From Geothrix edaphica (GTDB lineage: Bacteria; Acidobacteriota; Holophagae; Holophagales; Holophagaceae): a stretch of 64,000 nt of DNA. This document shows positions 1 through 64,000 of the stretch, piece after piece. How positions within the stretch are numbered: the first letter of the stretch is position 1; each line of letters opens with the position of its first letter. The translations under genes were made by a program, and so were the position numbers. The notes beneath the pieces were generated by a model. That model did no database searches. It was not told the DNA's origin and saw only the letters and a list, made by a program, of their open reading frames with translations. The stretch lies in the NCBI RefSeq assembly GCF_030268045.1, contig NZ_BSDC01000001.1, positions 1,302,001-1,366,000 on the forward strand. The letters are read 5' to 3'.

Positions 1-105
1 GGCCAGGCCGAGGCCCGCCAGGCGCTCGCCCAGCCACACCGAGTTGGTGTCGAGGCGCCGCGTGGTGAGCAGTTCGGTCCCGATGGCGATGCATTCGATC
101 CGCAT
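1..105 (-). CDS. cinA: CinA-family protein (N-terminal part, cut by window edge)
   Basis: Only the first 35 residues are in the window. Reading the minus strand from ATG at 105 gives MRIECIAIGTELL, then TTRRLDTNSVWLGERLAGLG. This matches the start of the CinA / MoCF-biosynthesis (molybdopterin-binding-like) domain: a beta strand, the conserved IGTELL turn, and the (D/N)TNS..L..L segment. CinA proteins act in pyridine nucleotide recycling (NMN deamidation) or ADP-ribose hydrolysis; which activity this one has cannot be told from the fragment. No convincing Shine-Dalgarno is visible. The gene follows a small membrane protein gene in the same direction by 43 bp. Confidence 0.8.
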   Translation of the reverse strand, partial: MRIECIAIGTELLTTRRLDTNSVWLGERLAGLGLA

Positions 106-148
106 GACTGGAATGGAACCACGGGGGCGGAAAAAGCTCAAAGGCCGG

Positions 149-313
149 TCAGGACTCCAGCCACCGCCGCGCGGCCCAGCGCCCGGCCCAGATCCCGGCC
201 CCCGTGCCCACCATGCTGAGCACAACGCCTGTCGTCACCCCGACTAGCGCCCCGAGGTACCACCCCGCCAGGCTGCCCAGGGCGGCGCCGACGAAACCCA
301 TGAGCTTTTCCAC
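149..313 (-). CDS. small glycine-rich membrane protein, 54 aa
   Basis: A short frame below usual ORF-length cut-offs. It begins at GTG (complement of 311-313), seven bases after a clean GGAGG, and reads MEKLMGFVGAALGSLAGWYL, then GALVGVTTGVVLSMVGTGAGIWAGRWAARRWLES. The central 40 residues are a hydrophobic, Gly/Ala/Val-rich stretch with GxxxG spacing, enough for one long or two short membrane helices, followed by a positively charged tail (RRW). It resembles the small glycine-zipper membrane proteins found in many bacteria; no specific function can be given. It lies just upstream of cinA in the same direction. An internal ATG five codons in is an alternative start. Confidence 0.6.
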   Translation of the reverse strand: MEKLMGFVGAALGSLAGWYLGALVGVTTGVVLSMVGTGAGIWAGRWAARRWLES

Positions 314-362
314 GAAGACGCCTCCAGGGATCTAGGATGAGGTCACTGCATGAGGTGTTCCC

Positions 363-659
363 ATGATCATCCCGGATCTCGATGACCTGGTGCTGGAATC
401 CGACGAGGAGTCCGGCATCCAGGAGCTTGGCCGGCGCTTCCTGGCCCGGGGCCCCTGGACCACGGTTGCCTTCCTCGTGAGGACGAGGACCGACCCGGAA
501 GGCGACTGGGAGGGCCCTTCCCTCTGGCTACACCGCTACCAGAAGGTGGCCCAGGGCTGGAAGCTGGTGAGCCGGTTCCGCACCACGGAAACCACGCAGC
601 TGGAGAAGCTGGCGGACGCCCTGGACGGGTGGAAGGACTACTTCAGCGCCGGCAGGTAG
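363..659 (+). CDS. conserved hypothetical protein, 98 aa
   Basis: Unrecognised small soluble protein. A GAGGT sits six bases before the ATG. The sequence is acidic at the N-terminus (MIIPDLDDLVLESDEESG) and then a compact alpha/beta-looking region with several Trp and aromatic residues (RGPWTTVAFLVR, WLHRYQKVAQGWKLVSRF), ending in an amphipathic helix. No signal peptide or membrane segment. The amino-acid composition is that of a real protein rather than a GC-rich shadow. Its last 22 bases overlap the end of the DinB gene on the other strand, a compact convergent arrangement. Confidence 0.65.
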   Translation: MIIPDLDDLVLESDEESGIQELGRRFLARGPWTTVAFLVRTRTDPEGDWEGPSLWLHRYQKVAQGWKLVSRFRTTETTQLEKLADALDGWKDYFSAGR

Positions 660-1165
660 CGCTCCCGGATCACCGTCAGATGATGCGCGGCGTGGCCCAG
701 CGCGATGTAGGGGATGCAGCGGGCGGTGATGGCGCGGTGGTTGGTGGTGCCCTGGTTGCCCCAGGCTCCGTCCGGCAGGCCGCGGAAGAGGGTGAGGCTG
801 GCCGTGCGGACCGCGCGGAAATCCGCCAGCAGGTCGGCCACCGTGCGCGCATCGGCCTGGGCGGCGGCGGCGTAGGCATCCTCCTCGAAGCCCGGCATGG
901 GCGTGGCGTCCCCCCGGCCGATGCGCAGGCAGCGGTACGCGAAGATGCGCTCGGCGTCGCTCAGGTGCAGGAGCAGGTCCTTCAGGCTCCACTTGCCGGG
1001 GGCGTAGCGGAACGCGCCCTGGGTTTCGGACAGCCCCGCGAACAGGGCGGCCACCTCGCCCATCTGGCCCTGGAGCAGGGCCAGCACATCGCCCTCACCG
1101 GCTTCGGCGATGTAGGTCGCGTAGCCTTCGGCGTATTCACCGGGCAGGGGTCGCGTGAGGCTCAT
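638..1165 (-). CDS. DinB-family (DinB/YfiT four-helix) protein
   Basis: 175 aa, starting at ATG behind a strong GAAGGAGGGCCC ribosome site. The DinB-like four-helix bundle is recognisable from W-S-x-K-D-x-x-x-H-L-S-D (KWSLKDLLLHLSDAE, about residues 58-72) and the C-terminal GHAAHHLTVIRERYLP. Together these supply the three His that bind a divalent metal in this superfamily. Members include thiol-S-transferase-like enzymes (bacillithiol, mycothiol and related substrates) and DNA-damage-induced proteins; substrate unknown here. It follows pyk by 10 bp on the same strand and is probably co-transcribed. The pairing with pyk looks incidental. Confidence 0.8.
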   Translation of the reverse strand: MSLTRPLPGEYAEGYATYIAEAGEGDVLALLQGQMGEVAALFAGLSETQGAFRYAPGKWSLKDLLLHLSDAERIFAYRCLRIGRGDATPMPGFEEDAYAAAAQADARTVADLLADFRAVRTASLTLFRGLPDGAWGNQGTTNHRAITARCIPYIALGHAAHHLTVIRERYLPALK

Positions 1166-1175
1166 GGGCCCTCCT

Positions 1176-2597
1176 TCAGAAGGTCATCACCTTCATGGTG
1201 TTCGTGCTCCCCGTCTTCCACAAGGGCAGGCCCATGGTCATGACGACCCGGTCGAGGCTCACCAGCTCGTGTTTGGCCGCCAGGAGCTCACGGACCACGG
1301 CCACCATCTCATCCGTGCTGCTGACGCGGGGGATCATCAGGGCGGTGACGCCGCGCAGCAGGCCCATGCGCCGGGCGGTGACCTCATCCACAGTGGCGCC
1401 CAGCACGGGGGTGCGGCCCGCCAGCCGGCTCACCATGCGGGCCGTGCCGCCGCCCTCGGTGAAGGCGACGATCCAGCGGGCGTTGATCTCGTCCGCCGTG
1501 CGGCAGGCGGCGAAGGCCACGGAGATGTCCGTGCGGGAGAGGACCTTTTCCGCCAGCTCCTCGGGCAGCGTGAGCGTGCGCTGCTTCACATTGGAGTCGG
1601 CCTCAGCGGCGATGCGGGCCAGCCACTTGACGGCCTCCACGGGATGGGCGCCGGTGGCGCTCTCGGCGCTGAGCATCACAGCGTCGGTGCCGTCCCAGAT
1701 GGCGTTGGCCACATCGCTGGCCTCGGCCCGCGTGGGCTGGGCGTGCTCGATCATGCTCTCCAGCATTTGGGTGGCGGTGATCACGGGCTTGAGGGCCTTG
1801 CGGGCGGCCTTGATGATCTGCTTCTGGAGGCCCGGAACCCGCTCCACACCCAGTTCCACGCCCAGATCGCCGCGGGCCACCATCACGCCCCAGGACACAT
1901 CGAGGATCTCACCCAGGTGGGCGAGGGCCGTCGGGTGCTCGATCTTCGCGATGATGGGCTGGGTGCCGCCCAGGTGCTGGATGATGGCCTGGAGTTGCTG
2001 AACATCGGAGGCCCGGCGGACAAAGCTCTGGGCAAAAAGGTCCACCTCGTGCTCCACGCCCCAGCGGATGTCGGCGTGATCCTTTTCGGTGAGGGGGTCC
2101 ATGTTGATGTCCATGCCGATGGGATGGACGCCCTTCCTCGCCTTCAGGGGCCCGCCGATGATCACCCTGGCCCTCAGCAGCTCCGGACCCTTGGCGAGGA
2201 TCTTCACCGTGATGGCCCCGTCGTCAAGGAGCCAATCCTGGCCGGGTTCCGCCCCTTCGAAGAGCTCCGGGTGAGGCAGGGGGGCGGCCCACGCGAGGCC
2301 CGCCGGGACCGCCGTCCCGGGTGCGTAGAAGACCCCTTCGCTGCCCTCCGCCAGGTCGACGGGCGCCTCCAGCAGGCCCACCCGCCACTTCGGCCCCTGG
2401 AGATCCAGGAACACGGGAATGGAGCGGCCCAGCTCGACGGCGATGGCCCGCACCTTCTCGAGGGCCACCAGGCGGGTCTCAGGATCCCCGTGGCTGGCGT
2501 TCAGCCGGACCGCATCGGCCTCGCGGAGGGCTTCCCGCAGACGGTCACCCAGCATCAAGGCCGGTCCCAAGGTCATCACCAGTTTGGTCTTGCGCAC
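1176..2597 (-). CDS. pyk: pyruvate kinase
   Basis: Catalyses phosphoenolpyruvate + ADP to pyruvate + ATP, the last glycolytic step. I chose GTG at 2597 (reading MRKTKLVMTLGPA, the usual pyruvate kinase opening), preceded at five bases by GGGAG; the frame is open further upstream, with alternative starts at 2624 and 2633. Family motifs are clear: LNASHGD, the substrate loop IIAKIEHPTAL, GVMVARGDLGVELG with the catalytic/metal-binding segment, and ATQMLESMIEHAQPTRAEASDVANAIWDG. The mature length of 473 aa is typical of bacterial enzymes. The C-terminal allosteric-type domain is present. Transcribed divergently from the mini-Fis gene and followed closely by the DinB gene. Confidence 0.95.
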   Translation of the reverse strand: MRKTKLVMTLGPALMLGDRLREALREADAVRLNASHGDPETRLVALEKVRAIAVELGRSIPVFLDLQGPKWRVGLLEAPVDLAEGSEGVFYAPGTAVPAGLAWAAPLPHPELFEGAEPGQDWLLDDGAITVKILAKGPELLRARVIIGGPLKARKGVHPIGMDINMDPLTEKDHADIRWGVEHEVDLFAQSFVRRASDVQQLQAIIQHLGGTQPIIAKIEHPTALAHLGEILDVSWGVMVARGDLGVELGVERVPGLQKQIIKAARKALKPVITATQMLESMIEHAQPTRAEASDVANAIWDGTDAVMLSAESATGAHPVEAVKWLARIAAEADSNVKQRTLTLPEELAEKVLSRTDISVAFAACRTADEINARWIVAFTEGGGTARMVSRLAGRTPVLGATVDEVTARRMGLLRGVTALMIPRVSSTDEMVAVVRELLAAKHELVSLDRVVMTMGLPLWKTGSTNTMKVMTF

Positions 2598-2737
2598 ATC
2601 TACTCCCGTCGCCTGCACAGGCATTCCACACACTTTTCCACAGTCTGCGCCTGCGTTTTGAAGTTGTCACGGGGCTTTCACTCTTGTCACCGCGGTGCTA
2701 CCTTCGTTCTCCCGATACGGTTGATGGAGAAGATGGC

Positions 2738-2962
2738 ATGCGCGAAAAGCTGCGTATCCTCGTGGCCGAAATGGTGCGTGGCGGAGTGACTCTGGAACTG
2801 GCCCGGCGGGAGTTCGAGCGGGTGTACCTCGAGGAGGTGCTGGCCGCCCACGCCGGAAACCACAGTGCCGCCGCCCGCGAGCTGGGCATCCACCGGAACA
2901 CCCTCGCCAAGAAGCTGGAGGCCCCCCCCAGCCGGCTCAGGCGCGTGAGCCTCGCGAGTTGA
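2738..2962 (+). CDS. mini Fis-type HTH DNA-binding protein, 74 aa
   Basis: ATG at 2738 follows GGAGAAGATGGC. The C-terminal half (about residues 32-62: LEEVLAAHAGNHSAAARELG, then IHRNTLAKKL) is a textbook Fis-family helix-turn-helix, as found at the end of NtrC-type activators and in Fis itself. The N-terminal 30 residues form one charged helix, so it has neither an AAA+ nor a receiver domain. It probably binds DNA as a dimer, as a nucleoid-associated or local regulator; the targets are unknown. Longer frames running in from upstream are out-of-context read-through. A strong terminator follows 25 bp after the stop. Confidence 0.8.
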   Translation: MREKLRILVAEMVRGGVTLELARREFERVYLEEVLAAHAGNHSAAARELGIHRNTLAKKLEAPPSRLRRVSLAS

Positions 2963-2986
2963 CCCTCGGCCCCGCCGACGGACGAG

Positions 2987-3008
2987 AACCCGGCCTGGCC
3001 GGGTTTTT
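2987..3008 (+). terminator. intrinsic terminator of the mini-Fis gene
   Basis: Perfect 8-bp stem AACCCGGC / GCCGGGTT with a CTG loop, running into five T residues. It isolates the regulator from the downstream GAPDH genes. Confidence 0.8.
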
Positions 3009-3083
3009 CATTTCGCATACCGCGCCGCCTTTTCTTTCGACAGCGTCGCCCGGGACCGGTACAACAGGGGTTCGGAGGGCGCC

Positions 3084-4088
3084 ATGAAGAAGGTGGCCAT
3101 CAATGGACTGGGGCGGATCGGGCGGTTGGTGCTGAGGCACCTGATGAAGGTTCCCCATGTCCGGGTGGTGGCGGTGAACGACCTCACCGACGCGGCCACG
3201 CTCGCCCACCTCATGAAGTACGACTCGGTCCACGGGTCTGCGGACTTCCCCGTGGCCTCCGACGGGGACTACCTGGTGCTGGATGGCCGCCGCATCCGGG
3301 TCTACGCGGAGAAGGATCCCCAGCTCATCCCCTTCGGTGCCCAGGGCGCCCAGGTGGTGCTGGAGTGCACGGGGAGGTTCACCAAGCGCGCCCAGGCGGC
3401 CGTCCATCTCCAGGGCAGCGTCAGCCATGTGCTGATCAGCGCCCCGTCCGATGATGCCGATCGCACGGTGGTCATGGGCGTGAACGAGACAACGCTCGAT
3501 CTCGCCACCGAACACGTGATCTCCAACGCCAGCTGCACGACCAACTGCCTGGGTCCGGTCGTGAAAGTGATGGATGAGGCCTTCGGCATCGAATACGGCT
3601 TCATGACCACGGTGCACAGCTACACCAACGACCAGCGCCTGCTCGACCTGCCCCACAAGGACCTGCGCCGGGCCCGGGCCGCGGCCCTCAGCATGATCCC
3701 CACCAGCACCGGGGCCGCCAAGGCCATCGGCCTGGTACTGCCCCACCTCAAGGGCCGCATGGACGGCTTGGCGGTGCGGGTCCCCACCCCCGACGTGAGC
3801 ATCGTCGACCTCACCGCGACCCTCAAGTCCGACGCCACCCTGGAGGCCGTGCAGGAGGCCTTCCGCCGGGCCGCCGAGACGGGTCCCCTGGCGCCCTACC
3901 TGGAGGTCCTCGACGCGGAGCTGGTGAGCGCGGACCTGCGGGGCCGGACCGCCAGCAGCCTGTACGACCCCTACCTCACGAAGCTGCTGGGTCCCCGGCT
4001 GATCAAGGTCTTCGCCTGGTACGACAACGAGTTCGGCTACGCCGCCCGCCTGAAGGACCTCTGCGTGCATGTGCTGGAGCGCCTCTAG
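3084..4088 (+). CDS. gap: glyceraldehyde-3-phosphate dehydrogenase, type I
   Basis: Oxidises and phosphorylates glyceraldehyde-3-phosphate to 1,3-bisphosphoglycerate with NAD. 334 aa. The Rossmann motif INGLGRIGR opens the protein, Asp in VAVNDL fits NAD preference, and the catalytic pair is Cys151 (NASCTTNC) and His178 (TTVHSYTND). The phosphate-site segment STGAAKA and Arg in LAVRVPTPDVS are intact, and the C-terminal WYDNEFGYAARL is canonical. A GGAGGG precedes ATG at eight bases. Only 3 bp separate it from a second GAPDH-family gene, so the two form a tandem pair in one transcript. Confidence 0.96.
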   Translation: MKKVAINGLGRIGRLVLRHLMKVPHVRVVAVNDLTDAATLAHLMKYDSVHGSADFPVASDGDYLVLDGRRIRVYAEKDPQLIPFGAQGAQVVLECTGRFTKRAQAAVHLQGSVSHVLISAPSDDADRTVVMGVNETTLDLATEHVISNASCTTNCLGPVVKVMDEAFGIEYGFMTTVHSYTNDQRLLDLPHKDLRRARAAALSMIPTSTGAAKAIGLVLPHLKGRMDGLAVRVPTPDVSIVDLTATLKSDATLEAVQEAFRRAAETGPLAPYLEVLDAELVSADLRGRTASSLYDPYLTKLLGPRLIKVFAWYDNEFGYAARLKDLCVHVLERL

Positions 4089-4091
4089 TCG

Positions 4092-5102
4092 ATGAATACC
4101 CTGGCACTGAATGGCCTCGGCCGCATCGGCCGCCTGCTGGTGCGTCGACTCGGCGCCTCCAGGCCCGGCCTCCTGGGCGCCGTGAACGATCCGGCGCCCC
4201 TGGAGCAGCTGGTCCACCTGCTGAGATACGACTCGGTCCACGGCCCCGCGGACCGGCCCATCGAAGGCTTCACCGACGGGGTCCAGGACTTCCTCCTCCT
4301 GGGCGACCATCGCGTGCCCCTCTTCCATGCCAGCGACCCGGCGGAGATCCCCTTCCCCGCCTCCACGCGGCTGGTCGTGGAGGCCAGCGGGCGCTTCACC
4401 CGGCGGGCGGATGCGGCCAGGCACCTCAAGGCCCGCGTCTCCCATGTGCTGATCAGCGCCCCCAGCCCCGATGCGGACTACACGGTCATCGACCCGGTGA
4501 ACGGCGCCGGCCTCGACCCCGACCGGCACCGCGTGATCTCCAACGCCAGCTGCACGGCCCACGCCACCGCGCCCATGCTGAAGATCCTGGAGGACGCGTT
4601 CGGCATCGAGCACGCCGGGATGAGCACCGTGCACGTGGTCACCAACGACCAGCGCCTGCTCGATCTGCCCCACAAGGACCTGCGCCGGGCCCGCGCGGCC
4701 TTCCAGAGCATCATCCCCACGACCTCGAGCGCCTTCGGCGCCCTCCACCGCGCCATGCCCGGGCTGCCCGCCGCCTTCGACGGCGTGGCCCTCCGCGTGC
4801 CCACGCTCAATGTGAACCTGGTGGACCTGGTGGCCACCCTGCGCCGCGAGGTGGATGCCGCCGCTGTGAACGCCTCCTTTGAGGCCGCCATCGCGGGCCC
4901 CTGGAAGAACCTGGTCGGACTGGCCCCTCCCCACGCCGTCAGCTGCGACATCACCGGGCGGGCGGAGAGCGTGCTGATGGACCTGGGCCTGACCATGACG
5001 CTCGGCCCGCGCTTCGTGAAGGTCTTCGGCTGGCACGACAACGAGACCGGCTATGCGGCCCGGCTCGGCGAGCTGGTGGTGGACCTGGCGGGGCGGATCT
5101 AG
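4092..5102 (+). CDS. second GAPDH-family dehydrogenase (erythrose-4-phosphate dehydrogenase-like paralog)
   Basis: 336 aa paralog of the preceding gap. It keeps the nucleotide motif (LNGLGRIGR), catalytic Cys154 (NASCTAHA) and His181 (STVHVVTND), and the C-terminal WHDNETGYAARL. It has lost features of true GAPDH: NASCTTNC became NASCTAHA, and the inorganic-phosphate loop STGAAKA is replaced by TSSAFGA inside QSIIPTTSSAFGALHRAMPG. QSIIP followed by a non-TGAAKA loop is also seen in erythrose-4-phosphate dehydrogenase (Epd), which does not use inorganic phosphate. A role in pyridoxal phosphate synthesis or another aldehyde oxidation is therefore possible; a degenerate GAPDH is the alternative. 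Its TAG stop shares the bases CTAG with the convergent flavoprotein gene. Confidence 0.8.
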   Translation: MNTLALNGLGRIGRLLVRRLGASRPGLLGAVNDPAPLEQLVHLLRYDSVHGPADRPIEGFTDGVQDFLLLGDHRVPLFHASDPAEIPFPASTRLVVEASGRFTRRADAARHLKARVSHVLISAPSPDADYTVIDPVNGAGLDPDRHRVISNASCTAHATAPMLKILEDAFGIEHAGMSTVHVVTNDQRLLDLPHKDLRRARAAFQSIIPTTSSAFGALHRAMPGLPAAFDGVALRVPTLNVNLVDLVATLRREVDAAAVNASFEAAIAGPWKNLVGLAPPHAVSCDITGRAESVLMDLGLTMTLGPRFVKVFGWHDNETGYAARLGELVVDLAGRI

Positions 5103-6328
5103 AGGCTCCCCGCCGCAAAGCCTGTGCTGAACGCCGCCTGGAGGTTGTAGCCCCCCACCGGGCCGTCGATGTCCAGCAGCTCGCCGCAGACCCGCAGGTT
5201 CTCCCAGCCGCGCAGGGCCATGGTGCGGGGATCCACCGCCGCCAGAGCCACACCACCCGCGGCCACCTCGCCCCGGGCCAGGGGCACCGGCTGAGGCTCG
5301 CCCAGCGGCAGGGCGGTCACCAGGCCCACCAGCACCTTCCGCGCGGCCTTCGACAGGTCCTTCAGCATGAGGGCCCGGCTGATCCCGGCCTCGTCCAGGA
5401 GGGGATCCACCAGCCGCTCCGGCAGGTGCCGCTGCACCCAGGTGGCCGCCAGCAGCCGGGGATTCGCGCGGGCTTCCGACTGGAGCGTGGCATCCACAGC
5501 CTCAGGCGCGTCCATGCTCGACGCATAGGCAAGCCAGGCTGAGCCGTCGCGGCGGGCCCGCTCCACAGCCTGGCTCAGCTCCAGGGCGGCGGGGCCGCTG
5601 AGCCCGGTCTTCGTGAACACGACGTCGCCCGCGAAGGCACCCAGGCGACGGCCACCGATTCCCGCGCTCAGGCGCAGCTCCCCATCGCGCAGGGCCACAC
5701 CCTCCCAGGCAGGACGGGGGCGCTCCAGGGGGATGGGAGCCAGAGCCGGGAACCAGGCCTTCACGGGCACGCCCAGCTGTTTCAGCCATCCCAGCACCTC
5801 GCCCCGAGTGCCGGTCTCGGGGTAGCTGGCGCCCCCGGTGGCGAGGATGAAGGCATCCGCGGCGATCCGTTCGTCGCCCAGGCACAAGGCCCTCAGGCGG
5901 GGGCCCCTGCCCTCCAAGGCCGTCACTCGGGCACCCGTGCGCACGTCCACGCCCGCCCTATGCGCCAGGGTCTCGAAGGCCGCCACCACCGCCGCCGCGC
6001 TCCCCGGGCGATCCAGGGGGAACACGCGGCCATTCTCGCGGGTGTACGTCTCCACGCCCTCCCGGCGCAACAGGTCGAGCACCGCCTGGTTGTCGAAGGC
6101 ATGCAGCGACGGCCGCAGGAAGCGGGCCTGCTCCATGGGAAAGGCCGCCATCAGGGCTTTGGGCGGGCCGGCGTGGGTGATGTTGCACTTGCCGCCCCCG
6201 CTGATGCGGAGCTTCACGCCCAGGCGGCCGTTGGCCTCCAGCAGCGTGACCGCGTGCCCCAGCGAGGCCGCCCGCCAGGCCGCCACCAGCCCCGCCGCAC
6301 CACCACCCACCACGATCACGCTCGCCAT
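5099..6328 (-). CDS. HI0933/YhiN-family FAD-dependent oxidoreductase (BaiN-like)
   Basis: 409 aa flavoprotein. The N-terminal dinucleotide-binding fold is VIVVGGGAAGLVAAWRAA, followed by the family-specific LGVKLRISGGGKCNITH (about residues 36-53), typical of HI0933-like flavoproteins. The ATGGASYPETGTRGEVLGWL segment and a C-terminal GGVALAAVDPRTM.....LRVCGELLDIDGPVGGYNLQAAFSTG, which closes the FAD site, complete the family signature. No membrane segment, so cytosolic. Substrate unknown; related proteins have been assigned to reduction or dehydrogenation of small organics. Convergent with the GAPDH pair, with which it shares a CTAG stop, and downstream on the minus strand of the Ser/Thr kinase. 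Confidence 0.87.
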   Translation of the reverse strand: MASVIVVGGGAAGLVAAWRAASLGHAVTLLEANGRLGVKLRISGGGKCNITHAGPPKALMAAFPMEQARFLRPSLHAFDNQAVLDLLRREGVETYTRENGRVFPLDRPGSAAAVVAAFETLAHRAGVDVRTGARVTALEGRGPRLRALCLGDERIAADAFILATGGASYPETGTRGEVLGWLKQLGVPVKAWFPALAPIPLERPRPAWEGVALRDGELRLSAGIGGRRLGAFAGDVVFTKTGLSGPAALELSQAVERARRDGSAWLAYASSMDAPEAVDATLQSEARANPRLLAATWVQRHLPERLVDPLLDEAGISRALMLKDLSKAARKVLVGLVTALPLGEPQPVPLARGEVAAGGVALAAVDPRTMALRGWENLRVCGELLDIDGPVGGYNLQAAFSTGFAAGSL

Positions 6329-6349
6329 GGATCCATCATGGCGGAACTT

Positions 6350-6437
6350 GCTGTCAGCTATCAGCTATCGGCTGTCAGTCACGGCACGGCGGCCATTGGG
6401 CCGCCGCTTCTTTAGCTGAGCGCTGACAGCCGAGAGC
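6350..6437. repeat. dyad-symmetric heptanucleotide repeat element (copy 1)
   Basis: Between two minus-strand genes lies a run of 7-bp units: GCTGTCA, GCTATCA, GCTATCG, GCTGTCA (6350-6377). Then comes a hairpin, CGGCGGCC-ATTG-GGCCGCCG (6387-6406), and then 7-bp units of the opposite orientation, TGAGCGC, TGACAGC, CGAGAGC (6417-6437). The arms are therefore inverted and phased by seven. The same unit and layout recur at 61319-61379. Translated fragments of this element give the 'YQLSAVS'-like nonsense peptides often seen in spurious ORFs. It may act as a terminator or a protein-binding/recombination element; no function is shown. Confidence 0.75.
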
Positions 6438-6440
6438 TTC

Positions 6441-7889
6441 CTACTGGAAGATCCCCTTGAAGAACTTCCTGATCTTGCCGTCGCCGGAGCCCTTCTTCCC
6501 CCGGTGTTTCTGGAGATGGATGGGATCCGGCAGGGGCTTGCGGCGCTCCGGCACGACGAGCCAGGACTGGTATCCCTCCAGGTCGAGGCGCAGCTGATGG
6601 CTGCCCTCGCCGGGGATCTCGATGGCCGCGGGCGTCCTCCCCTTGGGTTCGCCATCCAGGAAGATCTCGGCGCCGGCAGGCTCGCTGGCCACCTGCACGT
6701 GGAACGGCGCAGGCTGGAGGCGCAGGGCCAGGTCCTTGTCCTCCGCCTTCAGGTGGTAGGCCAGAGGCAGAAAGTCCGGCTTCTCCAGGCGCAGCAGATC
6801 CGCCTTGCCCTTCACCACCACCTGGCGGAGCGGCGTCCGCCCAAGGGAGGTCCCATCGAGGAACACCTCGGCGCCGCCGGGTTTCGATTCGATGGACAGC
6901 ACCCGGCTGGGCTCCGACCGGAAGATGAAGAACCCGAGCCCCAGGGCGGCGATGAGGACCCCACCCCCCCAGAGCCAACGGTTCTGCGCGGCGGCGGGGA
7001 CCATGCGCTCGATCCTCAGGGTGCCCGTGGCCTTCACCGGCGCCGTGGAGTCGAGCTGGGCCAGGTGGGCCACCCGGCGCACCGGTTCCAGGGGCAGGGC
7101 CTCGATCAGGGCCCGGAGGAAGGCGGTCAGGTCCGCAAACCGCTTTCCCGGGTCCTTGTCCAGGGCCTTCCCGAAGACGGCCGCCAGGTCAGGGTTGAAC
7201 TCCGGCGGCCAGACGGGCGGCTCATGCGCGATGCGGTAGAGAGTGGCACCCACGCTGTCGGCCGCGAAGGGCAGCGTGCCCGTCAGCATCTCGAAGGCCG
7301 TGAGCACCAGGGCCCACTGGTCGGAGGCCGCCGTGGCTCTGGCGCCATTCAGCACCTCGGGCGCCGCATAGGCCGGCGTGCCGAGGAAGGCGGAGCTCGT
7401 GGTCAGGCGGCCCTGGTCTCCCCGGGCGATGCCGAAGTCCATGAGCTTCAGGCGGCCATCCTTGGCCACCATGAAGTTGTCGGGCTTGATGTCCCGGTGG
7501 AGGATGCCCAGGCCATGCACCGCCGCCAGGGCATCCGCCGCCTGGATCAGCAGGCCGACCACCTCGTCCGGATCCAGCGAGCCCCGGCGGATCCGATCCG
7601 ACAGGGACTCCCCTTCCACGTATTCCATGACGAGATACGGCCCCAGGTCCGGCACCTCGCCCACATCGAAGACCGTGATCGCGTTGGGGTGGTTCAGCCG
7701 GGCCGAGATCTCGGCCTCGCGCTTGAAGCGGAGCAGCACCTCGGCGTCGCCGGTACCCTCCCGCACCACCTTGATGGCCAGGGCCCGTTTGAGCAGGGGG
7801 TCCTCCGCCAGGTACACCGTGCCCATCGCGCCGGAGCCGAGCGTACCCAGGACCTTGAAGCGGCCGATGGTGGAAGGATCCAGACTCAT
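6441..7889 (-). CDS. membrane-anchored Ser/Thr protein kinase with PEGA repeats
   Basis: 482 aa. The Hanks-type kinase domain spans about residues 9-265: glycine loop LGSGAMGTVYLAE, Lys40 (AIKVV), catalytic HRDIKPDN at 131-138, DFG at 151-153, and APE in YAAPEVL. One transmembrane helix (about 305-323) follows, then two PEGA domains (about 330-400 and 402-470) carrying the signatures PGGAEVFLDGTSLGRTPL and PAGAEIFLDGEPKGRTPA. PEGA domains are extracytoplasmic beta-folds thought to bind carbohydrate or wall material, so this is probably a cell-surface sensor phosphorylating cytosolic targets. The start is uncertain: ATG at 7904 lies five codons upstream in frame. Divergent from lipB with 57 bp between. 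Confidence 0.92.
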   Translation of the reverse strand: MSLDPSTIGRFKVLGTLGSGAMGTVYLAEDPLLKRALAIKVVREGTGDAEVLLRFKREAEISARLNHPNAITVFDVGEVPDLGPYLVMEYVEGESLSDRIRRGSLDPDEVVGLLIQAADALAAVHGLGILHRDIKPDNFMVAKDGRLKLMDFGIARGDQGRLTTSSAFLGTPAYAAPEVLNGARATAASDQWALVLTAFEMLTGTLPFAADSVGATLYRIAHEPPVWPPEFNPDLAAVFGKALDKDPGKRFADLTAFLRALIEALPLEPVRRVAHLAQLDSTAPVKATGTLRIERMVPAAAQNRWLWGGGVLIAALGLGFFIFRSEPSRVLSIESKPGGAEVFLDGTSLGRTPLRQVVVKGKADLLRLEKPDFLPLAYHLKAEDKDLALRLQPAPFHVQVASEPAGAEIFLDGEPKGRTPAAIEIPGEGSHQLRLDLEGYQSWLVVPERRKPLPDPIHLQKHRGKKGSGDGKIRKFFKGIFQ

Positions 7890-7946
7890 CCTTCCACCGA
7901 TCATGCCAGAGCCGGGGCGGACCGTCGCCCCGGCTACACTCGAGAC

Positions 7947-9071
7947 ATGTCCGAAGCCGGCTTCTCCGTCCCCCGCCCCGCCCAGCTCCGCCGCTTCGGC
8001 CGGGTGTTCTATCCCGCGGGGCTCCGGCTGCAGAAGGCCCTGGCGGCCCATGTGAGCCAGGAGGGGAACCCGGACCAGCTCGTCATCCTCGAGCACGATC
8101 CGGTCTTCACGCTGGGCAGAAACGCCACGCCAGCGGACATCCACATGAGCGACGACTTCCTCGCGGCCCAGGGCGTGAGTGTCCATCGCACGGACCGTGG
8201 GGGCGAGGTGACCTATCACGGGCCCGGCCAGATCGTGGCCTATCCCATCTGCAACCTGCGGGGCGGCCGGGAGGATGTGGGTCGCCTCGTGCGTGGCCTG
8301 GAAGAGGCCATGATCAGCACCGCCGCGGATTTCGGCGTGGTGGCCGATCGACTCAAGGGCGCGCCGGGCATCTGGGTCGAAACCCCGCGGGGCCTGGAGA
8401 AGCTCGGCGCCATCGGCCTCCACCTCAGCCGCTGGATCACCACCCACGGCATCGCCTTCAATGTGCGCCCCAACCTCGACCACTTCCGCTGGATCACCCC
8501 CTGCGGCTTCACGGACAAGGGCGTATGCAGCCTCCACTCGCTGCTGGGCGGCGAGGCGCCCACCTGGGAGGAGGCCGCGGACCGCCTCCAGGCGCACCTC
8601 ACGGCTTCCCTGGCCCTGGACCTCCAGCCCGTCCGTCAGCCCAGCCGCAGCGTGTCCGCCCTGACCTGGCGCCGCGGCTCCAATGGCCCGGAGATCCTCA
8701 TGATGCTGCGCGTCCCCGAGCACGGCCTCTGGTGGCAGAGTGTCACCGGCATGATGGAGCCCGGCGAGACGCCTGAGCAGACGGCCCACCGCGAGCTGAT
8801 GGAGGAGACGGGCCTCACGGGCACCCTGCGGCCCCTGGGCCTCTCCCACAGCTTCTGGGTGGACCCGGCCATCGTGCGCTTTCCCGACGCGGAGCCCCGG
8901 TTCAACACCGAGGCCTGCTTCTCCATGGAAGTCCCCGCCGAGGCCCCGGTCCGCCTGGAACCCCTGGAACACAGCGAGTTCAAGTGGTGCGGACTTGATG
9001 AGGCCCACGCCCTGATGAAGTGGGAGGGGTCCAAGGCGGCGCTGAGGCTCCTCGAGGCCTGGCTGGCCTGA
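7947..9071 (+). CDS. lipB: octanoyltransferase LipB fused to a Nudix hydrolase domain
   Basis: 374 aa fusion. Residues 1 to about 225 are LipB: transfer of octanoyl from acyl carrier protein to lipoyl domains of 2-oxoacid dehydrogenases and the glycine cleavage system. The RGGEVTYHGPGQIVAYPI motif and the Cys-Lys dyad, Lys152 (KLGAIGLHLSRW) and Cys186 (PCGFTDKGVCSL), are present with the expected 34-residue spacing. Residues about 230-374 are a Nudix domain with a perfect box G-x5-E-x7-REL-x-EE-x-GL (GMMEPGE...HRELMEETGL). Its substrate is probably a nucleoside or pterin triphosphate-like pyrophosphate, not determined. No stop or frameshift separates the two domains, so they are translated as one chain. 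Confidence 0.93.
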   Translation: MSEAGFSVPRPAQLRRFGRVFYPAGLRLQKALAAHVSQEGNPDQLVILEHDPVFTLGRNATPADIHMSDDFLAAQGVSVHRTDRGGEVTYHGPGQIVAYPICNLRGGREDVGRLVRGLEEAMISTAADFGVVADRLKGAPGIWVETPRGLEKLGAIGLHLSRWITTHGIAFNVRPNLDHFRWITPCGFTDKGVCSLHSLLGGEAPTWEEAADRLQAHLTASLALDLQPVRQPSRSVSALTWRRGSNGPEILMMLRVPEHGLWWQSVTGMMEPGETPEQTAHRELMEETGLTGTLRPLGLSHSFWVDPAIVRFPDAEPRFNTEACFSMEVPAEAPVRLEPLEHSEFKWCGLDEAHALMKWEGSKAALRLLEAWLA

Positions 9072-9081
9072 ATCGCGGGTC

Positions 9082-9107
9082 CGGGGAGCCACAGACCTGG
9101 CTCCCCG
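9082..9107 (+). terminator. GC-rich hairpin downstream of lipB-nudix
   Basis: Nine-base-pair stem CGGGGAGCC / GGCTCCCCG with an 8-nt loop, 10 bp after the stop codon. It has no T-tract, so it may stabilise the 3' end rather than act as a classical intrinsic terminator. Part of the loop (ACAGACC) could alternatively pair with GGTCTGT about 40 bp downstream. Confidence 0.45.
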
Positions 9108-9223
9108 GGTCCGCGGGCGGCGCCCGTGCCGAGGCGTGGTCTGTGATCCGCGGCACGCCATGGCTGAGGTTCCGGAAGGCTCTCGGCGGGGTTGCTAACC
9201 TGAAGCCATTGCCTGGAGCGCCC

Positions 9224-10363
9224 ATGTTTCCCCAGTTCACCGATGACCAGACCGCCGTCCGCGATGCCGCCCGCGACTTCGCCCTGTCGGAGATCGCGCC
9301 CGGGGCCGCGGCCCGCGACGCCAGCGGGGAATTCGCCAAGGACATCTTCCAGCAGCTGGGCGAGATGGGCTTCATGGGCATGACCGTCCCCGAGGCCTAC
9401 GGCGGCGCGGGCGTGGACTTCCTCAGCTACATCCTGGCCCTGGAACAGGTGGCCTACGCCGACGCCTCCGTGGCCGTGGCCATGAGCGTGAACAACTCCG
9501 TGGCCTGCGCCCCCATCCTGGCTTTCGGCACCGAGGCGCAGAAGCAGACGTACCTGAAGCCCTTGGCCAATGGCGAGGTGATGGGCGGCTTCATGCTCAC
9601 GGAACCCGATGCCGGCTCCGATGCATCGGCCCTCAAGACCCGCGCCACCAGGGTGGACGGCGGGTGGAAGCTGAACGGCGCCAAGGCCTGGATCACCAAC
9701 GGCGGCGTGGCCCGGTACTTCGTCACCATGGCCCGCACGGACCCCGACAAGGGCAAGAAGGGCATCAGCGCCTTCATCCTTGATGCAAACCAGCCGGGCG
9801 TGGTCATGGGCCGGCCCGAGGAGAAGATGGGCCTCCGCTCCAGCAAGACCGTGATGGTGGCCCTGGAGGACGCCTTCGTGCCCGAGGACGCCATGCTGGG
9901 CAAGCCCGGCGATGGCCTGAAGGTGGCCTTCGGCGGCCTGGATGGCGGACGCATCGGCATCGCGGCCCAGGCCCTGGGCATCGCCCAGCGGGCCATGGAC
10001 GAGAGCGTGGCCTACGCCAAGGCCCGCATCTCCTTCGGCAAGCCCATCGGCGAGCACCAGATGATCCAGACCTACCTGGCGGAGATGGAAGCCCGCCTCC
10101 AGGCCGCCCGGCTGCTGGTCTACCGCGCCGCCTCCCTGAAGGGGGCCGGGAGGACCTGCACCGTGGAGGCCGCCACGGCCAAGCTCTTCACCACGGAGAG
10201 CGCCGTCTGGATCTGCGACCGGGCCGTGCAGATCCATGGCGGCTACGGCTACTCCCGGGAATACACCGTCGAACGCCTCTACCGGGACGTGCGCGTGACC
10301 ACCATCTATGAAGGCACCAGCGAGATCCAGCGCATGGTCATCGCCCGGGAACTGCTGAAGTAG
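9224..10363 (+). CDS. acyl-CoA dehydrogenase (short-chain type)
   Basis: Removes two hydrogens from an acyl-CoA to give trans-2-enoyl-CoA, passing electrons to electron-transfer flavoprotein. 379 aa, the normal length for short-chain/butyryl-CoA dehydrogenases. The N-terminal helical domain, the FAD/substrate segments GGFMLTEPDAGSDASALKT and WKLNGAKAWITNGG, and GLRSSKTVMVALEDAFVPEDAMLG are all present. The C-terminal YEGTSEIQRMVIAREL carries the catalytic Glu of the short-chain class. GGAG lies six bases before ATG. It stands alone, but enoyl-CoA hydratase (15.2 kb) and 3-hydroxybutyryl-CoA dehydrogenase (26.7 kb) supply the next two beta-oxidation or butyrate-pathway steps. Frames upstream of this ATG are spurious extensions. 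Confidence 0.93.
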   Translation: MFPQFTDDQTAVRDAARDFALSEIAPGAAARDASGEFAKDIFQQLGEMGFMGMTVPEAYGGAGVDFLSYILALEQVAYADASVAVAMSVNNSVACAPILAFGTEAQKQTYLKPLANGEVMGGFMLTEPDAGSDASALKTRATRVDGGWKLNGAKAWITNGGVARYFVTMARTDPDKGKKGISAFILDANQPGVVMGRPEEKMGLRSSKTVMVALEDAFVPEDAMLGKPGDGLKVAFGGLDGGRIGIAAQALGIAQRAMDESVAYAKARISFGKPIGEHQMIQTYLAEMEARLQAARLLVYRAASLKGAGRTCTVEAATAKLFTTESAVWICDRAVQIHGGYGYSREYTVERLYRDVRVTTIYEGTSEIQRMVIARELLK

Positions 10364-10511
10364 GTCTTTTCAACGCATGATGAAATCCCCTTGCCCTCAT
10401 CTTGCGAGGGCGGCATGCTGCTTCTGTGGGGCCTTCTAAACCCGGCCCCGGGCCCGTCCGTAGGCACCTTGTCCCCGTGGCGGCTCTTTCCGACCTTACT
10501 AAGGAGTGGTG

Positions 10512-12044
10512 ATGATGCGTCCCCCGATCCTCCCGGCCCTGCTCGTGGCCTTCTCCCTGGTCGGCCAGGAGGCTCCCAAGGCTGACGGGGCCAAGCCCGC
10601 CGCCCCGAAGCTGACCCTCCAGAACGCCATCGAGACCTCGCTCAAGAACAACCTGCAGGTGCAGATCGCCGTCGAGACCCGCGACTTCACCCGGGCCGGG
10701 CTGACGATCGAGCAGGGCGCCTTCGACTGGAACCTCACCAGCAGCCTGAGCATCGGCAAGTCCGAGGACGCCAGCCGTGTCCAGAACTTCCCCGGCGGCC
10801 CCTTCACCTCCTCCGAGACCACCAGCTTCGCCCGGAGCTTCACCCTGGGCTCCACCAAGGCCTTCGGCTGGGGCGGCAACCTGAGCCTGAACTACGCGCC
10901 CACCTACCGCTTCACCAAGGGCACGGTCAATGGCGGTCCGGAGACCCCGTTCACCACCAACCCGTATGACGGCAGCTTCTCGGCCACATACACCCAGAGC
11001 CTCCTGAAGGGCTTCGGGCGGGACGCCACCGAGAGCCGCCTCATCGTCGCCCGGAAGAGCGCCCAGGCCGCGGACCTCTCCTTCCAGAAGGCCATCATCG
11101 ACCTGGTGGCCAGCACCGAATCGCTCTACTGGGACGTGGTCTTCGCCCAGCGCAACCTGGAGAACAAGCAGCAGGCCCTGGCCCTGGCCCAGAAGCAGCT
11201 CAAGGAGAACCAGATCCGCGTGCAGGTGGGCACCCTGGCGCCCATCGAGGTGACCTCCTCCGAAGCGTCCGTGGCCCAGCGCGAGCAGGACATCATCGCT
11301 GCGGACGCCCAGCTGCTGAACGCCAAGGACGCCCTCATCCGCGCCCTGTATCCCTCCTCCGAGCGGCCCGCGGGCCTGGAACCGGCGGACGCCCCGGGCA
11401 TCAAGCCCCTGGAGCTGAACGAGACCACCGCCGAGAAACAGGCCCTGGCCAACCGCATCGAGCTGAAGACCGCCCGCCTCGACCTGGAATCCAAGCAGGC
11501 CCTCGAGACCGCGGCCAACAACCGCACCCTGCCCCAGCTGGACGCCTTCGCCACCTACAACGGCAACGCCGCCTCCCAGATCCCCTCCGAGGGCCTCACG
11601 GCCGTCAACAAGGATCTCACCAAGGGCGCCTACCCCGGCTACGCCGTCGGCCTCCAGTTCTCCATGCCCATCCAGAACCGCGCCGCCCGGGGCAGCCAGG
11701 CCCAGGCCCGCGCCAACCGCCGCCAGAGTGAGCTGACCCTCCGCGACCTGGAGCTGGGCATCACGCTGGAGGTGCGCCAGGCCTTCCGCAATGTGGACGC
11801 CTCCGCCAAGGGCGTGGCCGCCGCCGAGAAGACCCGCATCTTCCGGGAGAAGGACCTCGAGGCCGAGCAGAAGAAGTTCGAGAACGGCATGAGCACCAAC
11901 TTCCTCGTGCTCTCCAAGCAGAACGACCTGGACACCGCCAAGAGCAACGAGCTCCAGTCGCAGATCACCTACGCCAAGGCCGTCACAGCCCTGGAGAAAG
12001 CCCTGGGACACCTGCTGGAAGCCCGCAAGCTGGAAGTGAAGTAA
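10512..12044 (+). CDS. TolC-family outer membrane efflux protein
   Basis: About 510 aa. AAGGAG at 10501-10506 precedes two successive ATGs (10512, 10515). The N-terminus (MMRPPILPALLVAFSLVGQ) looks like a signal peptide, followed by a short Pro/Lys/Ala linker and an OEP-type repeat: LTLQNAIETSLKNNLQVQIA, then alternating beta strands and long coiled-coil helices (residues about 200-260 and 430-500 rich in Ala, Glu, Gln). The internal duplication of the TolC fold is visible (KNNLQVQIA... near the start, ANRIELKTARLDLESKQ in the middle). Such trimers form the outer-membrane duct for efflux or type I secretion. No pump is adjacent; the MacAB-like operon at 60-64 kb could be a partner (inference). 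Confidence 0.88.
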   Translation: MMRPPILPALLVAFSLVGQEAPKADGAKPAAPKLTLQNAIETSLKNNLQVQIAVETRDFTRAGLTIEQGAFDWNLTSSLSIGKSEDASRVQNFPGGPFTSSETTSFARSFTLGSTKAFGWGGNLSLNYAPTYRFTKGTVNGGPETPFTTNPYDGSFSATYTQSLLKGFGRDATESRLIVARKSAQAADLSFQKAIIDLVASTESLYWDVVFAQRNLENKQQALALAQKQLKENQIRVQVGTLAPIEVTSSEASVAQREQDIIAADAQLLNAKDALIRALYPSSERPAGLEPADAPGIKPLELNETTAEKQALANRIELKTARLDLESKQALETAANNRTLPQLDAFATYNGNAASQIPSEGLTAVNKDLTKGAYPGYAVGLQFSMPIQNRAARGSQAQARANRRQSELTLRDLELGITLEVRQAFRNVDASAKGVAAAEKTRIFREKDLEAEQKKFENGMSTNFLVLSKQNDLDTAKSNELQSQITYAKAVTALEKALGHLLEARKLEVK

Positions 12045-12059
12045 GCCCTTCCTTCTCCG

Positions 12060-12088
12060 AAAAAGGGGCCCTCACGGGCCCCTTTTTC
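12060..12088. terminator. bidirectional intrinsic terminator
   Basis: AAAAAGGGGCCC-TCAC-GGGCCCCTTTTT is a perfect 12-bp stem with A- and T-runs on both sides. It lies between the TolC-like gene (plus) and the S9 peptidase gene (minus), and can end both transcripts. Confidence 0.9.
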
Positions 12089-12089
12089 G

Positions 12090-14303
12090 TTAGCGCCGCC
12101 GCGCCGCGGCGGCGCTCGAAGCCGCTTCCGGCTTGGCCTCTGCGTCCGCCGGCAGGGTGTCCAGCAGGGCCTTCCACTCGAACCAGTCCTTCCGGCCCTT
12201 GATCCACTTCTCGAACCAGCTGAACTCGCTGACCATCTTCACCAGCTGGTATCTGGGCTCAGTCAGGCCGTGGGGCATCCCAGGATAGACGAGGTACTCG
12301 ACCGGCACGCCCAGCTTCTTCAGGGCCATGTAGAGTTCATCGCTCTGGGGCTTGGGCACCCGCTGATCCGCCTCGCCCACGTGGATGAGGGTCGGCGTCT
12401 TCGCATTCCGGATGTACTTCAGCGCGGACTCCTTCACGAAGTTGTCCCAGGCGTCGTAGGGCCGCCCCCCCAGGTAGAACTCGCGTACGCTCTGCACGTC
12501 ACTCTCGGCGTACATGGAGATCCAGTTCACCGCGCCCGCCCCGGTGCTGATGGCCTTGAAGCGGTCCGTCTGGGTCAGCGTCCAGCTGGACAGGTGCCCG
12601 CCGGCGCTCCAGCCCATCATGCCGAGGCGGTCTGGATCCGCGATGCCCTCGGCGATGAGGTGGTCCACACCGCTCATGATGTCGCCGTACGAGAGCCGCA
12701 TGAAGTTGCCGCCGATCTGCCGCGCGAAGGCCTCGCCGTAGTTCGTCGAGCCCCGGTAGTTGGGCTGGAGCACCGCGTAGCCGGCGGCGGCGTAGATGTG
12801 CGGGTAGGTGACGTAGCGCCCCTGGAAGCCGTTCATGTCCGCCGCGGCGGGACCGCCGTGGATCTGCACGATGAGCGGGTAGCGCCTGCCCTTCTCGTAA
12901 CCCAGCGGCTTGATGAGCAGGCCCTCCACGGTCACGCCGTCCTTGGCCTTCCAGCGCACGGCCTCGGTCTCACCCAGCGCCAGCTTCCCCACTTGGGGGT
13001 TCCCGTCGCTGACCTTCACCCAGCTCGACGGCTGGCCCACCGTGGCCGGCTTCACCACGTAGAGGTCCAGGGGCATCTTCGGGTGGCTGTACGTGAGGAG
13101 GAGGGCCCGGGCCTCCAGGTTGTAGCTTCCGTTGATGACGCCCGTCCGTTTCGTGAGCTGGGCCAGGGCGCCATCCGCCAGGGTGAGCGCGAACAGGTGC
13201 TGATCCACGCCCTGCGCCTCGGTGAAGTAGAGGGAGCGGGAATCCTCGGACCAGCTGGCGCTGGATACGCTCATGTCCCTTCCGGCCAGGAGGTTCTTCG
13301 CGGGGCCGCCAGCGGTCGGCACCACCCAGAGCTTCTCGTTGCGCAGGCGCTCGAAACGCTCCGGCGCGGCGTAGGCCAGCCAGCGTCCGTCCGGCGAGAA
13401 GGCCGAGAATCCGGCGAACTTCTCCAGGATCCGCCGGCCCTGGCCGGTGCCCAGGTCCAGCAGGTGCAGGCTCGCCTCCTCCCGGGTGATGTCCCCCACG
13501 CGCCGCGCCGCCGGAAAGGCACGGTACGAAGCCCAGCGCCCATCCATCGAAAGCTGGAAGCCGGACACCGTGAAGTCGGCCCCTTCGGTCCAGCGCTTCT
13601 CGGTCTTGTCCTTCAGGTCCATGGACCAGAGGTGCACCGACGGCTGCTCCGGATCCGCCACCCGCACATCGAACTTCTTCTCCTTCCGTTTCAGGTCGTC
13701 CTTGTCCACCCGATCGGGGCTGGTGAAGAAGAGGCGGCTCCCGTCCTCGCTGAAGGCCAAGTCGCGGATGGGCGTGGCGTGCTTCGGCAGCGCCGTGACC
13801 GGGAAGTCCTCCAGGGCCAGGTCGACCAGGGAGATCTGGCGGTCCTCCGCCTTGCCGGCGCTGAAGGCCAGCCACTTCCCATCACGGCTGAAGGCGAAGG
13901 CATGGACACCATCCTTGGCCTCCGTGAGCTTCCGGGCCTCGCCACCCTCCGTGGACATGAGGTAGACCTGCTGGCTGCCCTCCCGGTCGCTGAGGAAGGC
14001 GAAGCGCCGGCCATCCCGCGCCCACTGGGGAGCGGTCTCGCTCTTCTCTCGGGTGAAGGTCATCTGCCGGATCCGCCCCGTGGCAGCGTCCCCCACGAAG
14101 ATGTCCGTGAAGACCTTGCCCGATTTCCAGTGGGGCACGCCCACGGTGTAGACCACGTGGCCGCCGTCGGGCGCGAGCTGGCCGCTGCCCACGGTGCGCA
14201 TCTCCATCACGTCCATGAAGGTCATGGGCCGCCCGGCCTGGGCCGCCAGCGGCAACACCGCCATCAGGATCGCCGGGACTATCCCCCATCGGATCGCGCG
14301 CAT
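12090..14303 (-). CDS. secreted S9-family (prolyl oligopeptidase / DPP-type) peptidase
   Basis: 737 aa. A signal peptide (MRAIRWGIVPAILMAVLPLAAQA) leads into a WD40-like (TolB-like) beta-propeller of roughly 430 residues, with repeats such as FSRDGKWLAFSAG and FSPDGRWLAYAAP. The C-terminal alpha/beta-hydrolase domain carries the triad Ser566 (GWSAGGHLSSW), Asp646 (EADQRVPKPQ) and His678 (PGMPHGL). Such enzymes cleave short peptides, often as dipeptidyl or acylaminoacyl peptidases, here probably in the periplasm. An unusual C-terminal tail, rich in Ala and Arg (ASSAAAARRR), ends the protein. It lies downstream of nadC on the same strand and is convergent with the TolC-like gene across a shared terminator. 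Confidence 0.92.
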   Translation of the reverse strand: MRAIRWGIVPAILMAVLPLAAQAGRPMTFMDVMEMRTVGSGQLAPDGGHVVYTVGVPHWKSGKVFTDIFVGDAATGRIRQMTFTREKSETAPQWARDGRRFAFLSDREGSQQVYLMSTEGGEARKLTEAKDGVHAFAFSRDGKWLAFSAGKAEDRQISLVDLALEDFPVTALPKHATPIRDLAFSEDGSRLFFTSPDRVDKDDLKRKEKKFDVRVADPEQPSVHLWSMDLKDKTEKRWTEGADFTVSGFQLSMDGRWASYRAFPAARRVGDITREEASLHLLDLGTGQGRRILEKFAGFSAFSPDGRWLAYAAPERFERLRNEKLWVVPTAGGPAKNLLAGRDMSVSSASWSEDSRSLYFTEAQGVDQHLFALTLADGALAQLTKRTGVINGSYNLEARALLLTYSHPKMPLDLYVVKPATVGQPSSWVKVSDGNPQVGKLALGETEAVRWKAKDGVTVEGLLIKPLGYEKGRRYPLIVQIHGGPAAADMNGFQGRYVTYPHIYAAAGYAVLQPNYRGSTNYGEAFARQIGGNFMRLSYGDIMSGVDHLIAEGIADPDRLGMMGWSAGGHLSSWTLTQTDRFKAISTGAGAVNWISMYAESDVQSVREFYLGGRPYDAWDNFVKESALKYIRNAKTPTLIHVGEADQRVPKPQSDELYMALKKLGVPVEYLVYPGMPHGLTEPRYQLVKMVSEFSWFEKWIKGRKDWFEWKALLDTLPADAEAKPEAASSAAAARRR

Positions 14304-14355
14304 GTCCCCTCCTGCCTCGTGTTTTGAGGCTATCAGTCTGGCCCGGAGGCGTCCT

Positions 14356-15204
14356 TCAGTCCATCCGCAGGCTGAGATCCACCGCCGGGGCGCTGTGGGT
14401 CAGGGCGCCCACGCCGAGGAAGTCCACGCCGGTCTCGGCCACGGCCCTGGCCCGGTCCAGAGTGATGTTGCCGCTGGCCTCCAGGAAGAGGCGCCGGCCG
14501 CTGCGATCCCGAAGGGCCACCGCCTCGCGCATCTGGTCCAAAGCCATGTTGTCCAGCAGCACCCCATCCACGTCCGGAAGGTCCAGGCAGGCCTTGAGCT
14601 GGCCCAGGGTCTCCACCTCCACTTCGATCTTCACGAGGTTCGGCGCGGCGCGGCGCGCGGCCTCCACGGCGGCCCGGACGCCGCCCGCCGCCGCGAGGTG
14701 GTTCTCCTTCAGCAGCACCCCATCGCCCAGGGTCAGCCGGTGGTTCACGCCGCCGCCGCAGCGGACGGCGTACTTCTCCAGCAGCTTGAGTCCTGGCGTG
14801 GTCTTGCGGGTATCGAGGATGCGGGCCCCGGTGCCCTCGACCGCGTCCACGAACCGCCGCGTTAGGGTGGCCGTGCCGGACAGCCGTTGCAGCAGGTTCA
14901 GCATCACCCGCTCGGCCAGCAGGATGCCGTGGCTGGAGCCCCGCAGGCGGATCACCTCGGTGCCCGGGCCGACCCGCTGGCCATCGTTCCGCGCCAGGTC
15001 CGCGTTGATGTTCGGACAGGTGAGCCGGAGGGTCTCCACCGCCATGGGAAGTCCGGCCAGCACCAGCTCGCCCTTCGCCACCACCCGCGCAGTCATGGGC
15101 CGGTCCGGCACGGCTGCGGTGCTCCAGTCCTGGGTGCCCCAGTCCTCCCTCAGGAAGGCGCGCAGCTGGTCGCGATAGGTCTCGGGGTGCGGGGGATGGA
15201 ACAT
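14356..15204 (-). CDS. nadC: nicotinate-nucleotide pyrophosphorylase (quinolinate phosphoribosyltransferase)
   Basis: Converts quinolinate and PRPP to nicotinate mononucleotide, CO2 and pyrophosphate in de novo NAD synthesis. 282 aa, normal for the family. Recognisable elements are REDWGTQDWST near the N-terminus, LLAERVMLNLLQRLSGTATLTRRFV, the PRPP/quinolinate-binding stretch ILDTRKTTPGLKLLEKYAVR, CGGGVNHRLTLGDGVLLKENHL, and the metal/phosphate-site VEVETLGQLK and DGVLLDNM motifs. No nadA or nadB lies nearby. Divergent from the enoyl-CoA hydratase gene with only 47 bp between the starts. Confidence 0.95.
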   Translation of the reverse strand: MFHPPHPETYRDQLRAFLREDWGTQDWSTAAVPDRPMTARVVAKGELVLAGLPMAVETLRLTCPNINADLARNDGQRVGPGTEVIRLRGSSHGILLAERVMLNLLQRLSGTATLTRRFVDAVEGTGARILDTRKTTPGLKLLEKYAVRCGGGVNHRLTLGDGVLLKENHLAAAGGVRAAVEAARRAAPNLVKIEVEVETLGQLKACLDLPDVDGVLLDNMALDQMREAVALRDRSGRRLFLEASGNITLDRARAVAETGVDFLGVGALTHSAPAVDLSLRMD

Positions 15205-15251
15205 CGGTCACTCCTCCCACAGCGTACAATGGCCGGAAACCAGGAGCCCCC

Positions 15252-16028
15252 ATGTCCTTCGTCCTCGTCGAGAAAACCGACCGCATCGCCTGGGTCACCC
15301 TCAACCGCCCCGAGAAGCTCAATGCCCTCAACAATGAGGTTCTCAAGGAGTTGGAGCAGGTCTTCGCGGGCCTGGAACACGATGCGGAGGTGGGTGTCGT
15401 GGTGGTCACCGGCGCTGGCGAGAAAGCCTTCGTGGCCGGCGCCGACATCGCCGAACTGAAGTCCCTGGATACCGCCTCCGCCCGGGTCCAGGCCCTGCTC
15501 GGCCAGGCCGTGTTCCAGCGCATCGAGTCCATGCCCAAGCCCGTCATCGCCGCCGTGAACGGCTTCGCCCTGGGCGGCGGCTGCGAGCTGGCCCTGGCCT
15601 GCCACATCCGCATCGCCAGCGAGAACGCGAAGTTCGGCCTGCCCGAAGTGAGCCTCGGCATCATCCCAGGCTACGGCGGCACCCAGCGCCTGCCCCGCCT
15701 CGTGGGCAAGGGCGTGGCCCTGGACCTGATCCTCAGCGCGGAGATGACGCCCGCTGCCGACGCCCTCCGCATGGGCCTCGTGAGCCGCGTGGTGCCCCAG
15801 GCCGATCTGAAAGCCACCGCCGAGAAGCTGGCCAGGACCATCCTCTCCCGCGGCCCCCTGGCCCTCCGCAGCGCCCTGGCGGCCGTGAACGAGGGCATCG
15901 AGATGCCCCAGGATCAGGGCCTCCAGTATGAAGCCGCCCTCTTCGGCCTCCTCGCCGCCACCACGGACATGCAGGAGGGCATGGGCGCCTTCCTGGAGAA
16001 GCGCCAGGCGCAGTTCAAGGGTCTGTAG
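15252..16028 (+). CDS. enoyl-CoA hydratase/isomerase (crotonase family)
   Basis: Hydrates trans-2-enoyl-CoA (for example crotonyl-CoA) to the 3-hydroxyacyl-CoA. 258 aa, the canonical crotonase length. The oxyanion hole and CoA-binding motif are AFVAGADIAELK and NGFALGGGCELALACHIRIA. The two catalytic Glu are present in GGCELAL and LPEVSLGIIPGYGGTQRLPR, so it should be a true hydratase. CAGGAG precedes ATG. It would work with the acyl-CoA dehydrogenase at 9.2 kb and hbd at 26.7 kb. Confidence 0.93.
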   Translation: MSFVLVEKTDRIAWVTLNRPEKLNALNNEVLKELEQVFAGLEHDAEVGVVVVTGAGEKAFVAGADIAELKSLDTASARVQALLGQAVFQRIESMPKPVIAAVNGFALGGGCELALACHIRIASENAKFGLPEVSLGIIPGYGGTQRLPRLVGKGVALDLILSAEMTPAADALRMGLVSRVVPQADLKATAEKLARTILSRGPLALRSALAAVNEGIEMPQDQGLQYEAALFGLLAATTDMQEGMGAFLEKRQAQFKGL

Positions 16029-16039
16029 TCGTTCATCGG

Positions 16040-16079
16040 CTTCAAAAAAGGCGGGCCATCAGGCCCGCCTTTTTTGAAG
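16040..16079. terminator. bidirectional intrinsic terminator
   Basis: An 18-bp perfect stem (CTTCAAAAAAGGCGGGCC and its complement) with loop ATCA, flanked by A and T runs. It ends the enoyl-CoA hydratase transcript and, on the other strand, the propeller-protein transcript. Confidence 0.92.
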
Positions 16080-16089
16080 CAAGTCACGG

Positions 16090-18225
16090 CTATCGCTTGG
16101 CGCCAGCGGCGCCAAGCGTCACGGCCGCCGTCTGCTCGTTGCCGCTCTGGTCCGCAACCTTCACGAGGATGCGGTCACCGCGCATGGAGTCGCGGGGCAC
16201 GACCACATCGAAGCGCTCATCCTTCTGATCGAAGACGCGGTCCTCGGGCACGATCTGGAGCCAGTGCTCGCCATCGGCGCTGATGGCGGCCTCCTTCAAT
16301 GTGGAGGTCTCATCGCGGGCCACGAAGCGGAGGCGGACGCCCTCCCCTTCAGAAACGGCACTGAGTTCGGAGATGGCCGGAGGCGTGTGGTCGATGATGA
16401 AGGGAGCCGTCCGCCAGGTGCTGGTGAGGGCGGCGTTGAAGGCTGCGGTGGGCGCGTCGGAGGCTGTCACCTCCAGGCGATAGCGGCCGTCGGGCACGGG
16501 CAGCGTGTCGAAGCTGAAGAACTTCTCCTTCCAGGCTTTCTCCAGCCACATGGGCGCCCCCCGGTCCGGCAGCAACCGGATGGCGAACTGCAGCGCGTCG
16601 GCATTGGGATCGTTCACCCGGAAGATGAAGCTCTGGCCGCCGCGGCGGAAGCTGCGCTTCTCCGCCCCCATGTAGCCCAGGGCCGGGATGAGCTTCTGGG
16701 TCTCGAGAGGCACCCGCTCGATGCCGATGTCGTCGGGCGGGGCCGTGCGGGTAATGACCAGGCCCGGCGGCATGATGTCCACGCCTTCCCATACCGGCGC
16801 CAGGTTGCGGTGGGCCCAGTGCACCGTGACCGTCTCCACCGTCGGCGTGGCGCCGCCCCGGGTGCTGCTGAGGCGCAGGCGGAACTGGGCGAAGCGGGAA
16901 GGTGGCAGCGCCGGCCGCTCTCCGCTGCGCAGCGGCGGCGTCCAGGTGCTCCAGGTGGCGTCGGGCGTTTCAGTGCTCCCCGTGCGGAACTGGAACTCCA
17001 CGTTGGTGCCCGTGGGCGTTTCCGCATCGAGGTAGGCCCTGCCCCAGTCCGCGAGCGGCGCCCCCTTGAGGATCCTGGACTCCACCGTGCCCTCCGTGGC
17101 CTGTGCCTCGGACAGCAGATGCAGCTCGGCGGGATTGGAGCCCACCACCAGCAGGTCCCCGCCGGAGGGCAGGAAGGCCGTGGCCTGCGCCGTGCCCAGT
17201 TCCTGCACCACGGCGAAGGGGTCGGTGTCATGGGCCTTGCCCAGCGGCAGGGAGAAGAGCCGGGAGCGGTTGCCGGTGCCCACCAGCAGCTGCCCCTTCC
17301 ACACCGTCAGGGCATAGACCTGGCTCTGGGCGCTCTGCCACAGGGTCTCGGGCACGCGATCCTTGTCCAGGCGGATGACGGCGGAGCGGGCGGCGACGGC
17401 GGTATCCGCCTGGAGGTAGCCCTCCCGCCGTTCCAGCTGGCCCGTGCTGAACTTGGGGGTGAGTCCGTTGTCGGCGCCGATGTAGAGCTGGCCCTCGGCC
17501 ACCGCCAGGGCCCGCACCTCCTCGAAGGGCGTGTCCATCAGGGTCTCCAGGCGATCGCCCTGGCGGCTGTAGCGGAGCACCAGGCCCCGGCCGTGGCTAC
17601 CCAGGTACCACCCGCCCTGCCCGTCCGGTGTCAGGGCCGTGAAGGCCGTCTCGTCCGCCAGCTCGGTGAGGCGTCGACTGGAGCCGCTGCGGGCCTGCAC
17701 CAGCACGGCGCCCTTCTCGGAGCCGCCCGCGGCGATGACGGCATCTCCCTCCACGGCCAGGGCCCAGACGATGCGGGCCTCGATGTCCGCGAAGGGCTTC
17801 ACGTCGCCGGTGGGCGACACGCGGAAGAGCTTCCCCTCGCCCGTGGGCGCCACGATCAGATCCTGGCCCAGGCGCGCCAAGGCGAAGACGATGCCGCCCT
17901 TGACCTGGCCCAGGGGCTTCACCTGGCCGCCGGTGTAGTGGAACAGCTTGCCGTCGGTGCCCGCGGACAGATAGGTACCTCCGGAACCATCCGGCACCGC
18001 CGCCCAGATCACGCCTTCGGGCAGCTGGCCCACGCGGCGGAGGTTCGGGGCCAGGCGCAGGCGCCCATCGGCGCCGATGCGGACACCATGGGTCTCGGAA
18101 CCCAGCCAGTCATTGAACCCGGAGAACGTGGCGGTGGGCTGGTCCGCCAAGGCGGTCACCCCCATGACAGCGGGAAGAAGGAACGTCATCCAGCGCATAG
18201 AACCCTTTCGTCCGAGAGCCATCAT
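16090..18225 (-). CDS. secreted beta-propeller protein with C-terminal Ig-like region
   Basis: 711 aa, family not identified. A signal peptide is present (MRWMTFLLPAVMGVTALA after a short basic stretch); the mature protein is exported. Residues about 40-400 consist of repeated 40-50-residue units such as GGTYLSAGTDGKLFHYTGG, GKLFRVSPTGDVKPF and GGWYLGSHGRGLVLRYS, a WD40/NHL-like propeller. Residues about 400-711 look like beta-sandwich domains. The start codon ATG at 18225 overlaps the stop of the upstream S55 peptidase (ATGA), so translation is probably coupled; an internal ATG at 18198 with its own AAAGGG is an alternative. The coupling suggests the two act together at the cell surface (inference). 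No catalytic motif is seen. Confidence 0.8.
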   Translation of the reverse strand: MMALGRKGSMRWMTFLLPAVMGVTALADQPTATFSGFNDWLGSETHGVRIGADGRLRLAPNLRRVGQLPEGVIWAAVPDGSGGTYLSAGTDGKLFHYTGGQVKPLGQVKGGIVFALARLGQDLIVAPTGEGKLFRVSPTGDVKPFADIEARIVWALAVEGDAVIAAGGSEKGAVLVQARSGSSRRLTELADETAFTALTPDGQGGWYLGSHGRGLVLRYSRQGDRLETLMDTPFEEVRALAVAEGQLYIGADNGLTPKFSTGQLERREGYLQADTAVAARSAVIRLDKDRVPETLWQSAQSQVYALTVWKGQLLVGTGNRSRLFSLPLGKAHDTDPFAVVQELGTAQATAFLPSGGDLLVVGSNPAELHLLSEAQATEGTVESRILKGAPLADWGRAYLDAETPTGTNVEFQFRTGSTETPDATWSTWTPPLRSGERPALPPSRFAQFRLRLSSTRGGATPTVETVTVHWAHRNLAPVWEGVDIMPPGLVITRTAPPDDIGIERVPLETQKLIPALGYMGAEKRSFRRGGQSFIFRVNDPNADALQFAIRLLPDRGAPMWLEKAWKEKFFSFDTLPVPDGRYRLEVTASDAPTAAFNAALTSTWRTAPFIIDHTPPAISELSAVSEGEGVRLRFVARDETSTLKEAAISADGEHWLQIVPEDRVFDQKDERFDVVVPRDSMRGDRILVKVADQSGNEQTAAVTLGAAGAKR

Positions 18226-19961
18226 TCGATTTCCACATCCAGCTGGCTGAGGCCCCGCACCTCCCGGTCCAGGGGCAGCACCGCCCGACCGACGATGCGC
18301 CGCTGCAGCTTGTTGTCGCTGCTGGCCCCGTCGCCGCTCACCAGGCTCGCCACCGTGGGGGGGATGCCCTCGATGCGGCTGCCGCGCAGGCCCGCGCCGG
18401 GCTGGGCCTGCACCAGGAGGGCATAGGCGTGGTTGTTCCGGAGGGCCCCGTTCAGGAGGCGCACCACATCGCCCAGGTTGGCCACGTCGATCATGCGCTC
18501 GTCGGGATCCGCGGCCATGAGGCTGAAGCCGTCACCCACCATGAGGGTGGCCTTGCCCTTGGCGGCGGAGGAGGGCACCTGGATGTTGAAGGTGGCCGTC
18601 TCCCGCACGCCCTGGATGTTCTGGAGGGTCACGAGCACCGGCAGCACCTCGCCCCGCTTGGCCCGGGCCTTCAGCAGGCGCACCCCGGCGATGCCCGACA
18701 GGTCCAGCCGCTCCTCGGCCTTGATGGTCAGGGAGATGCCCTCGAACACCGGCTTCTCGAAGGGGTTGAGCATGATGGCCTGGAGCATGGCGCCGATGTA
18801 CTGGGACATGCGAGAGGGGTTCAGGTCCGCGATGACGTTCTCGATCAGGATGGCGGGATGCCCGGCCAGCTTGATGTTGCCCTGCATGGACAGGCTCTGG
18901 AGCCCGAGGCCGCGGGTGTGGGCGTCCAGCGTCTGGGCCACGGCCGTGGCCACCAGCGCCGGCGTGGCCACCGGGTGGTCCATCAACTCGAAGCGGAAGT
19001 TCAGGGTGCGCTTGCCCCCCAGGTTCAGGCCGATCCGCAGCGGGACCATGCGTGCCTCGGCCCCCAGCAGGCCCGCCACGCCCGAGCTGCGGTCCAGCCG
19101 CAGGGCACCGATGGGCGCCACCGGCATGGCCATCTTGAAGGAGCTCTGGTAGCTCGCCACCGAGCTGGCCACCGTGGCGGACCAGAGCGGCAGATCCACG
19201 GGACCGAGGTTGAACAGCTGGTGGCCGAAGAGCAGCACCCGCTTGCCCGAGATGAACGTGATCGTGCCCGCGGCCGCCAGATCCAGGTCCCCCTGCATAA
19301 GGGTGATGGCCGCCATGCCCCCGGGTTCGATGGGGCTGGCTTCCTCTCGCCCCCCGGACAGGACCGGCGCCGCGGCGAAGGTGATGGGCAGCCCGGACCA
19401 GAGGCGCCGGGCCTCGGCCCCCAGGCTGCTGCCGACGAGGGCCATGGGCAGCGCCTGGGGATCCGCCTCGCCCATCAGGGTCCGGAAATCCAGCATCTCC
19501 CCCGCCAGGGCCGCCTTGAGGACCTTGGGCGGCTCCAGCTTGGGCAGGATCAGGGGGGTGCGGCTGGGCGCGGTTTCCGGGATGTCCCGGAGCTGATCCA
19601 GCATTTCCGCGATGGGCGTGATGCCGCCGATGGCCTCCTTCTCGAAGAGGATGCCTGTGCTCAGGGCCCCGACGAGCTTCCCGTCGATGTAGCAGGGACT
19701 GCCGCTCATCCCCGCCAGGATGCCGGTTTCCGCCAAGGGACCGCCCGAGGCCCGGACCATGATCCGGCTCCGCCCGGGAGCGGCGTTCTTCTGTACCCCA
19801 AGGACCTCGAATTCGAACCGGTCGATCTTGCCGCCCTGGAACACCGTCCGGCCGTAGCCCTTCATGCCGGCCCGGATCTCGGAAACGGCCAGGGTGGCAG
19901 GCCCCTGGGCGGCCAGGGGAGCCAGGGAAAGGAGGGCGAAAGCGAGGGCGACCAGTCTCAT
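18222..19961 (-). CDS. SpoIVB-like peptidase S55 domain protein
   Basis: 579 aa, starting at ATG with signal peptide MRLVALAFALLSLAPLAAQG. Residues about 25-200 match the S55 peptidase domain: IRAGMKGYGRTVFQGGKI, then the serine active-site loop AGMSGSPCYIDGKLVGALS (Ser in MSGSP). SpoIVB of Bacillus is a self-cleaving signalling protease of sporulation, but relatives without a PDZ domain occur in non-sporulating bacteria, including Acidobacteria; their role is unknown. The rest of the protein is beta-rich and unassigned. It overlaps the start of the propeller gene by four bases, giving a two-gene operon. The longer frame upstream lacks a ribosome site and is rejected. Confidence 0.85.
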   Translation of the reverse strand: MRLVALAFALLSLAPLAAQGPATLAVSEIRAGMKGYGRTVFQGGKIDRFEFEVLGVQKNAAPGRSRIMVRASGGPLAETGILAGMSGSPCYIDGKLVGALSTGILFEKEAIGGITPIAEMLDQLRDIPETAPSRTPLILPKLEPPKVLKAALAGEMLDFRTLMGEADPQALPMALVGSSLGAEARRLWSGLPITFAAAPVLSGGREEASPIEPGGMAAITLMQGDLDLAAAGTITFISGKRVLLFGHQLFNLGPVDLPLWSATVASSVASYQSSFKMAMPVAPIGALRLDRSSGVAGLLGAEARMVPLRIGLNLGGKRTLNFRFELMDHPVATPALVATAVAQTLDAHTRGLGLQSLSMQGNIKLAGHPAILIENVIADLNPSRMSQYIGAMLQAIMLNPFEKPVFEGISLTIKAEERLDLSGIAGVRLLKARAKRGEVLPVLVTLQNIQGVRETATFNIQVPSSAAKGKATLMVGDGFSLMAADPDERMIDVANLGDVVRLLNGALRNNHAYALLVQAQPGAGLRGSRIEGIPPTVASLVSGDGASSDNKLQRRIVGRAVLPLDREVRGLSQLDVEIE

Positions 19962-20139
19962 CGATATCTCAAGGAATGAATGAAGCCTAGCAGGGCAATC
20001 CCGGAAACCGGGACGGCCCCCGGCTGGGCGCCCCTGTGAACTTCGGATGTCCTGGGTGACATTTTCGTTCCATGACCATGAGATCCCTTTTAATGCGAGG
20101 CGAGCCGAGGATATTCTTTTGGGCATGGAGGAACTTCTC

Positions 20140-23100
20140 ATGCGATCTAGGCATTTCAGCAGCTCATCTCTCATGGCCCTGCTGGTGGCAGCGGCTCCCA
20201 TCATGGCCCAGGGTGTGTCCACCCAGCTGGGTGGCCGGGTGTTGGACACCAAGGGCGGGGCCATTGCCGGCGCCACAGTGGTCATCCGCAACACCGAGAC
20301 CGGGCTGACCCGCACCCTCCAGACCAGCAGCGAAGGCCGGTACATGGCCACCCTGCTGCCCGTCGGCCCCTATACCGTCAGCGTCACCAAGTCCGGCTTC
20401 CAGACCGCCAGCAACGTCAAGGTGAACCTGAACCTCGGTGATGCCGCCCCCCTGACCATCCGTCTCGCCGCCGAGACCGGCGCCGTGGTGGAAGTGGTCG
20501 CCGCCAGTGCTGCCGTGGACACGGAGCGCGCCAGCGCCGCCGCCATCATCTCCCCCGACAACCTCACCAACCTGCCGGTGCTCAACCGCAACTTTACGAA
20601 CCTGGCCACCCTGTCTCCCCAGGTGGTGGTGGACAGCAGCCGCGGCAACCTCGCCATCGCCGGCCAGCGCGGCGTCAACACCTCCATCAACATCGACGGC
20701 GGCGACAACAACGAGCCCTTCTTCGGCGGCGCCACCGGCGCGGCCGAGGGCAAGACCCCCTTCACCATCTCCATCGAGGCCATCCGCGAGTACCAGGTGG
20801 TCACGGACGGCGCCAGCGCCGAGTTCGGCCGCATGGGCGGTGGCTACGTGAACGCCATCACCAAGAACGGCACCAACGAGCTCAGCGGCAGCCTCTTCTA
20901 CTACATGCGTCCCCGGGGCTGGGTGGAGGCCGGTCCGACCCTGCGCCAGCCCAACGGCACCACCACCACCAACGCCGTGGGCGACTTCAAGCAGGAGCAG
21001 TTCGGCTTCAGCGTCGGCGGTCCCATCCTCAAGGACAAGCTCTTCTATTTCGTCGCCTACGACGCCCAGCGCTACAAGTCCCCCATCAACCAGGTCTGGG
21101 GCGGCAACACTCCGGTGGCCCTCGATCCCACCCTGCCCGGCCAGGCCAATGACGCGGTGCTCCTCGCGAAGGGCGGCAACTACTCGAACAAGCTCGATTC
21201 GGACGTCTACTTCATCCGCTTCGACTGGAACCCCACCGTCGACCAGAGCATCCAGTTCCGGGTCAACCACTCCAGCTTCAAGGGCGTCACCGGCGCCGGC
21301 ACCATGGCCGCCTCCGAGAACCTGGCCTCGGACGACGTGAAGACCGACGCCTACGTCCTCCAGTGGAACTGGGTCATCACCGGCAACTGGATGAACGAGT
21401 TCCGGGTGAGCCACACCAAGGACGACATGCCCCGGTCGACCTACTCGAAGATCCCCGAGGTCAGCATCAGCAACGTGGGCTTCTACGGGGCCTACCCCTT
21501 CGATCGCACCTACAACACCAAGCGCACCCAGTACCAGGAGAACATCAGCTACGTGACGCCCACCTTCCAGGTGAAGGCGGGCGTGGACTACAACGACATC
21601 AACGTCTCCGAGTTCTTCGCCGGCAACTGGCAGGGCGTCTACCAGTTCAGCTCCCTCGCCAACTTCCGCCTGGGCAACTGGTCCTACTACCGCCAGAACT
21701 TCGGCCTGAACGGCCCCGTCCAGCAGGCCGGGCTCTTCGACACCAGCTACAAGCAGATGGCCGCCTTCATCCAGACCGACTGGCGCATCACCGACACCTT
21801 CAAGCTCGGCGTGGGCGTCCGCTGGGACCGCCAGGAGAACCCGGACTTCCCGATCCTCGACATGAGCAATCGGCTCGCGAACCCCATGCCCGTGACCGGC
21901 AAGATCCCCACGGACAGCCAGTTCTCCCCCCGCGTGTCCTTCACCTGGACACCCGCTTTCGATCAAGGCAAGACCGTCTTCCGGGGCAGCGTGGGCCGCT
22001 ATGTGAGCACCACCCCCGCCGTGTTCCTCTACCAGGCCTTCGCGGCCAACGGAATCCGCACGGGCTCCAAGGACTTCCAGGCGTCTGAGGCCGCCACCTA
22101 CGGAATCCCGCGCGGCACGGCCTTCAACGCCGCGAATCCGTACTGGATCTCCGCCATGCCCGCTGGGGTGACCCTGTCCGGGTTCAACATCTGGACCTTC
22201 AGCCCCGACTTCAAGAACCCCTACACTGACCGCGTGAACATCGGCGCCGAGCGCCCCTTCTTCGGCGATCTGGTGCTGGGCCTGTCCGCCACCTATGCCC
22301 GAGCCAAGCAGTTGGAGCGCACGGCGGACCTGAACCTCGGCACCCCCACCGCGAACGCCTCCGGCCGCCTCATCTATCCCAGCACCATCAGCGCTTCCGG
22401 TGCCTACACGGCGGTCCGCCCCAATACGGCCTACGGCACCATGGGCATGTATCTGTCCGATGCCACCAGCCAGTACCATGCCTACACCGCCAGCCTGAAG
22501 TACCACAAGGACGGCAGCCCCTTCGATGCCCAGCTCTACTACACCTACTCCATCAACAAGGACAGCGACTCCAACGAGCGCAACTACTCCGGCATCGGCA
22601 TCCAGGACCAGGGCAACCTGGGCGCGCAGTGGGGCTACGCCGACACGGACCGCCGTGAAGTGCTCACCGGCTACTTCAGCTTCCTCGACAAGCAGGTGAC
22701 GGGCATCCTGACCTCCGTCTCCCTCCGCTACCAGACCGGCACCCCGTACACCTTGACCTACGGCACGGATGTGAACGGCGATGCGAACAGCACCAACGAC
22801 CGCTACTTCCAGAACGGGGTGGACACGGGCCGCAACACTCGGCGGGCCGGATCCTTCCTCACCATGGACCTCGGTCTGCGGCGCGACTTCTTCTTCACCA
22901 AGCGGATCAAGATGACCCTGTCCCTGGACGTGTTCAACGTGCTGAACCGCCAGGACACCTACCTGTCCTACCGGACGCCCTCCGTGGCCAACCCCTCCAC
23001 GGTCGATGCGACCAGTCCGGCTCTCACCCAGCAGCAGAACTGGACTGGCGGCGCCACCTCCGCCCGCCAGATCCAGGTTGGCGCCCGTTTCGCCTTCTAG
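20140..23100 (+). CDS. TonB-dependent receptor, Oar-like, with carboxypeptidase-regulatory domain
   Basis: 986 aa outer-membrane protein. The ATG at 20140 has GGAGG eight bases before it. Signal peptide: MRSRHFSSSSLMALLVAAAPIMAQG. Residues about 30-110 form a CarboxypepD-reg (Ig-like) domain (LGGRVLDTKGGAIAGATVVI ... LPVGPYTVSVTKSGFQT). The plug domain follows (about 120-240: NLPVLNRNFTNLATLSPQV, then IDGGDNNEPFFGG and FGRMGGGYVNAITKNGTNE). The remainder is a large beta-barrel, ending in aromatic QVGARFAF, the usual barrel-assembly signal. This architecture is abundant in Acidobacteria and is linked to import of sugars, peptides or siderophores; the ligand is not known. Divergent from the S55 operon. 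Confidence 0.93.
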   Translation: MRSRHFSSSSLMALLVAAAPIMAQGVSTQLGGRVLDTKGGAIAGATVVIRNTETGLTRTLQTSSEGRYMATLLPVGPYTVSVTKSGFQTASNVKVNLNLGDAAPLTIRLAAETGAVVEVVAASAAVDTERASAAAIISPDNLTNLPVLNRNFTNLATLSPQVVVDSSRGNLAIAGQRGVNTSINIDGGDNNEPFFGGATGAAEGKTPFTISIEAIREYQVVTDGASAEFGRMGGGYVNAITKNGTNELSGSLFYYMRPRGWVEAGPTLRQPNGTTTTNAVGDFKQEQFGFSVGGPILKDKLFYFVAYDAQRYKSPINQVWGGNTPVALDPTLPGQANDAVLLAKGGNYSNKLDSDVYFIRFDWNPTVDQSIQFRVNHSSFKGVTGAGTMAASENLASDDVKTDAYVLQWNWVITGNWMNEFRVSHTKDDMPRSTYSKIPEVSISNVGFYGAYPFDRTYNTKRTQYQENISYVTPTFQVKAGVDYNDINVSEFFAGNWQGVYQFSSLANFRLGNWSYYRQNFGLNGPVQQAGLFDTSYKQMAAFIQTDWRITDTFKLGVGVRWDRQENPDFPILDMSNRLANPMPVTGKIPTDSQFSPRVSFTWTPAFDQGKTVFRGSVGRYVSTTPAVFLYQAFAANGIRTGSKDFQASEAATYGIPRGTAFNAANPYWISAMPAGVTLSGFNIWTFSPDFKNPYTDRVNIGAERPFFGDLVLGLSATYARAKQLERTADLNLGTPTANASGRLIYPSTISASGAYTAVRPNTAYGTMGMYLSDATSQYHAYTASLKYHKDGSPFDAQLYYTYSINKDSDSNERNYSGIGIQDQGNLGAQWGYADTDRREVLTGYFSFLDKQVTGILTSVSLRYQTGTPYTLTYGTDVNGDANSTNDRYFQNGVDTGRNTRRAGSFLTMDLGLRRDFFFTKRIKMTLSLDVFNVLNRQDTYLSYRTPSVANPSTVDATSPALTQQQNWTGGATSARQIQVGARFAF

Positions 23101-23118
23101 CCCCACCCGCATCACCCA

Positions 23119-23146
23119 AGGGCGGCGCACCAGCGCCGCCCTTTTT
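23119..23146 (+). terminator. intrinsic terminator of the TonB-dependent receptor gene
   Basis: Perfect 10-bp stem AGGGCGGCGC / GCGCCGCCCT with loop ACCA and five T residues, starting 19 bp after the receptor stop. Confidence 0.9.
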
Positions 23147-23162
23147 CATTTACCCTGGTTCC

Positions 23163-23933
23163 ATGAAGATCCTGGCGCTGGGCGATGTGGTGGGGGAACC
23201 GGGACGCCGGCTGGTGGAGGCCTTCGTGCCTGTCCTGCGGCGGGAGACCGGGGCCGATCTGGTGGTGGTGAACGGCGAGAATGCCGCGCATGGCCATGGC
23301 ATCACCGACACCATCGCCCGGGAGTGGTTCGACCGCTTCGGCGTGGACGTCATCACCACGGGCAACCATGCCTTCGATGTGAAGGGTATCGAGGCCTACT
23401 TCCGCCAGGAACCTCGCATCCTCCGGCCCGCCAACCATCCGCCCGACACGCCCGGCAACGGCTGGGTGAAGCTGCACACGCCCTCCGGCGCCGAGGTCCT
23501 CGTCATTAACCTCATGGGCCGGGTGCACATGCCCGCCTGTGACTGCCCCTTCCGGGGGGTGGATGCCATCCTCCAGAAGGAACGCGCCGACCTGGTCATC
23601 GTGGACATGCATGCTGAGGCCACCAGCGAGGCCCAGGCCATGGGCTACCACCTGGAGGGCCGGGCCGCGGCCGTCCTGGGCACCCACACCCACGTGCCCA
23701 CTTTGGATGCCAAGGTGCTGCCCGGAGGAACCGCCTACGTGACGGACATCGGCATGACCGGGCCCTATGGGGGCGTCATCGGCATGAAGAAGGAGGCTAG
23801 CATCGGTCGCTTCCTCAGGGTCCAGCGCCCGAAGTACGAAGTGGCCGAGGGCGACCTCCAGCTCCACGCCGTGCTGGTCACCACGGAAGGCCGCAAGGCG
23901 ACCGGCATCGAGCGGATCCTCAGACGGCTCTGA
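23163..23933 (+). CDS. YmdB-like metallophosphoesterase (TIGR00282 family)
   Basis: 256 aa. Calcineurin-like phosphoesterase of the YmdB group, whose characterised member hydrolyses 2',3'-cyclic nucleotides and affects RNA turnover and cell fate. Metal ligands are evident: Asp in LGDVVGEPGR, Asn/Glu in VVNGENAAHGHG, GNHAFD, HAEATSEA and the C-terminal GTHTHVPTLD. The terminal stretch TDIGMTGPYGGVIGM is family-specific. No signal peptide; cytosolic. It starts 17 bp after the receptor terminator and is convergent with the aquaporin gene with 9 bp between. In many bacteria this gene neighbours rny or a tRNA-modification gene; that context is absent here. Confidence 0.92.
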   Translation: MKILALGDVVGEPGRRLVEAFVPVLRRETGADLVVVNGENAAHGHGITDTIAREWFDRFGVDVITTGNHAFDVKGIEAYFRQEPRILRPANHPPDTPGNGWVKLHTPSGAEVLVINLMGRVHMPACDCPFRGVDAILQKERADLVIVDMHAEATSEAQAMGYHLEGRAAAVLGTHTHVPTLDAKVLPGGTAYVTDIGMTGPYGGVIGMKKEASIGRFLRVQRPKYEVAEGDLQLHAVLVTTEGRKATGIERILRRL

Positions 23934-23942
23934 ACCGTTCCG

Positions 23943-24620
23943 TTAGTCCTCCAGCTTCGGGAACAGCCAGCCCGCCAGGGCCGCACCGAGGAGGGGCGCC
24001 ACCCAGAAGAGCCAGAGCTGGCCGAGGGCCCAGCCGCCCACGAACAAGGCAGGCCCCGTGCTGCGGGCGGGGTTCACCGAGGTGTTCGTCACCGGGATGC
24101 TGATGAGATGGATCAGGGTGAGGCAGAGGCCGATGGCGATGGGCGCGAAGCCCGGGGCCGCCTTCCGGGCGGTGCTGCCCAGGATCACCATGAGAAAGAA
24201 GAAGGTCATCACGACTTCGGTCAGGAAGGCCGCGCCCAGCCCGTACTTTCCGGGGGAGTGCTCTCCGAAGCCATTGCTGGCGAAGCCGCCGATGGAGGCG
24301 CCGTTGCCCGTGGCGATGACATAGAGGATCAGGGACGCGGCCACGGCCCCGAGTACCTGGGCGACCCAGTAGCCGGCGATGTCCTTGTAGGGGAAGCGCC
24401 CGCCCACCGCCAGGCCCAGGGTCACGGCCGGGTTCAGATGGCACCCGGAGATGGGCCCGATGGCAAAGGCCATGGTCAGCACCGTGAGGCCGAAGGCCAC
24501 GCTGACACCGTGCAGGCCGATGCCCACGCCCGGGAAGCCGGCGGCCAGCACCGCGCTCCCGCACCCTCCCAAGACCAGCCAGAGGGTTCCAAAGAATTCC
24601 GCCACAAGCCGCTTGCTCAC
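23943..24620 (-). CDS. aqpZ: aquaporin (MIP family, AqpZ-like)
   Basis: 225 aa with six predicted membrane helices and the two half-helix NPA motifs: [14 protein letters not shown] (first repeat) and [17 protein letters not shown] (second repeat). The Arg after the second NPA is the selectivity-filter Arg. The narrow pore residues and short length favour a water-specific AqpZ over a glycerol facilitator, though this is an inference from sequence pattern. It would move water passively across the inner membrane. Upstream is an 76-bp gap to the exonuclease gene with no clear promoter. Confidence 0.93.
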
Positions 24621-24696
24621 AGTGCCTCCCTTGGGAAGAAACGGGGTCGTCGATCGGCAGATCCGGCCCAGTCTAGTCGCCCCGGGGCGGAAGGAG

Positions 24697-25512
24697 TCAA
24701 GAAAGTCGGGTCCAACCCTCCAGGAACAGCCCGAACATGGGATCCACGGCCATCTTCTGCTCGATGAGGACCCGGATCTGGGCCTCCTCGGCCTCCAGCT
24801 GCTCGGGCGTCAGGTGGCCGGAGAGCGTCATGGCGCGCAGCCACACCAGGAAGGTGGTGAGGGCGTCGAACTGGTTGTAGCGCACGATGCCGGCGATGTC
24901 CCCCGCCCGCCAGAGGTCGATGACACTCTTGCCGTCGGTGCCCAGCTTGCCGGGAATGCCGCAGGCCGTGGCCAGCTCGTGGAGCGTGGACGAGGCCTTG
25001 CCCCAGCTTCCCGTCACCTCCCGGAGGTCGATGTGCTGGTTGCCGTAGCGGTCGAAGAAGTCGCCGGGGGCCCACTTCTCGGCGCTGCGGCCCAGACCCG
25101 GGATGGACAGGCGGTGGACCATGCCCCGCTGCACCAGGATGGGCAGGTCCGCATCCCGCGAGTTGAAGCCCACCAGCTGGGGCTTCTTATCCCCCAGGGC
25201 CACCAGGAAGCGGCGCAGCAGGTCATCCTCAGCCAGGGCCTCCGGTCCCTCCGGCAGCGCGAAGAGCTTGTGCTGGACCTCGCCGTGCCGCACCGTGCGG
25301 ATCACCGCGGCGATGGACACCACGCGGCAGAGGATGGTCTTGAGGTAGGGCCGGGGCTCCGCCTCCGTGGCGCCGCCGTACGCCCACAGGCGCTCCGTCA
25401 CCTCCTCGTCGGGCATGTCCTTCGGCAGGTCGAGCACGCGCCGTCCCGTGGCCGGATCCGGCACCCACTCGGCATCGAAGGCGAAGATCTGGTGGTGCGG
25501 GGGACGCAGCAT
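24697..25512 (-). CDS. predicted 3'-5' exonuclease, PolB-like family
   Basis: 271 aa. I chose ATG at 25512 ([16 protein letters not shown]), preceded by GGAGAAG. The DEDD-type exonuclease signature is visible: Exo I acidic pair in [10 protein letters not shown], Exo II in [14 protein letters not shown] (Asn-x-x-Asp), and Exo III-like Asp in [16 protein letters not shown] (Y/F-x-x-x-D). This matches the family of stand-alone exonucleases related to the proofreading domain of family B polymerases. Likely role: DNA or RNA 3'-end degradation or repair; not experimentally assigned here. Starts two bases after the DoxX stop, so the two are co-transcribed. Confidence 0.85.
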
Positions 25513-25514
25513 GG

Positions 25515-25871
25515 CTACTTCTCCAGGGCCCACTTGCCCCCGCCACCCACCGCGCAGGCCAGGCCTACGAGCAGGCGGAAGAGGGCGGGCAGGTTCGACA
25601 GGGGACCGGCACCATGGATCCAGCCATGAACCAGTGGCCAGCCCAGCACGGCCACGAGAAGGCCGCCCACCAGAGGCACCCAGATCCCGAGAAGGATCAG
25701 GGCGCCGCAGACCAACTCACCCAGGGCCAGGCCCCACGTGGAGGCATGGGCCATGGTGATGGCCCCGTGGGCGCGGCGGAGCACCTCGAAGCCCTGCACC
25801 ACCGCCATGCCGCCCACGGCGAGGCGGAGCAGGAAGAGGGCCCAGTCGGTGCGGGTCTTGGAAGCGGCCAT
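25515..25871 (-). CDS. DoxX-family membrane protein
   Basis: 118 aa with four hydrophobic helices: about 10-28 (ALFLLRLAVGGMAVVQGFEV), 45-62 (LALGELVCGALILLGIW), 64-80 and 95-112 (FRLLVGLACAVGGGG). The RLxxGxxxxxxG pattern in the first helix is typical of DoxX/DoxD-like small membrane proteins. Some are subunits of quinone oxidoreductases or thiosulfate oxidation complexes; most have no known role. GAGGT lies four bases before the ATG chosen (25871); an in-frame ATG at 25889 is possible. First gene of a pair with the exonuclease. Confidence 0.8.
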   Translation of the reverse strand: MAASKTRTDWALFLLRLAVGGMAVVQGFEVLRRAHGAITMAHASTWGLALGELVCGALILLGIWVPLVGGLLVAVLGWPLVHGWIHGAGPLSNLPALFRLLVGLACAVGGGGKWALEK

Positions 25872-25924
25872 GAATACCTCGGGAAACATCCATTGTAGGC
25901 TGGGGATTCTCCACGGAAACCGCC

Positions 25925-26611
25925 ATGCGCCCCACCCTCGCCTTCGACGCCGACGACACCCTCTGGCACAACGAGACCCTCTATGCCGAGACCCAGGAGG
26001 CCTTCCGGGCCCTGCTGCACCCCTTCCACGACGATGCGTGGATCGACGCCCGCCTCCACGTCACGGAGATGCGCAACCTCCGCCGCTACGGGTACGGCAT
26101 TAAGGGCTTCACTCTGTCCATGATCGAGACGGCCCTCGAACTGACCGAGGACCGCCTCGACGGCGCGGGCGTCCGAAAGGTGCTGGAACTGGGCCAGGCC
26201 ATGCTGGACAGGCCCGTGGAGCCTCTGCCCGGCGTGGCGGAGGTGCTGGCGGAACTCGCCGGGACCTTCGACCTGATGCTGATCACCAAGGGCGACCTCT
26301 TCGACCAGGAGACCAAGCTGGCGAAGTCCGGCCTCGGCCACCACTTCTCGCGGGTGGAGATCGTCTCCGAGAAGGACGAGGCCACCTACACGGCCCTTCT
26401 GGCACGCCACGGCCTTCAGCCCGGAGCCTTCACCATGGTGGGCAACTCCGTGAAGTCGGACATCCTGCCCGTGCTGGCCCTGGGCGGCCGGGCTGTCCAC
26501 ATCCCCTACCACCTGACCTGGGCCCATGAGGTGGTCGCCAGTCCGGTGGAATCCCCCTTCCCGGTGCTCGAATCCATCCGGGACCTGCCGGCTCTCCTCG
26601 CAGGCTGGTGA
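25925..26611 (+). CDS. HAD-superfamily hydrolase
   Basis: 228 aa cytosolic phosphatase-type protein. HAD motif I is FDADDTLWHN (nucleophile Asp and acid/base Asp), motif II Thr is in LMLITKGD, motif III Lys is in the EKDEATYTALL region, and motif IV is GNSVKSDILPVLALGG. A helical cap sits between motifs I and II (about residues 20-100), making it subfamily I. It resembles small-metabolite phosphatases of the YjjG/FMN-phosphatase type; substrate unknown. It stands just upstream of the structured leader of hbd. Confidence 0.88.
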   Translation: MRPTLAFDADDTLWHNETLYAETQEAFRALLHPFHDDAWIDARLHVTEMRNLRRYGYGIKGFTLSMIETALELTEDRLDGAGVRKVLELGQAMLDRPVEPLPGVAEVLAELAGTFDLMLITKGDLFDQETKLAKSGLGHHFSRVEIVSEKDEATYTALLARHGLQPGAFTMVGNSVKSDILPVLALGGRAVHIPYHLTWAHEVVASPVESPFPVLESIRDLPALLAGW

Positions 26612-26624
26612 CCCCTTCCTCCGC

Positions 26625-26630
26625 TATGAT
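26625..26630 (+). promoter_or_regulatory. candidate -10 element for hbd
   Basis: TATGAT, a five-of-six match to the sigma-70 -10 consensus, sits just after the HAD gene. No good -35 is visible. Transcription from here would begin near 26636, exactly at the foot of the first leader hairpin. Confidence 0.35.
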
Positions 26631-26634
26631 TGGG

Positions 26635-26757
26635 GGTTGGAGGATTCCCAATCTCCGCATCCACTCTGCGGATACGCGAGACCTCTCCCGACAAGGGCTT
26701 TGAAGCCCCACCATACGCATCCCCCTGATCATCATTTCCAATGGAGAGGTCGTTATG
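26635..26757 (+). promoter_or_regulatory. structured 5' leader of hbd with sequestered ribosome binding site
   Basis: Several helices can be drawn in the leader. P1 is GGTTGG / CCAATC (26635-26653), P2 is TCCGCA / TGCGGA (26654-26672), and an inner hairpin is GGGCTT-TG-AAGCCC (26695-26708). A 9-bp perfect stem pairs GACCTCTCC (26680-26688) with GGAGAGGTC (26743-26751), which contains the Shine-Dalgarno of hbd. The last helix would hide the ribosome site. An alternative helix, TCCTCC with GGAGGA (26617-26644), would be available only in read-through transcripts. The layout is that of a translational switch (riboswitch, thermosensor or protein-bound leader). I do not recognise a known aptamer class. 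Confidence 0.5.
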
Positions 26758-27612
26758 AGCATCCAGAACATCGGCGTCATCGGTGCGGGCCAGATGGGCA
26801 ACGGCATCGCCCATGTCTTCGCCCAGGCTGGCTTCAGCGTGCTGATGCAGGACATCAGCGAGGCCTTCGCCGCCAAGGGCGTGGCCACCATAGACAAGAA
26901 CCTCCAGCGAGGCGTGGACAAGGGCAAGATGACGGCCGAGGAGAAGGCCGCCGTCCTGGGCCGGGTCCGCACCACCACCAAGCTTGAGGATCTCGCCGGC
27001 TGCGACATCGTCATCGAGGCTGCCACGGAGAAGTGGGAGGTCAAGAAGCAGATCTTCGAGACCCTCGACAAGGTCTGCAAGCCCGGCGCGATCCTGGCCA
27101 GCAACACCAGCAGCATCTCCATCACCAAGCTGGCGGCCGTCACCAAGCGCCCCGAGGCCTTCATCGGCATGCACTTCATGAACCCCGTGCCGGTCATGCA
27201 GCTCATCGAGGTCATCCGCGGCCTGGCCACCGGCGACGCCACCTTCGACGCGGTGATGGAGCTGTCGAAGAAGCTGGGCAAGACCCCCATCCACTGCAAC
27301 GACTTCCCCGGCTTCGTCAGCAACCGGGTGCTGCTGCCCATGATCAACGAGGCCATCTACGCGCTGTACGAAGGTGTGGCCTCGGTGGAGAGCATCGACG
27401 GCATCATGAAGCTCGGCATGAACCACCCCATGGGCCCGCTCACCCTGGCGGACTTCATCGGCCTCGACACGTGCCTCTTCATCCTCAACGTCCTGCATGA
27501 GGGCCTAGGCGATCCCAAGTACCGCCCCTGCCCCCTGCTCATCAAGTACGTGGACGCGGGCTGGCTCGGCAAGAAGAGCGGCCGCGGCTTCTACGACTAC
27601 AGCAAGGCCTGA
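26755..27612 (+). CDS. hbd: 3-hydroxybutyryl-CoA dehydrogenase
   Basis: Interconverts 3-hydroxybutyryl-CoA and acetoacetyl-CoA with NAD(P). 285 aa, the usual length. Rossmann motif [21 protein letters not shown]; catalytic His region [18 protein letters not shown] with Asn in [18 protein letters not shown]-terminal helical domain with [17 protein letters not shown] and [12 protein letters not shown]. The ribosome site GGAGAGG is five bases upstream and is paired in the predicted leader fold. It fits a butanoyl-CoA pathway with the acyl-CoA dehydrogenase and enoyl-CoA hydratase elsewhere in the window. Confidence 0.96.
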
Positions 27613-27685
27613 TTCCAGTCCTGGCGCAAGCCAAGCCGGCCATTTCCAGGTAGAATGGCCGATTGAATCCATGTGAGGTGCCCTC

Positions 27686-28609
27686 ATGGCCACGGCCAAA
27701 GTCCGCGAGATCCTATCCTGGTACAGCTCCGAAAACCCCGGCGTGAAGGCCAACCTGGCCCGGCTCATGAACACGGGCCGCCTCGCCGGCACCGGCAAGT
27801 TCGTGATCCTGCCCGTGGACCAGGGCTTCGAGCACGGCCCGGCCCGCAGCTTCGCTCCGAACCCCGGCGGCTACGATCCACGCTACCACGTGGAGCTGGC
27901 CATCGAGGCCGGGTGCAACGCCTACGCCGCACCCCTGGGCTTCATCGAGCACGTGGCCTCCGACTACGCCGGTGACATCCCCCTCATCCTCAAGCTCAAC
28001 AACAGCGACAGCCTCAGCAAGGGCCATGAGCCCTGCAGCGCCATCACCGGCAGCGTGGAGGACGCCCTGCGCCTGGGCTGCGCCGCCATCGGCTACACCA
28101 TCTACCCCGGCAGCGGCGACCGCAACATCCAGTACGAGAACCTCCGGGAGCTGATCCTCGAGGCCAAGGCCGTGGGCCTGCCCACCATCGTCTGGTCCTA
28201 CCCTCGCGGAGCGGGCCTGAGCAAGGACGGCGAGACCGCTGTGGACGTGGCGGGCTACGCGGCCCAGATCGCGGCCCAGCTCGGCGCCCACATCATCAAG
28301 GTGAAGCCGCCCAAGAAGCACCTGGAAGTGAAGGAGGCCGCCGCGACCTTCGAGAAGAACGGCATCGCCATCGATACCCTCACTGACCGCGTGAAGGAGG
28401 TGGTCCGCAGCGCCTTCGGCGGCCGCCGCATCGTGATCTTCAGCGGCGGCGAGGCGAAGGGTACCGAGGAGGTCCTCAAGGAAGTGGCCGAGATCGCCGC
28501 AGGCGGCGCCTCGGGCTCCATCATGGGCCGCAACGCCTTCCAGCGGCCGAAGGCCGAGGCCATCCAGCTGCTGCATGCGGTGATGGACATCTTCGCGAAG
28601 GTCAAGTAG
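27686..28609 (+). CDS. fbaB: class I fructose-bisphosphate aldolase (archaeal/DhnA type)
   Basis: Cleaves fructose-1,6-bisphosphate to dihydroxyacetone phosphate and glyceraldehyde-3-phosphate through a Schiff base. 307 aa. The DeoC/FbaB-type TIM barrel shows VILPVDQGFEHGPARSF, LILKLNNSDSLS and AIGYTIYPGSGDRN. The Schiff-base Lys lies in AHIIKVKPPKKH, and phosphate-binding SGGEAKG and GSIMGRNAFQRP are near the C-terminus. Metal-independent, unlike class II enzymes. Together with gap and pyk in this window it covers much of lower glycolysis/gluconeogenesis. GAGGTG lies eight bases before ATG. Confidence 0.95.
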   Translation: MATAKVREILSWYSSENPGVKANLARLMNTGRLAGTGKFVILPVDQGFEHGPARSFAPNPGGYDPRYHVELAIEAGCNAYAAPLGFIEHVASDYAGDIPLILKLNNSDSLSKGHEPCSAITGSVEDALRLGCAAIGYTIYPGSGDRNIQYENLRELILEAKAVGLPTIVWSYPRGAGLSKDGETAVDVAGYAAQIAAQLGAHIIKVKPPKKHLEVKEAAATFEKNGIAIDTLTDRVKEVVRSAFGGRRIVIFSGGEAKGTEEVLKEVAEIAAGGASGSIMGRNAFQRPKAEAIQLLHAVMDIFAKVK

Positions 28610-28638
28610 TCGATTGGAACGCCGCGCATTCCGGGCAT

Positions 28639-28666
28639 GAACAACGGCGCGAAAGCGCCGTTGTTC
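28639..28666. terminator. bidirectional hairpin between fbaB and prfC
   Basis: Perfect 12-bp stem GAACAACGGCGC / GCGCCGTTGTTC closed by a GAAA tetraloop. It abuts the prfC stop codon on the minus strand. T-tract is weak, but the stable tetraloop suggests a terminator. Confidence 0.7.
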
Positions 28667-30234
28667 TATTTGGGCGGGTGTTCCAGGAACGTCAGGCCCG
28701 GACATTTCTCCGCCGTGGTCCGGCGCTGCCAGTCGTTCTCGAAGAGGATGGCGGGGTTGCCCTCGACGTCCTCCACCAGCTCGCCCCAGTAGCGGCTGGG
28801 CTCGGGCCAGCCGCCCTCGATCCAGCGGGCCATCTGGAAGCCACGAGGCTCCAGCAGCACGGGACAGGCGTACTCGTCCTTGAGGCGGTGCTGGAGCACC
28901 TCGAACTGGAGGCGGCCGATGGCGCCGAGGATGGGCAGGGGCGCGCCGCCCTTGGGCCAGAAGACCTGCACCACGCCTTCCTCTGCGATCTGGCCCAGGC
29001 CCTTGAGGAAGCCCTTGCGGGCGCCGGGATCGGCGAGGCGCACGGACGCGAACTGCTCGGGCGAGAACCGGGGCACGGCATGGAACTCGATGGCCCCGGC
29101 GGCGCTCAGCACGTCGCCGATCCGGAAGAGGCCGGGATTGATGAGGCCCAGGATGTCGCCGGGGTAGGCCTCGTCGACGATCTGCCGCTCGCGGCCGAAG
29201 AACATGTGGGGGTAGTTCAGCTTGATGGACTTCTTCTCGCGCACGTGCAGCGCATCCATGCCCCGGTCGAACTTCCCGGACACGATGCGGGCGAAGGCCA
29301 CGCGATCCCGGTGGGCCTTGTTCATGTTGGCCTGCACCTTGAAGACGAAGGCCGTGAAGGCCTGCTCCGGCCCGATCTCCCCTCCGTTCATGAGGGGTCG
29401 CGCGCCAGGAGCCGGCGCCAGGTCCAGGAACTCTTCCAGGAACTCCGCCACACCGAAGTTGTTCACGGCGGAGCCGAAGAACATCGGGGACTGCTCCCCC
29501 CGGAGGAAGGCCTCCCGGTCAAAGGCCGGCAGCACGTGATTCATGAGATCCACATCGTCCTTGAGCTGCTGCAGCTCGGCTGGCGTGAGCAGGGCCGCGA
29601 TCTCCGGATCGTCCAGCCCCCCCTGCCCCGCCACGCGGGCCTTCCGGCCCGCCTTGGCCCGCTCGAAGACCTGGATCTGCCCCGTGGCGCGAACGTAGAC
29701 CCCCTTGAAGTCCGTGCCGGACCCGATGGGCCAGGTCATGGGCACGGCGTGGAGGCCGAACAACTCTTCTACCTCGTCGATCAGCTCCACGGGTTCCCGG
29801 CCCGGGCGGTCCAGCTTGTTCACGAAGGTGAAGATGGGGAGCTTCCGCTCGCTGGCCACGCGGAAGAGCTTCTTGGTCTGCTCTTCCACGCCCTTGGCGC
29901 AGTCCAGCAGCATCACCACGGAATCCGCCGCCGTGAGGGCCCGGTAGGTGTCCTCGCTGAAGTCCTGGTGGCCCGGGGTATCCAGCAGGTTGATGGCCCG
30001 GCCCAGGTACTCGAACTGCATGGCCGCCGAAGTGACGCTGATGCCTCGTTCCTGCTCGATGCTCATCCAGTCCGAGTGGGCCGCCGCCCCGCCCTCCCGG
30101 GCCTTCACGCTGCCCGCCCGGTCGATGGCACCGCCATAGAGCAGCAGTTTCTCCGTCAGCGTGGTCTTGCCCGCGTCGGGGTGCGAAATGATGGCGAAGG
30201 TGCGCCGCCGCTGGATCTCTTCAGAAAGGGACAT
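28666..30234 (-). CDS. prfC: peptide chain release factor 3
   Basis: 522 aa translational GTPase that recycles RF1/RF2 from the ribosome after termination. GTP-binding elements: G1 SHPDAGKTTLTEKLLLYGGA, the switch region GISVTSAAMQFEY, G3 DTPGHQDFSEDTYR, and G4 NKLDRPGREP. Domains II and III follow, with DRVAFARIVSGKFDRGM and ILGAIGRLQFEVLQHRL, which separate RF3 from EF-G. Length matches typical RF3 (about 525). It stands alone, convergent with fbaB. Confidence 0.96.
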   Translation of the reverse strand: MSLSEEIQRRRTFAIISHPDAGKTTLTEKLLLYGGAIDRAGSVKAREGGAAAHSDWMSIEQERGISVTSAAMQFEYLGRAINLLDTPGHQDFSEDTYRALTAADSVVMLLDCAKGVEEQTKKLFRVASERKLPIFTFVNKLDRPGREPVELIDEVEELFGLHAVPMTWPIGSGTDFKGVYVRATGQIQVFERAKAGRKARVAGQGGLDDPEIAALLTPAELQQLKDDVDLMNHVLPAFDREAFLRGEQSPMFFGSAVNNFGVAEFLEEFLDLAPAPGARPLMNGGEIGPEQAFTAFVFKVQANMNKAHRDRVAFARIVSGKFDRGMDALHVREKKSIKLNYPHMFFGRERQIVDEAYPGDILGLINPGLFRIGDVLSAAGAIEFHAVPRFSPEQFASVRLADPGARKGFLKGLGQIAEEGVVQVFWPKGGAPLPILGAIGRLQFEVLQHRLKDEYACPVLLEPRGFQMARWIEGGWPEPSRYWGELVEDVEGNPAILFENDWQRRTTAEKCPGLTFLEHPPK

Positions 30235-30299
30235 GGGCTTCCGGACATAGAAAGGCGCGGCGATTGCCGCGCCCCCTTATTCTAATACGCTTTTCCCCT

Positions 30300-30329
30300 C
30301 TCCAAAGGGCGCGAACGCGCCCTTTGGAG
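30300..30329. terminator. perfect 14-bp palindromic hairpin
   Basis: CTCCAAAGGGCGCG and its exact complement around an AA centre, between ptrB (end) and prfC (start) on the minus strand. No T-run on either side, so it may be a terminator with atypical tail or an mRNA 3'-stabilising element. Confidence 0.5.
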
Positions 30330-30339
30330 CCGGGAACGG

Positions 30340-32463
30340 CTACTTGGTGATGCCGACCTGCTTGAGCATCCACGCCGTCTCGAAGGCCTTGTCCTTCAGG
30401 GCGTCGTAGCGGCCCGAGGCACCGCCGTGGCCGGCGGGGTCCATCTTGATCTTCAGGAGCAGGGGGTTGTCGTCGGTCTTGAGGGTGCGGAGCTTGGCCA
30501 CGTACTTCGCGGGTTCCCAGTACATCACCTGGCTGTCGTTGAAGCTGGTGGTGACGAGGATGGCCGGATAGGCCTTCTTCGCCAGGTTGTCGTAGGGACT
30601 GTAAGCCCGCATGTAGTCGAAGGCGGCCTTCTCGTTGGGGTTGCCCCACTCGAGGTACTCGCCCACGGTCAGGGGCAGGCTGGCGTCCATCATGGTGTTC
30701 ATGACGTCCACGAAGGGCACCGCGCTGTGAACGGCCTTGAAGAGGTCGGGTCTCAGGTTCGTGACTGCGCCCATAAGCAGGCCCCCGGCGCTGCCGCCCT
30801 CGATGACGAGGCGATCCTTGCTGGTCCATTTCTCCTTCACCAGGAAGTCCGCGGAATCGATGAAGTCGGTGAATGTGTTCATCTTCTTCATGAGCATGCC
30901 GTCGTCGTGCCAGCCTTCGCCCATCTCGTTGCCACCCCGGATGTGGGCGATGACGTAGACCATGCCCCGGTCCAGTAGGCTCAGGCGCGGAATGGAGAAG
31001 CCCGCGGACATGCCGAAGCCATAGGATCCGTAGGCGTAGAGGAAGAGGGGCGCGCTGCCGTCGCGCTTCACGCCCTTCTTGTAGACCACGGACAGGGGCA
31101 CCTTCGCGCCATCCCGGGCCGTGGCCCAGAGGCGTTCCGTGGCGTACTGGGACCGGTCATAGCCGCCCAGGACTTCGGTTTCCTTGAGCAGGGTCTGCTT
31201 CCCGGTGGCCATGTCGCAGTCGTAGATGCTCTGGGGCGTGACCATGGACTGGTAGACGAAGCGGAAGGTCTTGGAGGTGTACTCGGGCGTCCCCCCGGGG
31301 GAGGCCGCGTAGACGGACTCGGGGAAGGCGACCTTCCGCCAGGTGCCGGTCTTGAGGTCCCGGATGCGGAACCGCTCCAGACCCTGGCTCTTCTCGGCCA
31401 CCACCAGGAAGTCCCGGAAGGGCTCGATGCCTTCGAGCAGCACGTCGGCCCGGTGGGGGATGAGGACCTTCCAGTGCTTCGGATCCGGCGTGGCCGCGGG
31501 AGCAGTGACGAGGCGGAAATTCTTCGCGCCCTTGTTCGTGCGGATGTAGAAGGTCCCGCCTCGGTGCTCCACATCGTACTTGTGGCCCTTCTCCCTGGGG
31601 AGCAGGACCTTGAAGGCGGCTGTGGGCTTCGAGGCGGCCAGATAGCGGGTCTCCCATGTATCGGTGGACTGGCTTTCCATCAGGAGATACTTGTGGTCCT
31701 TGGTACGCCCCACGAACACCCGGTAGAGTTCGTCCTTCTCCTCGAAGACGAGCTCGGGCGCACGGCCCGTGAGGTCCAGGCGCAAGAGCTGGTTCGAGCG
31801 CTTCGTGCCCGAGTCCTCGGTCGTGAAGAACACGTGCCGGCCATCGCTGGCCCAAGTGTAGGAGGTCACCCGCTCGGCCAGGGGGCCGCTCGCCCGACCC
31901 GTGGCCAGGTCCTTGGTGAAGAGCTGATACTGGCGGAATCCCGTCGTGTCCGTGCTGTAGAGCAGGGTGCGGTCGTCATCGCTGACGACGAGGGGACCCA
32001 GCCCCAGGAATTTCAGGCCCTTGGCCAGCTCGTTCTGATCGAGCAGGACTTCCTCGGCGGCCTTCCCGTCGTAGACGCCGTCTTTCCCGGCCTTCCTCCG
32101 GCACTGGATGGAGTACTGCTTCCCCTCCTCGGTGCGGGAGTAGTAGTAGAAAGCCCCGCGACGCACCGGCACGCTGAGGTCGGTCTGCTTGATGCGGCCC
32201 AGCATCTCCTTGTAGAGGGCCTCGGAGAAGGGCTGGAGGTCCGCCGTCATGGCCTGGGTGTAGGCGTTCTCCGCATTCAGATAGGCCACCACCTCGGGGT
32301 TGCTCTTCTCGCGCAGCCAGAACCAGGGATCACTTACCTTTTCGCCGTGCCAGAGGTCCGTGTGTTCCTTCTGGGGCGCAGTCGGAGGCTTCAGGGCAGG
32401 ATCGGCAGCCATGAGATTCCCGCAAGCAAACAGGACCAGGGAGATGTGAAATAATCGTCGCAT
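30340..32463 (-). CDS. ptrB: oligopeptidase B-like S9A peptidase, exported
   Basis: 707 aa, read from ATG at 32463 (GAGGTCC eight bases upstream). The N-terminus MRRLFHISLVLFACGNLMAA is signal-peptide-like, unlike the cytosolic enzyme of enterobacteria; the Cys makes a lipoprotein conceivable, though the lipobox is poor. A seven-bladed propeller (about 70-430) covers the C-terminal hydrolase with Ser558 (EGGSAGGLLMG), Asp643 (FNDSQVMYWEP) and His679 (AGHGGASGR). The stretch AVPFVDVMNTMMDASLPLT is characteristic of oligopeptidase B, which cuts after Lys/Arg in short peptides. A likely partner in peptide utilisation with the S9 enzyme at 12-14 kb. Confidence 0.92.
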   Translation of the reverse strand: MRRLFHISLVLFACGNLMAADPALKPPTAPQKEHTDLWHGEKVSDPWFWLREKSNPEVVAYLNAENAYTQAMTADLQPFSEALYKEMLGRIKQTDLSVPVRRGAFYYYSRTEEGKQYSIQCRRKAGKDGVYDGKAAEEVLLDQNELAKGLKFLGLGPLVVSDDDRTLLYSTDTTGFRQYQLFTKDLATGRASGPLAERVTSYTWASDGRHVFFTTEDSGTKRSNQLLRLDLTGRAPELVFEEKDELYRVFVGRTKDHKYLLMESQSTDTWETRYLAASKPTAAFKVLLPREKGHKYDVEHRGGTFYIRTNKGAKNFRLVTAPAATPDPKHWKVLIPHRADVLLEGIEPFRDFLVVAEKSQGLERFRIRDLKTGTWRKVAFPESVYAASPGGTPEYTSKTFRFVYQSMVTPQSIYDCDMATGKQTLLKETEVLGGYDRSQYATERLWATARDGAKVPLSVVYKKGVKRDGSAPLFLYAYGSYGFGMSAGFSIPRLSLLDRGMVYVIAHIRGGNEMGEGWHDDGMLMKKMNTFTDFIDSADFLVKEKWTSKDRLVIEGGSAGGLLMGAVTNLRPDLFKAVHSAVPFVDVMNTMMDASLPLTVGEYLEWGNPNEKAAFDYMRAYSPYDNLAKKAYPAILVTTSFNDSQVMYWEPAKYVAKLRTLKTDDNPLLLKIKMDPAGHGGASGRYDALKDKAFETAWMLKQVGITK

Positions 32464-32493
32464 AGATAGGACCTCACGATACAAGGTATCACA

Positions 32494-32523
32494 CAAGGAG
32501 GGACCCCGCAGGGTCCCTCCTTG
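32494..32523. terminator. perfect hairpin downstream of hppA
   Basis: CAAGGAGGGACCC and its complement around CGCA (13-bp stem), between hppA and ptrB on the minus strand. T-tract absent; it probably ends or protects the hppA mRNA. Confidence 0.55.
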
Positions 32524-32548
32524 ATGCATCGCCTTACTGGAAAAACGC

Positions 32549-34987
<2,439 letters not shown>

Positions 34988-35131
34988 CGTTGTTCCTCCA
35001 GTTGGGTTAAGGAGAGGGAGACTGCAAAAAGGAGCGGCTGGGAACGGGACGAATCATGGTGGCCTGCGCTAAATCGGCACGAGCCCCCACCCGGGGGCGT
35101 TCCACCAAAGATCATGTCTAGATCGGGCTTC

Positions 35132-35161
35132 ATTTTAGCTGATCGGGGATTGTCACTGCAA
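35132..35161 (-). promoter_or_regulatory. candidate hppA promoter
   Basis: On the minus strand, TTGCAG and TAAAAT separated by 18 bases, a fair sigma-70-type pair, giving a leader of about 140 nt before the hppA start. Confidence 0.45.
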
Positions 35162-35252
35162 GGCTCCAGCCCTGGGGACCCGACCGGGGCTCCATCCGCC
35201 TGGCAGCCGAAGATGCACATTGTCACAGCTTGCCTTGCGCCAGCATTACCGC

Positions 35253-35281
35253 TTGGGAATCGAGTACCGTCCGAAGATAAT
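35253..35281 (+). promoter_or_regulatory. candidate sdhCAB promoter
   Basis: TTGGGA and GATAAT separated by exactly 17 bases, the best sigma-70-like promoter in the window. Predicted start near 35288, about 86 nt before sdhC. Confidence 0.55.
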
Positions 35282-35373
35282 CGGGTCAGATATGGCCCTG
35301 TCATTGAAAGCGGGCCCCGCCGTCTGCCGCGGGCGCTCCGATCCACCTCCCCGTTTTTCAAAGGAGTCCCCCT

Positions 35374-36069
35374 ATGTCCGTTGCTGAACAGAGCATCGCG
35401 GGCGCGGAAGCACGCGGCCACGGTTTCCTGGCGTCCTCGGTCGGCCGCAAGGTCGTCATGGCGGCCACCGGCGTCATCCTCTTCGGATTCGTCACCGTCC
35501 ACATGCTGGGGAACCTGACGTCCTACATGGGCGCCGAGGCGATGAACCACTACGCCGAGTTCCTGCACACCATGATCCACGGCATGGGCATCTGGGTGTT
35601 CCGGGCGGTGCTGCTCACCGCGGCCGGCCTCCACATCTGGGCCGCCGTGTCCCTCACCCTCGACAACCGCGCCGCCCGCCCCGTGGGCTATCGCAACCAG
35701 CACACCCAGGCCTCCACCTGGGCGTCGCGCACCATGCGCTGGAGCGGGTTCATCCTCGCCGCGTTCATCGTCTACCACCTCCTGCACCTGACCACGGGCA
35801 CCGTCCACCCCGCCTTCGATCACTCGAACCCCTACGCGAACTTCGTGAACGGCTTCAAGGTCCCCGCCGCCGCCGGCTTCTACATCGTGGCCCAGCTCTG
35901 CCTCGGCCTGCACATGTGGCACGGCGTGTGGAGCTGCACCCAGAGCTTCGGTCTGGCCCATCCCCGCTACGACAGCCTGCGGCGCAATTTCGCCACCGGC
36001 CTGACCGTCCTCGTGGTGGGCGTGAACATCTCCTACCCCATCGCCGTCCTGACCGGCTTCATCCACTGA
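35374..36069 (+). CDS. sdhC: succinate dehydrogenase/fumarate reductase cytochrome b subunit
   Basis: 231 aa, five membrane helices. This is the b558-type single-anchor family, which carries two haems and the quinone site in one polypeptide and needs no SdhD. Candidate haem ligands are His in [43 protein letters not shown] and [13 protein letters not shown]. The start follows AAAGGAG. With sdhA and sdhB it forms a three-gene operon (16 and 11 bp gaps). B-type enzymes of this kind face menaquinone and may run as succinate dehydrogenase or fumarate reductase. Confidence 0.94.
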
Positions 36070-36085
36070 TCCCAGGGAGCGCTCC

Positions 36086-38005
<1,920 letters not shown>

Positions 38006-38016
38006 GGATCTGAGCC

Positions 38017-38805
38017 ATGTCCAAGCACCTCAATCTCACCCTTCACGTGTGGCGGCAGAAGAACGCCAAGTGCGACGGCAAGTTCGTCGAGTACCCCGCC
38101 GAGAACATCAGCCCTGACATGTCCTTCCTGGAGATGCTCGACATCGTGAACGAGGGCCTCATCCGCAAGGGGGAGGAGCCCATCACCTTCGACCACGACT
38201 GCCGTGAAGGCATCTGCGGCACCTGCAGCATGGTGATCAATGGGCGCCCCCATGGCCCCCGCGAGCGCACCACCACCTGCCAGCTGCACATGCGCAGCTT
38301 CAAGGACGGCGACAGCGTCACCATCGAGCCCTGGCGCGCCGAGGCCTTCCCGGTCATCAAGGACCTGATGGTGGACCGGGGCGCCTTCGATCGCATCATC
38401 GCCGCCGGCGGCTTCATCAGCGTGCCCAGCGGCTCGCCCCAGGATGCCAACGCCATGCCGATCCCCAAGGAGAAGGCTGAGCTCTCCATGGATGCCGCCG
38501 CCTGCATCGGGTGCGGCGCCTGCGTGGCCGCCTGCCCCAATGCCAGCGCCATGCTGTTCCTGTCCGCCAAGGTCACCCACCTGGGCCTGCTGCCCCAAGG
38601 CCAGCCCGAGCGCTACATCCGCGTCCGCGACATGGTCGCTCAGATGGACGCCGAGCAGTTCGGCACCTGCACCAACCACGGCGAGTGCGAAGCCGCCTGC
38701 CCCAAGGGCATCAAGATGGAGAACATCGCGCGCATGAACCGCGACTTCATCAAGGCCAGCCTCACCTACCGTCCCGCCAGCACCAGCGGCGGCGGCGCGG
38801 GCTGA
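38017..38805 (+). CDS. sdhB: succinate dehydrogenase/fumarate reductase iron-sulfur subunit
   Basis: 262 aa. An N-terminal [2Fe-2S] ferredoxin-like domain has [17 protein letters not shown] and a fourth Cys in TTCQLHM. The C-terminal domain has two cluster motifs, [15 protein letters not shown] and [16 protein letters not shown], for the [4Fe-4S] and [3Fe-4S] centres. It passes electrons from FADH2 of SdhA to the haem/quinone of SdhC. The final gene of the operon, followed by a terminator. Confidence 0.96.
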
Positions 38806-38824
38806 CCCCGGCCCGATCCACCCA

Positions 38825-38858
38825 AGAAGCGCCCGGCCCAGCCGGGCGCTTCTGTTTT
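38825..38858 (+). terminator. intrinsic terminator of sdhCAB
   Basis: Perfect 13-bp stem AGAAGCGCCCGGC / GCCGGGCGCTTCT with CCA loop, followed by GTTTTC, 19 bp after sdhB. Convergent with tatA. Confidence 0.85.
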
Positions 38859-38884
38859 CAACCCTTCCAACTCTTCCGGTGGGG

Positions 38885-39070
38885 CTATTTCTTGTCCTTC
38901 TCGTCCGTCAGATCCTCCTTGACCGAGTCCGTCAGCTCGCGGCTGGCCTTCTTGAATTCCTGGATTCCCTTGCCCAGGCTCTTCCCGAGTTCCGGGAGCC
39001 GGGACGGCCCGAAGAAGATCAGGAGCGCGAGGCCGATCAGCAGGATCTCCATCGGTCCGAGGTTTCCCAT
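38885..39070 (-). CDS. tatA: twin-arginine translocase subunit TatA/TatE
   Basis: 61 aa. One N-terminal membrane helix (MEILLIGLALLIFFGPSRLP), the conserved FGPSRLPELGKSLGKG hinge with an amphipathic helix, and a charged tail (DSVKEDLTDEKDKK). It forms the protein-conducting multimer for folded, twin-arginine proteins. No tatB or tatC is adjacent, so this is a stand-alone copy. Upstream, a long hairpin (CCCTGGAAC at 39118-39126 with GTTCCAGGG at 39145-39153) lies between it and kimA. Confidence 0.93.
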   Translation of the reverse strand: MGNLGPMEILLIGLALLIFFGPSRLPELGKSLGKGIQEFKKASRELTDSVKEDLTDEKDKK

Positions 39071-39187
39071 AACAGCCTCCAGTGGATCAATAGGGGGTCG
39101 GTGGTCGGTTCAGCTCGCCCTGGAACGGGAGAAGAGGGGCACCGGTTCCAGGGGGGCGAGAATACCCTGCCGGCACCGGGTTGTCGC

Positions 39188-41077
39188 CTACTCCACCAGC
39201 GGCTCCACGTGGTAGGGAATCGAGATCACGATGATCTTGGGCATGAGGAGCAGCGTGCCCTTGATCCTCATGGCGGTCTGGTTGTGCAGCAGGTTCGCCC
39301 ACCAGTGCCCGGTGACGAACTCGGGAAGGATGACCGTGATGGTGTATTCCGGCTCCGCCTGCCGCATGCGCTCCAGCTCGTTCACGATGGGCTCGACCAC
39401 CTTCCGGTAGGGGCTCCGGATGGCCCGAAGGGGAATCCCCTCGCTGTACCTCGGCCAATCCGACCGCAGTTTGTCGAGCATCGCGCTGTCCCGGCCGTGC
39501 TCATCCGTGAAGTCGACGGTCAGCGCCTCGACTTCGCCGTGTTCCGCGATGACCTTCGCGTAGTTCAAGGACTGCACCACGCCGGCATGGATGCCGGACA
39601 CCAGCACGACCACCCGGTTCCGGCGGGGCCCGATAAAATCCACGCGGCTCGCAGCAAGGATCGACTTGATGCGGATGTAGTGCCGGTGGATGTTGAAGAA
39701 GGTCATGACCATCAGGGGCACGAGCACGATCACGATCCAGGCCCCGTGGGCAAACCGCGTCACGGCGATCACCAGCATGACGACGAGCGTGGTCACGGCC
39801 CCCAGCCCGTTGATCAGCGCCTTCACCTGCCAGCCCCTGCCCTTGAGACGGAACCAGCGGCGGACCATGCCGGCCTGGCTGATGGTGAAGCCGAGGAAGA
39901 CTCCCACGGCATAGAGGGGCAGCAGGTGATCTTCCTTCGCGCCGAAGAGCAGCACCAGGAACCCGGCCGCCAGCGACAGGATGAAGATCCCATTGGAGAA
40001 GACCAGGCGATCCCCCTGGCTGGTGAACTGGCGGGGCAGGAACCCGTCCCGGGCATGGAGCGCCGCCAGGCGGGGAAAGTCCGCATAGGCCGTGTTCGCC
40101 GCCAGGACCAGGATGGCCATGGTGAAGCCGGTGGTGGTGAGGTAGACCAGCTTCGCAAAGCCGTGTTCGGCGCCGCCCAGAACGGCCCGGGTGAGCTGGG
40201 AAAGCAGGGTTTCCGAGGCATCCGGGTGGTAGGTGAGGCCGTAGTGATTGGCCAGGTACGTGATGCCGAGGAACATCAGACCCAGGATGATCACCATCGA
40301 GGTCATGGTCTTGGACGCGTTCTTTGACACGGGCTCCTTGAAGGCCGTCACACCATTGCTGATGGCTTCCACGCCCGTGAGGGCCGTGCAGCCCGCGCTG
40401 TAGGCCCGCGCCAGCAGCCAGAGGGCGGCCAGCTTGGTGGTGCCTTCCATGTGGACCGCAGCGGTGTGCACGACCACGGCCTGGCCCGTGGCCACATTCC
40501 AGAAACCCTTGAGCAGGAGGCCCATGATGCAGATCACGAAGCCGTAGGTGGGGATGGAGAAGACCGTCCCGCTCTCCTTCACGCCCCGCAGGTTCATCAG
40601 GGCGATGAATGCGATGAGGCCCTCGGCGAGGAAGATGCGATGGGCCTCAAATCCCGGGAAGGCCGAAACGATGGCCGAGACTCCCGCTGAGACGGACACA
40701 GCCACGGTCAGGATGTAGTCGATCAGCAGGGAGGCCCCGGCGGTCTGGGCAGCGACCTCGCCCAGGTTGTCCTTGGCCACCAGATAGGCGCCGCCACCGC
40801 TGGGGTAGGCGTGGATGGTCTGTCGGTAGCTCACGTTGAGGACCAGCAGCAGGCCCACGATGCCCAGGGCCACCCACCACGACCAGCCAAGCACGCCCGC
40901 GCCGTAGATGGCCACGGCCGCCGTGAGGGGCGCCATGATCTCCTGGGTGGCGTACGCGACCGACGACAGCGCATCCGAACTGAACACCGCCAGGGCGATG
41001 GGGTTGCTGATCTTGGTCTCGTGGCTTTCTTCGCTGGCGAGGCGGCGGCCCAGGAGCAGCGTTCTGTAATTGGGCAT
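39188..41077 (-). CDS. kimA: KimA-type potassium importer (APC superfamily)
   Basis: 629 aa with about 12 membrane helices (residues about 30-470) and a C-terminal cytosolic domain. The N-terminal ISNPIALAVFSSDALSSVAYATQE and SYRQTIHAYPSGGGAYLVAK motifs match the KimA/YdaO-like APC family, whose Bacillus member is a high-affinity K+/H+ symporter. SPYRKVVEPIVNELERM and ILPEFVTGHWWANLLHNQTA are typical of the cytosolic domain. The neighbouring, divergent kdpFABC-DE operon supports a potassium role. A c-di-AMP riboswitch, common upstream of kimA in Firmicutes, is not evident here. The product name is an inference by family; a general amino-acid permease is the alternative. Confidence 0.85.
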   Translation of the reverse strand: MPNYRTLLLGRRLASEESHETKISNPIALAVFSSDALSSVAYATQEIMAPLTAAVAIYGAGVLGWSWWVALGIVGLLLVLNVSYRQTIHAYPSGGGAYLVAKDNLGEVAAQTAGASLLIDYILTVAVSVSAGVSAIVSAFPGFEAHRIFLAEGLIAFIALMNLRGVKESGTVFSIPTYGFVICIMGLLLKGFWNVATGQAVVVHTAAVHMEGTTKLAALWLLARAYSAGCTALTGVEAISNGVTAFKEPVSKNASKTMTSMVIILGLMFLGITYLANHYGLTYHPDASETLLSQLTRAVLGGAEHGFAKLVYLTTTGFTMAILVLAANTAYADFPRLAALHARDGFLPRQFTSQGDRLVFSNGIFILSLAAGFLVLLFGAKEDHLLPLYAVGVFLGFTISQAGMVRRWFRLKGRGWQVKALINGLGAVTTLVVMLVIAVTRFAHGAWIVIVLVPLMVMTFFNIHRHYIRIKSILAASRVDFIGPRRNRVVVLVSGIHAGVVQSLNYAKVIAEHGEVEALTVDFTDEHGRDSAMLDKLRSDWPRYSEGIPLRAIRSPYRKVVEPIVNELERMRQAEPEYTITVILPEFVTGHWWANLLHNQTAMRIKGTLLLMPKIIVISIPYHVEPLVE

Positions 41078-41381
41078 GCCTTGGTTTCCTGGGTTTGTTG
41101 GGCCATCAGGGTTGGGCCAGACAGAGTGACGACACTAACGACCCGGTTGACCAAGGCCGGGCCCAGCCAGCCCATAGAGTGGCCAAATGGGTGTTAAGAA
41201 GGCGTTAGGAATTCAGACCAAACCCCTGGCCTCAACGGCAACTTAACGGATCTGCCCTGACTCCTAACAGCGCCTTAACGCCGGTCGCAACCATGCTGTT
41301 GGACCGGCTGCCCTTCAGAAAGCGGGCAGCCCGACCCATTTCACCCTGTCCGTGCAGGGCGGATCCACCGCAGGAGTCATC
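41078..41381. other. 304-bp divergent regulatory region of kimA and kdp
   Basis: No gene is seen. It contains three operator-like boxes (41193-41279) and two leader hairpins on the kdp side: GGCTGCCC / GGGCAGCC at 41306-41331 and CCCTG / CAGGG at 41344-41359. No convincing -35/-10 pair was found, which fits an activator-dependent promoter. Confidence 0.6.
41193..41279. promoter_or_regulatory. cluster of three 17-bp boxes, candidate KdpE operators
   Basis: Consensus GTTAA-N6-GTTRRG, a tandem half-site with 11-bp period as bound by OmpR/PhoB-type regulators. Box 1 (41193-41209, plus) is GTTAAGAAGGCGTTAGG. Box 2 (41231-41247, minus) reads GTTAAGTTGCCGTTGAG. Box 3 (41263-41279, minus) reads GTTAAGGCGCTGTTAGG. 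Boxes 2 and 3 start 32 bp apart, about three helical turns. The OmpR-family regulator KdpE is encoded downstream, so autoregulation is the simple inference. Confidence 0.55.
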
Positions 41382-41561
41382 GTGCACCTCGTGATGCCTT
41401 GGTTTCTCCCCCTAGCCTCGTTCGCCGCGTGGTTGGGCATCCGAGCCGCGCGCGACCTACGAACCGAGGGAGAAACCGGGCGAAGGAGTGCCTGGTGGAT
41501 GCTGATCCTGATGTTCCTACCCCTCTTCTTCTGGCTGATAGCCCAATTCATATCCGCCTAA
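41382..41561 (+). CDS. small two-helix membrane protein preceding kdpF, 59 aa
   Basis: GTG start, six bases after GGAG. The protein has two hydrophobic segments (MPWFLPLASFAAWLGIRAA and WWMLILMFLPLFFWLIAQFI) with a charged connector (RDLRTEGETGRRS). It ends 11 bp before kdpF in the same direction and so is probably the first gene of the kdp operon. I do not recognise a family. It could be an accessory or regulatory subunit of the Kdp pump or of KdpD. A longer in-frame start exists at 41352 without a ribosome site. Confidence 0.6.
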   Translation: MHLVMPWFLPLASFAAWLGIRAARDLRTEGETGRRSAWWMLILMFLPLFFWLIAQFISA

Positions 41562-41572
41562 GGACACCTTCA

Positions 41573-41665
41573 ATGAACGCTTCCCTTCTCATCGCTTCCA
41601 TGCTGGCTCTGGGTCTCCTGGGTTACCTCTCCTTCGCTCTGCTGCAGCCGGAGAAGTTTCAATGA
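41573..41665 (+). CDS. kdpF: KdpF, small stabilising subunit of the potassium pump
   Basis: 30 aa: one hydrophobic helix (LLIASMLALGLLGYLSFALL) ending in QPEKF, the typical KdpF tail. KdpF is a single-span peptide that stabilises the KdpABC complex. Its stop overlaps the kdpA start by four bases (ATGA), supporting translational coupling. Too short for usual gene callers. Confidence 0.9.
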   Translation: MNASLLIASMLALGLLGYLSFALLQPEKFQ

Positions 41666-43380
41666 GCCACGCCTGGATCCAGAACCTGCTCTACATCGCG
41701 CTACTGCTGGGCTTGGCCTTTCCCCTCGGGCGCTTCATGGCCAAGGTTCTGGAGGGCGAACGCACCTTCCTGCACCCCGTCCTCGGCCATCTGGAGCGCG
41801 GCCTCTACCAGCTCATGGGCGTCCATCCCGAGGATGACATGGGCTGGAAGGCCTACGCCTGGTCCATCACCCTCATCAAACTCCTCGGCCTGGCGGCGGT
41901 GTTCCTCTTGATGAAGACGCAGGCGAATCTGCCCCTCAACCCCGAGCACCAGAGCAACGTGGCGACGGGCCTTTCGCTCAACACGGCCGTGAGCTTCATC
42001 ACCAACACCAACTGGCAGGCCTACGGCGGCGAAACGACGCTGAGCTACCTCACCCAGATGCTCGGCCTCGCGGTGCAGAACTTCATCTCGGCGGCCACGG
42101 GCATCGCGGTGCTGGTGGCCCTCGTGCGCGGCATCATGCGCCGCAGCGCCACGGGCCTGGGCAACGCCTGGGTAGATCTTGTGCGCAGCACCCTTTACAT
42201 CCTCCTACCCCTGTCCTTCGTCTTCGCCCTCTTCCTCGTGTCCCAGGGTGTCATTCAGAACCTGTCGGCCTACATCCACACGGCGGGCGGACAAGTGCTC
42301 GCCATGGGACCAGCGGCCTCCCAGGTCGCCATCAAGATGCTCGGTACCAACGGTGGCGGCTTTTTCGGGGCGAACGGTGCCCATCCCTTCGAAAACAGCT
42401 CGCCGCTCTCGAATTTCGCACAGATGGTGAGCATTCTCCTCATCCCCGCAGCCCTTTGCGTGACCTTCGGTCACATGGTGAAGGACCGCCGCCAGGGCTG
42501 GGCGTTGTTGGCCGCCATGACGGTGATATTCATCGGGGCCCTGGTCGTTTGCACTCAGGCAGAGGTGAAGGGTAACCCGGCCCTCACGCGTCTGGGCGCG
42601 AACCAGGTGGCCAGCCAGATGGCCGGCGCCGAGCAGCCCGGCGGGAACATGGAGGGCAAGGAACTGCGCTTCGGCCCCGGTCCCTCGGCCCTCTGGGCCA
42701 CAGCCACCACGGCGGCCTCCAACGGCTCGGTGAACGCCATGCATGATTCCTTCACGCCTCTGGGCGGCCTGGTGCCCGTATGGCTCATACAGCTGGGCGA
42801 GGTGGTCTTCGGCGGTGTGGGCTCGGGTCTCTACGGCATGCTGATGTTCGCATTGGTGGGCGTCTTCATCGGCGGCCTCATGGTGGGCCGCACGCCGGAA
42901 TACCTGGGCAAGAAGGTGGAAGCCTTCGAGATGAAGATGGCCTCCATCGCCATCCTCCTGCCCTGCGCCGCCGTGTTGATCGGGACGGCCATCTCCGTAC
43001 TCGTTCCAGCGGCGGTGGGCTCCGTGAGCAATCCCGGGCCCCACGGTTTCAGCCAGATCCTCTACGCCTGGAGCAGTGCCTCCAACAACAACGGCAGTGC
43101 CTTCGGCGGCCTCAATGCCAATACACCCTTCTACAACTATGGCCTGGCCCTGGCCATGCTCCTGGGTCGCTTCGGCGTGATCTGGCCCGTGCTGGCCCTC
43201 TCCGGCTCCCTCGTGAAGAAGAAATACACTCCCGAGGGCCTCGGCACCCTGCCCACGCACACACCGCTCTTCATCGGCGTGCTCGTGGGCGTCGTGCTCC
43301 TGGTGGGCGCACTCACGTTCATTCCCGCCCTGGCCCTCGGCCCCATCGCCGAGCACCTGACTTTGAGGAGCCTTCGATGA
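41662..43380 (+). CDS. kdpA: potassium-transporting ATPase subunit KdpA
   Basis: 572 aa, ten or so membrane helices; the K+-selective channel-like subunit. Four pore-loop-like selectivity motifs are visible, for instance [18 protein letters not shown] and [20 protein letters not shown], with later repeats around [11 protein letters not shown] and [11 protein letters not shown]. It picks up K+ from outside and passes it to KdpB. Starts inside the kdpF stop and ends with a four-base overlap with kdpB (ATGA). Confidence 0.96.
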
Positions 43381-45500
43381 GCTCTCGCACGCGGCAGGAC
43401 CTCCCAAAACCCGCGCATGCGCGAGTCGGAACCTATCGTCAGGCCCGACCCCTCTTCGAATCCGCCATCGTGCGGCGCGCGGTGCTGGACGCCTTCCAGA
43501 AGCTGAACCCCCTTCACCAGCTCCGGAACCCGGTGATGTTCACCGTCTGGATCTGCAGTGCCTTCGCCACAGGCCTCTGGATCCAGGCCCTGGCTGGCCA
43601 CGGCGAGGGACGGCCCGGCTTCATCCTGGCCATCTCGCTCTGGCTGTGGTTCACCCTCCTCTTCGCCAACTTCGCCGAGGCCATGGCGGAAGGCCGAGGC
43701 AAGGCCCAGGCGGATTCCCTGCGCCGGTCCAAGCGCGACGTGAAAGCCAAGCGGCTGCTTGGAGCTGACCGACGAGACCTGCACAAAGTTGTCGATGCAC
43801 CGGATCTGCGCATCAACGATCTCGTGCTTGTGGAAGCCGGCGAAACCATTCCCGGGGATGGCGAAGTGGTCGAGGGCGTGGCCTCCGTGAACGAAAGCGC
43901 CATCACCGGCGAAAGCGCGCCCGTCATCCGCGAAAGCGGCGGCGACCGCTCCGCCGTCACCGGGGGCACCCTGGTGCTTTCCGACTGGCTGGTGATCCGC
44001 ATCTCGTCCAATCCCGGCGAGAGTTTCCTGGATCGCATGATCGCCATGGTGGAAGGTGCCAAGCGCCAGAAGACCCCCAACGAGATCGCCCTGGACATCC
44101 TCCTGGCGGGGCTCACCATCATCTTCCTGCTGGCCACGGCCACCCTGTTGCCTTATTCCATCTTCTCCGCCAGGGCGGCCGGACAGGGGCATCCAGTGAC
44201 CCTGACCGTGCTCGTCTCGTTGCTCGTCTGCCTCATTCCCACCACCATCGGCGGCCTGCTCAGCGCCATCGGCATCGCGGGCATGGACCGCATGATCCAG
44301 GCGAATGTCATCGCCACTTCCGGGCGGGCTGTGGAGGCGGCGGGTGACGTGGATGTGCTGTTGCTGGACAAGACCGGCACCATCACCCTGGGCAACCGCC
44401 AGGCCGTGGCCTTCCTGCCCGCTGAGGGAGTGGATCTCCAGCAGCTGGCGGACGCGGCCCAGCTCTCCTCCCTGGCGGACGAAACCCCCGAGGGCCGTAG
44501 CATCGTGGTGCTGGCCAAAGAACAGCACGGCCTCCGCGAGCGCGACCTCCACGCCCTGGACGCCCACTTCGTGCCCTTCACCGCCCAGACCCGCATGAGC
44601 GGCGTGAACCTGGGCGCGCGCCAGATCCGCAAGGGCGCGGCCTCGGCCATCGAGGACTACGTCCAGTCCCACGGCGGCACGTTTCCGGAGGACTTGCGCC
44701 GGACCGTGGACCAAATTTCCATGGCGGGCGGCACTCCGCTCGTGGTGGCCGAAGGACCGCGCGCCCTGGGTGTGATCCAGCTCAAGGACATCGTGAAGGG
44801 CGGCATCAAGGAGCGCTTCGCCGAGCTGCGCGGCATGGGCATCAAGACGGTGATGATCACCGGTGATAATCCCCTTACCGCGGCCGCCATCGCCGCCGAA
44901 GCGGGTGTGGACGACTTCCTGGCCCAGGCCACACCCGAAGCGAAGCTGAAGCTCATCCGAGAGTACCAGGCCGGCGGACGCCTCGTGGCCATGACGGGGG
45001 ACGGCACCAACGATGCGCCAGCCCTGGCCCAGGCTGATGTCGCTGTGGCCATGAACAGCGGCACCCAGGCCGCCAAGGAGGCCGGAAACATGGTGGATCT
45101 CGATTCCAATCCCACGAAGCTCATCGAGATCGTGGAGATCGGCAAGCAGATGCTCATGACCCGCGGATCGCTCACCACCTTCAGCATCGCCAACGACGTG
45201 GCCAAGTACTTCGCCATCCTTCCGGCCGCCTTCGTGGCCACCTACCCGGCCCTGGGCGCGCTGAACGTCATGAGCCTGCACAGCCCCGAAAGCGCCATCC
45301 TCTCGGCCGTGATCTTCAATGCGCTGATCATCGTCGTGCTCATCCCCCTGGCCCTGCGCGGCGTGAATTACCGGCCCGTGGGTGCCGCCCAGCTGCTGCA
45401 GCGCAACCTTCTGATCTACGGCGCCGGCGGTCTGGTGGTGCCCTTCATCGGCATCAAGGCCATCGACTGGCTGCTCGTCGCCCTCCACCTCGCTGCGTAG
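43377..45500 (+). CDS. kdpB: potassium-transporting P-type ATPase subunit KdpB
   Basis: 707 aa P-type ATPase. The phosphorylated Asp lies in [15 protein letters not shown], the actuator loop is [12 protein letters not shown], the nucleotide domain contains [11 protein letters not shown], and the hinge is [25 protein letters not shown] hydrolysis drives K+ uptake through KdpA. I chose ATG at 43377 (GAGGAG eight bases upstream), which overlaps the kdpA stop; the longer open frame upstream is a shadow of kdpA. Confidence 0.96.
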
Positions 45501-45508
45501 GAGACCCC

Positions 45509-46120
45509 ATGAATCTGCAACTTCGCCCTGCCATCGTCTCCTTCATCGCCCTGACCGCCATCACCGGCCTGGCTTATCCACTGCTTGTCACCGGCCTGGC
45601 CCGAACGATCTTCCCCAGGCAGGCCGAAGGCAGCCTCATCCGCAGGGGCGGTCAGGTGATCGGTTCCGAGTGGATCGGTCAGTCCTTCACGGCACCCCGC
45701 GATTTCTGGGGCCGCCCTTCCGCCACTGTCGACGCCAATCGCAGCCCCCTGCCCTACAACGGCGCCAACAGCGGCGGTTCGAACCTGGCGCCCAGCAACC
45801 CGGATCTCCACAAGGTCGTGGCGGAGCGGGTCGCGGCCCTACAGGCCGTCGATCCCGAAACCCTGGGCCCGGTGCCCGTAGATCTGATCACGGCCTCTGG
45901 CAGCGGCCTGGATCCCCACATCAGCCCGGCCTCCGCGTTCTTCCAGGTTCACCGGGTGGCCCTGGCAAGGGGTCTGGACGAGGCCGCGGTGCGCCGCCTG
46001 GTGACCGCGCATGTCGAAGGCCCGCAGTGGGGCGTCCTGGGCGAGCCCCGCGTGAACGTCATGAAGCTCAACCTGGCCCTGGGCGACCAGTTTGGGGCAA
46101 ACCGCCAGAAATCCCGATAG
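45509..46120 (+). CDS. kdpC: potassium-transporting ATPase subunit KdpC
   Basis: 203 aa with one N-terminal membrane helix ([22 protein letters not shown]) and a periplasmic domain. The family motifs [30 protein letters not shown] and [20 protein letters not shown] are present. KdpC raises the affinity of the complex for K+ and nucleotide. Eight bases after kdpB, nine before kdpD. Confidence 0.95.
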
Positions 46121-46129
46121 CGTAGGGGC

Positions 46130-48814
46130 ATGGCTCTCCCACGCCCTGACCCCGACGCCCTGCTCCGCAAGGTCCAGGCAGAGGAGGCCCGGGAGAATCG
46201 GGCGAAGCTCAAGGTCTTTTTCGGCGCGGCCCCCGGCGTCGGCAAGACCTACGCCATGCTTTCCGAGGCCCGGGAGCGGAACGTGGAAGGCGTCGACCTT
46301 GTCGTCGGGGTTGTTGAGACTCACGGCAGGAGTGAGACCGCCGCCCTGACCGAAGGGTTGGAGATCCTGCCACGGAAGGAACTGGCCTACGCCGGCCAGT
46401 TCCTTCCGGAGTTCGACCTGGATGCCGCGCTGGCCCGCCGACCGGGGCTGATTCTCATGGACGAACTGGCCCACACCAACGTGTTGGGCTCTCGCCACGC
46501 CAAGCGCTGGCAGGATGTCATGGAGCTTCTGGACGCGGGCATCAACGTCTACACCACGATGAACGTCCAGCACCTGGAGAGCCTCAAGGACGTCGTCGCG
46601 CAGATCACAGGCGTCACGGTGCGGGAGAACGTCCCGGATACGGTCATGGAGCGGGCGGACGAAGTCGAACTGGTGGACCTGTCCCCCGAGGATCTGCTGG
46701 TCCGGCTCAAGGAGGGCAAAGTCTATCTTCCGGACCAGGCCCGCCATGCCCGCGATCACTTCTTCCGCAAGGGCAACCTGCTCGCCCTTCGGGAACTGGC
46801 CTTGCGCCACACGGCGGAAAACGTCGATGCCCAGATGCGGCGGTACATGGAATCGGAGGGCATCCGGAAGACCTGGGCCGCTGGTGATCGGCTCCTGGTC
46901 TGCGTCGGCCCGGATGGCCTTTCCGAGCGCCTCATCCGCTCGACCCGCCGCATGGCGAGTTCTCTGGGAGCCTCATGGGTCGCCGTCTACGTCGAGTCGC
47001 CCCGGCACTTCAAATTCAACGAAGAAGAGCGGAACCGCGTCGAAGAAAACCTCCGTCTGGCGGAAAAACTGGGAGGGGAGACGGTCGTCATCGAAGGGGG
47101 AGGCAGGACGGACGAAGACATCTTGGCCTTCGCCCAGGACCGCAACATCACCAAGATCGTGGTGGGCAAACCCTCACGGCCCAAATGGGTGGACGTCTTC
47201 GCCGGGTCCCCCGTGGACGATCTCATCCGCCACAGCGGTGACATCGACATCTACGTCATCACGGGCGAGACGACCAAACAGGCGGATCCACCCAATCTCC
47301 GGTCTCGCATCACGAGTCCGCTGCGGAACTACCTGCTCAGCGTCATCACGGTGGCGCTCGCGACGGCCATCGCGGGCCTGATCTTTCGCCGCACCGAACT
47401 GGCGGACATCGTGATGATCTATTTGCTTGGCATTCTCGTCGTGGCCACGCGGTTTGGCCGTGGCCCTTCCCTGCTGGCCTCTTTGTTGAGCGTCGCGGCC
47501 TTCGACTTCATCTTCGTGCCGCCCTACTTCACGTTCGTGGTATCCGATTTCCGCCATGTCGGCACCTTCTCCGTGATGCTCCTGGTGGGGGTGGTCATCG
47601 GAAATCTCACCGAGCGCATCCGGGCCCAGGCCCGCCTGGCGCGGGCCCGGGAACAGCGGACGCAGGTCCTCTTCCGACTGGGGCAGGAACTGGCCCGCAG
47701 CGCGGGGTCCACAGCCCTGGTGGCTTCTGCGATACAAAACGTGGCGACCCAGTTCCAAAGCCATGCGGTGGTGCTGCTTCCGGACGGTTCCGGGCGGCTG
47801 GAGGCGCCTGCCCATCACCTCGCCTTTCCCCTGAACGACCAGGAACGGGGTGTGGCCCAGTGGGTCTTCGAGCATGACGAGCCTGCCGGATTGGGCACGC
47901 TCACGCTTCCGGGAGCCCGCGCCACCTACCTGCCGCTCAAAGGCTCGAAAGGCACCCTCGGCGTGATGGGCGTGCTCCCGGATGACTCCCCCCAATGGGC
48001 GGAACCGGATCAGCGCCAGCTGCTGGAAGCCTTCGCCAACCAGACGGCCCTGGCCCTGGAGCGATCCCTGCTGGCCGAACAAAGCACGGCCGATCGCCGG
48101 CGCGCCGACGAGGAACGCCTGCGGAACGCGCTGCTCAGTTCGGTGTCCCACGATCTACGCACGCCACTCGGCGTCATCACCGGAGCCGTGAGTACGGCCC
48201 TGGAGACCCCCGACATCTCCGACTCGACCCGGCGCGACCTCCTCACCTCGGCCCAGGAGGAAGCCCAGCGGCTGCATCGCCTCGTCAGCAATCTGCTGGA
48301 CATCACGCGCCTCGAGGCCGGAGCCCTGAACTTGCGCACCGAATGGATCCCCGTGGAGGAGGTGGTGGGCGCCGTCCTGAACCGTCGGGAGCTGGCCACC
48401 GAAGCCATGCGCGTCAGGACCCACCTGCCTGAGGATCTCCCCCTCGTGGCCATGGATGCAGTCCTCATGGAGCAGGTGCTGCTGAACCTCATCGACAATG
48501 CGTTGAAATACTCCCCGCCCGGTTCCCCGGTGGACATCAAAGCCTGGGCCGCAGGGAAGTCCCTCACATTCTCGGTCACCGACCAGGGACCGGGGATCGC
48601 ACCTGGTGAGGAAGCACGGATCTTCGAGAAGCTGGCCCGGGGGGAGGCGGGAACCAGCCGCCCTGGCGCCGGGCTGGGTCTGGCCATCTGCAAGGGCATC
48701 GTGACCGCCCACGGAGGCTGGATCCAGGCGGTCAACCACCCCCGGGGCGGGGCCCAGTTCCTCGTCAGCCTGCCTCTGGGCACGCCCCCGCCGATGCCCC
48801 AGGAGGGCGCATGA
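46130..48814 (+). CDS. kdpD: potassium-responsive sensor histidine kinase KdpD
   Basis: 894 aa, canonical KdpD layout. N-terminal KdpD domain with Walker-A-like FFGAAPGVGKTYAMLSEA and the DELAHTN box (residues about 20-230). A UspA-like domain follows (about 245-370), then four membrane helices (about 395-500, DUF4118), a GAF-like segment (about 510-640), HisKA with phospho-acceptor His674 (SSVSHDLRTPLGV), and HATPase with NLIDNALKYSPPGSPV and GAGLGLAICKGIV. It senses low K+ or high ionic strength and phosphorylates KdpE. The stop overlaps the kdpE start by four bases. Confidence 0.96.
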   Translation: MALPRPDPDALLRKVQAEEARENRAKLKVFFGAAPGVGKTYAMLSEARERNVEGVDLVVGVVETHGRSETAALTEGLEILPRKELAYAGQFLPEFDLDAALARRPGLILMDELAHTNVLGSRHAKRWQDVMELLDAGINVYTTMNVQHLESLKDVVAQITGVTVRENVPDTVMERADEVELVDLSPEDLLVRLKEGKVYLPDQARHARDHFFRKGNLLALRELALRHTAENVDAQMRRYMESEGIRKTWAAGDRLLVCVGPDGLSERLIRSTRRMASSLGASWVAVYVESPRHFKFNEEERNRVEENLRLAEKLGGETVVIEGGGRTDEDILAFAQDRNITKIVVGKPSRPKWVDVFAGSPVDDLIRHSGDIDIYVITGETTKQADPPNLRSRITSPLRNYLLSVITVALATAIAGLIFRRTELADIVMIYLLGILVVATRFGRGPSLLASLLSVAAFDFIFVPPYFTFVVSDFRHVGTFSVMLLVGVVIGNLTERIRAQARLARAREQRTQVLFRLGQELARSAGSTALVASAIQNVATQFQSHAVVLLPDGSGRLEAPAHHLAFPLNDQERGVAQWVFEHDEPAGLGTLTLPGARATYLPLKGSKGTLGVMGVLPDDSPQWAEPDQRQLLEAFANQTALALERSLLAEQSTADRRRADEERLRNALLSSVSHDLRTPLGVITGAVSTALETPDISDSTRRDLLTSAQEEAQRLHRLVSNLLDITRLEAGALNLRTEWIPVEEVVGAVLNRRELATEAMRVRTHLPEDLPLVAMDAVLMEQVLLNLIDNALKYSPPGSPVDIKAWAAGKSLTFSVTDQGPGIAPGEEARIFEKLARGEAGTSRPGAGLGLAICKGIVTAHGGWIQAVNHPRGGAQFLVSLPLGTPPPMPQEGA

Positions 48815-49506
48815 CCAGCTCCGCGCCCCAGGTCCTCCTCGTGGAGGACGAGCCGCAGATGCGCCGCTTCCTCCGGGTCGCCCTGGAAGGCGGCGGGTAC
48901 CGGTACCTTGAGGCGGCCACGGGCCAGGAAGGCCTGGCCCTGGCCATCCAGCACCGGCCCGACGTGATCCTGCTCGACCTGGGGCTGCCCGACATGGATG
49001 GCCTCGACCTCATGACCCGCCTCCGGGAGTGGAGCCAGACGCCGGTGATCGTCATCTCCGCGCGGGGCCAGGAAGCGGACAAGATCGGCGCGCTGGATGT
49101 CGGAGCCGATGACTACCTCACCAAGCCCTTCGGCACGGGGGAGCTCCTGGCCCGCATCCGGGTGGCGCTGCGCCACGCCGACCCTGGAGCCGCGGAGGAT
49201 CCGACGTTCGCCCTCGGGCGGTGGCAGGTGGACCTCGCCAGGCGCCAGGTCCTGGTCGCGGGCGAGGAAGTCCACCTGACCCCGCTCGAATACCGGCTCT
49301 TCACCACCCTCATCCGACACGCGGGGAAGGTGGTCACCCACCGGCAGCTCCTGAAGGAGGTCTGGGGCGGTGTCGCCGGGGCCCAGCCGCTCTACCTCCG
49401 GGTCTACATGGCCCAGCTCAGGCACAAGCTCGAGGAGGACCCCTCCCGCCCCCGGTACCTGCAGACGGAACCCGGTGTGGGCTATCGGCTGAAGACCGAA
49501 GACTAG
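48811..49506 (+). CDS. kdpE: kdp operon response regulator KdpE
   Basis: 231 aa. N-terminal receiver with acidic pocket (LLVEDEPQ), phospho-acceptor Asp56 (ILLDLGLPDMDG), Thr/Ser in VIVISARG and Lys in DYLTKPFGTGE. The C-terminal OmpR/PhoB winged helix (about 130-231) contains HLTPLEYRLFTTLIRH and VYMAQLRHKLEEDPSRPRY. Phospho-KdpE should activate kdp; candidate 17-bp direct-repeat boxes lie upstream of the operon. Last gene of kdpFABCDE. Confidence 0.96.
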   Translation: MTSSAPQVLLVEDEPQMRRFLRVALEGGGYRYLEAATGQEGLALAIQHRPDVILLDLGLPDMDGLDLMTRLREWSQTPVIVISARGQEADKIGALDVGADDYLTKPFGTGELLARIRVALRHADPGAAEDPTFALGRWQVDLARRQVLVAGEEVHLTPLEYRLFTTLIRHAGKVVTHRQLLKEVWGGVAGAQPLYLRVYMAQLRHKLEEDPSRPRYLQTEPGVGYRLKTED

Positions 49507-49571
49507 GGCCCGCCTCCCGACAGGCGCCCCGGGCAATCCGACGCGAGACATCGATCCGGATTCACAGGATC

Positions 49572-50597
49572 ATGGTTCCAATGGACAGCCTGATGAACCA
49601 CCCAGACCAGACCCCAGAGCCCTCCGACCCCGAAGCAGGCCGCCCCGAAGGAGGGGTCCAGGAACCGATCGGAGAGCCGAGCCCAGGGCAGGAGCCGGAT
49701 CCCGTGCCCACGAGCCACTCCTCCTTCAACCAGGCAAGAGAGCTGCTTGACATGATCAAGTTCGAGCACACGGTCTTCGCCCTGCCCTTCGCTTTCCTGG
49801 GAGCGCTGGGAGCGGCCCAGGGGATCCCGCCCCTGCGGACCATCCTCTGGATCCTGGCGGCCATGGTGGGCGCTCGGACCGCGGCCATGACCTTCAACCG
49901 CCTGGTGGACACGGATATCGACGCCGAGAATCCCCGCACGGCAGGCCGGGCCCTGCCCGCTGGCCGGGTCTCCCGGGCCGGGGCCATGGCCCTGATGGGA
50001 GCCGGCATCGTGCTCTTCGGGGTGGCCGCGGGCGCCCTGGGGCCGCTGACCTGGGCCCTGTCCCCGCTGGCCCTCGTCATCATCCTGGGCTATTCGCTCT
50101 GCAAGCGCTTCACCTCCTGGGCCCACCTCGCGCTGGGCCTGGCCCTCTCGGGCGCCCCCCTGGGCGCCTGGATCGCCGTGGCGGGGCGCATCGAACCCCC
50201 TGCCCTCTGGCTTTCCGGCGGAGTGCTGGCCTGGACCGCAGGGTTCGACATCCTCTACGCCCTCCAGGACCAGGACTACGACCGCAGCAAGGGGCTGCAT
50301 TCCGTGCCGGCCAGGCTCGGCACCAGCGGGGCGCTGGCGCTCTCCCGCGCCTTCCACCTCCTGGCCCTGGCGGCCTGGGCCATGTTCAACCTGCTCATGG
50401 GCAGCCACGTCGTGTCCTGGGCAGGATGGGCGACGGTGGCGACCATGCTCGCGCGGGAGCAGTGGCTCGTGCGGGGGGGGGATCTGTCCCGGATCGACCA
50501 GGCTTTCTTCACTTTGAACAGCCTGGTGGGGCTCGTGTTTTTCCTGGGGCACGCATTGGAATGGTGGCTCTCGCGTTCGCTCCTGATGCCCATCTAG
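49572..50597 (+). CDS. UbiA-family polyprenyl transferase (menaquinone-type, MqnP/UbiA-like)
   Basis: 341 aa from ATG at 49572 (in-frame ATGs at 49581 and 49593 are possible). The first 55 residues are an unusual Pro/Glu/Gly-rich hydrophilic extension; after it come about eight membrane helices. Prenyl-diphosphate and Mg2+ motifs are NRLVDTDIDAENPRTAGRAL (first Asp-rich) and DILYALQDQDYDRSKGLHSV (second Asp-rich). The protein moves a polyprenyl chain onto an aromatic ring in quinone biosynthesis. Because B-type SdhCAB favours menaquinone, the futalosine-pathway enzyme MqnP is my preferred identity, with UbiA as alternative. It follows kdpE by 65 bp. Confidence 0.88.
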   Translation: MVPMDSLMNHPDQTPEPSDPEAGRPEGGVQEPIGEPSPGQEPDPVPTSHSSFNQARELLDMIKFEHTVFALPFAFLGALGAAQGIPPLRTILWILAAMVGARTAAMTFNRLVDTDIDAENPRTAGRALPAGRVSRAGAMALMGAGIVLFGVAAGALGPLTWALSPLALVIILGYSLCKRFTSWAHLALGLALSGAPLGAWIAVAGRIEPPALWLSGGVLAWTAGFDILYALQDQDYDRSKGLHSVPARLGTSGALALSRAFHLLALAAWAMFNLLMGSHVVSWAGWATVATMLAREQWLVRGGDLSRIDQAFFTLNSLVGLVFFLGHALEWWLSRSLLMPI

Positions 50598-50657
50598 ATC
50601 GTTCGTTGTAAGAAGGCGAGTCGAACCTTCGGAGATTCCCAGGTATGCTGAGGAATC

Positions 50658-51635
50658 ATGTCCACTCACCACCCCGAACGCCGACTCGCTGTGCGATCCA
50701 GTCGTCCCGATCCCGTGCGGTGGCTCACCGTGATGGTCGTCTTCAGCCACCGGACCATCCGCTGGTCCCTGACCCGCCGGACGATGCTCTGGATGATCGG
50801 TCTCGTGGCCGGCTTCTCGGCCCTGGCCATGATCGGGTCGGGCTACGGGTTCTGGGCCACCAAGAAGATCATGAGCTTCGGCCGGCTCCAGAAGGAGACT
50901 CAGGAGCAGCAGGAACAGCTCCGCTCCTCCCTGGACCAGGCCCAGGCCCTGGAGGCCGAGGTCGCCACCCTCCGCCAGCAGCACACGGAACTGCTGAAAC
51001 TGCTGGATCCCAAGGCTCCCGCCGTGGCACCGCTGCCTGCGCCCTCTGGCCAGCCAGCCCCCGCACCCACCCCGACGCCCCCCGGCGTCCAGGAGCGCCT
51101 GTCCCGCCTCAGGCAGGACCTGGACTATACGGCCAAGCAGGCGGCCGTGGTCCGGGCCCGCATGGAACCCGTGCTCCGGGCCTGGGCCCACACCCCCTCC
51201 ATTCCGCCCACGGCCGGCTACCTCAGCTCGGGGTTCGGCGTACGGGTCAACCCCTTCTCCCGCTCCAACGAGGCTGGAGACGGACTGCTGGGCTATCACA
51301 CCGGCATCGACATCAGCAATGCCATCGATACGCCGATCCAGGCCACTGCCGATGGCGAAGTGGAAGAGGCCGGCTGGATGGACCGCTACGGCTGGGGCGT
51401 CCGGATCCGCCACAACGGTGAGCAGGAGACCCTGTACGCCCACATGAACCATGTGAACGTCAAGACCGGGCAGAAGGTGTCCAGGGGGGATATCCTGGGG
51501 ACCATGGGGCGCTCGGGGAACGCCACCGGCGTCCATCTCCATTACGAAGTGCGGCTGAACGGAAAACCCACGAACCCCCAGCCCTACCTCCGTCTCCAGC
51601 GCCAGTGGGTCCGGGCGCTGGGCAAGAAGTCCTGA
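50658..51635 (+). CDS. M23 (LytM-type) peptidoglycan endopeptidase, membrane anchored
   Basis: 325 aa. One membrane helix at about residues 45-66, a coiled coil (QKETQEQQEQLRSSLDQAQA, about 78-115), a Pro-rich linker, then the M23 domain (about 195-310). Zinc ligands are in GYHTGIDISN (His...Asp) and HLHYEVRL (His-x-His); the pattern YAHMNHVNV is also typical. It cleaves peptide cross-links of the cell wall. GAGGA precedes ATG. The adjacent bactofilin, 18 bp downstream, is a common partner in shape control. Confidence 0.93.
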   Translation: MSTHHPERRLAVRSSRPDPVRWLTVMVVFSHRTIRWSLTRRTMLWMIGLVAGFSALAMIGSGYGFWATKKIMSFGRLQKETQEQQEQLRSSLDQAQALEAEVATLRQQHTELLKLLDPKAPAVAPLPAPSGQPAPAPTPTPPGVQERLSRLRQDLDYTAKQAAVVRARMEPVLRAWAHTPSIPPTAGYLSSGFGVRVNPFSRSNEAGDGLLGYHTGIDISNAIDTPIQATADGEVEEAGWMDRYGWGVRIRHNGEQETLYAHMNHVNVKTGQKVSRGDILGTMGRSGNATGVHLHYEVRLNGKPTNPQPYLRLQRQWVRALGKKS

Positions 51636-51653
51636 CACGTGAAGGAGTGATCC

Positions 51654-52115
51654 ATGGCTGTCTTCCGCAACAGCAAGTCCAAGCCTGAATCCGCGCCCGC
51701 CATCCACTCCCTGCTGGGCAAGGATGTGGTGCTCACTGGCGAGATCCACACCGGCTCCCAGAGCCTCCGCATCGAAGGCACCATTGAGGGCACCATCCAC
51801 TCCACGGGGGAGATCTCCATCGCCCCCGGAGGCCAGGTGAAGGGCACCATCTTCGCCAAGCACCTCGTGGTGACCGGCCGGGCCGAGGGGACCATGAAGA
51901 TCACCGAGTGCCTCGAGATCCACGGCACCGGCTATGTGGAAGGGGATGTGGAGGTCGGCTCCCTGGTCGTGGATGAGGGCGGCACCCTGCAGGGCGTCTG
52001 CGTCCGCCGGGACCAGACCCGCAACCTGGACGCCAGCGGCACCGCCAAGGGCGGCACCCTCGCCTTCTCCCCCGCCGGTCCGAAGGCCCTGGATACGCTC
52101 GACTCCAAGCTCTGA
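51654..52115 (+). CDS. bactofilin (polymer-forming cytoskeletal protein)
   Basis: 153 aa. The central region is a right-handed beta-helix of short repeating turns (GEIHTGSQSLRIEGTIEGTI, then HSTGEISIAPGGQVKGTIFA and KHLVVTGRAEG), the hallmark of bactofilins, flanked by short disordered tails. It assembles nucleotide-free filaments, often membrane-linked, that localise cell-wall enzymes. Translational start ATG preceded by AAGGAG. It forms a two-gene unit with the M23 peptidase. Confidence 0.94.
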   Translation: MAVFRNSKSKPESAPAIHSLLGKDVVLTGEIHTGSQSLRIEGTIEGTIHSTGEISIAPGGQVKGTIFAKHLVVTGRAEGTMKITECLEIHGTGYVEGDVEVGSLVVDEGGTLQGVCVRRDQTRNLDASGTAKGGTLAFSPAGPKALDTLDSKL

Positions 52116-52129
52116 TCAGCGGCCCGCCG

Positions 52130-53143
52130 TCAGCGGAAGAGGGGCCCCGGGTCCGATTTCACTCCCAGGTAGGCGTAGGCCGCGTCGGTGGCCTTCCGGC
52201 CCTGCGGCGTGCGGTCCAGGAAGCCCACCTGCATGAGGTAGGGCTCCACCAGGTCCTCCAGCGCGCCTTCGTCCTCGCCCAGGGCCGCGGCAAGGGTCCG
52301 CAGGCCCACGGGCCCGCCCCGGTGCTTGTGGCAGAGGGCCTGGAGGTAGTCCCGGTCCAGGCCATCCAGACCCAGGTCGTCAACCTCGTGGAGGCGCAGG
52401 CAGGCCTCTGCGGATTCCATGGTGATGGTGCCGTCCCCCTTCACTTCCGCGTAGTCCCGGCAGCGCCGCAGCAGGCGGTTGCAGATGCGCGGCGTCCCCC
52501 GGCTGCGGCGGGCGATGGCCTCGGCCCCTTCCGGCGCCAGGTGGATGCCCAGCAGGTCCGCCGAGCGCCGGGCGATGATGGCCAGGTCCGCCCGGGTGTA
52601 GAACTCCAGACGGTGGACGAGGCCGAAGCGGTCGTGCAGGGGCTTCGAGATGAGGCCGGCCCGGGTGGTGGCCCCCACCAGGGTGAAGGGCCGGAGGTCC
52701 ACCTTCAAGGTCTGGGCGCTGGGTCCCTGGCCGATGAGGATGTCGAGCTTCCGATCTTCCATGGCCGAATAGAGCATCTCCTCGATGGGCGCGGACAGAC
52801 GATGGATCTCGTCGATGAAGAGGAACTCCCCGGCCTCCAGGTTGGTGAGGATGGCCGCCAGGTCCCCCTTCTTCTCCAGGGCCGGGGCCTGGATCACCTT
52901 GCAGGGCGCGCCCATCTCGTTGGCCAGCACATGGGCCAGGGTGGTCTTGCCCAGGCCCGGAGGCCCGAACAGCAGGACGTGGTCCAGCACATCGCCCCGC
53001 TTCGTGGCCGCCTTCAGCGCGATCTCGATCCGGGCCTTCACCTTGGCCTGGCCGATATATTCCTGGAGCCGCTGCGGCCTCAGGGAATATTCAACAGGAT
53101 CCTCCAGGTTCGCGGAGGGGTCGAGGTCGGGGTGCCGGTGCAT
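52130..53143 (-). CDS. ruvB: Holliday junction branch migration helicase RuvB
   Basis: 337 aa. AAA+ ATPase: Walker A in LLFGPPGLGKTTLAHVLANE, Walker B in FLFIDEIHRLSAPIEE, sensor 1 in LVGATTRAGL and the arginine-finger region near LHDRFGLVHRLEFY. N-terminal RPQRLQEYIGQAKVKARIEI and C-terminal winged helix (GPVGLRTLAAALGEDEGAL) are typical. RuvB drives branch migration with RuvA; neither ruvA nor ruvC is adjacent. Divergent from the FHA-GAF kinase gene. Confidence 0.96.
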   Translation of the reverse strand: MHRHPDLDPSANLEDPVEYSLRPQRLQEYIGQAKVKARIEIALKAATKRGDVLDHVLLFGPPGLGKTTLAHVLANEMGAPCKVIQAPALEKKGDLAAILTNLEAGEFLFIDEIHRLSAPIEEMLYSAMEDRKLDILIGQGPSAQTLKVDLRPFTLVGATTRAGLISKPLHDRFGLVHRLEFYTRADLAIIARRSADLLGIHLAPEGAEAIARRSRGTPRICNRLLRRCRDYAEVKGDGTITMESAEACLRLHEVDDLGLDGLDRDYLQALCHKHRGGPVGLRTLAAALGEDEGALEDLVEPYLMQVGFLDRTPQGRKATDAAYAYLGVKSDPGPLFR

Positions 53144-53171
53144 GACCCCTATTCCCTCACGGGACTTCCAC

Positions 53172-53199
53172 TTGTGTCCAGCCGGTGGCCGGATAATCT
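53172..53199 (+). promoter_or_regulatory. weak candidate promoter of the FHA-GAF kinase gene
   Basis: TTGTGT and TAATCT separated by 16 bases, upstream of the kinase gene. Both hexamers are imperfect. Confidence 0.3.
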
Positions 53200-53259
53200 T
53201 GGGATCGCAGACCAGTGCCAGTTTTTCCCCTTTCCCCTGACGACCGCCCGGGAGATGCC

Positions 53260-54786
53260 GTGGCCCAGCGCTACCAACTCCTGATCCGAGACCGCCACGG
53301 CTTCGAGCGGACCATCCCGCTCGCCCGCTCGGTCACCGTGGGCCGGCAGAGCCTCTGCGATGTGGTGCTGTCGGACAACATGATCAGCCGCAACCACCTG
53401 CGGCTGGAGCTGCAGGACGACACCTGGTGGGCCGAGGACCTCAAGACCACCCATGGCAGCTTCTGCAACGACAAGCCCCTGGGGCGTATGGCCTGGGAGC
53501 CCGGAACCCCCCTGCTCCTGGCCGACGGCGCCTACACCCTGACCCTGGTCCGCACGGACCACAGCAGCTCCGAGATCCACCTCCAGGCCATTCTGGACGC
53601 GGCCCAGCTCCTGGCCCAGGAAGTGGACCTGGAGGACATGCTCGAGCAGTCCCTGGACCGCCTGCTCAGCATCTCGGGAACGGACCGGGGCTTCCTCATG
53701 CTCCTTGAGGACGGCGAGCTGGCCAGCCGCGTCCAGCGCAACCTGGGGCAGGAGCTGGAGGGCGCGATCCAGCTGTCCATGTCCAGCGTTCACAAGGTTT
53801 TCGAGACGGGCACTCCCATCTGGATCCTCAATGTCGCCGAAGATGGCCAGTTGCGCAGCCAGCACTCGATCCAGCGCCTCGAGCTGAAGACCATCCTCTG
53901 CCTGCCGCTCCTGCTGCAGGGACGGCGCATCGGCGTGGTCTACCTGGACAGCCGCCGCCCCATCATCGAGCCACCGGACCGGCAGACCTTCGAGGCCATC
54001 GTCTCGCTCTGCGCCATCGCCATCGAGCGGACCCGCCTGTCCGAGGAGAACCTGCGCAGCCACGTGCTGGCCACCGTGGGTCAGGTGGCGAGTTCCATCG
54101 TCCACGACTTCAAGAACGGCCTCTTCGTGCTGCGCGGTCACGCGGACCTGCTCGAGCTGTCCACCGAAGACGCCAAGGTCCGCCACCACTGCCGCAAGAT
54201 CCTGGAGTGCGTGGACCGCCTCACGCATCTCAGCCAGGACGTGCTGGACTTCGCCAAGGTGCGCGAGCCCCGGCGGGAGACGGTGGACCTGCGCCCCTTC
54301 TTCGACGCCATCATCGAGCCGCTGGTGCCCCGGGCCGCCGAGATGGGCGTGCTCCTCCGGGCCGAAGGGCCGGCCTGCCTGATCAAGCTGGATCCCGGAC
54401 GCTTCACCCGGGTGATGGAGAATCTCCTGGCCAATGCCCTGGATGCCACCGTCGGCATCAGCGGCGAGGTGCTGGTGAGCTGGGTCCAGGTCACCGGGGG
54501 CGTGCAGGTCCGCGTGAAGGACCAGGGCCGCGGGATTCCCAAGCGCGTCATCAAGCGGATCTTCGAGCCCTTCTTCAGCTATGGGAAGAAGAAGGGAACC
54601 GGGCTCGGCATGGCCACCGTGAAGAAGATCGTCGAGGAACACGGGGGCACACTGGAGTTCATCAGCGAAGAAGGAGAGGGGACCGAGGTCGTCATCCTCC
54701 TGCCCGACCACCCCATCACCGGGACGATCAAGCTCTCGGATGAGTCCACCGGCGAACACCGCAACCTGGGAGCTGAGCGGGTATGA
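53260..54786 (+). CDS. soluble FHA-GAF sensor histidine kinase
   Basis: 508 aa from GTG at 53260 (GGGAG five bases upstream); an in-frame GTG at 53215 is an alternative. Domain order: FHA (about 10-90; [19 protein letters not shown] with RNHLRLE), GAF (about 110-255; [35 protein letters not shown]), dimerisation helix with His282 ([16 protein letters not shown]), and HATPase ([50 protein letters not shown]). No membrane helix or receiver domain. The FHA domain binds phospho-Thr, so it may take input from Hanks-type kinases such as the one at 6.4-7.9 kb (inference). Its stop overlaps ispF by four bases. Confidence 0.9.
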
Positions 54787-55274
54787 CCTCCATCCGCACC
54801 GGCCTGGGGTTCGATGTCCACCGCTTTGCGGCTCCCGAGGAAGGCCGCCCGCTGATGCTCATGGGCTGCGCCATCCCCCACGACCGGGGCCTGGCCGGCC
54901 ACAGCGACGCGGATGTGATGCTGCACGCCCTCATGGACGCCCTCCTCGGCGCGGCGGGCCTGGGCGACATCGGCCTCCACTTCCCGGACACGGACCCCAC
55001 GTACCGGGGCGCCGATTCCACCGTCCTGCTCGAGCGGGTGATGGGCGACCTCGCGGAACGCGGCTGGCGTGTGGCGAACGCGGACGTGTGCCTCATCGGC
55101 GAGCGGCCCAAGATCGGCCCCCACCGCCAGCGCATGCGGGACCGCATCGCGCCGCTGCTGGGCATCCACGCCGAGGCCCTGAATGTGAAGGCCACCACCA
55201 CCGAGAAGCTGGGCTTCACGGGCCGCGGCGAGGGCCTGGCGGCCCAGGCCGTGGTGCTGATCGAGCGGATCTAG
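54783..55274 (+). CDS. ispF: 2-C-methyl-D-erythritol 2,4-cyclodiphosphate synthase
   Basis: 163 aa. It makes the cyclic diphosphate of the MEP isoprenoid pathway, releasing CMP. The metal-site GFDVHRFA and [19 protein letters not shown], and the C-terminal [20 protein letters not shown], are canonical. No ispD lies adjacent. Its start codon overlaps the kinase stop (ATGA), implying translational coupling, and its TAG shares CTAG with the CCA-enzyme stop on the other strand. Confidence 0.96.
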
Positions 55275-56611
55275 CGCCTTCCCCTCACCAGCTCCGCCAG
55301 CGCCTCCGGGGTGTTGAGTTCGGGGTGTTCGATCACCGCCTCCAGCAGCTCGCGCTGCAGGGCCCCCAGCCAGGGGCCCCCGCCCCGCCCCGCCAGGGCC
55401 ATGAGGGCCGCCCCATCCAGGGCCAGGGCCTTCACCGTCAGGGGCGGAGCCGCGGCGGCCAGGGCTTCGAGGCGGGCCAGGATGGCGGCGTGCTCGCGCT
55501 CCCGGGCCTCCAGGTCCAGCCCCTTGGCGCGCTGATCCGCCAGGCGGAAGGCCCCCCAGCGCACGAGGTCCAGCCCGTCCTCCCCCAGGCGCCGCAGGAA
55601 GCGCCGGCAGGCCGCATCGCCCCAGTCCCCCGCAGGGTGCGTGCCGTGGTGGCGCACCAGGGCCAGGACCTCGCGCCGGAGGGCATGGGCGGCCTTGAGC
55701 CGGTCCAGGACGGTCGCCGCCAGCTCCAGCGAACCGGCCTCGTGCCCGTGGAAGCTCACCTCGCCGTCCGTCCCCATGACCTTGGCCCCAGGCTTGCCGG
55801 CATCATGCAGCAGGGCCGCCCAGCGGAGGCCTGGATCCACCGGGGCCAGGCGCACGGCCTCCAGCGTGTGGCGCCACACCTCCCAGCGGTGGTGGCGGTT
55901 CTGCCCGCAGCCGATCATGGGGCGCAGCTCCGGCAGCCAGAGGTCCAGCAGCCCGGTCTCCGCCAGGAGCTCCAGGCCCCGCTCGGGCTCTTCGCCGCAG
56001 AGCAGCTTGGTGAGCTCGGCGAGAACCCGCTCCACCGCCACCTTCCGGGCCACCTCGAGCCGTTCGGGGATGGCGGCCAGGGTCCCGGCCTCCACCTCGA
56101 AGCCCAGCTGCGCCGCGAAGCGGCAGGCCCGCAGGGTGCGGAGGCCATCCTCCGCGAACCGGAGCAGAGGATCGCCCACGGCCCGGAGGGTCCGCGCCAC
56201 CAGATCCGCCCGGCCGCCGAAGGGATCCACCAGGTCGCCGCCCCCCACGGGCAGGGCCATGGCGTTGATGGTGAAGTCCCGGCGGGAGAGGTCCTCCTCC
56301 AGGGACACCCCCAGCTGCACGGACTCGGGTCGCCGCCCATCCAGGTAGTCGCCATCGCTGCGGAAGGTGGTGATCTCGACGGGCCGGTCCTCCAGCATCA
56401 CCGTCACGGTGCCGTGCTGGAGGCCCGTGGGGATGACCTTCAGCCCGGCGGCCCGCGCCCGGTCCATCACGGTCCGAGGCAGCAGCTTCGTGGCCAGATC
56501 CCAGTCCGCATGAGGGCGTCCCAGGAGTTCATCGCGGACGGCGCCCCCGACCACCACCAGCTCCGCCCCGGACCCGAGGGCCGCCTGGAGGCGGAGCAGC
56601 GGAGGCCACAT
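55271..56611 (-). CDS. CCA-adding enzyme / poly(A) polymerase-type tRNA nucleotidyltransferase with HD domain
   Basis: 446 aa. Class II nucleotidyltransferase: [20 protein letters not shown] (the GG..RD and DxD catalytic centre), [30 protein letters not shown] and [16 protein letters not shown] (nucleotide-binding). An HD-type domain (about 220-330; [29 protein letters not shown]) suggests phosphohydrolase or phosphatase activity as in bacterial CCA enzymes. It adds or repairs the CCA end of tRNA. The upstream GNAT gene ends in TGATG overlapping this start. Confidence 0.92.
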
Positions 56612-57093
56612 CAGCCAGCATCTCCGGCAAGCTTCACCAGCGCCTCACCCTCCACGCGACAGGTGAGCCAGGGCCGCATCACCCTGGCACCGTGGGCCTC
56701 ATAGAACTCGATGGCCGGTGTGTTCCAGTCCAGCACCTGCCAGACAAAGCGGGTCCAGCCCTCCTTCACCGCCAGGGCAGCCAGGTGCCGAAGCAGGGCC
56801 TGGCCGATGCCCTTGCCCCGGAAGGCGGGGCGCACGAACAGGTCCTCCAGGTAGATGCCGGGCTTGCCTTCCCAGGTGCTGAAGTTGAGGAACCAGAGGG
56901 CGAAGCCCGCAGGCTGACCATCCCATTCCGCCATGGTCACCTTCACCAGGGGATGCTCCGAGAAGGCGTAGCGCTGGAGGTCCGCCTCGGTAGCGACGGC
57001 CGCCTCCGGCTCGCGCTCATAGTCCGCCAGCTCCCGGATGTACTGCAGGATCAGCGGGGCATCGGCGGGGACGGCAGGACGGAGGCTCAGCAT
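56611..57093 (-). CDS. GNAT-family N-acetyltransferase
   Basis: 160 aa. LRPAVPADAPLILQYIRELA at the N-terminus, YLEDLFVRPAFRGKGIGQAL (acetyl-CoA pyrophosphate loop, R-G-K-G-I-G) and VWQVLDWNTPAIEFYEAHGA at the C-terminus are standard GNAT elements. The DLFVRPAFRGKGIG pattern and length resemble spermidine/diamine N-acetyltransferases (SSAT-like), but the substrate is not certain. Its stop overlaps the CCA-enzyme start by one base (TGATG). Confidence 0.88.
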   Translation of the reverse strand: MLSLRPAVPADAPLILQYIRELADYEREPEAAVATEADLQRYAFSEHPLVKVTMAEWDGQPAGFALWFLNFSTWEGKPGIYLEDLFVRPAFRGKGIGQALLRHLAALAVKEGWTRFVWQVLDWNTPAIEFYEAHGARVMRPWLTCRVEGEALVKLAGDAG

Positions 57094-57110
57094 GCGTCTA
57101 TGCTAACCGG

Positions 57111-58049
57111 ATGGATCGCGACACCGCCCTGCGCCTTCATGAGGCCATGCTGCTCACCCGGCTCGCGGAGGAGCGGTTGGTGAAGCTCTTCCGCCAGGGC
57201 AAGACCCTCGGCAGTGTCTACCGGAGCCTGGGCCAGGAGGCCACCGCCTGCGCCACGGCCATGGCCCTGGGGCCCGACGATGTGATCGCCCCCATGATCC
57301 GCAACCTGGGCTCTATGTTCGTCCGGGGCGCCACACCGCTGGAGATCTTCCTCCAGTACCTCGGCCGCGCCACCGGCCCCACCGGGGGCCGCGAGCACAA
57401 CAACCACTTCGGCTCGGTGGCCCGGGGCATCCTCGCTCCGACCTCCATGCTCGGCGCCCTGATCCCCGTGATGGCGGGCGTGGCCCTCAGCTTCCGGCAG
57501 AAGGGCGAGCCTCGCGTCGCCATGACCTGGATCGGAGATGGCGGCAGCTCCACGGGCGCCTTCTACGAGGGGCTCAATTTCGCCGTGGTGCAGAAGCTCC
57601 CCCTCATCGTCATCGGCGAATCCAACGGGTACGCCTTCTCCACGCCCCCGGACCGCCAGATGGCCGGCCGGATGGCGGAACGCTCCCAGGGGGCGTTCAC
57701 CCTCACCGTGGATGGCAATGACGCCGCCGCCGTGTATGCCGCCGCCGCCCAGGCCCGGCAGCACTGCCTGGAAGGCAAGGGACCCGCCTTCCTCGTCTGC
57801 GAAACCTTCCGCATGAAGGGCCACGCCGAGCATGACGACCAGCGCTATGTGGACCCCGCCCTTCTCGCCCAGTGGGCCGCCAAGGATCCCCTGCCCCGCT
57901 TCGAGGCCTGGCTGGCCCTCCGGGGGTGGACACCAGCCCCGGACCTCCGCGCCCGCCTCGAGGCTGAGCTCCTCGCCGCGGCCGAGGCGGCGGAGGCCGC
58001 TCCCTGGCCCGACCCGGCCACGCTGGAAGCGGGGGTCTTCTCGACCTAG
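57111..58049 (+). CDS. thiamine-diphosphate-dependent 2-oxoacid dehydrogenase E1 component, alpha subunit
   Basis: 312 aa, a little short for the family. Thiamine diphosphate-binding motif: TWIGDGGSSTGAFYEG ... VIGESNGYAFST (GDG through N). LGQEATACATAMALGPDDVI and REHNNHFGSVARG are typical of pyruvate/branched-chain E1 alpha. It would form a heterotetramer with an E1 beta, but no beta subunit, E2 or E3 is found beside it; the next gene is acetate kinase. It may pair with a distant beta subunit. Seventeen bases separate it from the divergent GNAT start. Confidence 0.88.
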   Translation: MDRDTALRLHEAMLLTRLAEERLVKLFRQGKTLGSVYRSLGQEATACATAMALGPDDVIAPMIRNLGSMFVRGATPLEIFLQYLGRATGPTGGREHNNHFGSVARGILAPTSMLGALIPVMAGVALSFRQKGEPRVAMTWIGDGGSSTGAFYEGLNFAVVQKLPLIVIGESNGYAFSTPPDRQMAGRMAERSQGAFTLTVDGNDAAAVYAAAAQARQHCLEGKGPAFLVCETFRMKGHAEHDDQRYVDPALLAQWAAKDPLPRFEAWLALRGWTPAPDLRARLEAELLAAAEAAEAAPWPDPATLEAGVFST

Positions 58050-58129
58050 ACTCGGCCCGGGCCCATGGGGACCGATTCATCCACAATGAGGCACCCGTCA
58101 CGGCCCTTGAGGGTTAGACTTTCCCTGTC

Positions 58130-59311
58130 ATGGGGGATTCTGTGTTTGTTCTCGTTCTGAATGCTGGCTCTTCGAGCCTGAAGTTCAACCTCTTCGACAT
58201 GGTGAAGGAGGTTTCCATCGCCGAGGGCATGGCGGAGCGCATCGGCCTGGCCGAAGCCAACCTCGCCTGCGTCATCGGCGGGGAGAAGCGCAAGGAATCT
58301 CTCGCCCTCCCCACGCACCGGGAGGCCCTGGAGGCGATCCTGGAGCGTCTCCACGCCAACGTGCTGCACGACACGCCCGTCCACGCTGTGGGCCACCGGG
58401 TGGTCCACGGGGGCCCCAAGTACGGCGACTCGGTGCTGGTGACGGACGAAGTGCTCCACGACATCGAGGCCTTCGCCATCTATGCGCCGCTCCACAATCC
58501 GGCCAATGCCCTGGGCATCCGCGTCGCCCGGGAGACCTTCCCCGACGTGCCCCACGTGGCGGTCTTCGACACGGCCTTCCACCACAACATCCCCGATCAT
58601 GCCCGCACCTACGGCATCCCCTACGAGCTGAGCCAGAAGTACGGGATCCGCCGCTACGGCTTCCACGGCACCAGCCACGCATTCGTGGCGGCCCGCACGG
58701 CGATCCTGCTCTGCCGCCCCCTCCGGTCCCTGAAGGTCATCACCTGCCACATCGGCAACGGCACCAGCATCTGCGCCGTGGGCCAGGGCAAGAGCATGGA
58801 CACCAGCATGGGCATGACCCCGCTCCAGGGCGTCATCATGGGCACCCGCTGCGGCACCATCGATCCCAGCGTGGTGGAGATGCTCATGGAGCACGAGCAC
58901 CTGGACTACGCGGCCATCACGGACCTGCTCAACAAGAAATCGGGCCTGCTGGGCATCTCTGGCGTGTCTTCGGACTTCCGCGAGATCGAGCTGGCCGCCG
59001 ACAGCGGCAACGACCGGGCCCGGCTGGCCCGCGACCTCCTGACCTACAACGTGCGCCAGTTCATCGGCTCCTATGCGACGGTCCTCGATGGCGTGGACGC
59101 CATCACCTTCACGGCCGGCATCGGCACCCACAGCACCTATGTCCGCGCCAAGGTGTGCAGCAAGCTGGGCTTCCTGGGCGTGAAGCTGGATCCCGAGGCC
59201 AACGAGCACGGCACGGGCGAGCGCATCATCAGCACGCCGGATTCCCGCGTCGTGGTCACGGTGGTTCCCACCAACGAGGAACTGATGATCGCCCGGGAGA
59301 CCGTGCGGTAG
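58130..59311 (+). CDS. ackA: acetate kinase
   Basis: 393 aa from ATG at 58130, or 389 aa from GTG at 58142 (GGGGGA four bases upstream), which gives the typical opening VFVLVLNAGSSSLKF. Active-site elements: HRVVHGG, YGFHGTSHAFVA, CHIGNGTSICAVGQGKSM and GMTPLQGVIMGTRCGTIDPS; C-terminal TAGIGTHS. It interconverts acetyl phosphate + ADP and acetate + ATP. No pta gene adjacent. Followed by an exceptionally long terminator hairpin. Confidence 0.95.
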   Translation: MGDSVFVLVLNAGSSSLKFNLFDMVKEVSIAEGMAERIGLAEANLACVIGGEKRKESLALPTHREALEAILERLHANVLHDTPVHAVGHRVVHGGPKYGDSVLVTDEVLHDIEAFAIYAPLHNPANALGIRVARETFPDVPHVAVFDTAFHHNIPDHARTYGIPYELSQKYGIRRYGFHGTSHAFVAARTAILLCRPLRSLKVITCHIGNGTSICAVGQGKSMDTSMGMTPLQGVIMGTRCGTIDPSVVEMLMEHEHLDYAAITDLLNKKSGLLGISGVSSDFREIELAADSGNDRARLARDLLTYNVRQFIGSYATVLDGVDAITFTAGIGTHSTYVRAKVCSKLGFLGVKLDPEANEHGTGERIISTPDSRVVVTVVPTNEELMIARETVR

Positions 59312-59316
59312 TTCGC

Positions 59317-59368
59317 TCCGTTCTCATGAAAGCGGCCCCCGGACGGGGGCCGCTTTCATGAGAACGGA
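59317..59368. terminator. 24-bp perfect-stem terminator after ackA
   Basis: TCCGTTCTCATGAAAGCGGC... forms a 24-bp perfect stem with a GGAC loop (59341-59344). No T-tract follows; the stem length alone makes it a likely bidirectional barrier between ackA and the repeat-protein gene. Confidence 0.75.
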
Positions 59369-59373
59369 AGTGC

Positions 59374-59784
59374 CTACTTTCCCTGAGCCTGCATGCGCTC
59401 GCCCTTGCGCTCGATGCGCGCGCCCCGGCGTTCCTTGCGCTCGCCCCGGCGCTCCTGCCGCTCGCCTTTGCGCTCCTGGGCCTCGCCCACCTTCTCGCGG
59501 CGCTCACCGGCCTGCTCGAGAGCCTTCCCCTCGGCCACCTTGCCCTGGGCCTGGAGGGCCTCCCCGCGCTTTTCCATGCGGGCGCCCTGGCGCTGCTTGC
59601 GCTCGCCCTGGCGGTCGTTCCGCTCCCCGCGGCGCTCCTGGCGCTCGCCCCGGCGCTCGATCCGTTCGCCTTTCTTCTCCACCTGCTGGCCCGTCGGCGG
59701 GGGCACCGGAGCCTGCGCCATGAGCGAGGCGCCGATGAGACCCGCCGCCACGATGAGGGCCACGCGCTTCTGAGTGTTCAACAT
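59374..59784 (-). CDS. exported Glu/Arg/Gly-rich repeat protein, 136 aa
   Basis: ATG at 59784 follows CAGGAGC. Signal peptide: MLNTQKRVALIVAAGLIGASLMAQ, then a short PVPPPTG linker. The rest is almost entirely charged repeats based on ERRGER/ERxGERxE (KKGERIERRGERQERRGERN, then DRQGERKQRQGARMEKRGEA), a roughly 7-residue period. A regular Glu/Arg heptad spacing with Gly every seventh residue suggests a single long charged helix or disordered rod. I do not recognise a family, and no function can be given. The opposite strand is also open here because of the repeat; that frame lacks a ribosome site. The protein should be exported. Confidence 0.7.
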   Translation of the reverse strand: MLNTQKRVALIVAAGLIGASLMAQAPVPPPTGQQVEKKGERIERRGERQERRGERNDRQGERKQRQGARMEKRGEALQAQGKVAEGKALEQAGERREKVGEAQERKGERQERRGERKERRGARIERKGERMQAQGK

Positions 59785-60098
59785 GCTGTGCTCCTGAGGC
59801 GGCCGCGCCGCGAAGGGGAATCGTCCCGGAACGGCCTGATGCCGTCCTCGTGCCAACTCACAACAGCATTAGTCCCCGGCAGTTGGAGAAGGTTTAACCC
59901 GTCGGGCGTGGATCCTTGCCTCAACCCCTGTGGCAGGACGCCACGGGGAGGACTCCCCCGGCGGATCCGGCCATTGGCCGGTCCCTGGGCGGCACCGGCC
60001 GAAGTCCGGCCGAAACGCCCCCTAAACGACCCCAGACTTTGCCCCGTAGGCCATTCAACATCCCGGCAGGTCCGGCGTCTTTCCCATCAGGGGGTTCC
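59785..60098. other. 314-bp region upstream of the efflux operon
   Basis: No gene or convincing promoter is seen. It holds CCGGCC-ATT-GGCCGG at 59967-59981 and a bulged stem CCCC(T)GTGGC / GCCACGGGG at 59925-59948, probably part of a leader or of divergent regulation with the repeat-protein gene. Confidence 0.5.
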
Positions 60099-61319
60099 AT
60101 GAAGAAGCGGTGGGTCATCGTCTCCGTGGCCGGAGTCGCCTTGGCGACCGGCATGTTCTTCACCCTCAAGGGCAGTGATGGCAAGGGTAAGAAGGCCGAG
60201 GCCTCCACCCCCTTCCGCCTGGGCAAGGTCCAGGCCGAGGACCTCCAGGTGAGCGTCCGGGAGGTGGGCGTGGTGGATCCCCTCACCAAGGTGGACGTGA
60301 AGTCCACAGTGTCCGGCCGCATCGTGGGCCTGAAGGTCCGTGAGGGCGCCACCGTCAGAGCCGGCGAAGTGCTGGCCGAAGTGGAGCCGGACGTGAACCA
60401 GGCCCAGACCCTGTCGGACGTCCAGGGCAGCGTGTCCCAGGCCCGGGTGAGCTTCAAGAATGCCGAACGGGACTTCGCCCAGCAGGCCGAGCTCTTCAAG
60501 TCGGGGCTCATCTCCGACCAGGCCTACCGGAGCGCCCGGACCACCCGTGATCTGGCGGAAGAGGCCTTCAAGAGCGCCCAGACCCGCTACCAGATCGTGG
60601 AGGACCGGGGCATCCCCATCAGCGGCAACGCCTCCACCCAGAAAGCCCGGGTGACCGCCCCCATGAACGGCGTGGTGATCAAGAAGGGCGTGGAACTGGG
60701 CGACACCATCACTTCCGGCGTCAGCTCTTTCAATGCCGGCACCGTGGTATTTACCGTGGCGGATCTGGCCTCCATCATCGTGAAGGTGAACCTCAACGAG
60801 GTGGACATCGCCAAGGTGAAGGTGGGCCAGGCCGTGCGGCTCACCCTGGACGCCTACCCCCAGAAGGCCTTCACGGGCAAGGTGCGCTTCGTGGCTCCCG
60901 CCGCCGAGCTGGTGGAGAAGATCAAGGTCTTCAAGGTGGAGGTGGCCCTGGATGAGCTCACGGATGCGTTCCGCACCGGCATGAGCGCCAACGTGGAGAT
61001 CCTCGGCGAGAAGCGGGAGAAGGCCGTGAGCATCCCCCTGGAGGCCCTGCAGCGCCGGGACGGCCAGACCGTGGTCTATCGGCTGAAGGAGAACCTCCAG
61101 CCCCAGGACCTGGCCAAGGCCAAGGAGGGCCTGGCGGGCCGCGGCAAGTTCATCTGGCTCTCCGACCACTGGAAGGAGTACTTCGACGTGGTGCCCGTCA
61201 AGGCCGGCATCGCCACGCTGGAACGGGTGGAGATCCTCACGGGCCTCAAGGCCAACGACCAGGTGAGCCTGGAGGATCCCAGCAAGAAGAAGGTCGAGAA
61301 GGATGATGAGAACAATTAG
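60099..61319 (+). CDS. periplasmic adaptor subunit of MacAB-type efflux (HlyD/RND family)
   Basis: 406 aa. One N-terminal membrane helix (VIVSVAGVALATGMFFTL), then VDVKSTVSGRIVGLKVREGATVRAGEVLAEVEPD (a lipoyl-like half-motif), a coiled-coil hairpin (about residues 105-165), the second lipoyl half (VTAPMNGVVIKKGVELGD), and beta-barrel and membrane-proximal domains. It bridges the inner-membrane ABC pump to an outer-membrane channel, perhaps the TolC-like protein at 10-12 kb. First gene of the operon with the ATPase and permeases; its stop overlaps the downstream heptad repeat. Confidence 0.92.
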   Translation: MKKRWVIVSVAGVALATGMFFTLKGSDGKGKKAEASTPFRLGKVQAEDLQVSVREVGVVDPLTKVDVKSTVSGRIVGLKVREGATVRAGEVLAEVEPDVNQAQTLSDVQGSVSQARVSFKNAERDFAQQAELFKSGLISDQAYRSARTTRDLAEEAFKSAQTRYQIVEDRGIPISGNASTQKARVTAPMNGVVIKKGVELGDTITSGVSSFNAGTVVFTVADLASIIVKVNLNEVDIAKVKVGQAVRLTLDAYPQKAFTGKVRFVAPAAELVEKIKVFKVEVALDELTDAFRTGMSANVEILGEKREKAVSIPLEALQRRDGQTVVYRLKENLQPQDLAKAKEGLAGRGKFIWLSDHWKEYFDVVPVKAGIATLERVEILTGLKANDQVSLEDPSKKKVEKDDENN

Positions 61320-61379
61320 CTCTCAGTCGTCAGCTGTCAGCTCTCAGTCACTGATAGCTGACAGCCGATAGCTGACAGC
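61319..61379. repeat. dyad-symmetric heptanucleotide repeat element (copy 2)
   Basis: Starts at the last base of the adaptor stop codon. Left arm units: GCTCTCA, GTCGTCA, GCTGTCA, GCTCTCA (61319-61346). Right arm units in the opposite orientation: TGATAGC, TGACAGC, CGATAGC, TGACAGC (61352-61379). Unit length and consensus (GCTRTCA and its complement) match the element at 6350-6437. It lies inside the efflux operon, between adaptor and ATPase genes. Confidence 0.8.
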
Positions 61380-61393
61380 CTCGCGGAGCGATC

Positions 61394-62080
61394 ATGTCCA
61401 CCATCATCCAGACCCAGGGCCTGACGAAGGTCTACGGCGCCAACGGAACAGCGGTCCACGCCCTTCGGGGCATCGACCTGACCGTGGCCAAGGGCGAGTT
61501 CGTGGCCCTCATCGGCCCCTCGGGATCCGGCAAGTCCACCCTCATGGCCATCCTCGGCTGCCTGGACCTGCCCACCGCCGGCACCTACACGCTGGATGGC
61601 CATCAGGTCCAGGGGCTGTCCGGCGGCGAGCTGGCGCGCATCCGCAACGAGAAGGTGGGATTCGTCTTCCAGAGCTACAACCTGCTGCCGAAGGCCAGCA
61701 TCTCCCGCAACGTGGAGCTGCCCATGCTCTACGCCGGCGTGGGCCGCAGGGAGCGCCGCGAGCGCGCCCTGGCCCTCCTCGAGAAAGTGGGCATCGCAGA
61801 CAAGGCCGACAAGCTGCCCGGCACGCTCTCCGGCGGCCAGAAGCAGCGCGTGGCCGTGGCCCGGGCCCTGGCCAATGGACCGGCGCTGCTGCTGGCGGAC
61901 GAACCCACGGGCGCGCTCGATTCCAGGACCGGCGCCGAGGTGCTGGACCTCTTCCGCGAGCTGCACAGCCAGGGCAACACCCTGCTGCTGGTGACCCATG
62001 ATCCCTCCATCGCGGCCCTGGCGGAGCGGCGCGTTGAAATCAGGGATGGTCTGATCGCCCTTACCGAGGGAGTGGCGTAG
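61394..62080 (+). CDS. ABC transporter ATP-binding protein (MacB/LolD type)
   Basis: 228 aa. Walker [22 protein letters not shown]-loop [14 protein letters not shown], signature [15 protein letters not shown], Walker [14 protein letters not shown] and His of LVTHDPS are all in place. It powers the two FtsX/MacB-type permeases that follow; the next start codon is directly after its stop. The family moves macrolides, lipoproteins, heme or toxins; substrate unknown. Confidence 0.95.
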
Positions 62081-63331
62081 ATGACCACCTCCGGCGCTTT
62101 CCGCGAGCGGCTGTTCGGGGCCTGGGTGGAGATCCGGGAGAACCTCGGTCGCTCCATCCTGCAGGCCCTGGGCGTGCTGCTGGGGGTGGCCTCGGTGCTG
62201 GGTGGCTTCTCCATCTCCGACAGCCAGCGGCGGCGCGCGGACCAGATGTTCGTGAAGATGGGCGGCCTCGACAAGCTGAACGTCCAGCCCAAGGCGGCGG
62301 TGCGGGATGGCCGGCCCACGGCCTTGCAGCAGGCCAACCTCGGCCTGCGGGACGCCGACGCCCTCGGTGGCGAGGCCCTGAAGGCGGACGCCATCCAGGG
62401 CGTGAGCCGGCAGAAGAACGCCCGGGCCCGGGTGGTCTCGGCCTACGGGGATCAGGACCGCCAGATCAGCGGCATCGGCGGGGACTTCATCCCGGCCAAT
62501 GGCTACGGGGTGGCCCGCGGGCGCGGCTTCTCCGCCACGGAGATGGATACGGGCGCCCCCGTCGTCATCCTCGGCACCGAGGCGGCCCAGGTCTTCTTCC
62601 CCAAGGGCGACGCCCTGGGCCAGACCCTCCGCATCGGGAGCGTCCCCGTCACGGTCATCGGCGTCTTCGAGGAGCGGGTCTTCCGCTTCCGCGAGGGCCA
62701 GCGCAACCAGTTCTGGTGGCGAAACCGCATCATCGCGGTGCCCGCGAACCTGGTGCAGCGGCGCATGAACGGCGACGCCTACCGCCGGGTGGACCGCATC
62801 ACCTTCCGCATCCCCGACATGGGGGCCATGGGCGCCTTCGCCAGGCAGCTCTCCTACCTCGTGAAGGCCAACCACCGGCTCCAGGAGGACTTCCGCCTGG
62901 ACGACGTGGCCGCCCGGATCCGCCGCCGCAACAGCCAGGGGGACGTCTACGACATCATCTTCCTGCTCTCGGGCGTGCTGGCCCTGGTGGGCGGCGGCAT
63001 CGTGAACGTGAACATCCAGATGGCCGGCCTCAAGGAGCGCGTCCGCGAGGTGGGTGTGAAGATGGCCCTCGGCGCCTCCGGCCGGGAGATCTTCAAGGGC
63101 TTCATGACCGAGGCCCTGCTGCTCACGGCCCTGGGCAGCCTGGCGGGCCTGGTGCTGGGCGTGGGCTTCTCCTGGGTCATCACCAAGAGCCTCGGCATCC
63201 CCCTCTACATGACGCCCGCCAGCTTCCTCTGGGCCTACGGCCTGGCGGCCGCCTTCGGCTTCCTCTTCGCCCTCTACCCGGCCTGGAAGGCTTCCCGGCT
63301 GTCTCCGATGGAGGCTCTCCGCTATGAGTGA
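62081..63331 (+). CDS. ABC transporter permease (MacB/FtsX type)
   Basis: 416 aa. N-terminal membrane helix (about 21-45; [20 protein letters not shown]), a large extracytoplasmic MacB_PCD domain (about 50-285), then three C-terminal helices ([59 protein letters not shown]) and the [18 protein letters not shown] coupling motif that contacts the ATPase. It starts immediately at the ATPase stop and its end overlaps the next permease by nine bases. Confidence 0.93.
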
Positions 63332-64000
63332 GGAAACCTTCATCCTCCGCTCCCCGGGCCCCTCCCTGCTGGACGGCGAAGCCCCCGCCCCACCCGCCCG
63401 GAGCCGCGGGTTCAGCCTCGCCATGCTCTGGGAAGTGGTCCGCACAGGCCTGGTGGAGCTCTGGGCCCACAAGGTGCGCAGCCTGCTCACGCTCACCCTG
63501 CTCATGCTGGGCGTCTTCGCCCTGGTGGTGATGACTTCCGTGCTCGACGGCGTCATGGACAAGATCAGCACCGGCTTTGCCGGCATGAGCTGGGACGGCA
63601 CCGTGCGCATCGCCCCGAAGACCGCGGAAACCGCCGAGGAACGCAGCCGCTTCGTCATGAGCCCCGGCCTGCGCCAGGAGGACCTGTCGCGCCTCACGGC
63701 GCCCCACCCCAAGGTGCTGGCCTTCCTGCCCCGGGCCCAGCGCACCTCCTCGGTCCGCATCACCGGCGACACCGAGCGCATCTTCGTCACCGGAGTCACG
63801 CCGGACTATGCCGTCTGGATGAACCGCCCCATCGGCCTGGGCCGGGGCCTCACGGAGGATGACCAGCGGCGCCGGTCCACCGTGGCCGTGGTGGGCGCCA
63901 CCCTCGCCGCCAAGCTCTTCGGAGGGGCCGATCCCGTGGGCCGCGACCTGGTCGTGGAAGGCGTGCCCTTCCGCATCGTGGGCGTCCAGGCCCCGGGGCA
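63323..64000 (+). CDS. second ABC transporter permease (MacB/FtsX type), cut by window edge
   Basis: 226 residues visible; the frame is open to the window end. ATG at 63323 overlaps the preceding permease's end by nine bases. The cytosolic N-terminal tail of about 45 residues leads into a membrane helix (LLTLTLLMLGVFALVVMTSV), then a MacB_PCD-type extracytoplasmic domain (VRIAPKTAET, FVTGVTPDYAVWMN, VAVVGATLAAKLFGGADPVG). With the first permease it probably forms a heterodimeric transmembrane unit. Confidence 0.9.

Follow-up and report, generated by a model that had tools for sequence, protein, structure and literature searches.

The window, the whole 64,000-nucleotide stretch of Geothrix edaphica (Holophagaceae, Acidobacteriota) DNA analyzed here, harbors two potassium systems that are oriented divergently, namely, kimA on the minus strand and orfX-kdpFABCDE (41382 to 49506) on the plus strand. 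The kimA gene (39188 to 41077) encodes a KimA-type K+ importer of 629 amino acids that contains the Pfam domain AA_permease_2. It had no match in NCBIfam, and its assignment is based on full-length similarity to the solved KimA (6s3k; phmmer E = 1.6e-135, residues 5 to 624). The divergent gene set starts with orfX (41382 to 41561), which has a GTG start codon and codes for a 59-amino-acid hydrophobic protein without an NCBIfam or Pfam match. It is followed by kdpF (41573 to 41665; TIGR02115), kdpA (41662 to 43380; TIGR00680), kdpB (43377 to 45500; TIGR01497), kdpC (45509 to 46120; NF001454 and TIGR00681), and the genes of the two-component system. Among the latter, kdpD (46130 to 48814) encodes a sensor kinase with KdpD, Usp, DUF4118, GAF, HisKA, and HATPase domains, and kdpE (48811 to 49506) encodes the predicted reader of the boxes described below. 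As claimed in the original prediction, this operon-encoded KdpE is an OmpR/PhoB-type response regulator, with a receiver and a winged-helix domain. The best NCBIfam matches of both products were the expected families, with scores below the respective cut-offs (KdpD NF007793, 941 bits, cut-off of 1123 bits; KdpE NF007820, 283 bits, cut-off of 325 bits). A relative of orfX was present in 11 of the 18 other kdpA-bearing genomes mapped and also in genome G036, in which kdpFABC is missing; its product is possibly a Kdp accessory protein. No Rfam family was detected in the window at the gathering threshold, and hence no known c-di-AMP riboswitch, so that this candidate was discarded.

The intergenic region between kimA and orfX contains three exact matches to the pattern GTTAA-N6-GTTRRG, which are box A (41193 to 41209, plus strand), box B (41231 to 41247, minus strand), and box C (41263 to 41279, minus strand). 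The original prediction had placed three such boxes between the two potassium systems at 41193 to 41279, one on the plus and two on the minus strand, and had described them as tandem half-sites with an 11-bp period; number, positions, strands, and location were all borne out, as was the 11-bp period of the direct repeat in each box. In the orientation of the gene that it faces, the box has the consensus CYYAAC-N5-CTTAAC, corresponding to two half-sites 11 bp apart. Box A faces kimA, has the sequence CCTAAC-GCCTT-CTTAAC, and precedes the kimA start codon by 115 bp. Boxes B and C face kdp; the kdp-proximal site is box C (CCTAAC-AGCGC-CTTAAC), and box B (CTCAAC-GGCAA-CTTAAC) is its upstream companion at a distance of 32 bp (start to start). 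The distribution over both strands reflects the divergent promoters, because each box is antisense to the gene it faces. Each of the two proximal boxes is followed by a putative -10-like element, CACTCT for kimA (41176 to 41181, minus strand), 11 bp after box A, and CATGCT for kdp (41292 to 41297, plus strand), 12 bp after box C.

To assess the contribution of chance, the genome was scanned for the box pattern, as had been proposed along with the prediction. There were three exact matches in 3.16 Mb, all of them within these 87 bp, whereas the base composition of the window leads to an expectation of approximately 1.15 per 3.16 Mb and 3e-5 per 87 bp, and the reversed pattern had no exact match in the genome. 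With one mismatch allowed, the window contained 4 matches versus 0.43 expected, a number reached in none of 100 shuffles. In the whole genome, by contrast, there were 11 one-mismatch matches (8 of them elsewhere) versus 31 for the reversed pattern, and the specificity is thus confined to the exact form. The same analysis of 37 Geothrix genomes resulted in 50 exact matches for the box and 49 for the reversed pattern (control columns summed). An enrichment in raw counts is therefore unsupported across the genus, and the argument rests on position and exact form, which is what departs from chance: 43 of the 50 exact matches were located at most 700 bp upstream of kdpA, kimA, kdpD, or a porin gene, irrespective of the strand of the box. 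The other seven were away from these genes; they include a match within a reading frame (G004 C3) and an intergenic match facing the 3' end of its neighbor (G009 C65), both of which look like chance occurrences.

We then used a sequence-only promoter profile, built from 46 promoters, to search 47 genomes of the genus. At E <= 1e-3, it retrieved 56 matches spread over 31 genomes, and 55 of these were at most 700 bp upstream of kdpA, kimA, kdpD, or a porin gene (match strand free); the remaining one precedes a truncated porin gene in G. limicola (G061; L271 near 6761). Since 45 of the 56 matches are training sequences that were recovered by construction, and the other 11 include several near-copies of these, the informative result is that there were no matches elsewhere in the genomes. 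In the genome of the window, boxes A (E = 1.6e-8) and C (E = 3.9e-10), which are themselves training sequences of the profile, were the sole matches at E <= 1.

A gene census of the 47 genomes identified kdpA in 31, a KimA homologue in 44, and a KdpE-like match at E <= 1e-50 in 39, a few of which have a paralogue only. After the removal of 5 partial rows from 92, the kimA set comprised 87 copies, and that of kdpA comprised 32 after 2 C-terminal fragments had been removed from 34. All 21 kimA genes with a kdpA or kdpD start within 1.5 kb had a profile match. The box is thus conserved in relatives with a like arrangement, the absence of which the original prediction had named as evidence against it. 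No match was found at 64 of the 66 other kimA copies, of which 8 had their upstream DNA read directly and the rest were covered by the profile search with filters that lose weak matches; the two exceptions with a match are those of G014, at a contig end, and G004. The 64 box-less copies include five that are 84 to 87% identical to KimA of the window (four confirmed by direct reading), and many are the second gene of a tandem pair and may lack a separate promoter. One genome, G000, contains tandem KimA paralogues (C2:529509-533342, L126) that are ~70% and ~60% identical to KimA of the window and lack a box. For kdpA, a match at E <= 1e-3 within 2 kb was observed in 26 of 32 copies, and three further copies (G001, G023, and G027) had a weaker facing match at E <= 0.05; altogether, 6 of the 32 had a weak or degenerate box only. 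A match in G020 (E = 0.009) faces a porin gene rather than kdpA and was excluded from the kdp count.

The 21 linked kimA genes were grouped by hand, from gene maps, into three arrangements. Nine have the order kimA-boxes-kdpFABCDE, two of them with a porin gene inserted before kdpD. In six others, one of which is split over contigs, kdpFABC has its own box or boxes and is followed by kimA-box-kdpDE. The last six (G003, G016, G021, G022, G029, and G036) consist of kimA-box-kdpDE with no kdpA at E <= 1e-30, an absence that is uncertain given genome completeness values of 84 to 98% and the presence of several metagenome bins. The gap left by kdpFABC is visible in G036, where boxes, orfX, and kdpD follow each other directly. 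Two more genomes depart from these orders: in G004, kimA has retained the box although it lies within a 260-kb contig and is not near kdp, and Geothrix fermentans DSM 14018 (G008) has retained boxes A and C, with no kimA found at the locus. In 12 genomes, kdpDE lies apart from kdpFABC or kdpA was not detected, and in 10 of these we found no box facing kdpDE itself. A conserved AGCCTAGCGCAGC element occurs in the stretch from the kimA box to kdpD in L074, L075, L077 (one mismatch), L081, L085, L087, L089, and L090, in which kdpDE is either remote from kdpFABC or unaccompanied by it; this element may be a separate kdpDE promoter. A different arrangement was noted on a 5.2-kb contig of G012 (C23, L114), on which a kdpA homologue with ~50% identity is directly followed by a kdpE homologue, with no kdpBCD between them.

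The promoters were compared in an alignment of 49 sequences (48 distinct), namely, 21 kdp, 22 kimA, and 6 of 13 porin promoters. They had been picked by the box columns, and neither the T that precedes the box nor the -10-like element played a part in their selection. The half-site columns were near-invariant, and many neighboring columns were variable. A conserved T was observed immediately 5' of the box. Downstream of it, a CA-type -10-like hexamer with the consensus CAYNCT was found at a distance of 12 bp in 30 of the 49 promoters and at 11 bp in 9, with none at 11 to 12 bp in the other 10. The kdp, kimA, and porin promoters have the box and the -10-like element in common and otherwise little. 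The 32-bp spacing of the kdp box pair recurs in many relatives, and several have the proximal box alone. A normally spaced -35 hexamer would land on the less conserved spacer of the box, from which we infer an activator in place of the -35 element.

The third target in this alignment is a BBP2 porin (PF07642), of which we found 13 copies in 12 of the 47 genomes at E <= 1e-60, and none in the genome of the window at the same threshold. Its position varies: in some Geothrix genomes, it heads the kdp operon, and in others, it lies within the cluster (examples are L117:3844-5196, L125:4018-5379, L121:4833-6212, and L115:9718-11094). A lax form of the box (at most 2 of 12 positions off, on the gene strand, within 350 bp) precedes 12 of the 13 copies, against a background of 6 such matches per 64-kb window on both strands, the three boxes included. 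In four genomes (G002, G023, G032, and G067), no box is present within 650 bp of kdpA; in these, the porin gene heads kdp, and the boxes are upstream of the porin gene. The BBP2 porin of the relatives is thus probably switched on together with kimA and kdp by one regulator, to judge from the shared promoter type. Genome G019 contains, in addition, a gene for a 243-amino-acid protein (L115:8777-9579) that has no Pfam match and appears by eye to be exported. Two boxes, with one and two mismatches, lie 32 bp apart upstream of this gene in the same direction, making it a possible additional target of the box regulator.

Outside Geothrix, the box was seen at kdp in one other genus of the same family. 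In this genome, G161, a pair of boxes with a spacing of 31 bp belongs to kdp, and kimA is not linked to it. G161 was the only genome with boxes in a first scan of seven kdpA upstream regions from other genera; a CYTAAC pair with up to two mismatches was absent from the other six. In a second scan of 11 regions (6 kdpA and 5 kdpD), no pair with up to one mismatch was detected, and four regions contained a two-mismatch pair. Among the genomes of this second scan, the family members G143, G201, G344, and G367 have no CYTAAC pair with up to one mismatch upstream of kdp. When run on 13 family members, the profile gave its best value at the kdp genes of G161 (E = 0.0045), all others being weaker. 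In G419, from a further genus, CTTAAC-N5-CTTAAC is located ~100 bp upstream of a kimA gene (E = 0.055), and KdpD is there without a neighboring KdpE. A general linkage of KimA with KdpDE was also considered and was rejected, as inspection by eye of a phylum sample of 396 genomes (E-value cut-offs of 1e-100 and 1e-150; many assemblies fragmented) revealed no KimA near KdpD outside Geothrix. A further arrangement of kdpDE was seen in G344, another genus of the family, where kdpDE without adjacent kdpFABC is divergent from a P-type ATPase gene that appears by eye to be of the heavy-metal type (L212:1638-7703). A similar layout is present in G367 (L211), and G344 also has a complete kdp set (L218).

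Considering these data, the boxes are very probably recognized by the potassium starvation regulator KdpE. The original prediction had suggested that one regulator controls both importers, and it is the comparison of genomes, with a box at each of the linked kimA genes, that speaks for such shared control. KdpE is favored as the reader because kdpDE stays with kimA and the box in the six genomes without detected kdpA, because the 6-5-6 spacing equals that of the Escherichia coli KdpE site (PMC3264566, in the portion available), and because DNA-binding residues are conserved. In E. coli, R193, R200, and T215 are described in the accessible text as important for DNA binding by KdpE (PMC3264566), and all three are conserved in Geothrix KdpE. 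The position of E. coli H190 is occupied by leucine in the aligned Geothrix KdpE proteins and in that of G161, whose kdp is boxed, and by histidine in G201 and G143, whose kdp genes have no clear box. This correspondence amounts to no more than one evolutionary event and is only a hint.

Two alternative explanations deny the boxes a role as protein binding sites. Boxes A and C, which are 53 bp apart, are mutually inverted, with matching half-sites, and could be read as an inverted repeat acting as a hairpin or attenuator. This is extremely unlikely and was discarded because the rearranged genomes G022, G028, G029, G031, and G034 have single boxes with no inverted partner nearby; the lack of any Rfam family in the window argues in the same direction. 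The box might also be a nonfunctional relic of the kdp-kimA intergenic region, kept by linkage and descent, given that boxed kimA genes are mostly beside kdp or kdpDE, which confounds position with descent, and that G. fermentans retains box A with no kimA found at the locus. A relic is hard to reconcile, however, with half-sites that are near-invariant amid many variable columns, with the likeness of kdp, kimA, and porin promoters, which is largely confined to the box and the -10-like element, and with the retention of the box by the unlinked kimA of G004, and we consider it very unlikely.

A different question is which protein reads the boxes. Direct repeats with an 11-bp period are common to the OmpR/PhoB family (pho box; PMC4415409, in the part available), so that another member, such as PhoB or the KdpE paralogue with ~56% identity, could be the reader and KdpE a bystander; moreover, co-inheritance of box and kdpDE alone is no proof of the reader. 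The paralogue and a shorter KdpD-like partner are encoded in many genomes, including that of the window. One such second KdpDE-like pair, in G000 (C3, L116:6778-9359), has a kinase that shows no N-terminal KdpD domain. Six boxed genomes (G006, G024, G008, G060, G025, and G017), on the other hand, have no second KdpE-like match at E <= 1e-50, and the paralogue is hence unlikely as a general reader. The genome of the window has no exact boxes near other genes, and the persistence of the box with kimA and kdpDE in genomes without detected kdpA also argues against another regulator. Taken together, recognition by another family member appears improbable, and we regard it as highly likely that the boxes at kimA and kdp are KdpE operators at which a KdpE dimer over the -35 region would activate both importers.

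Under this model, KdpD would phosphorylate KdpE at low K+, by analogy to the E. coli system, and the two half-sites of CCTAAC-N5-CTTAAC would be occupied by a KdpE dimer in head-to-tail orientation. Since 11 to 12 bp separate the end of the box from CAYNCT, the place of the -35 element falls inside the box; KdpE is therefore predicted to take over the role of the -35 element and to bring in RNA polymerase in the manner of PhoB at pho boxes. Expression of kimA would be driven from box A and that of orfX-kdpFABCDE from box C, with a second KdpE dimer on box B, 32 bp or approximately three helical turns upstream. As kdpDE is part of the kdp operon, the response would feed itself. The same promoter type would drive the BBP2 porin in relatives. 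The boxes, their spacing, the -10-like element, their conservation, and their co-inheritance are direct readings of the genomes; from these we infer KdpE binding, activation, start sites, and the K+ signal.

The Geothrix boxes would represent a variant of the known KdpE regulon. According to the available part of PMC3264566, the E. coli KdpE site, located upstream of kdpFABC, is a pair of 6-bp direct repeats with a 5-bp spacer, and the first two T residues of its AT-rich half-sites (TTTATA/TTTACA) are described as invariant across genera. The Geothrix boxes have the same 6-5-6 direct-repeat geometry and are also upstream of kdpFABC in a genome that encodes KdpE, and both KdpE proteins are of the OmpR/PhoB type with the same tested DNA-binding residues. 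The half-site differs (CYTAAC versus TTTAYA), and the box is thus a KdpE-like site outside the E. coli consensus. Furthermore, the E. coli site is at -72 to -50, off the -35 element, whereas the Geothrix box abuts the -10-like element, and, unlike in E. coli, there are two tandem boxes at kdp and a box also before kimA and the porin gene. The available portion of one study refers to the kdp operon as the sole KdpE target in E. coli and adds adeP, uxaA, and uxaC as direct targets (PMC7657598). The 11-bp head-to-tail repeats are shared with the pho-box promoters, at which a PhoB dimer overlies the -35 region and makes contact with sigma (PMC3348028 and PMC4415409, as far as accessible), but sequence, regulator, and targets differ, and the -35 overlap in Geothrix is deduced from spacing. 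In Bacillus, KimA is controlled by a c-di-AMP riboswitch (PMC11302148 and PMC6488665, in the parts available); control would be at the level of expression in both cases, but by a riboswitch in Bacillus and by a predicted KdpE operator in Geothrix. In the accessible portions of the open-access literature covering both KimA and KdpE, we found no statement on control of kimA by KdpE, and the accessible open-access texts likewise mentioned no KdpE operator associated with kimA or with a porin gene; no open-access literature on Geothrix and kdp together was found.

The role for which KdpDE is best known is the switching of kdp, and here its predicted operators are also at kimA and, in relatives, at an outer membrane porin gene. 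It appears reasonably likely that in Geothrix KdpDE has been rewired from the control of one pump to that of a K+-scavenging regulon spanning both membranes (BBP2 porin, KimA, and KdpFABC), with KdpE replacing the -35 element, and that several species have lost the pump and kept KdpDE as a dedicated KimA activator. The genus offers a series of natural experiments, in which kdpFABC was apparently lost, kimA was lost, kimA became unlinked, or the porin gene came to lie ahead of kdp, and the box follows the promoter. The box consensus can be used to search Geothrix and related organisms for KdpE targets, and the way in which a response regulator gains and keeps its targets becomes testable in this genus.
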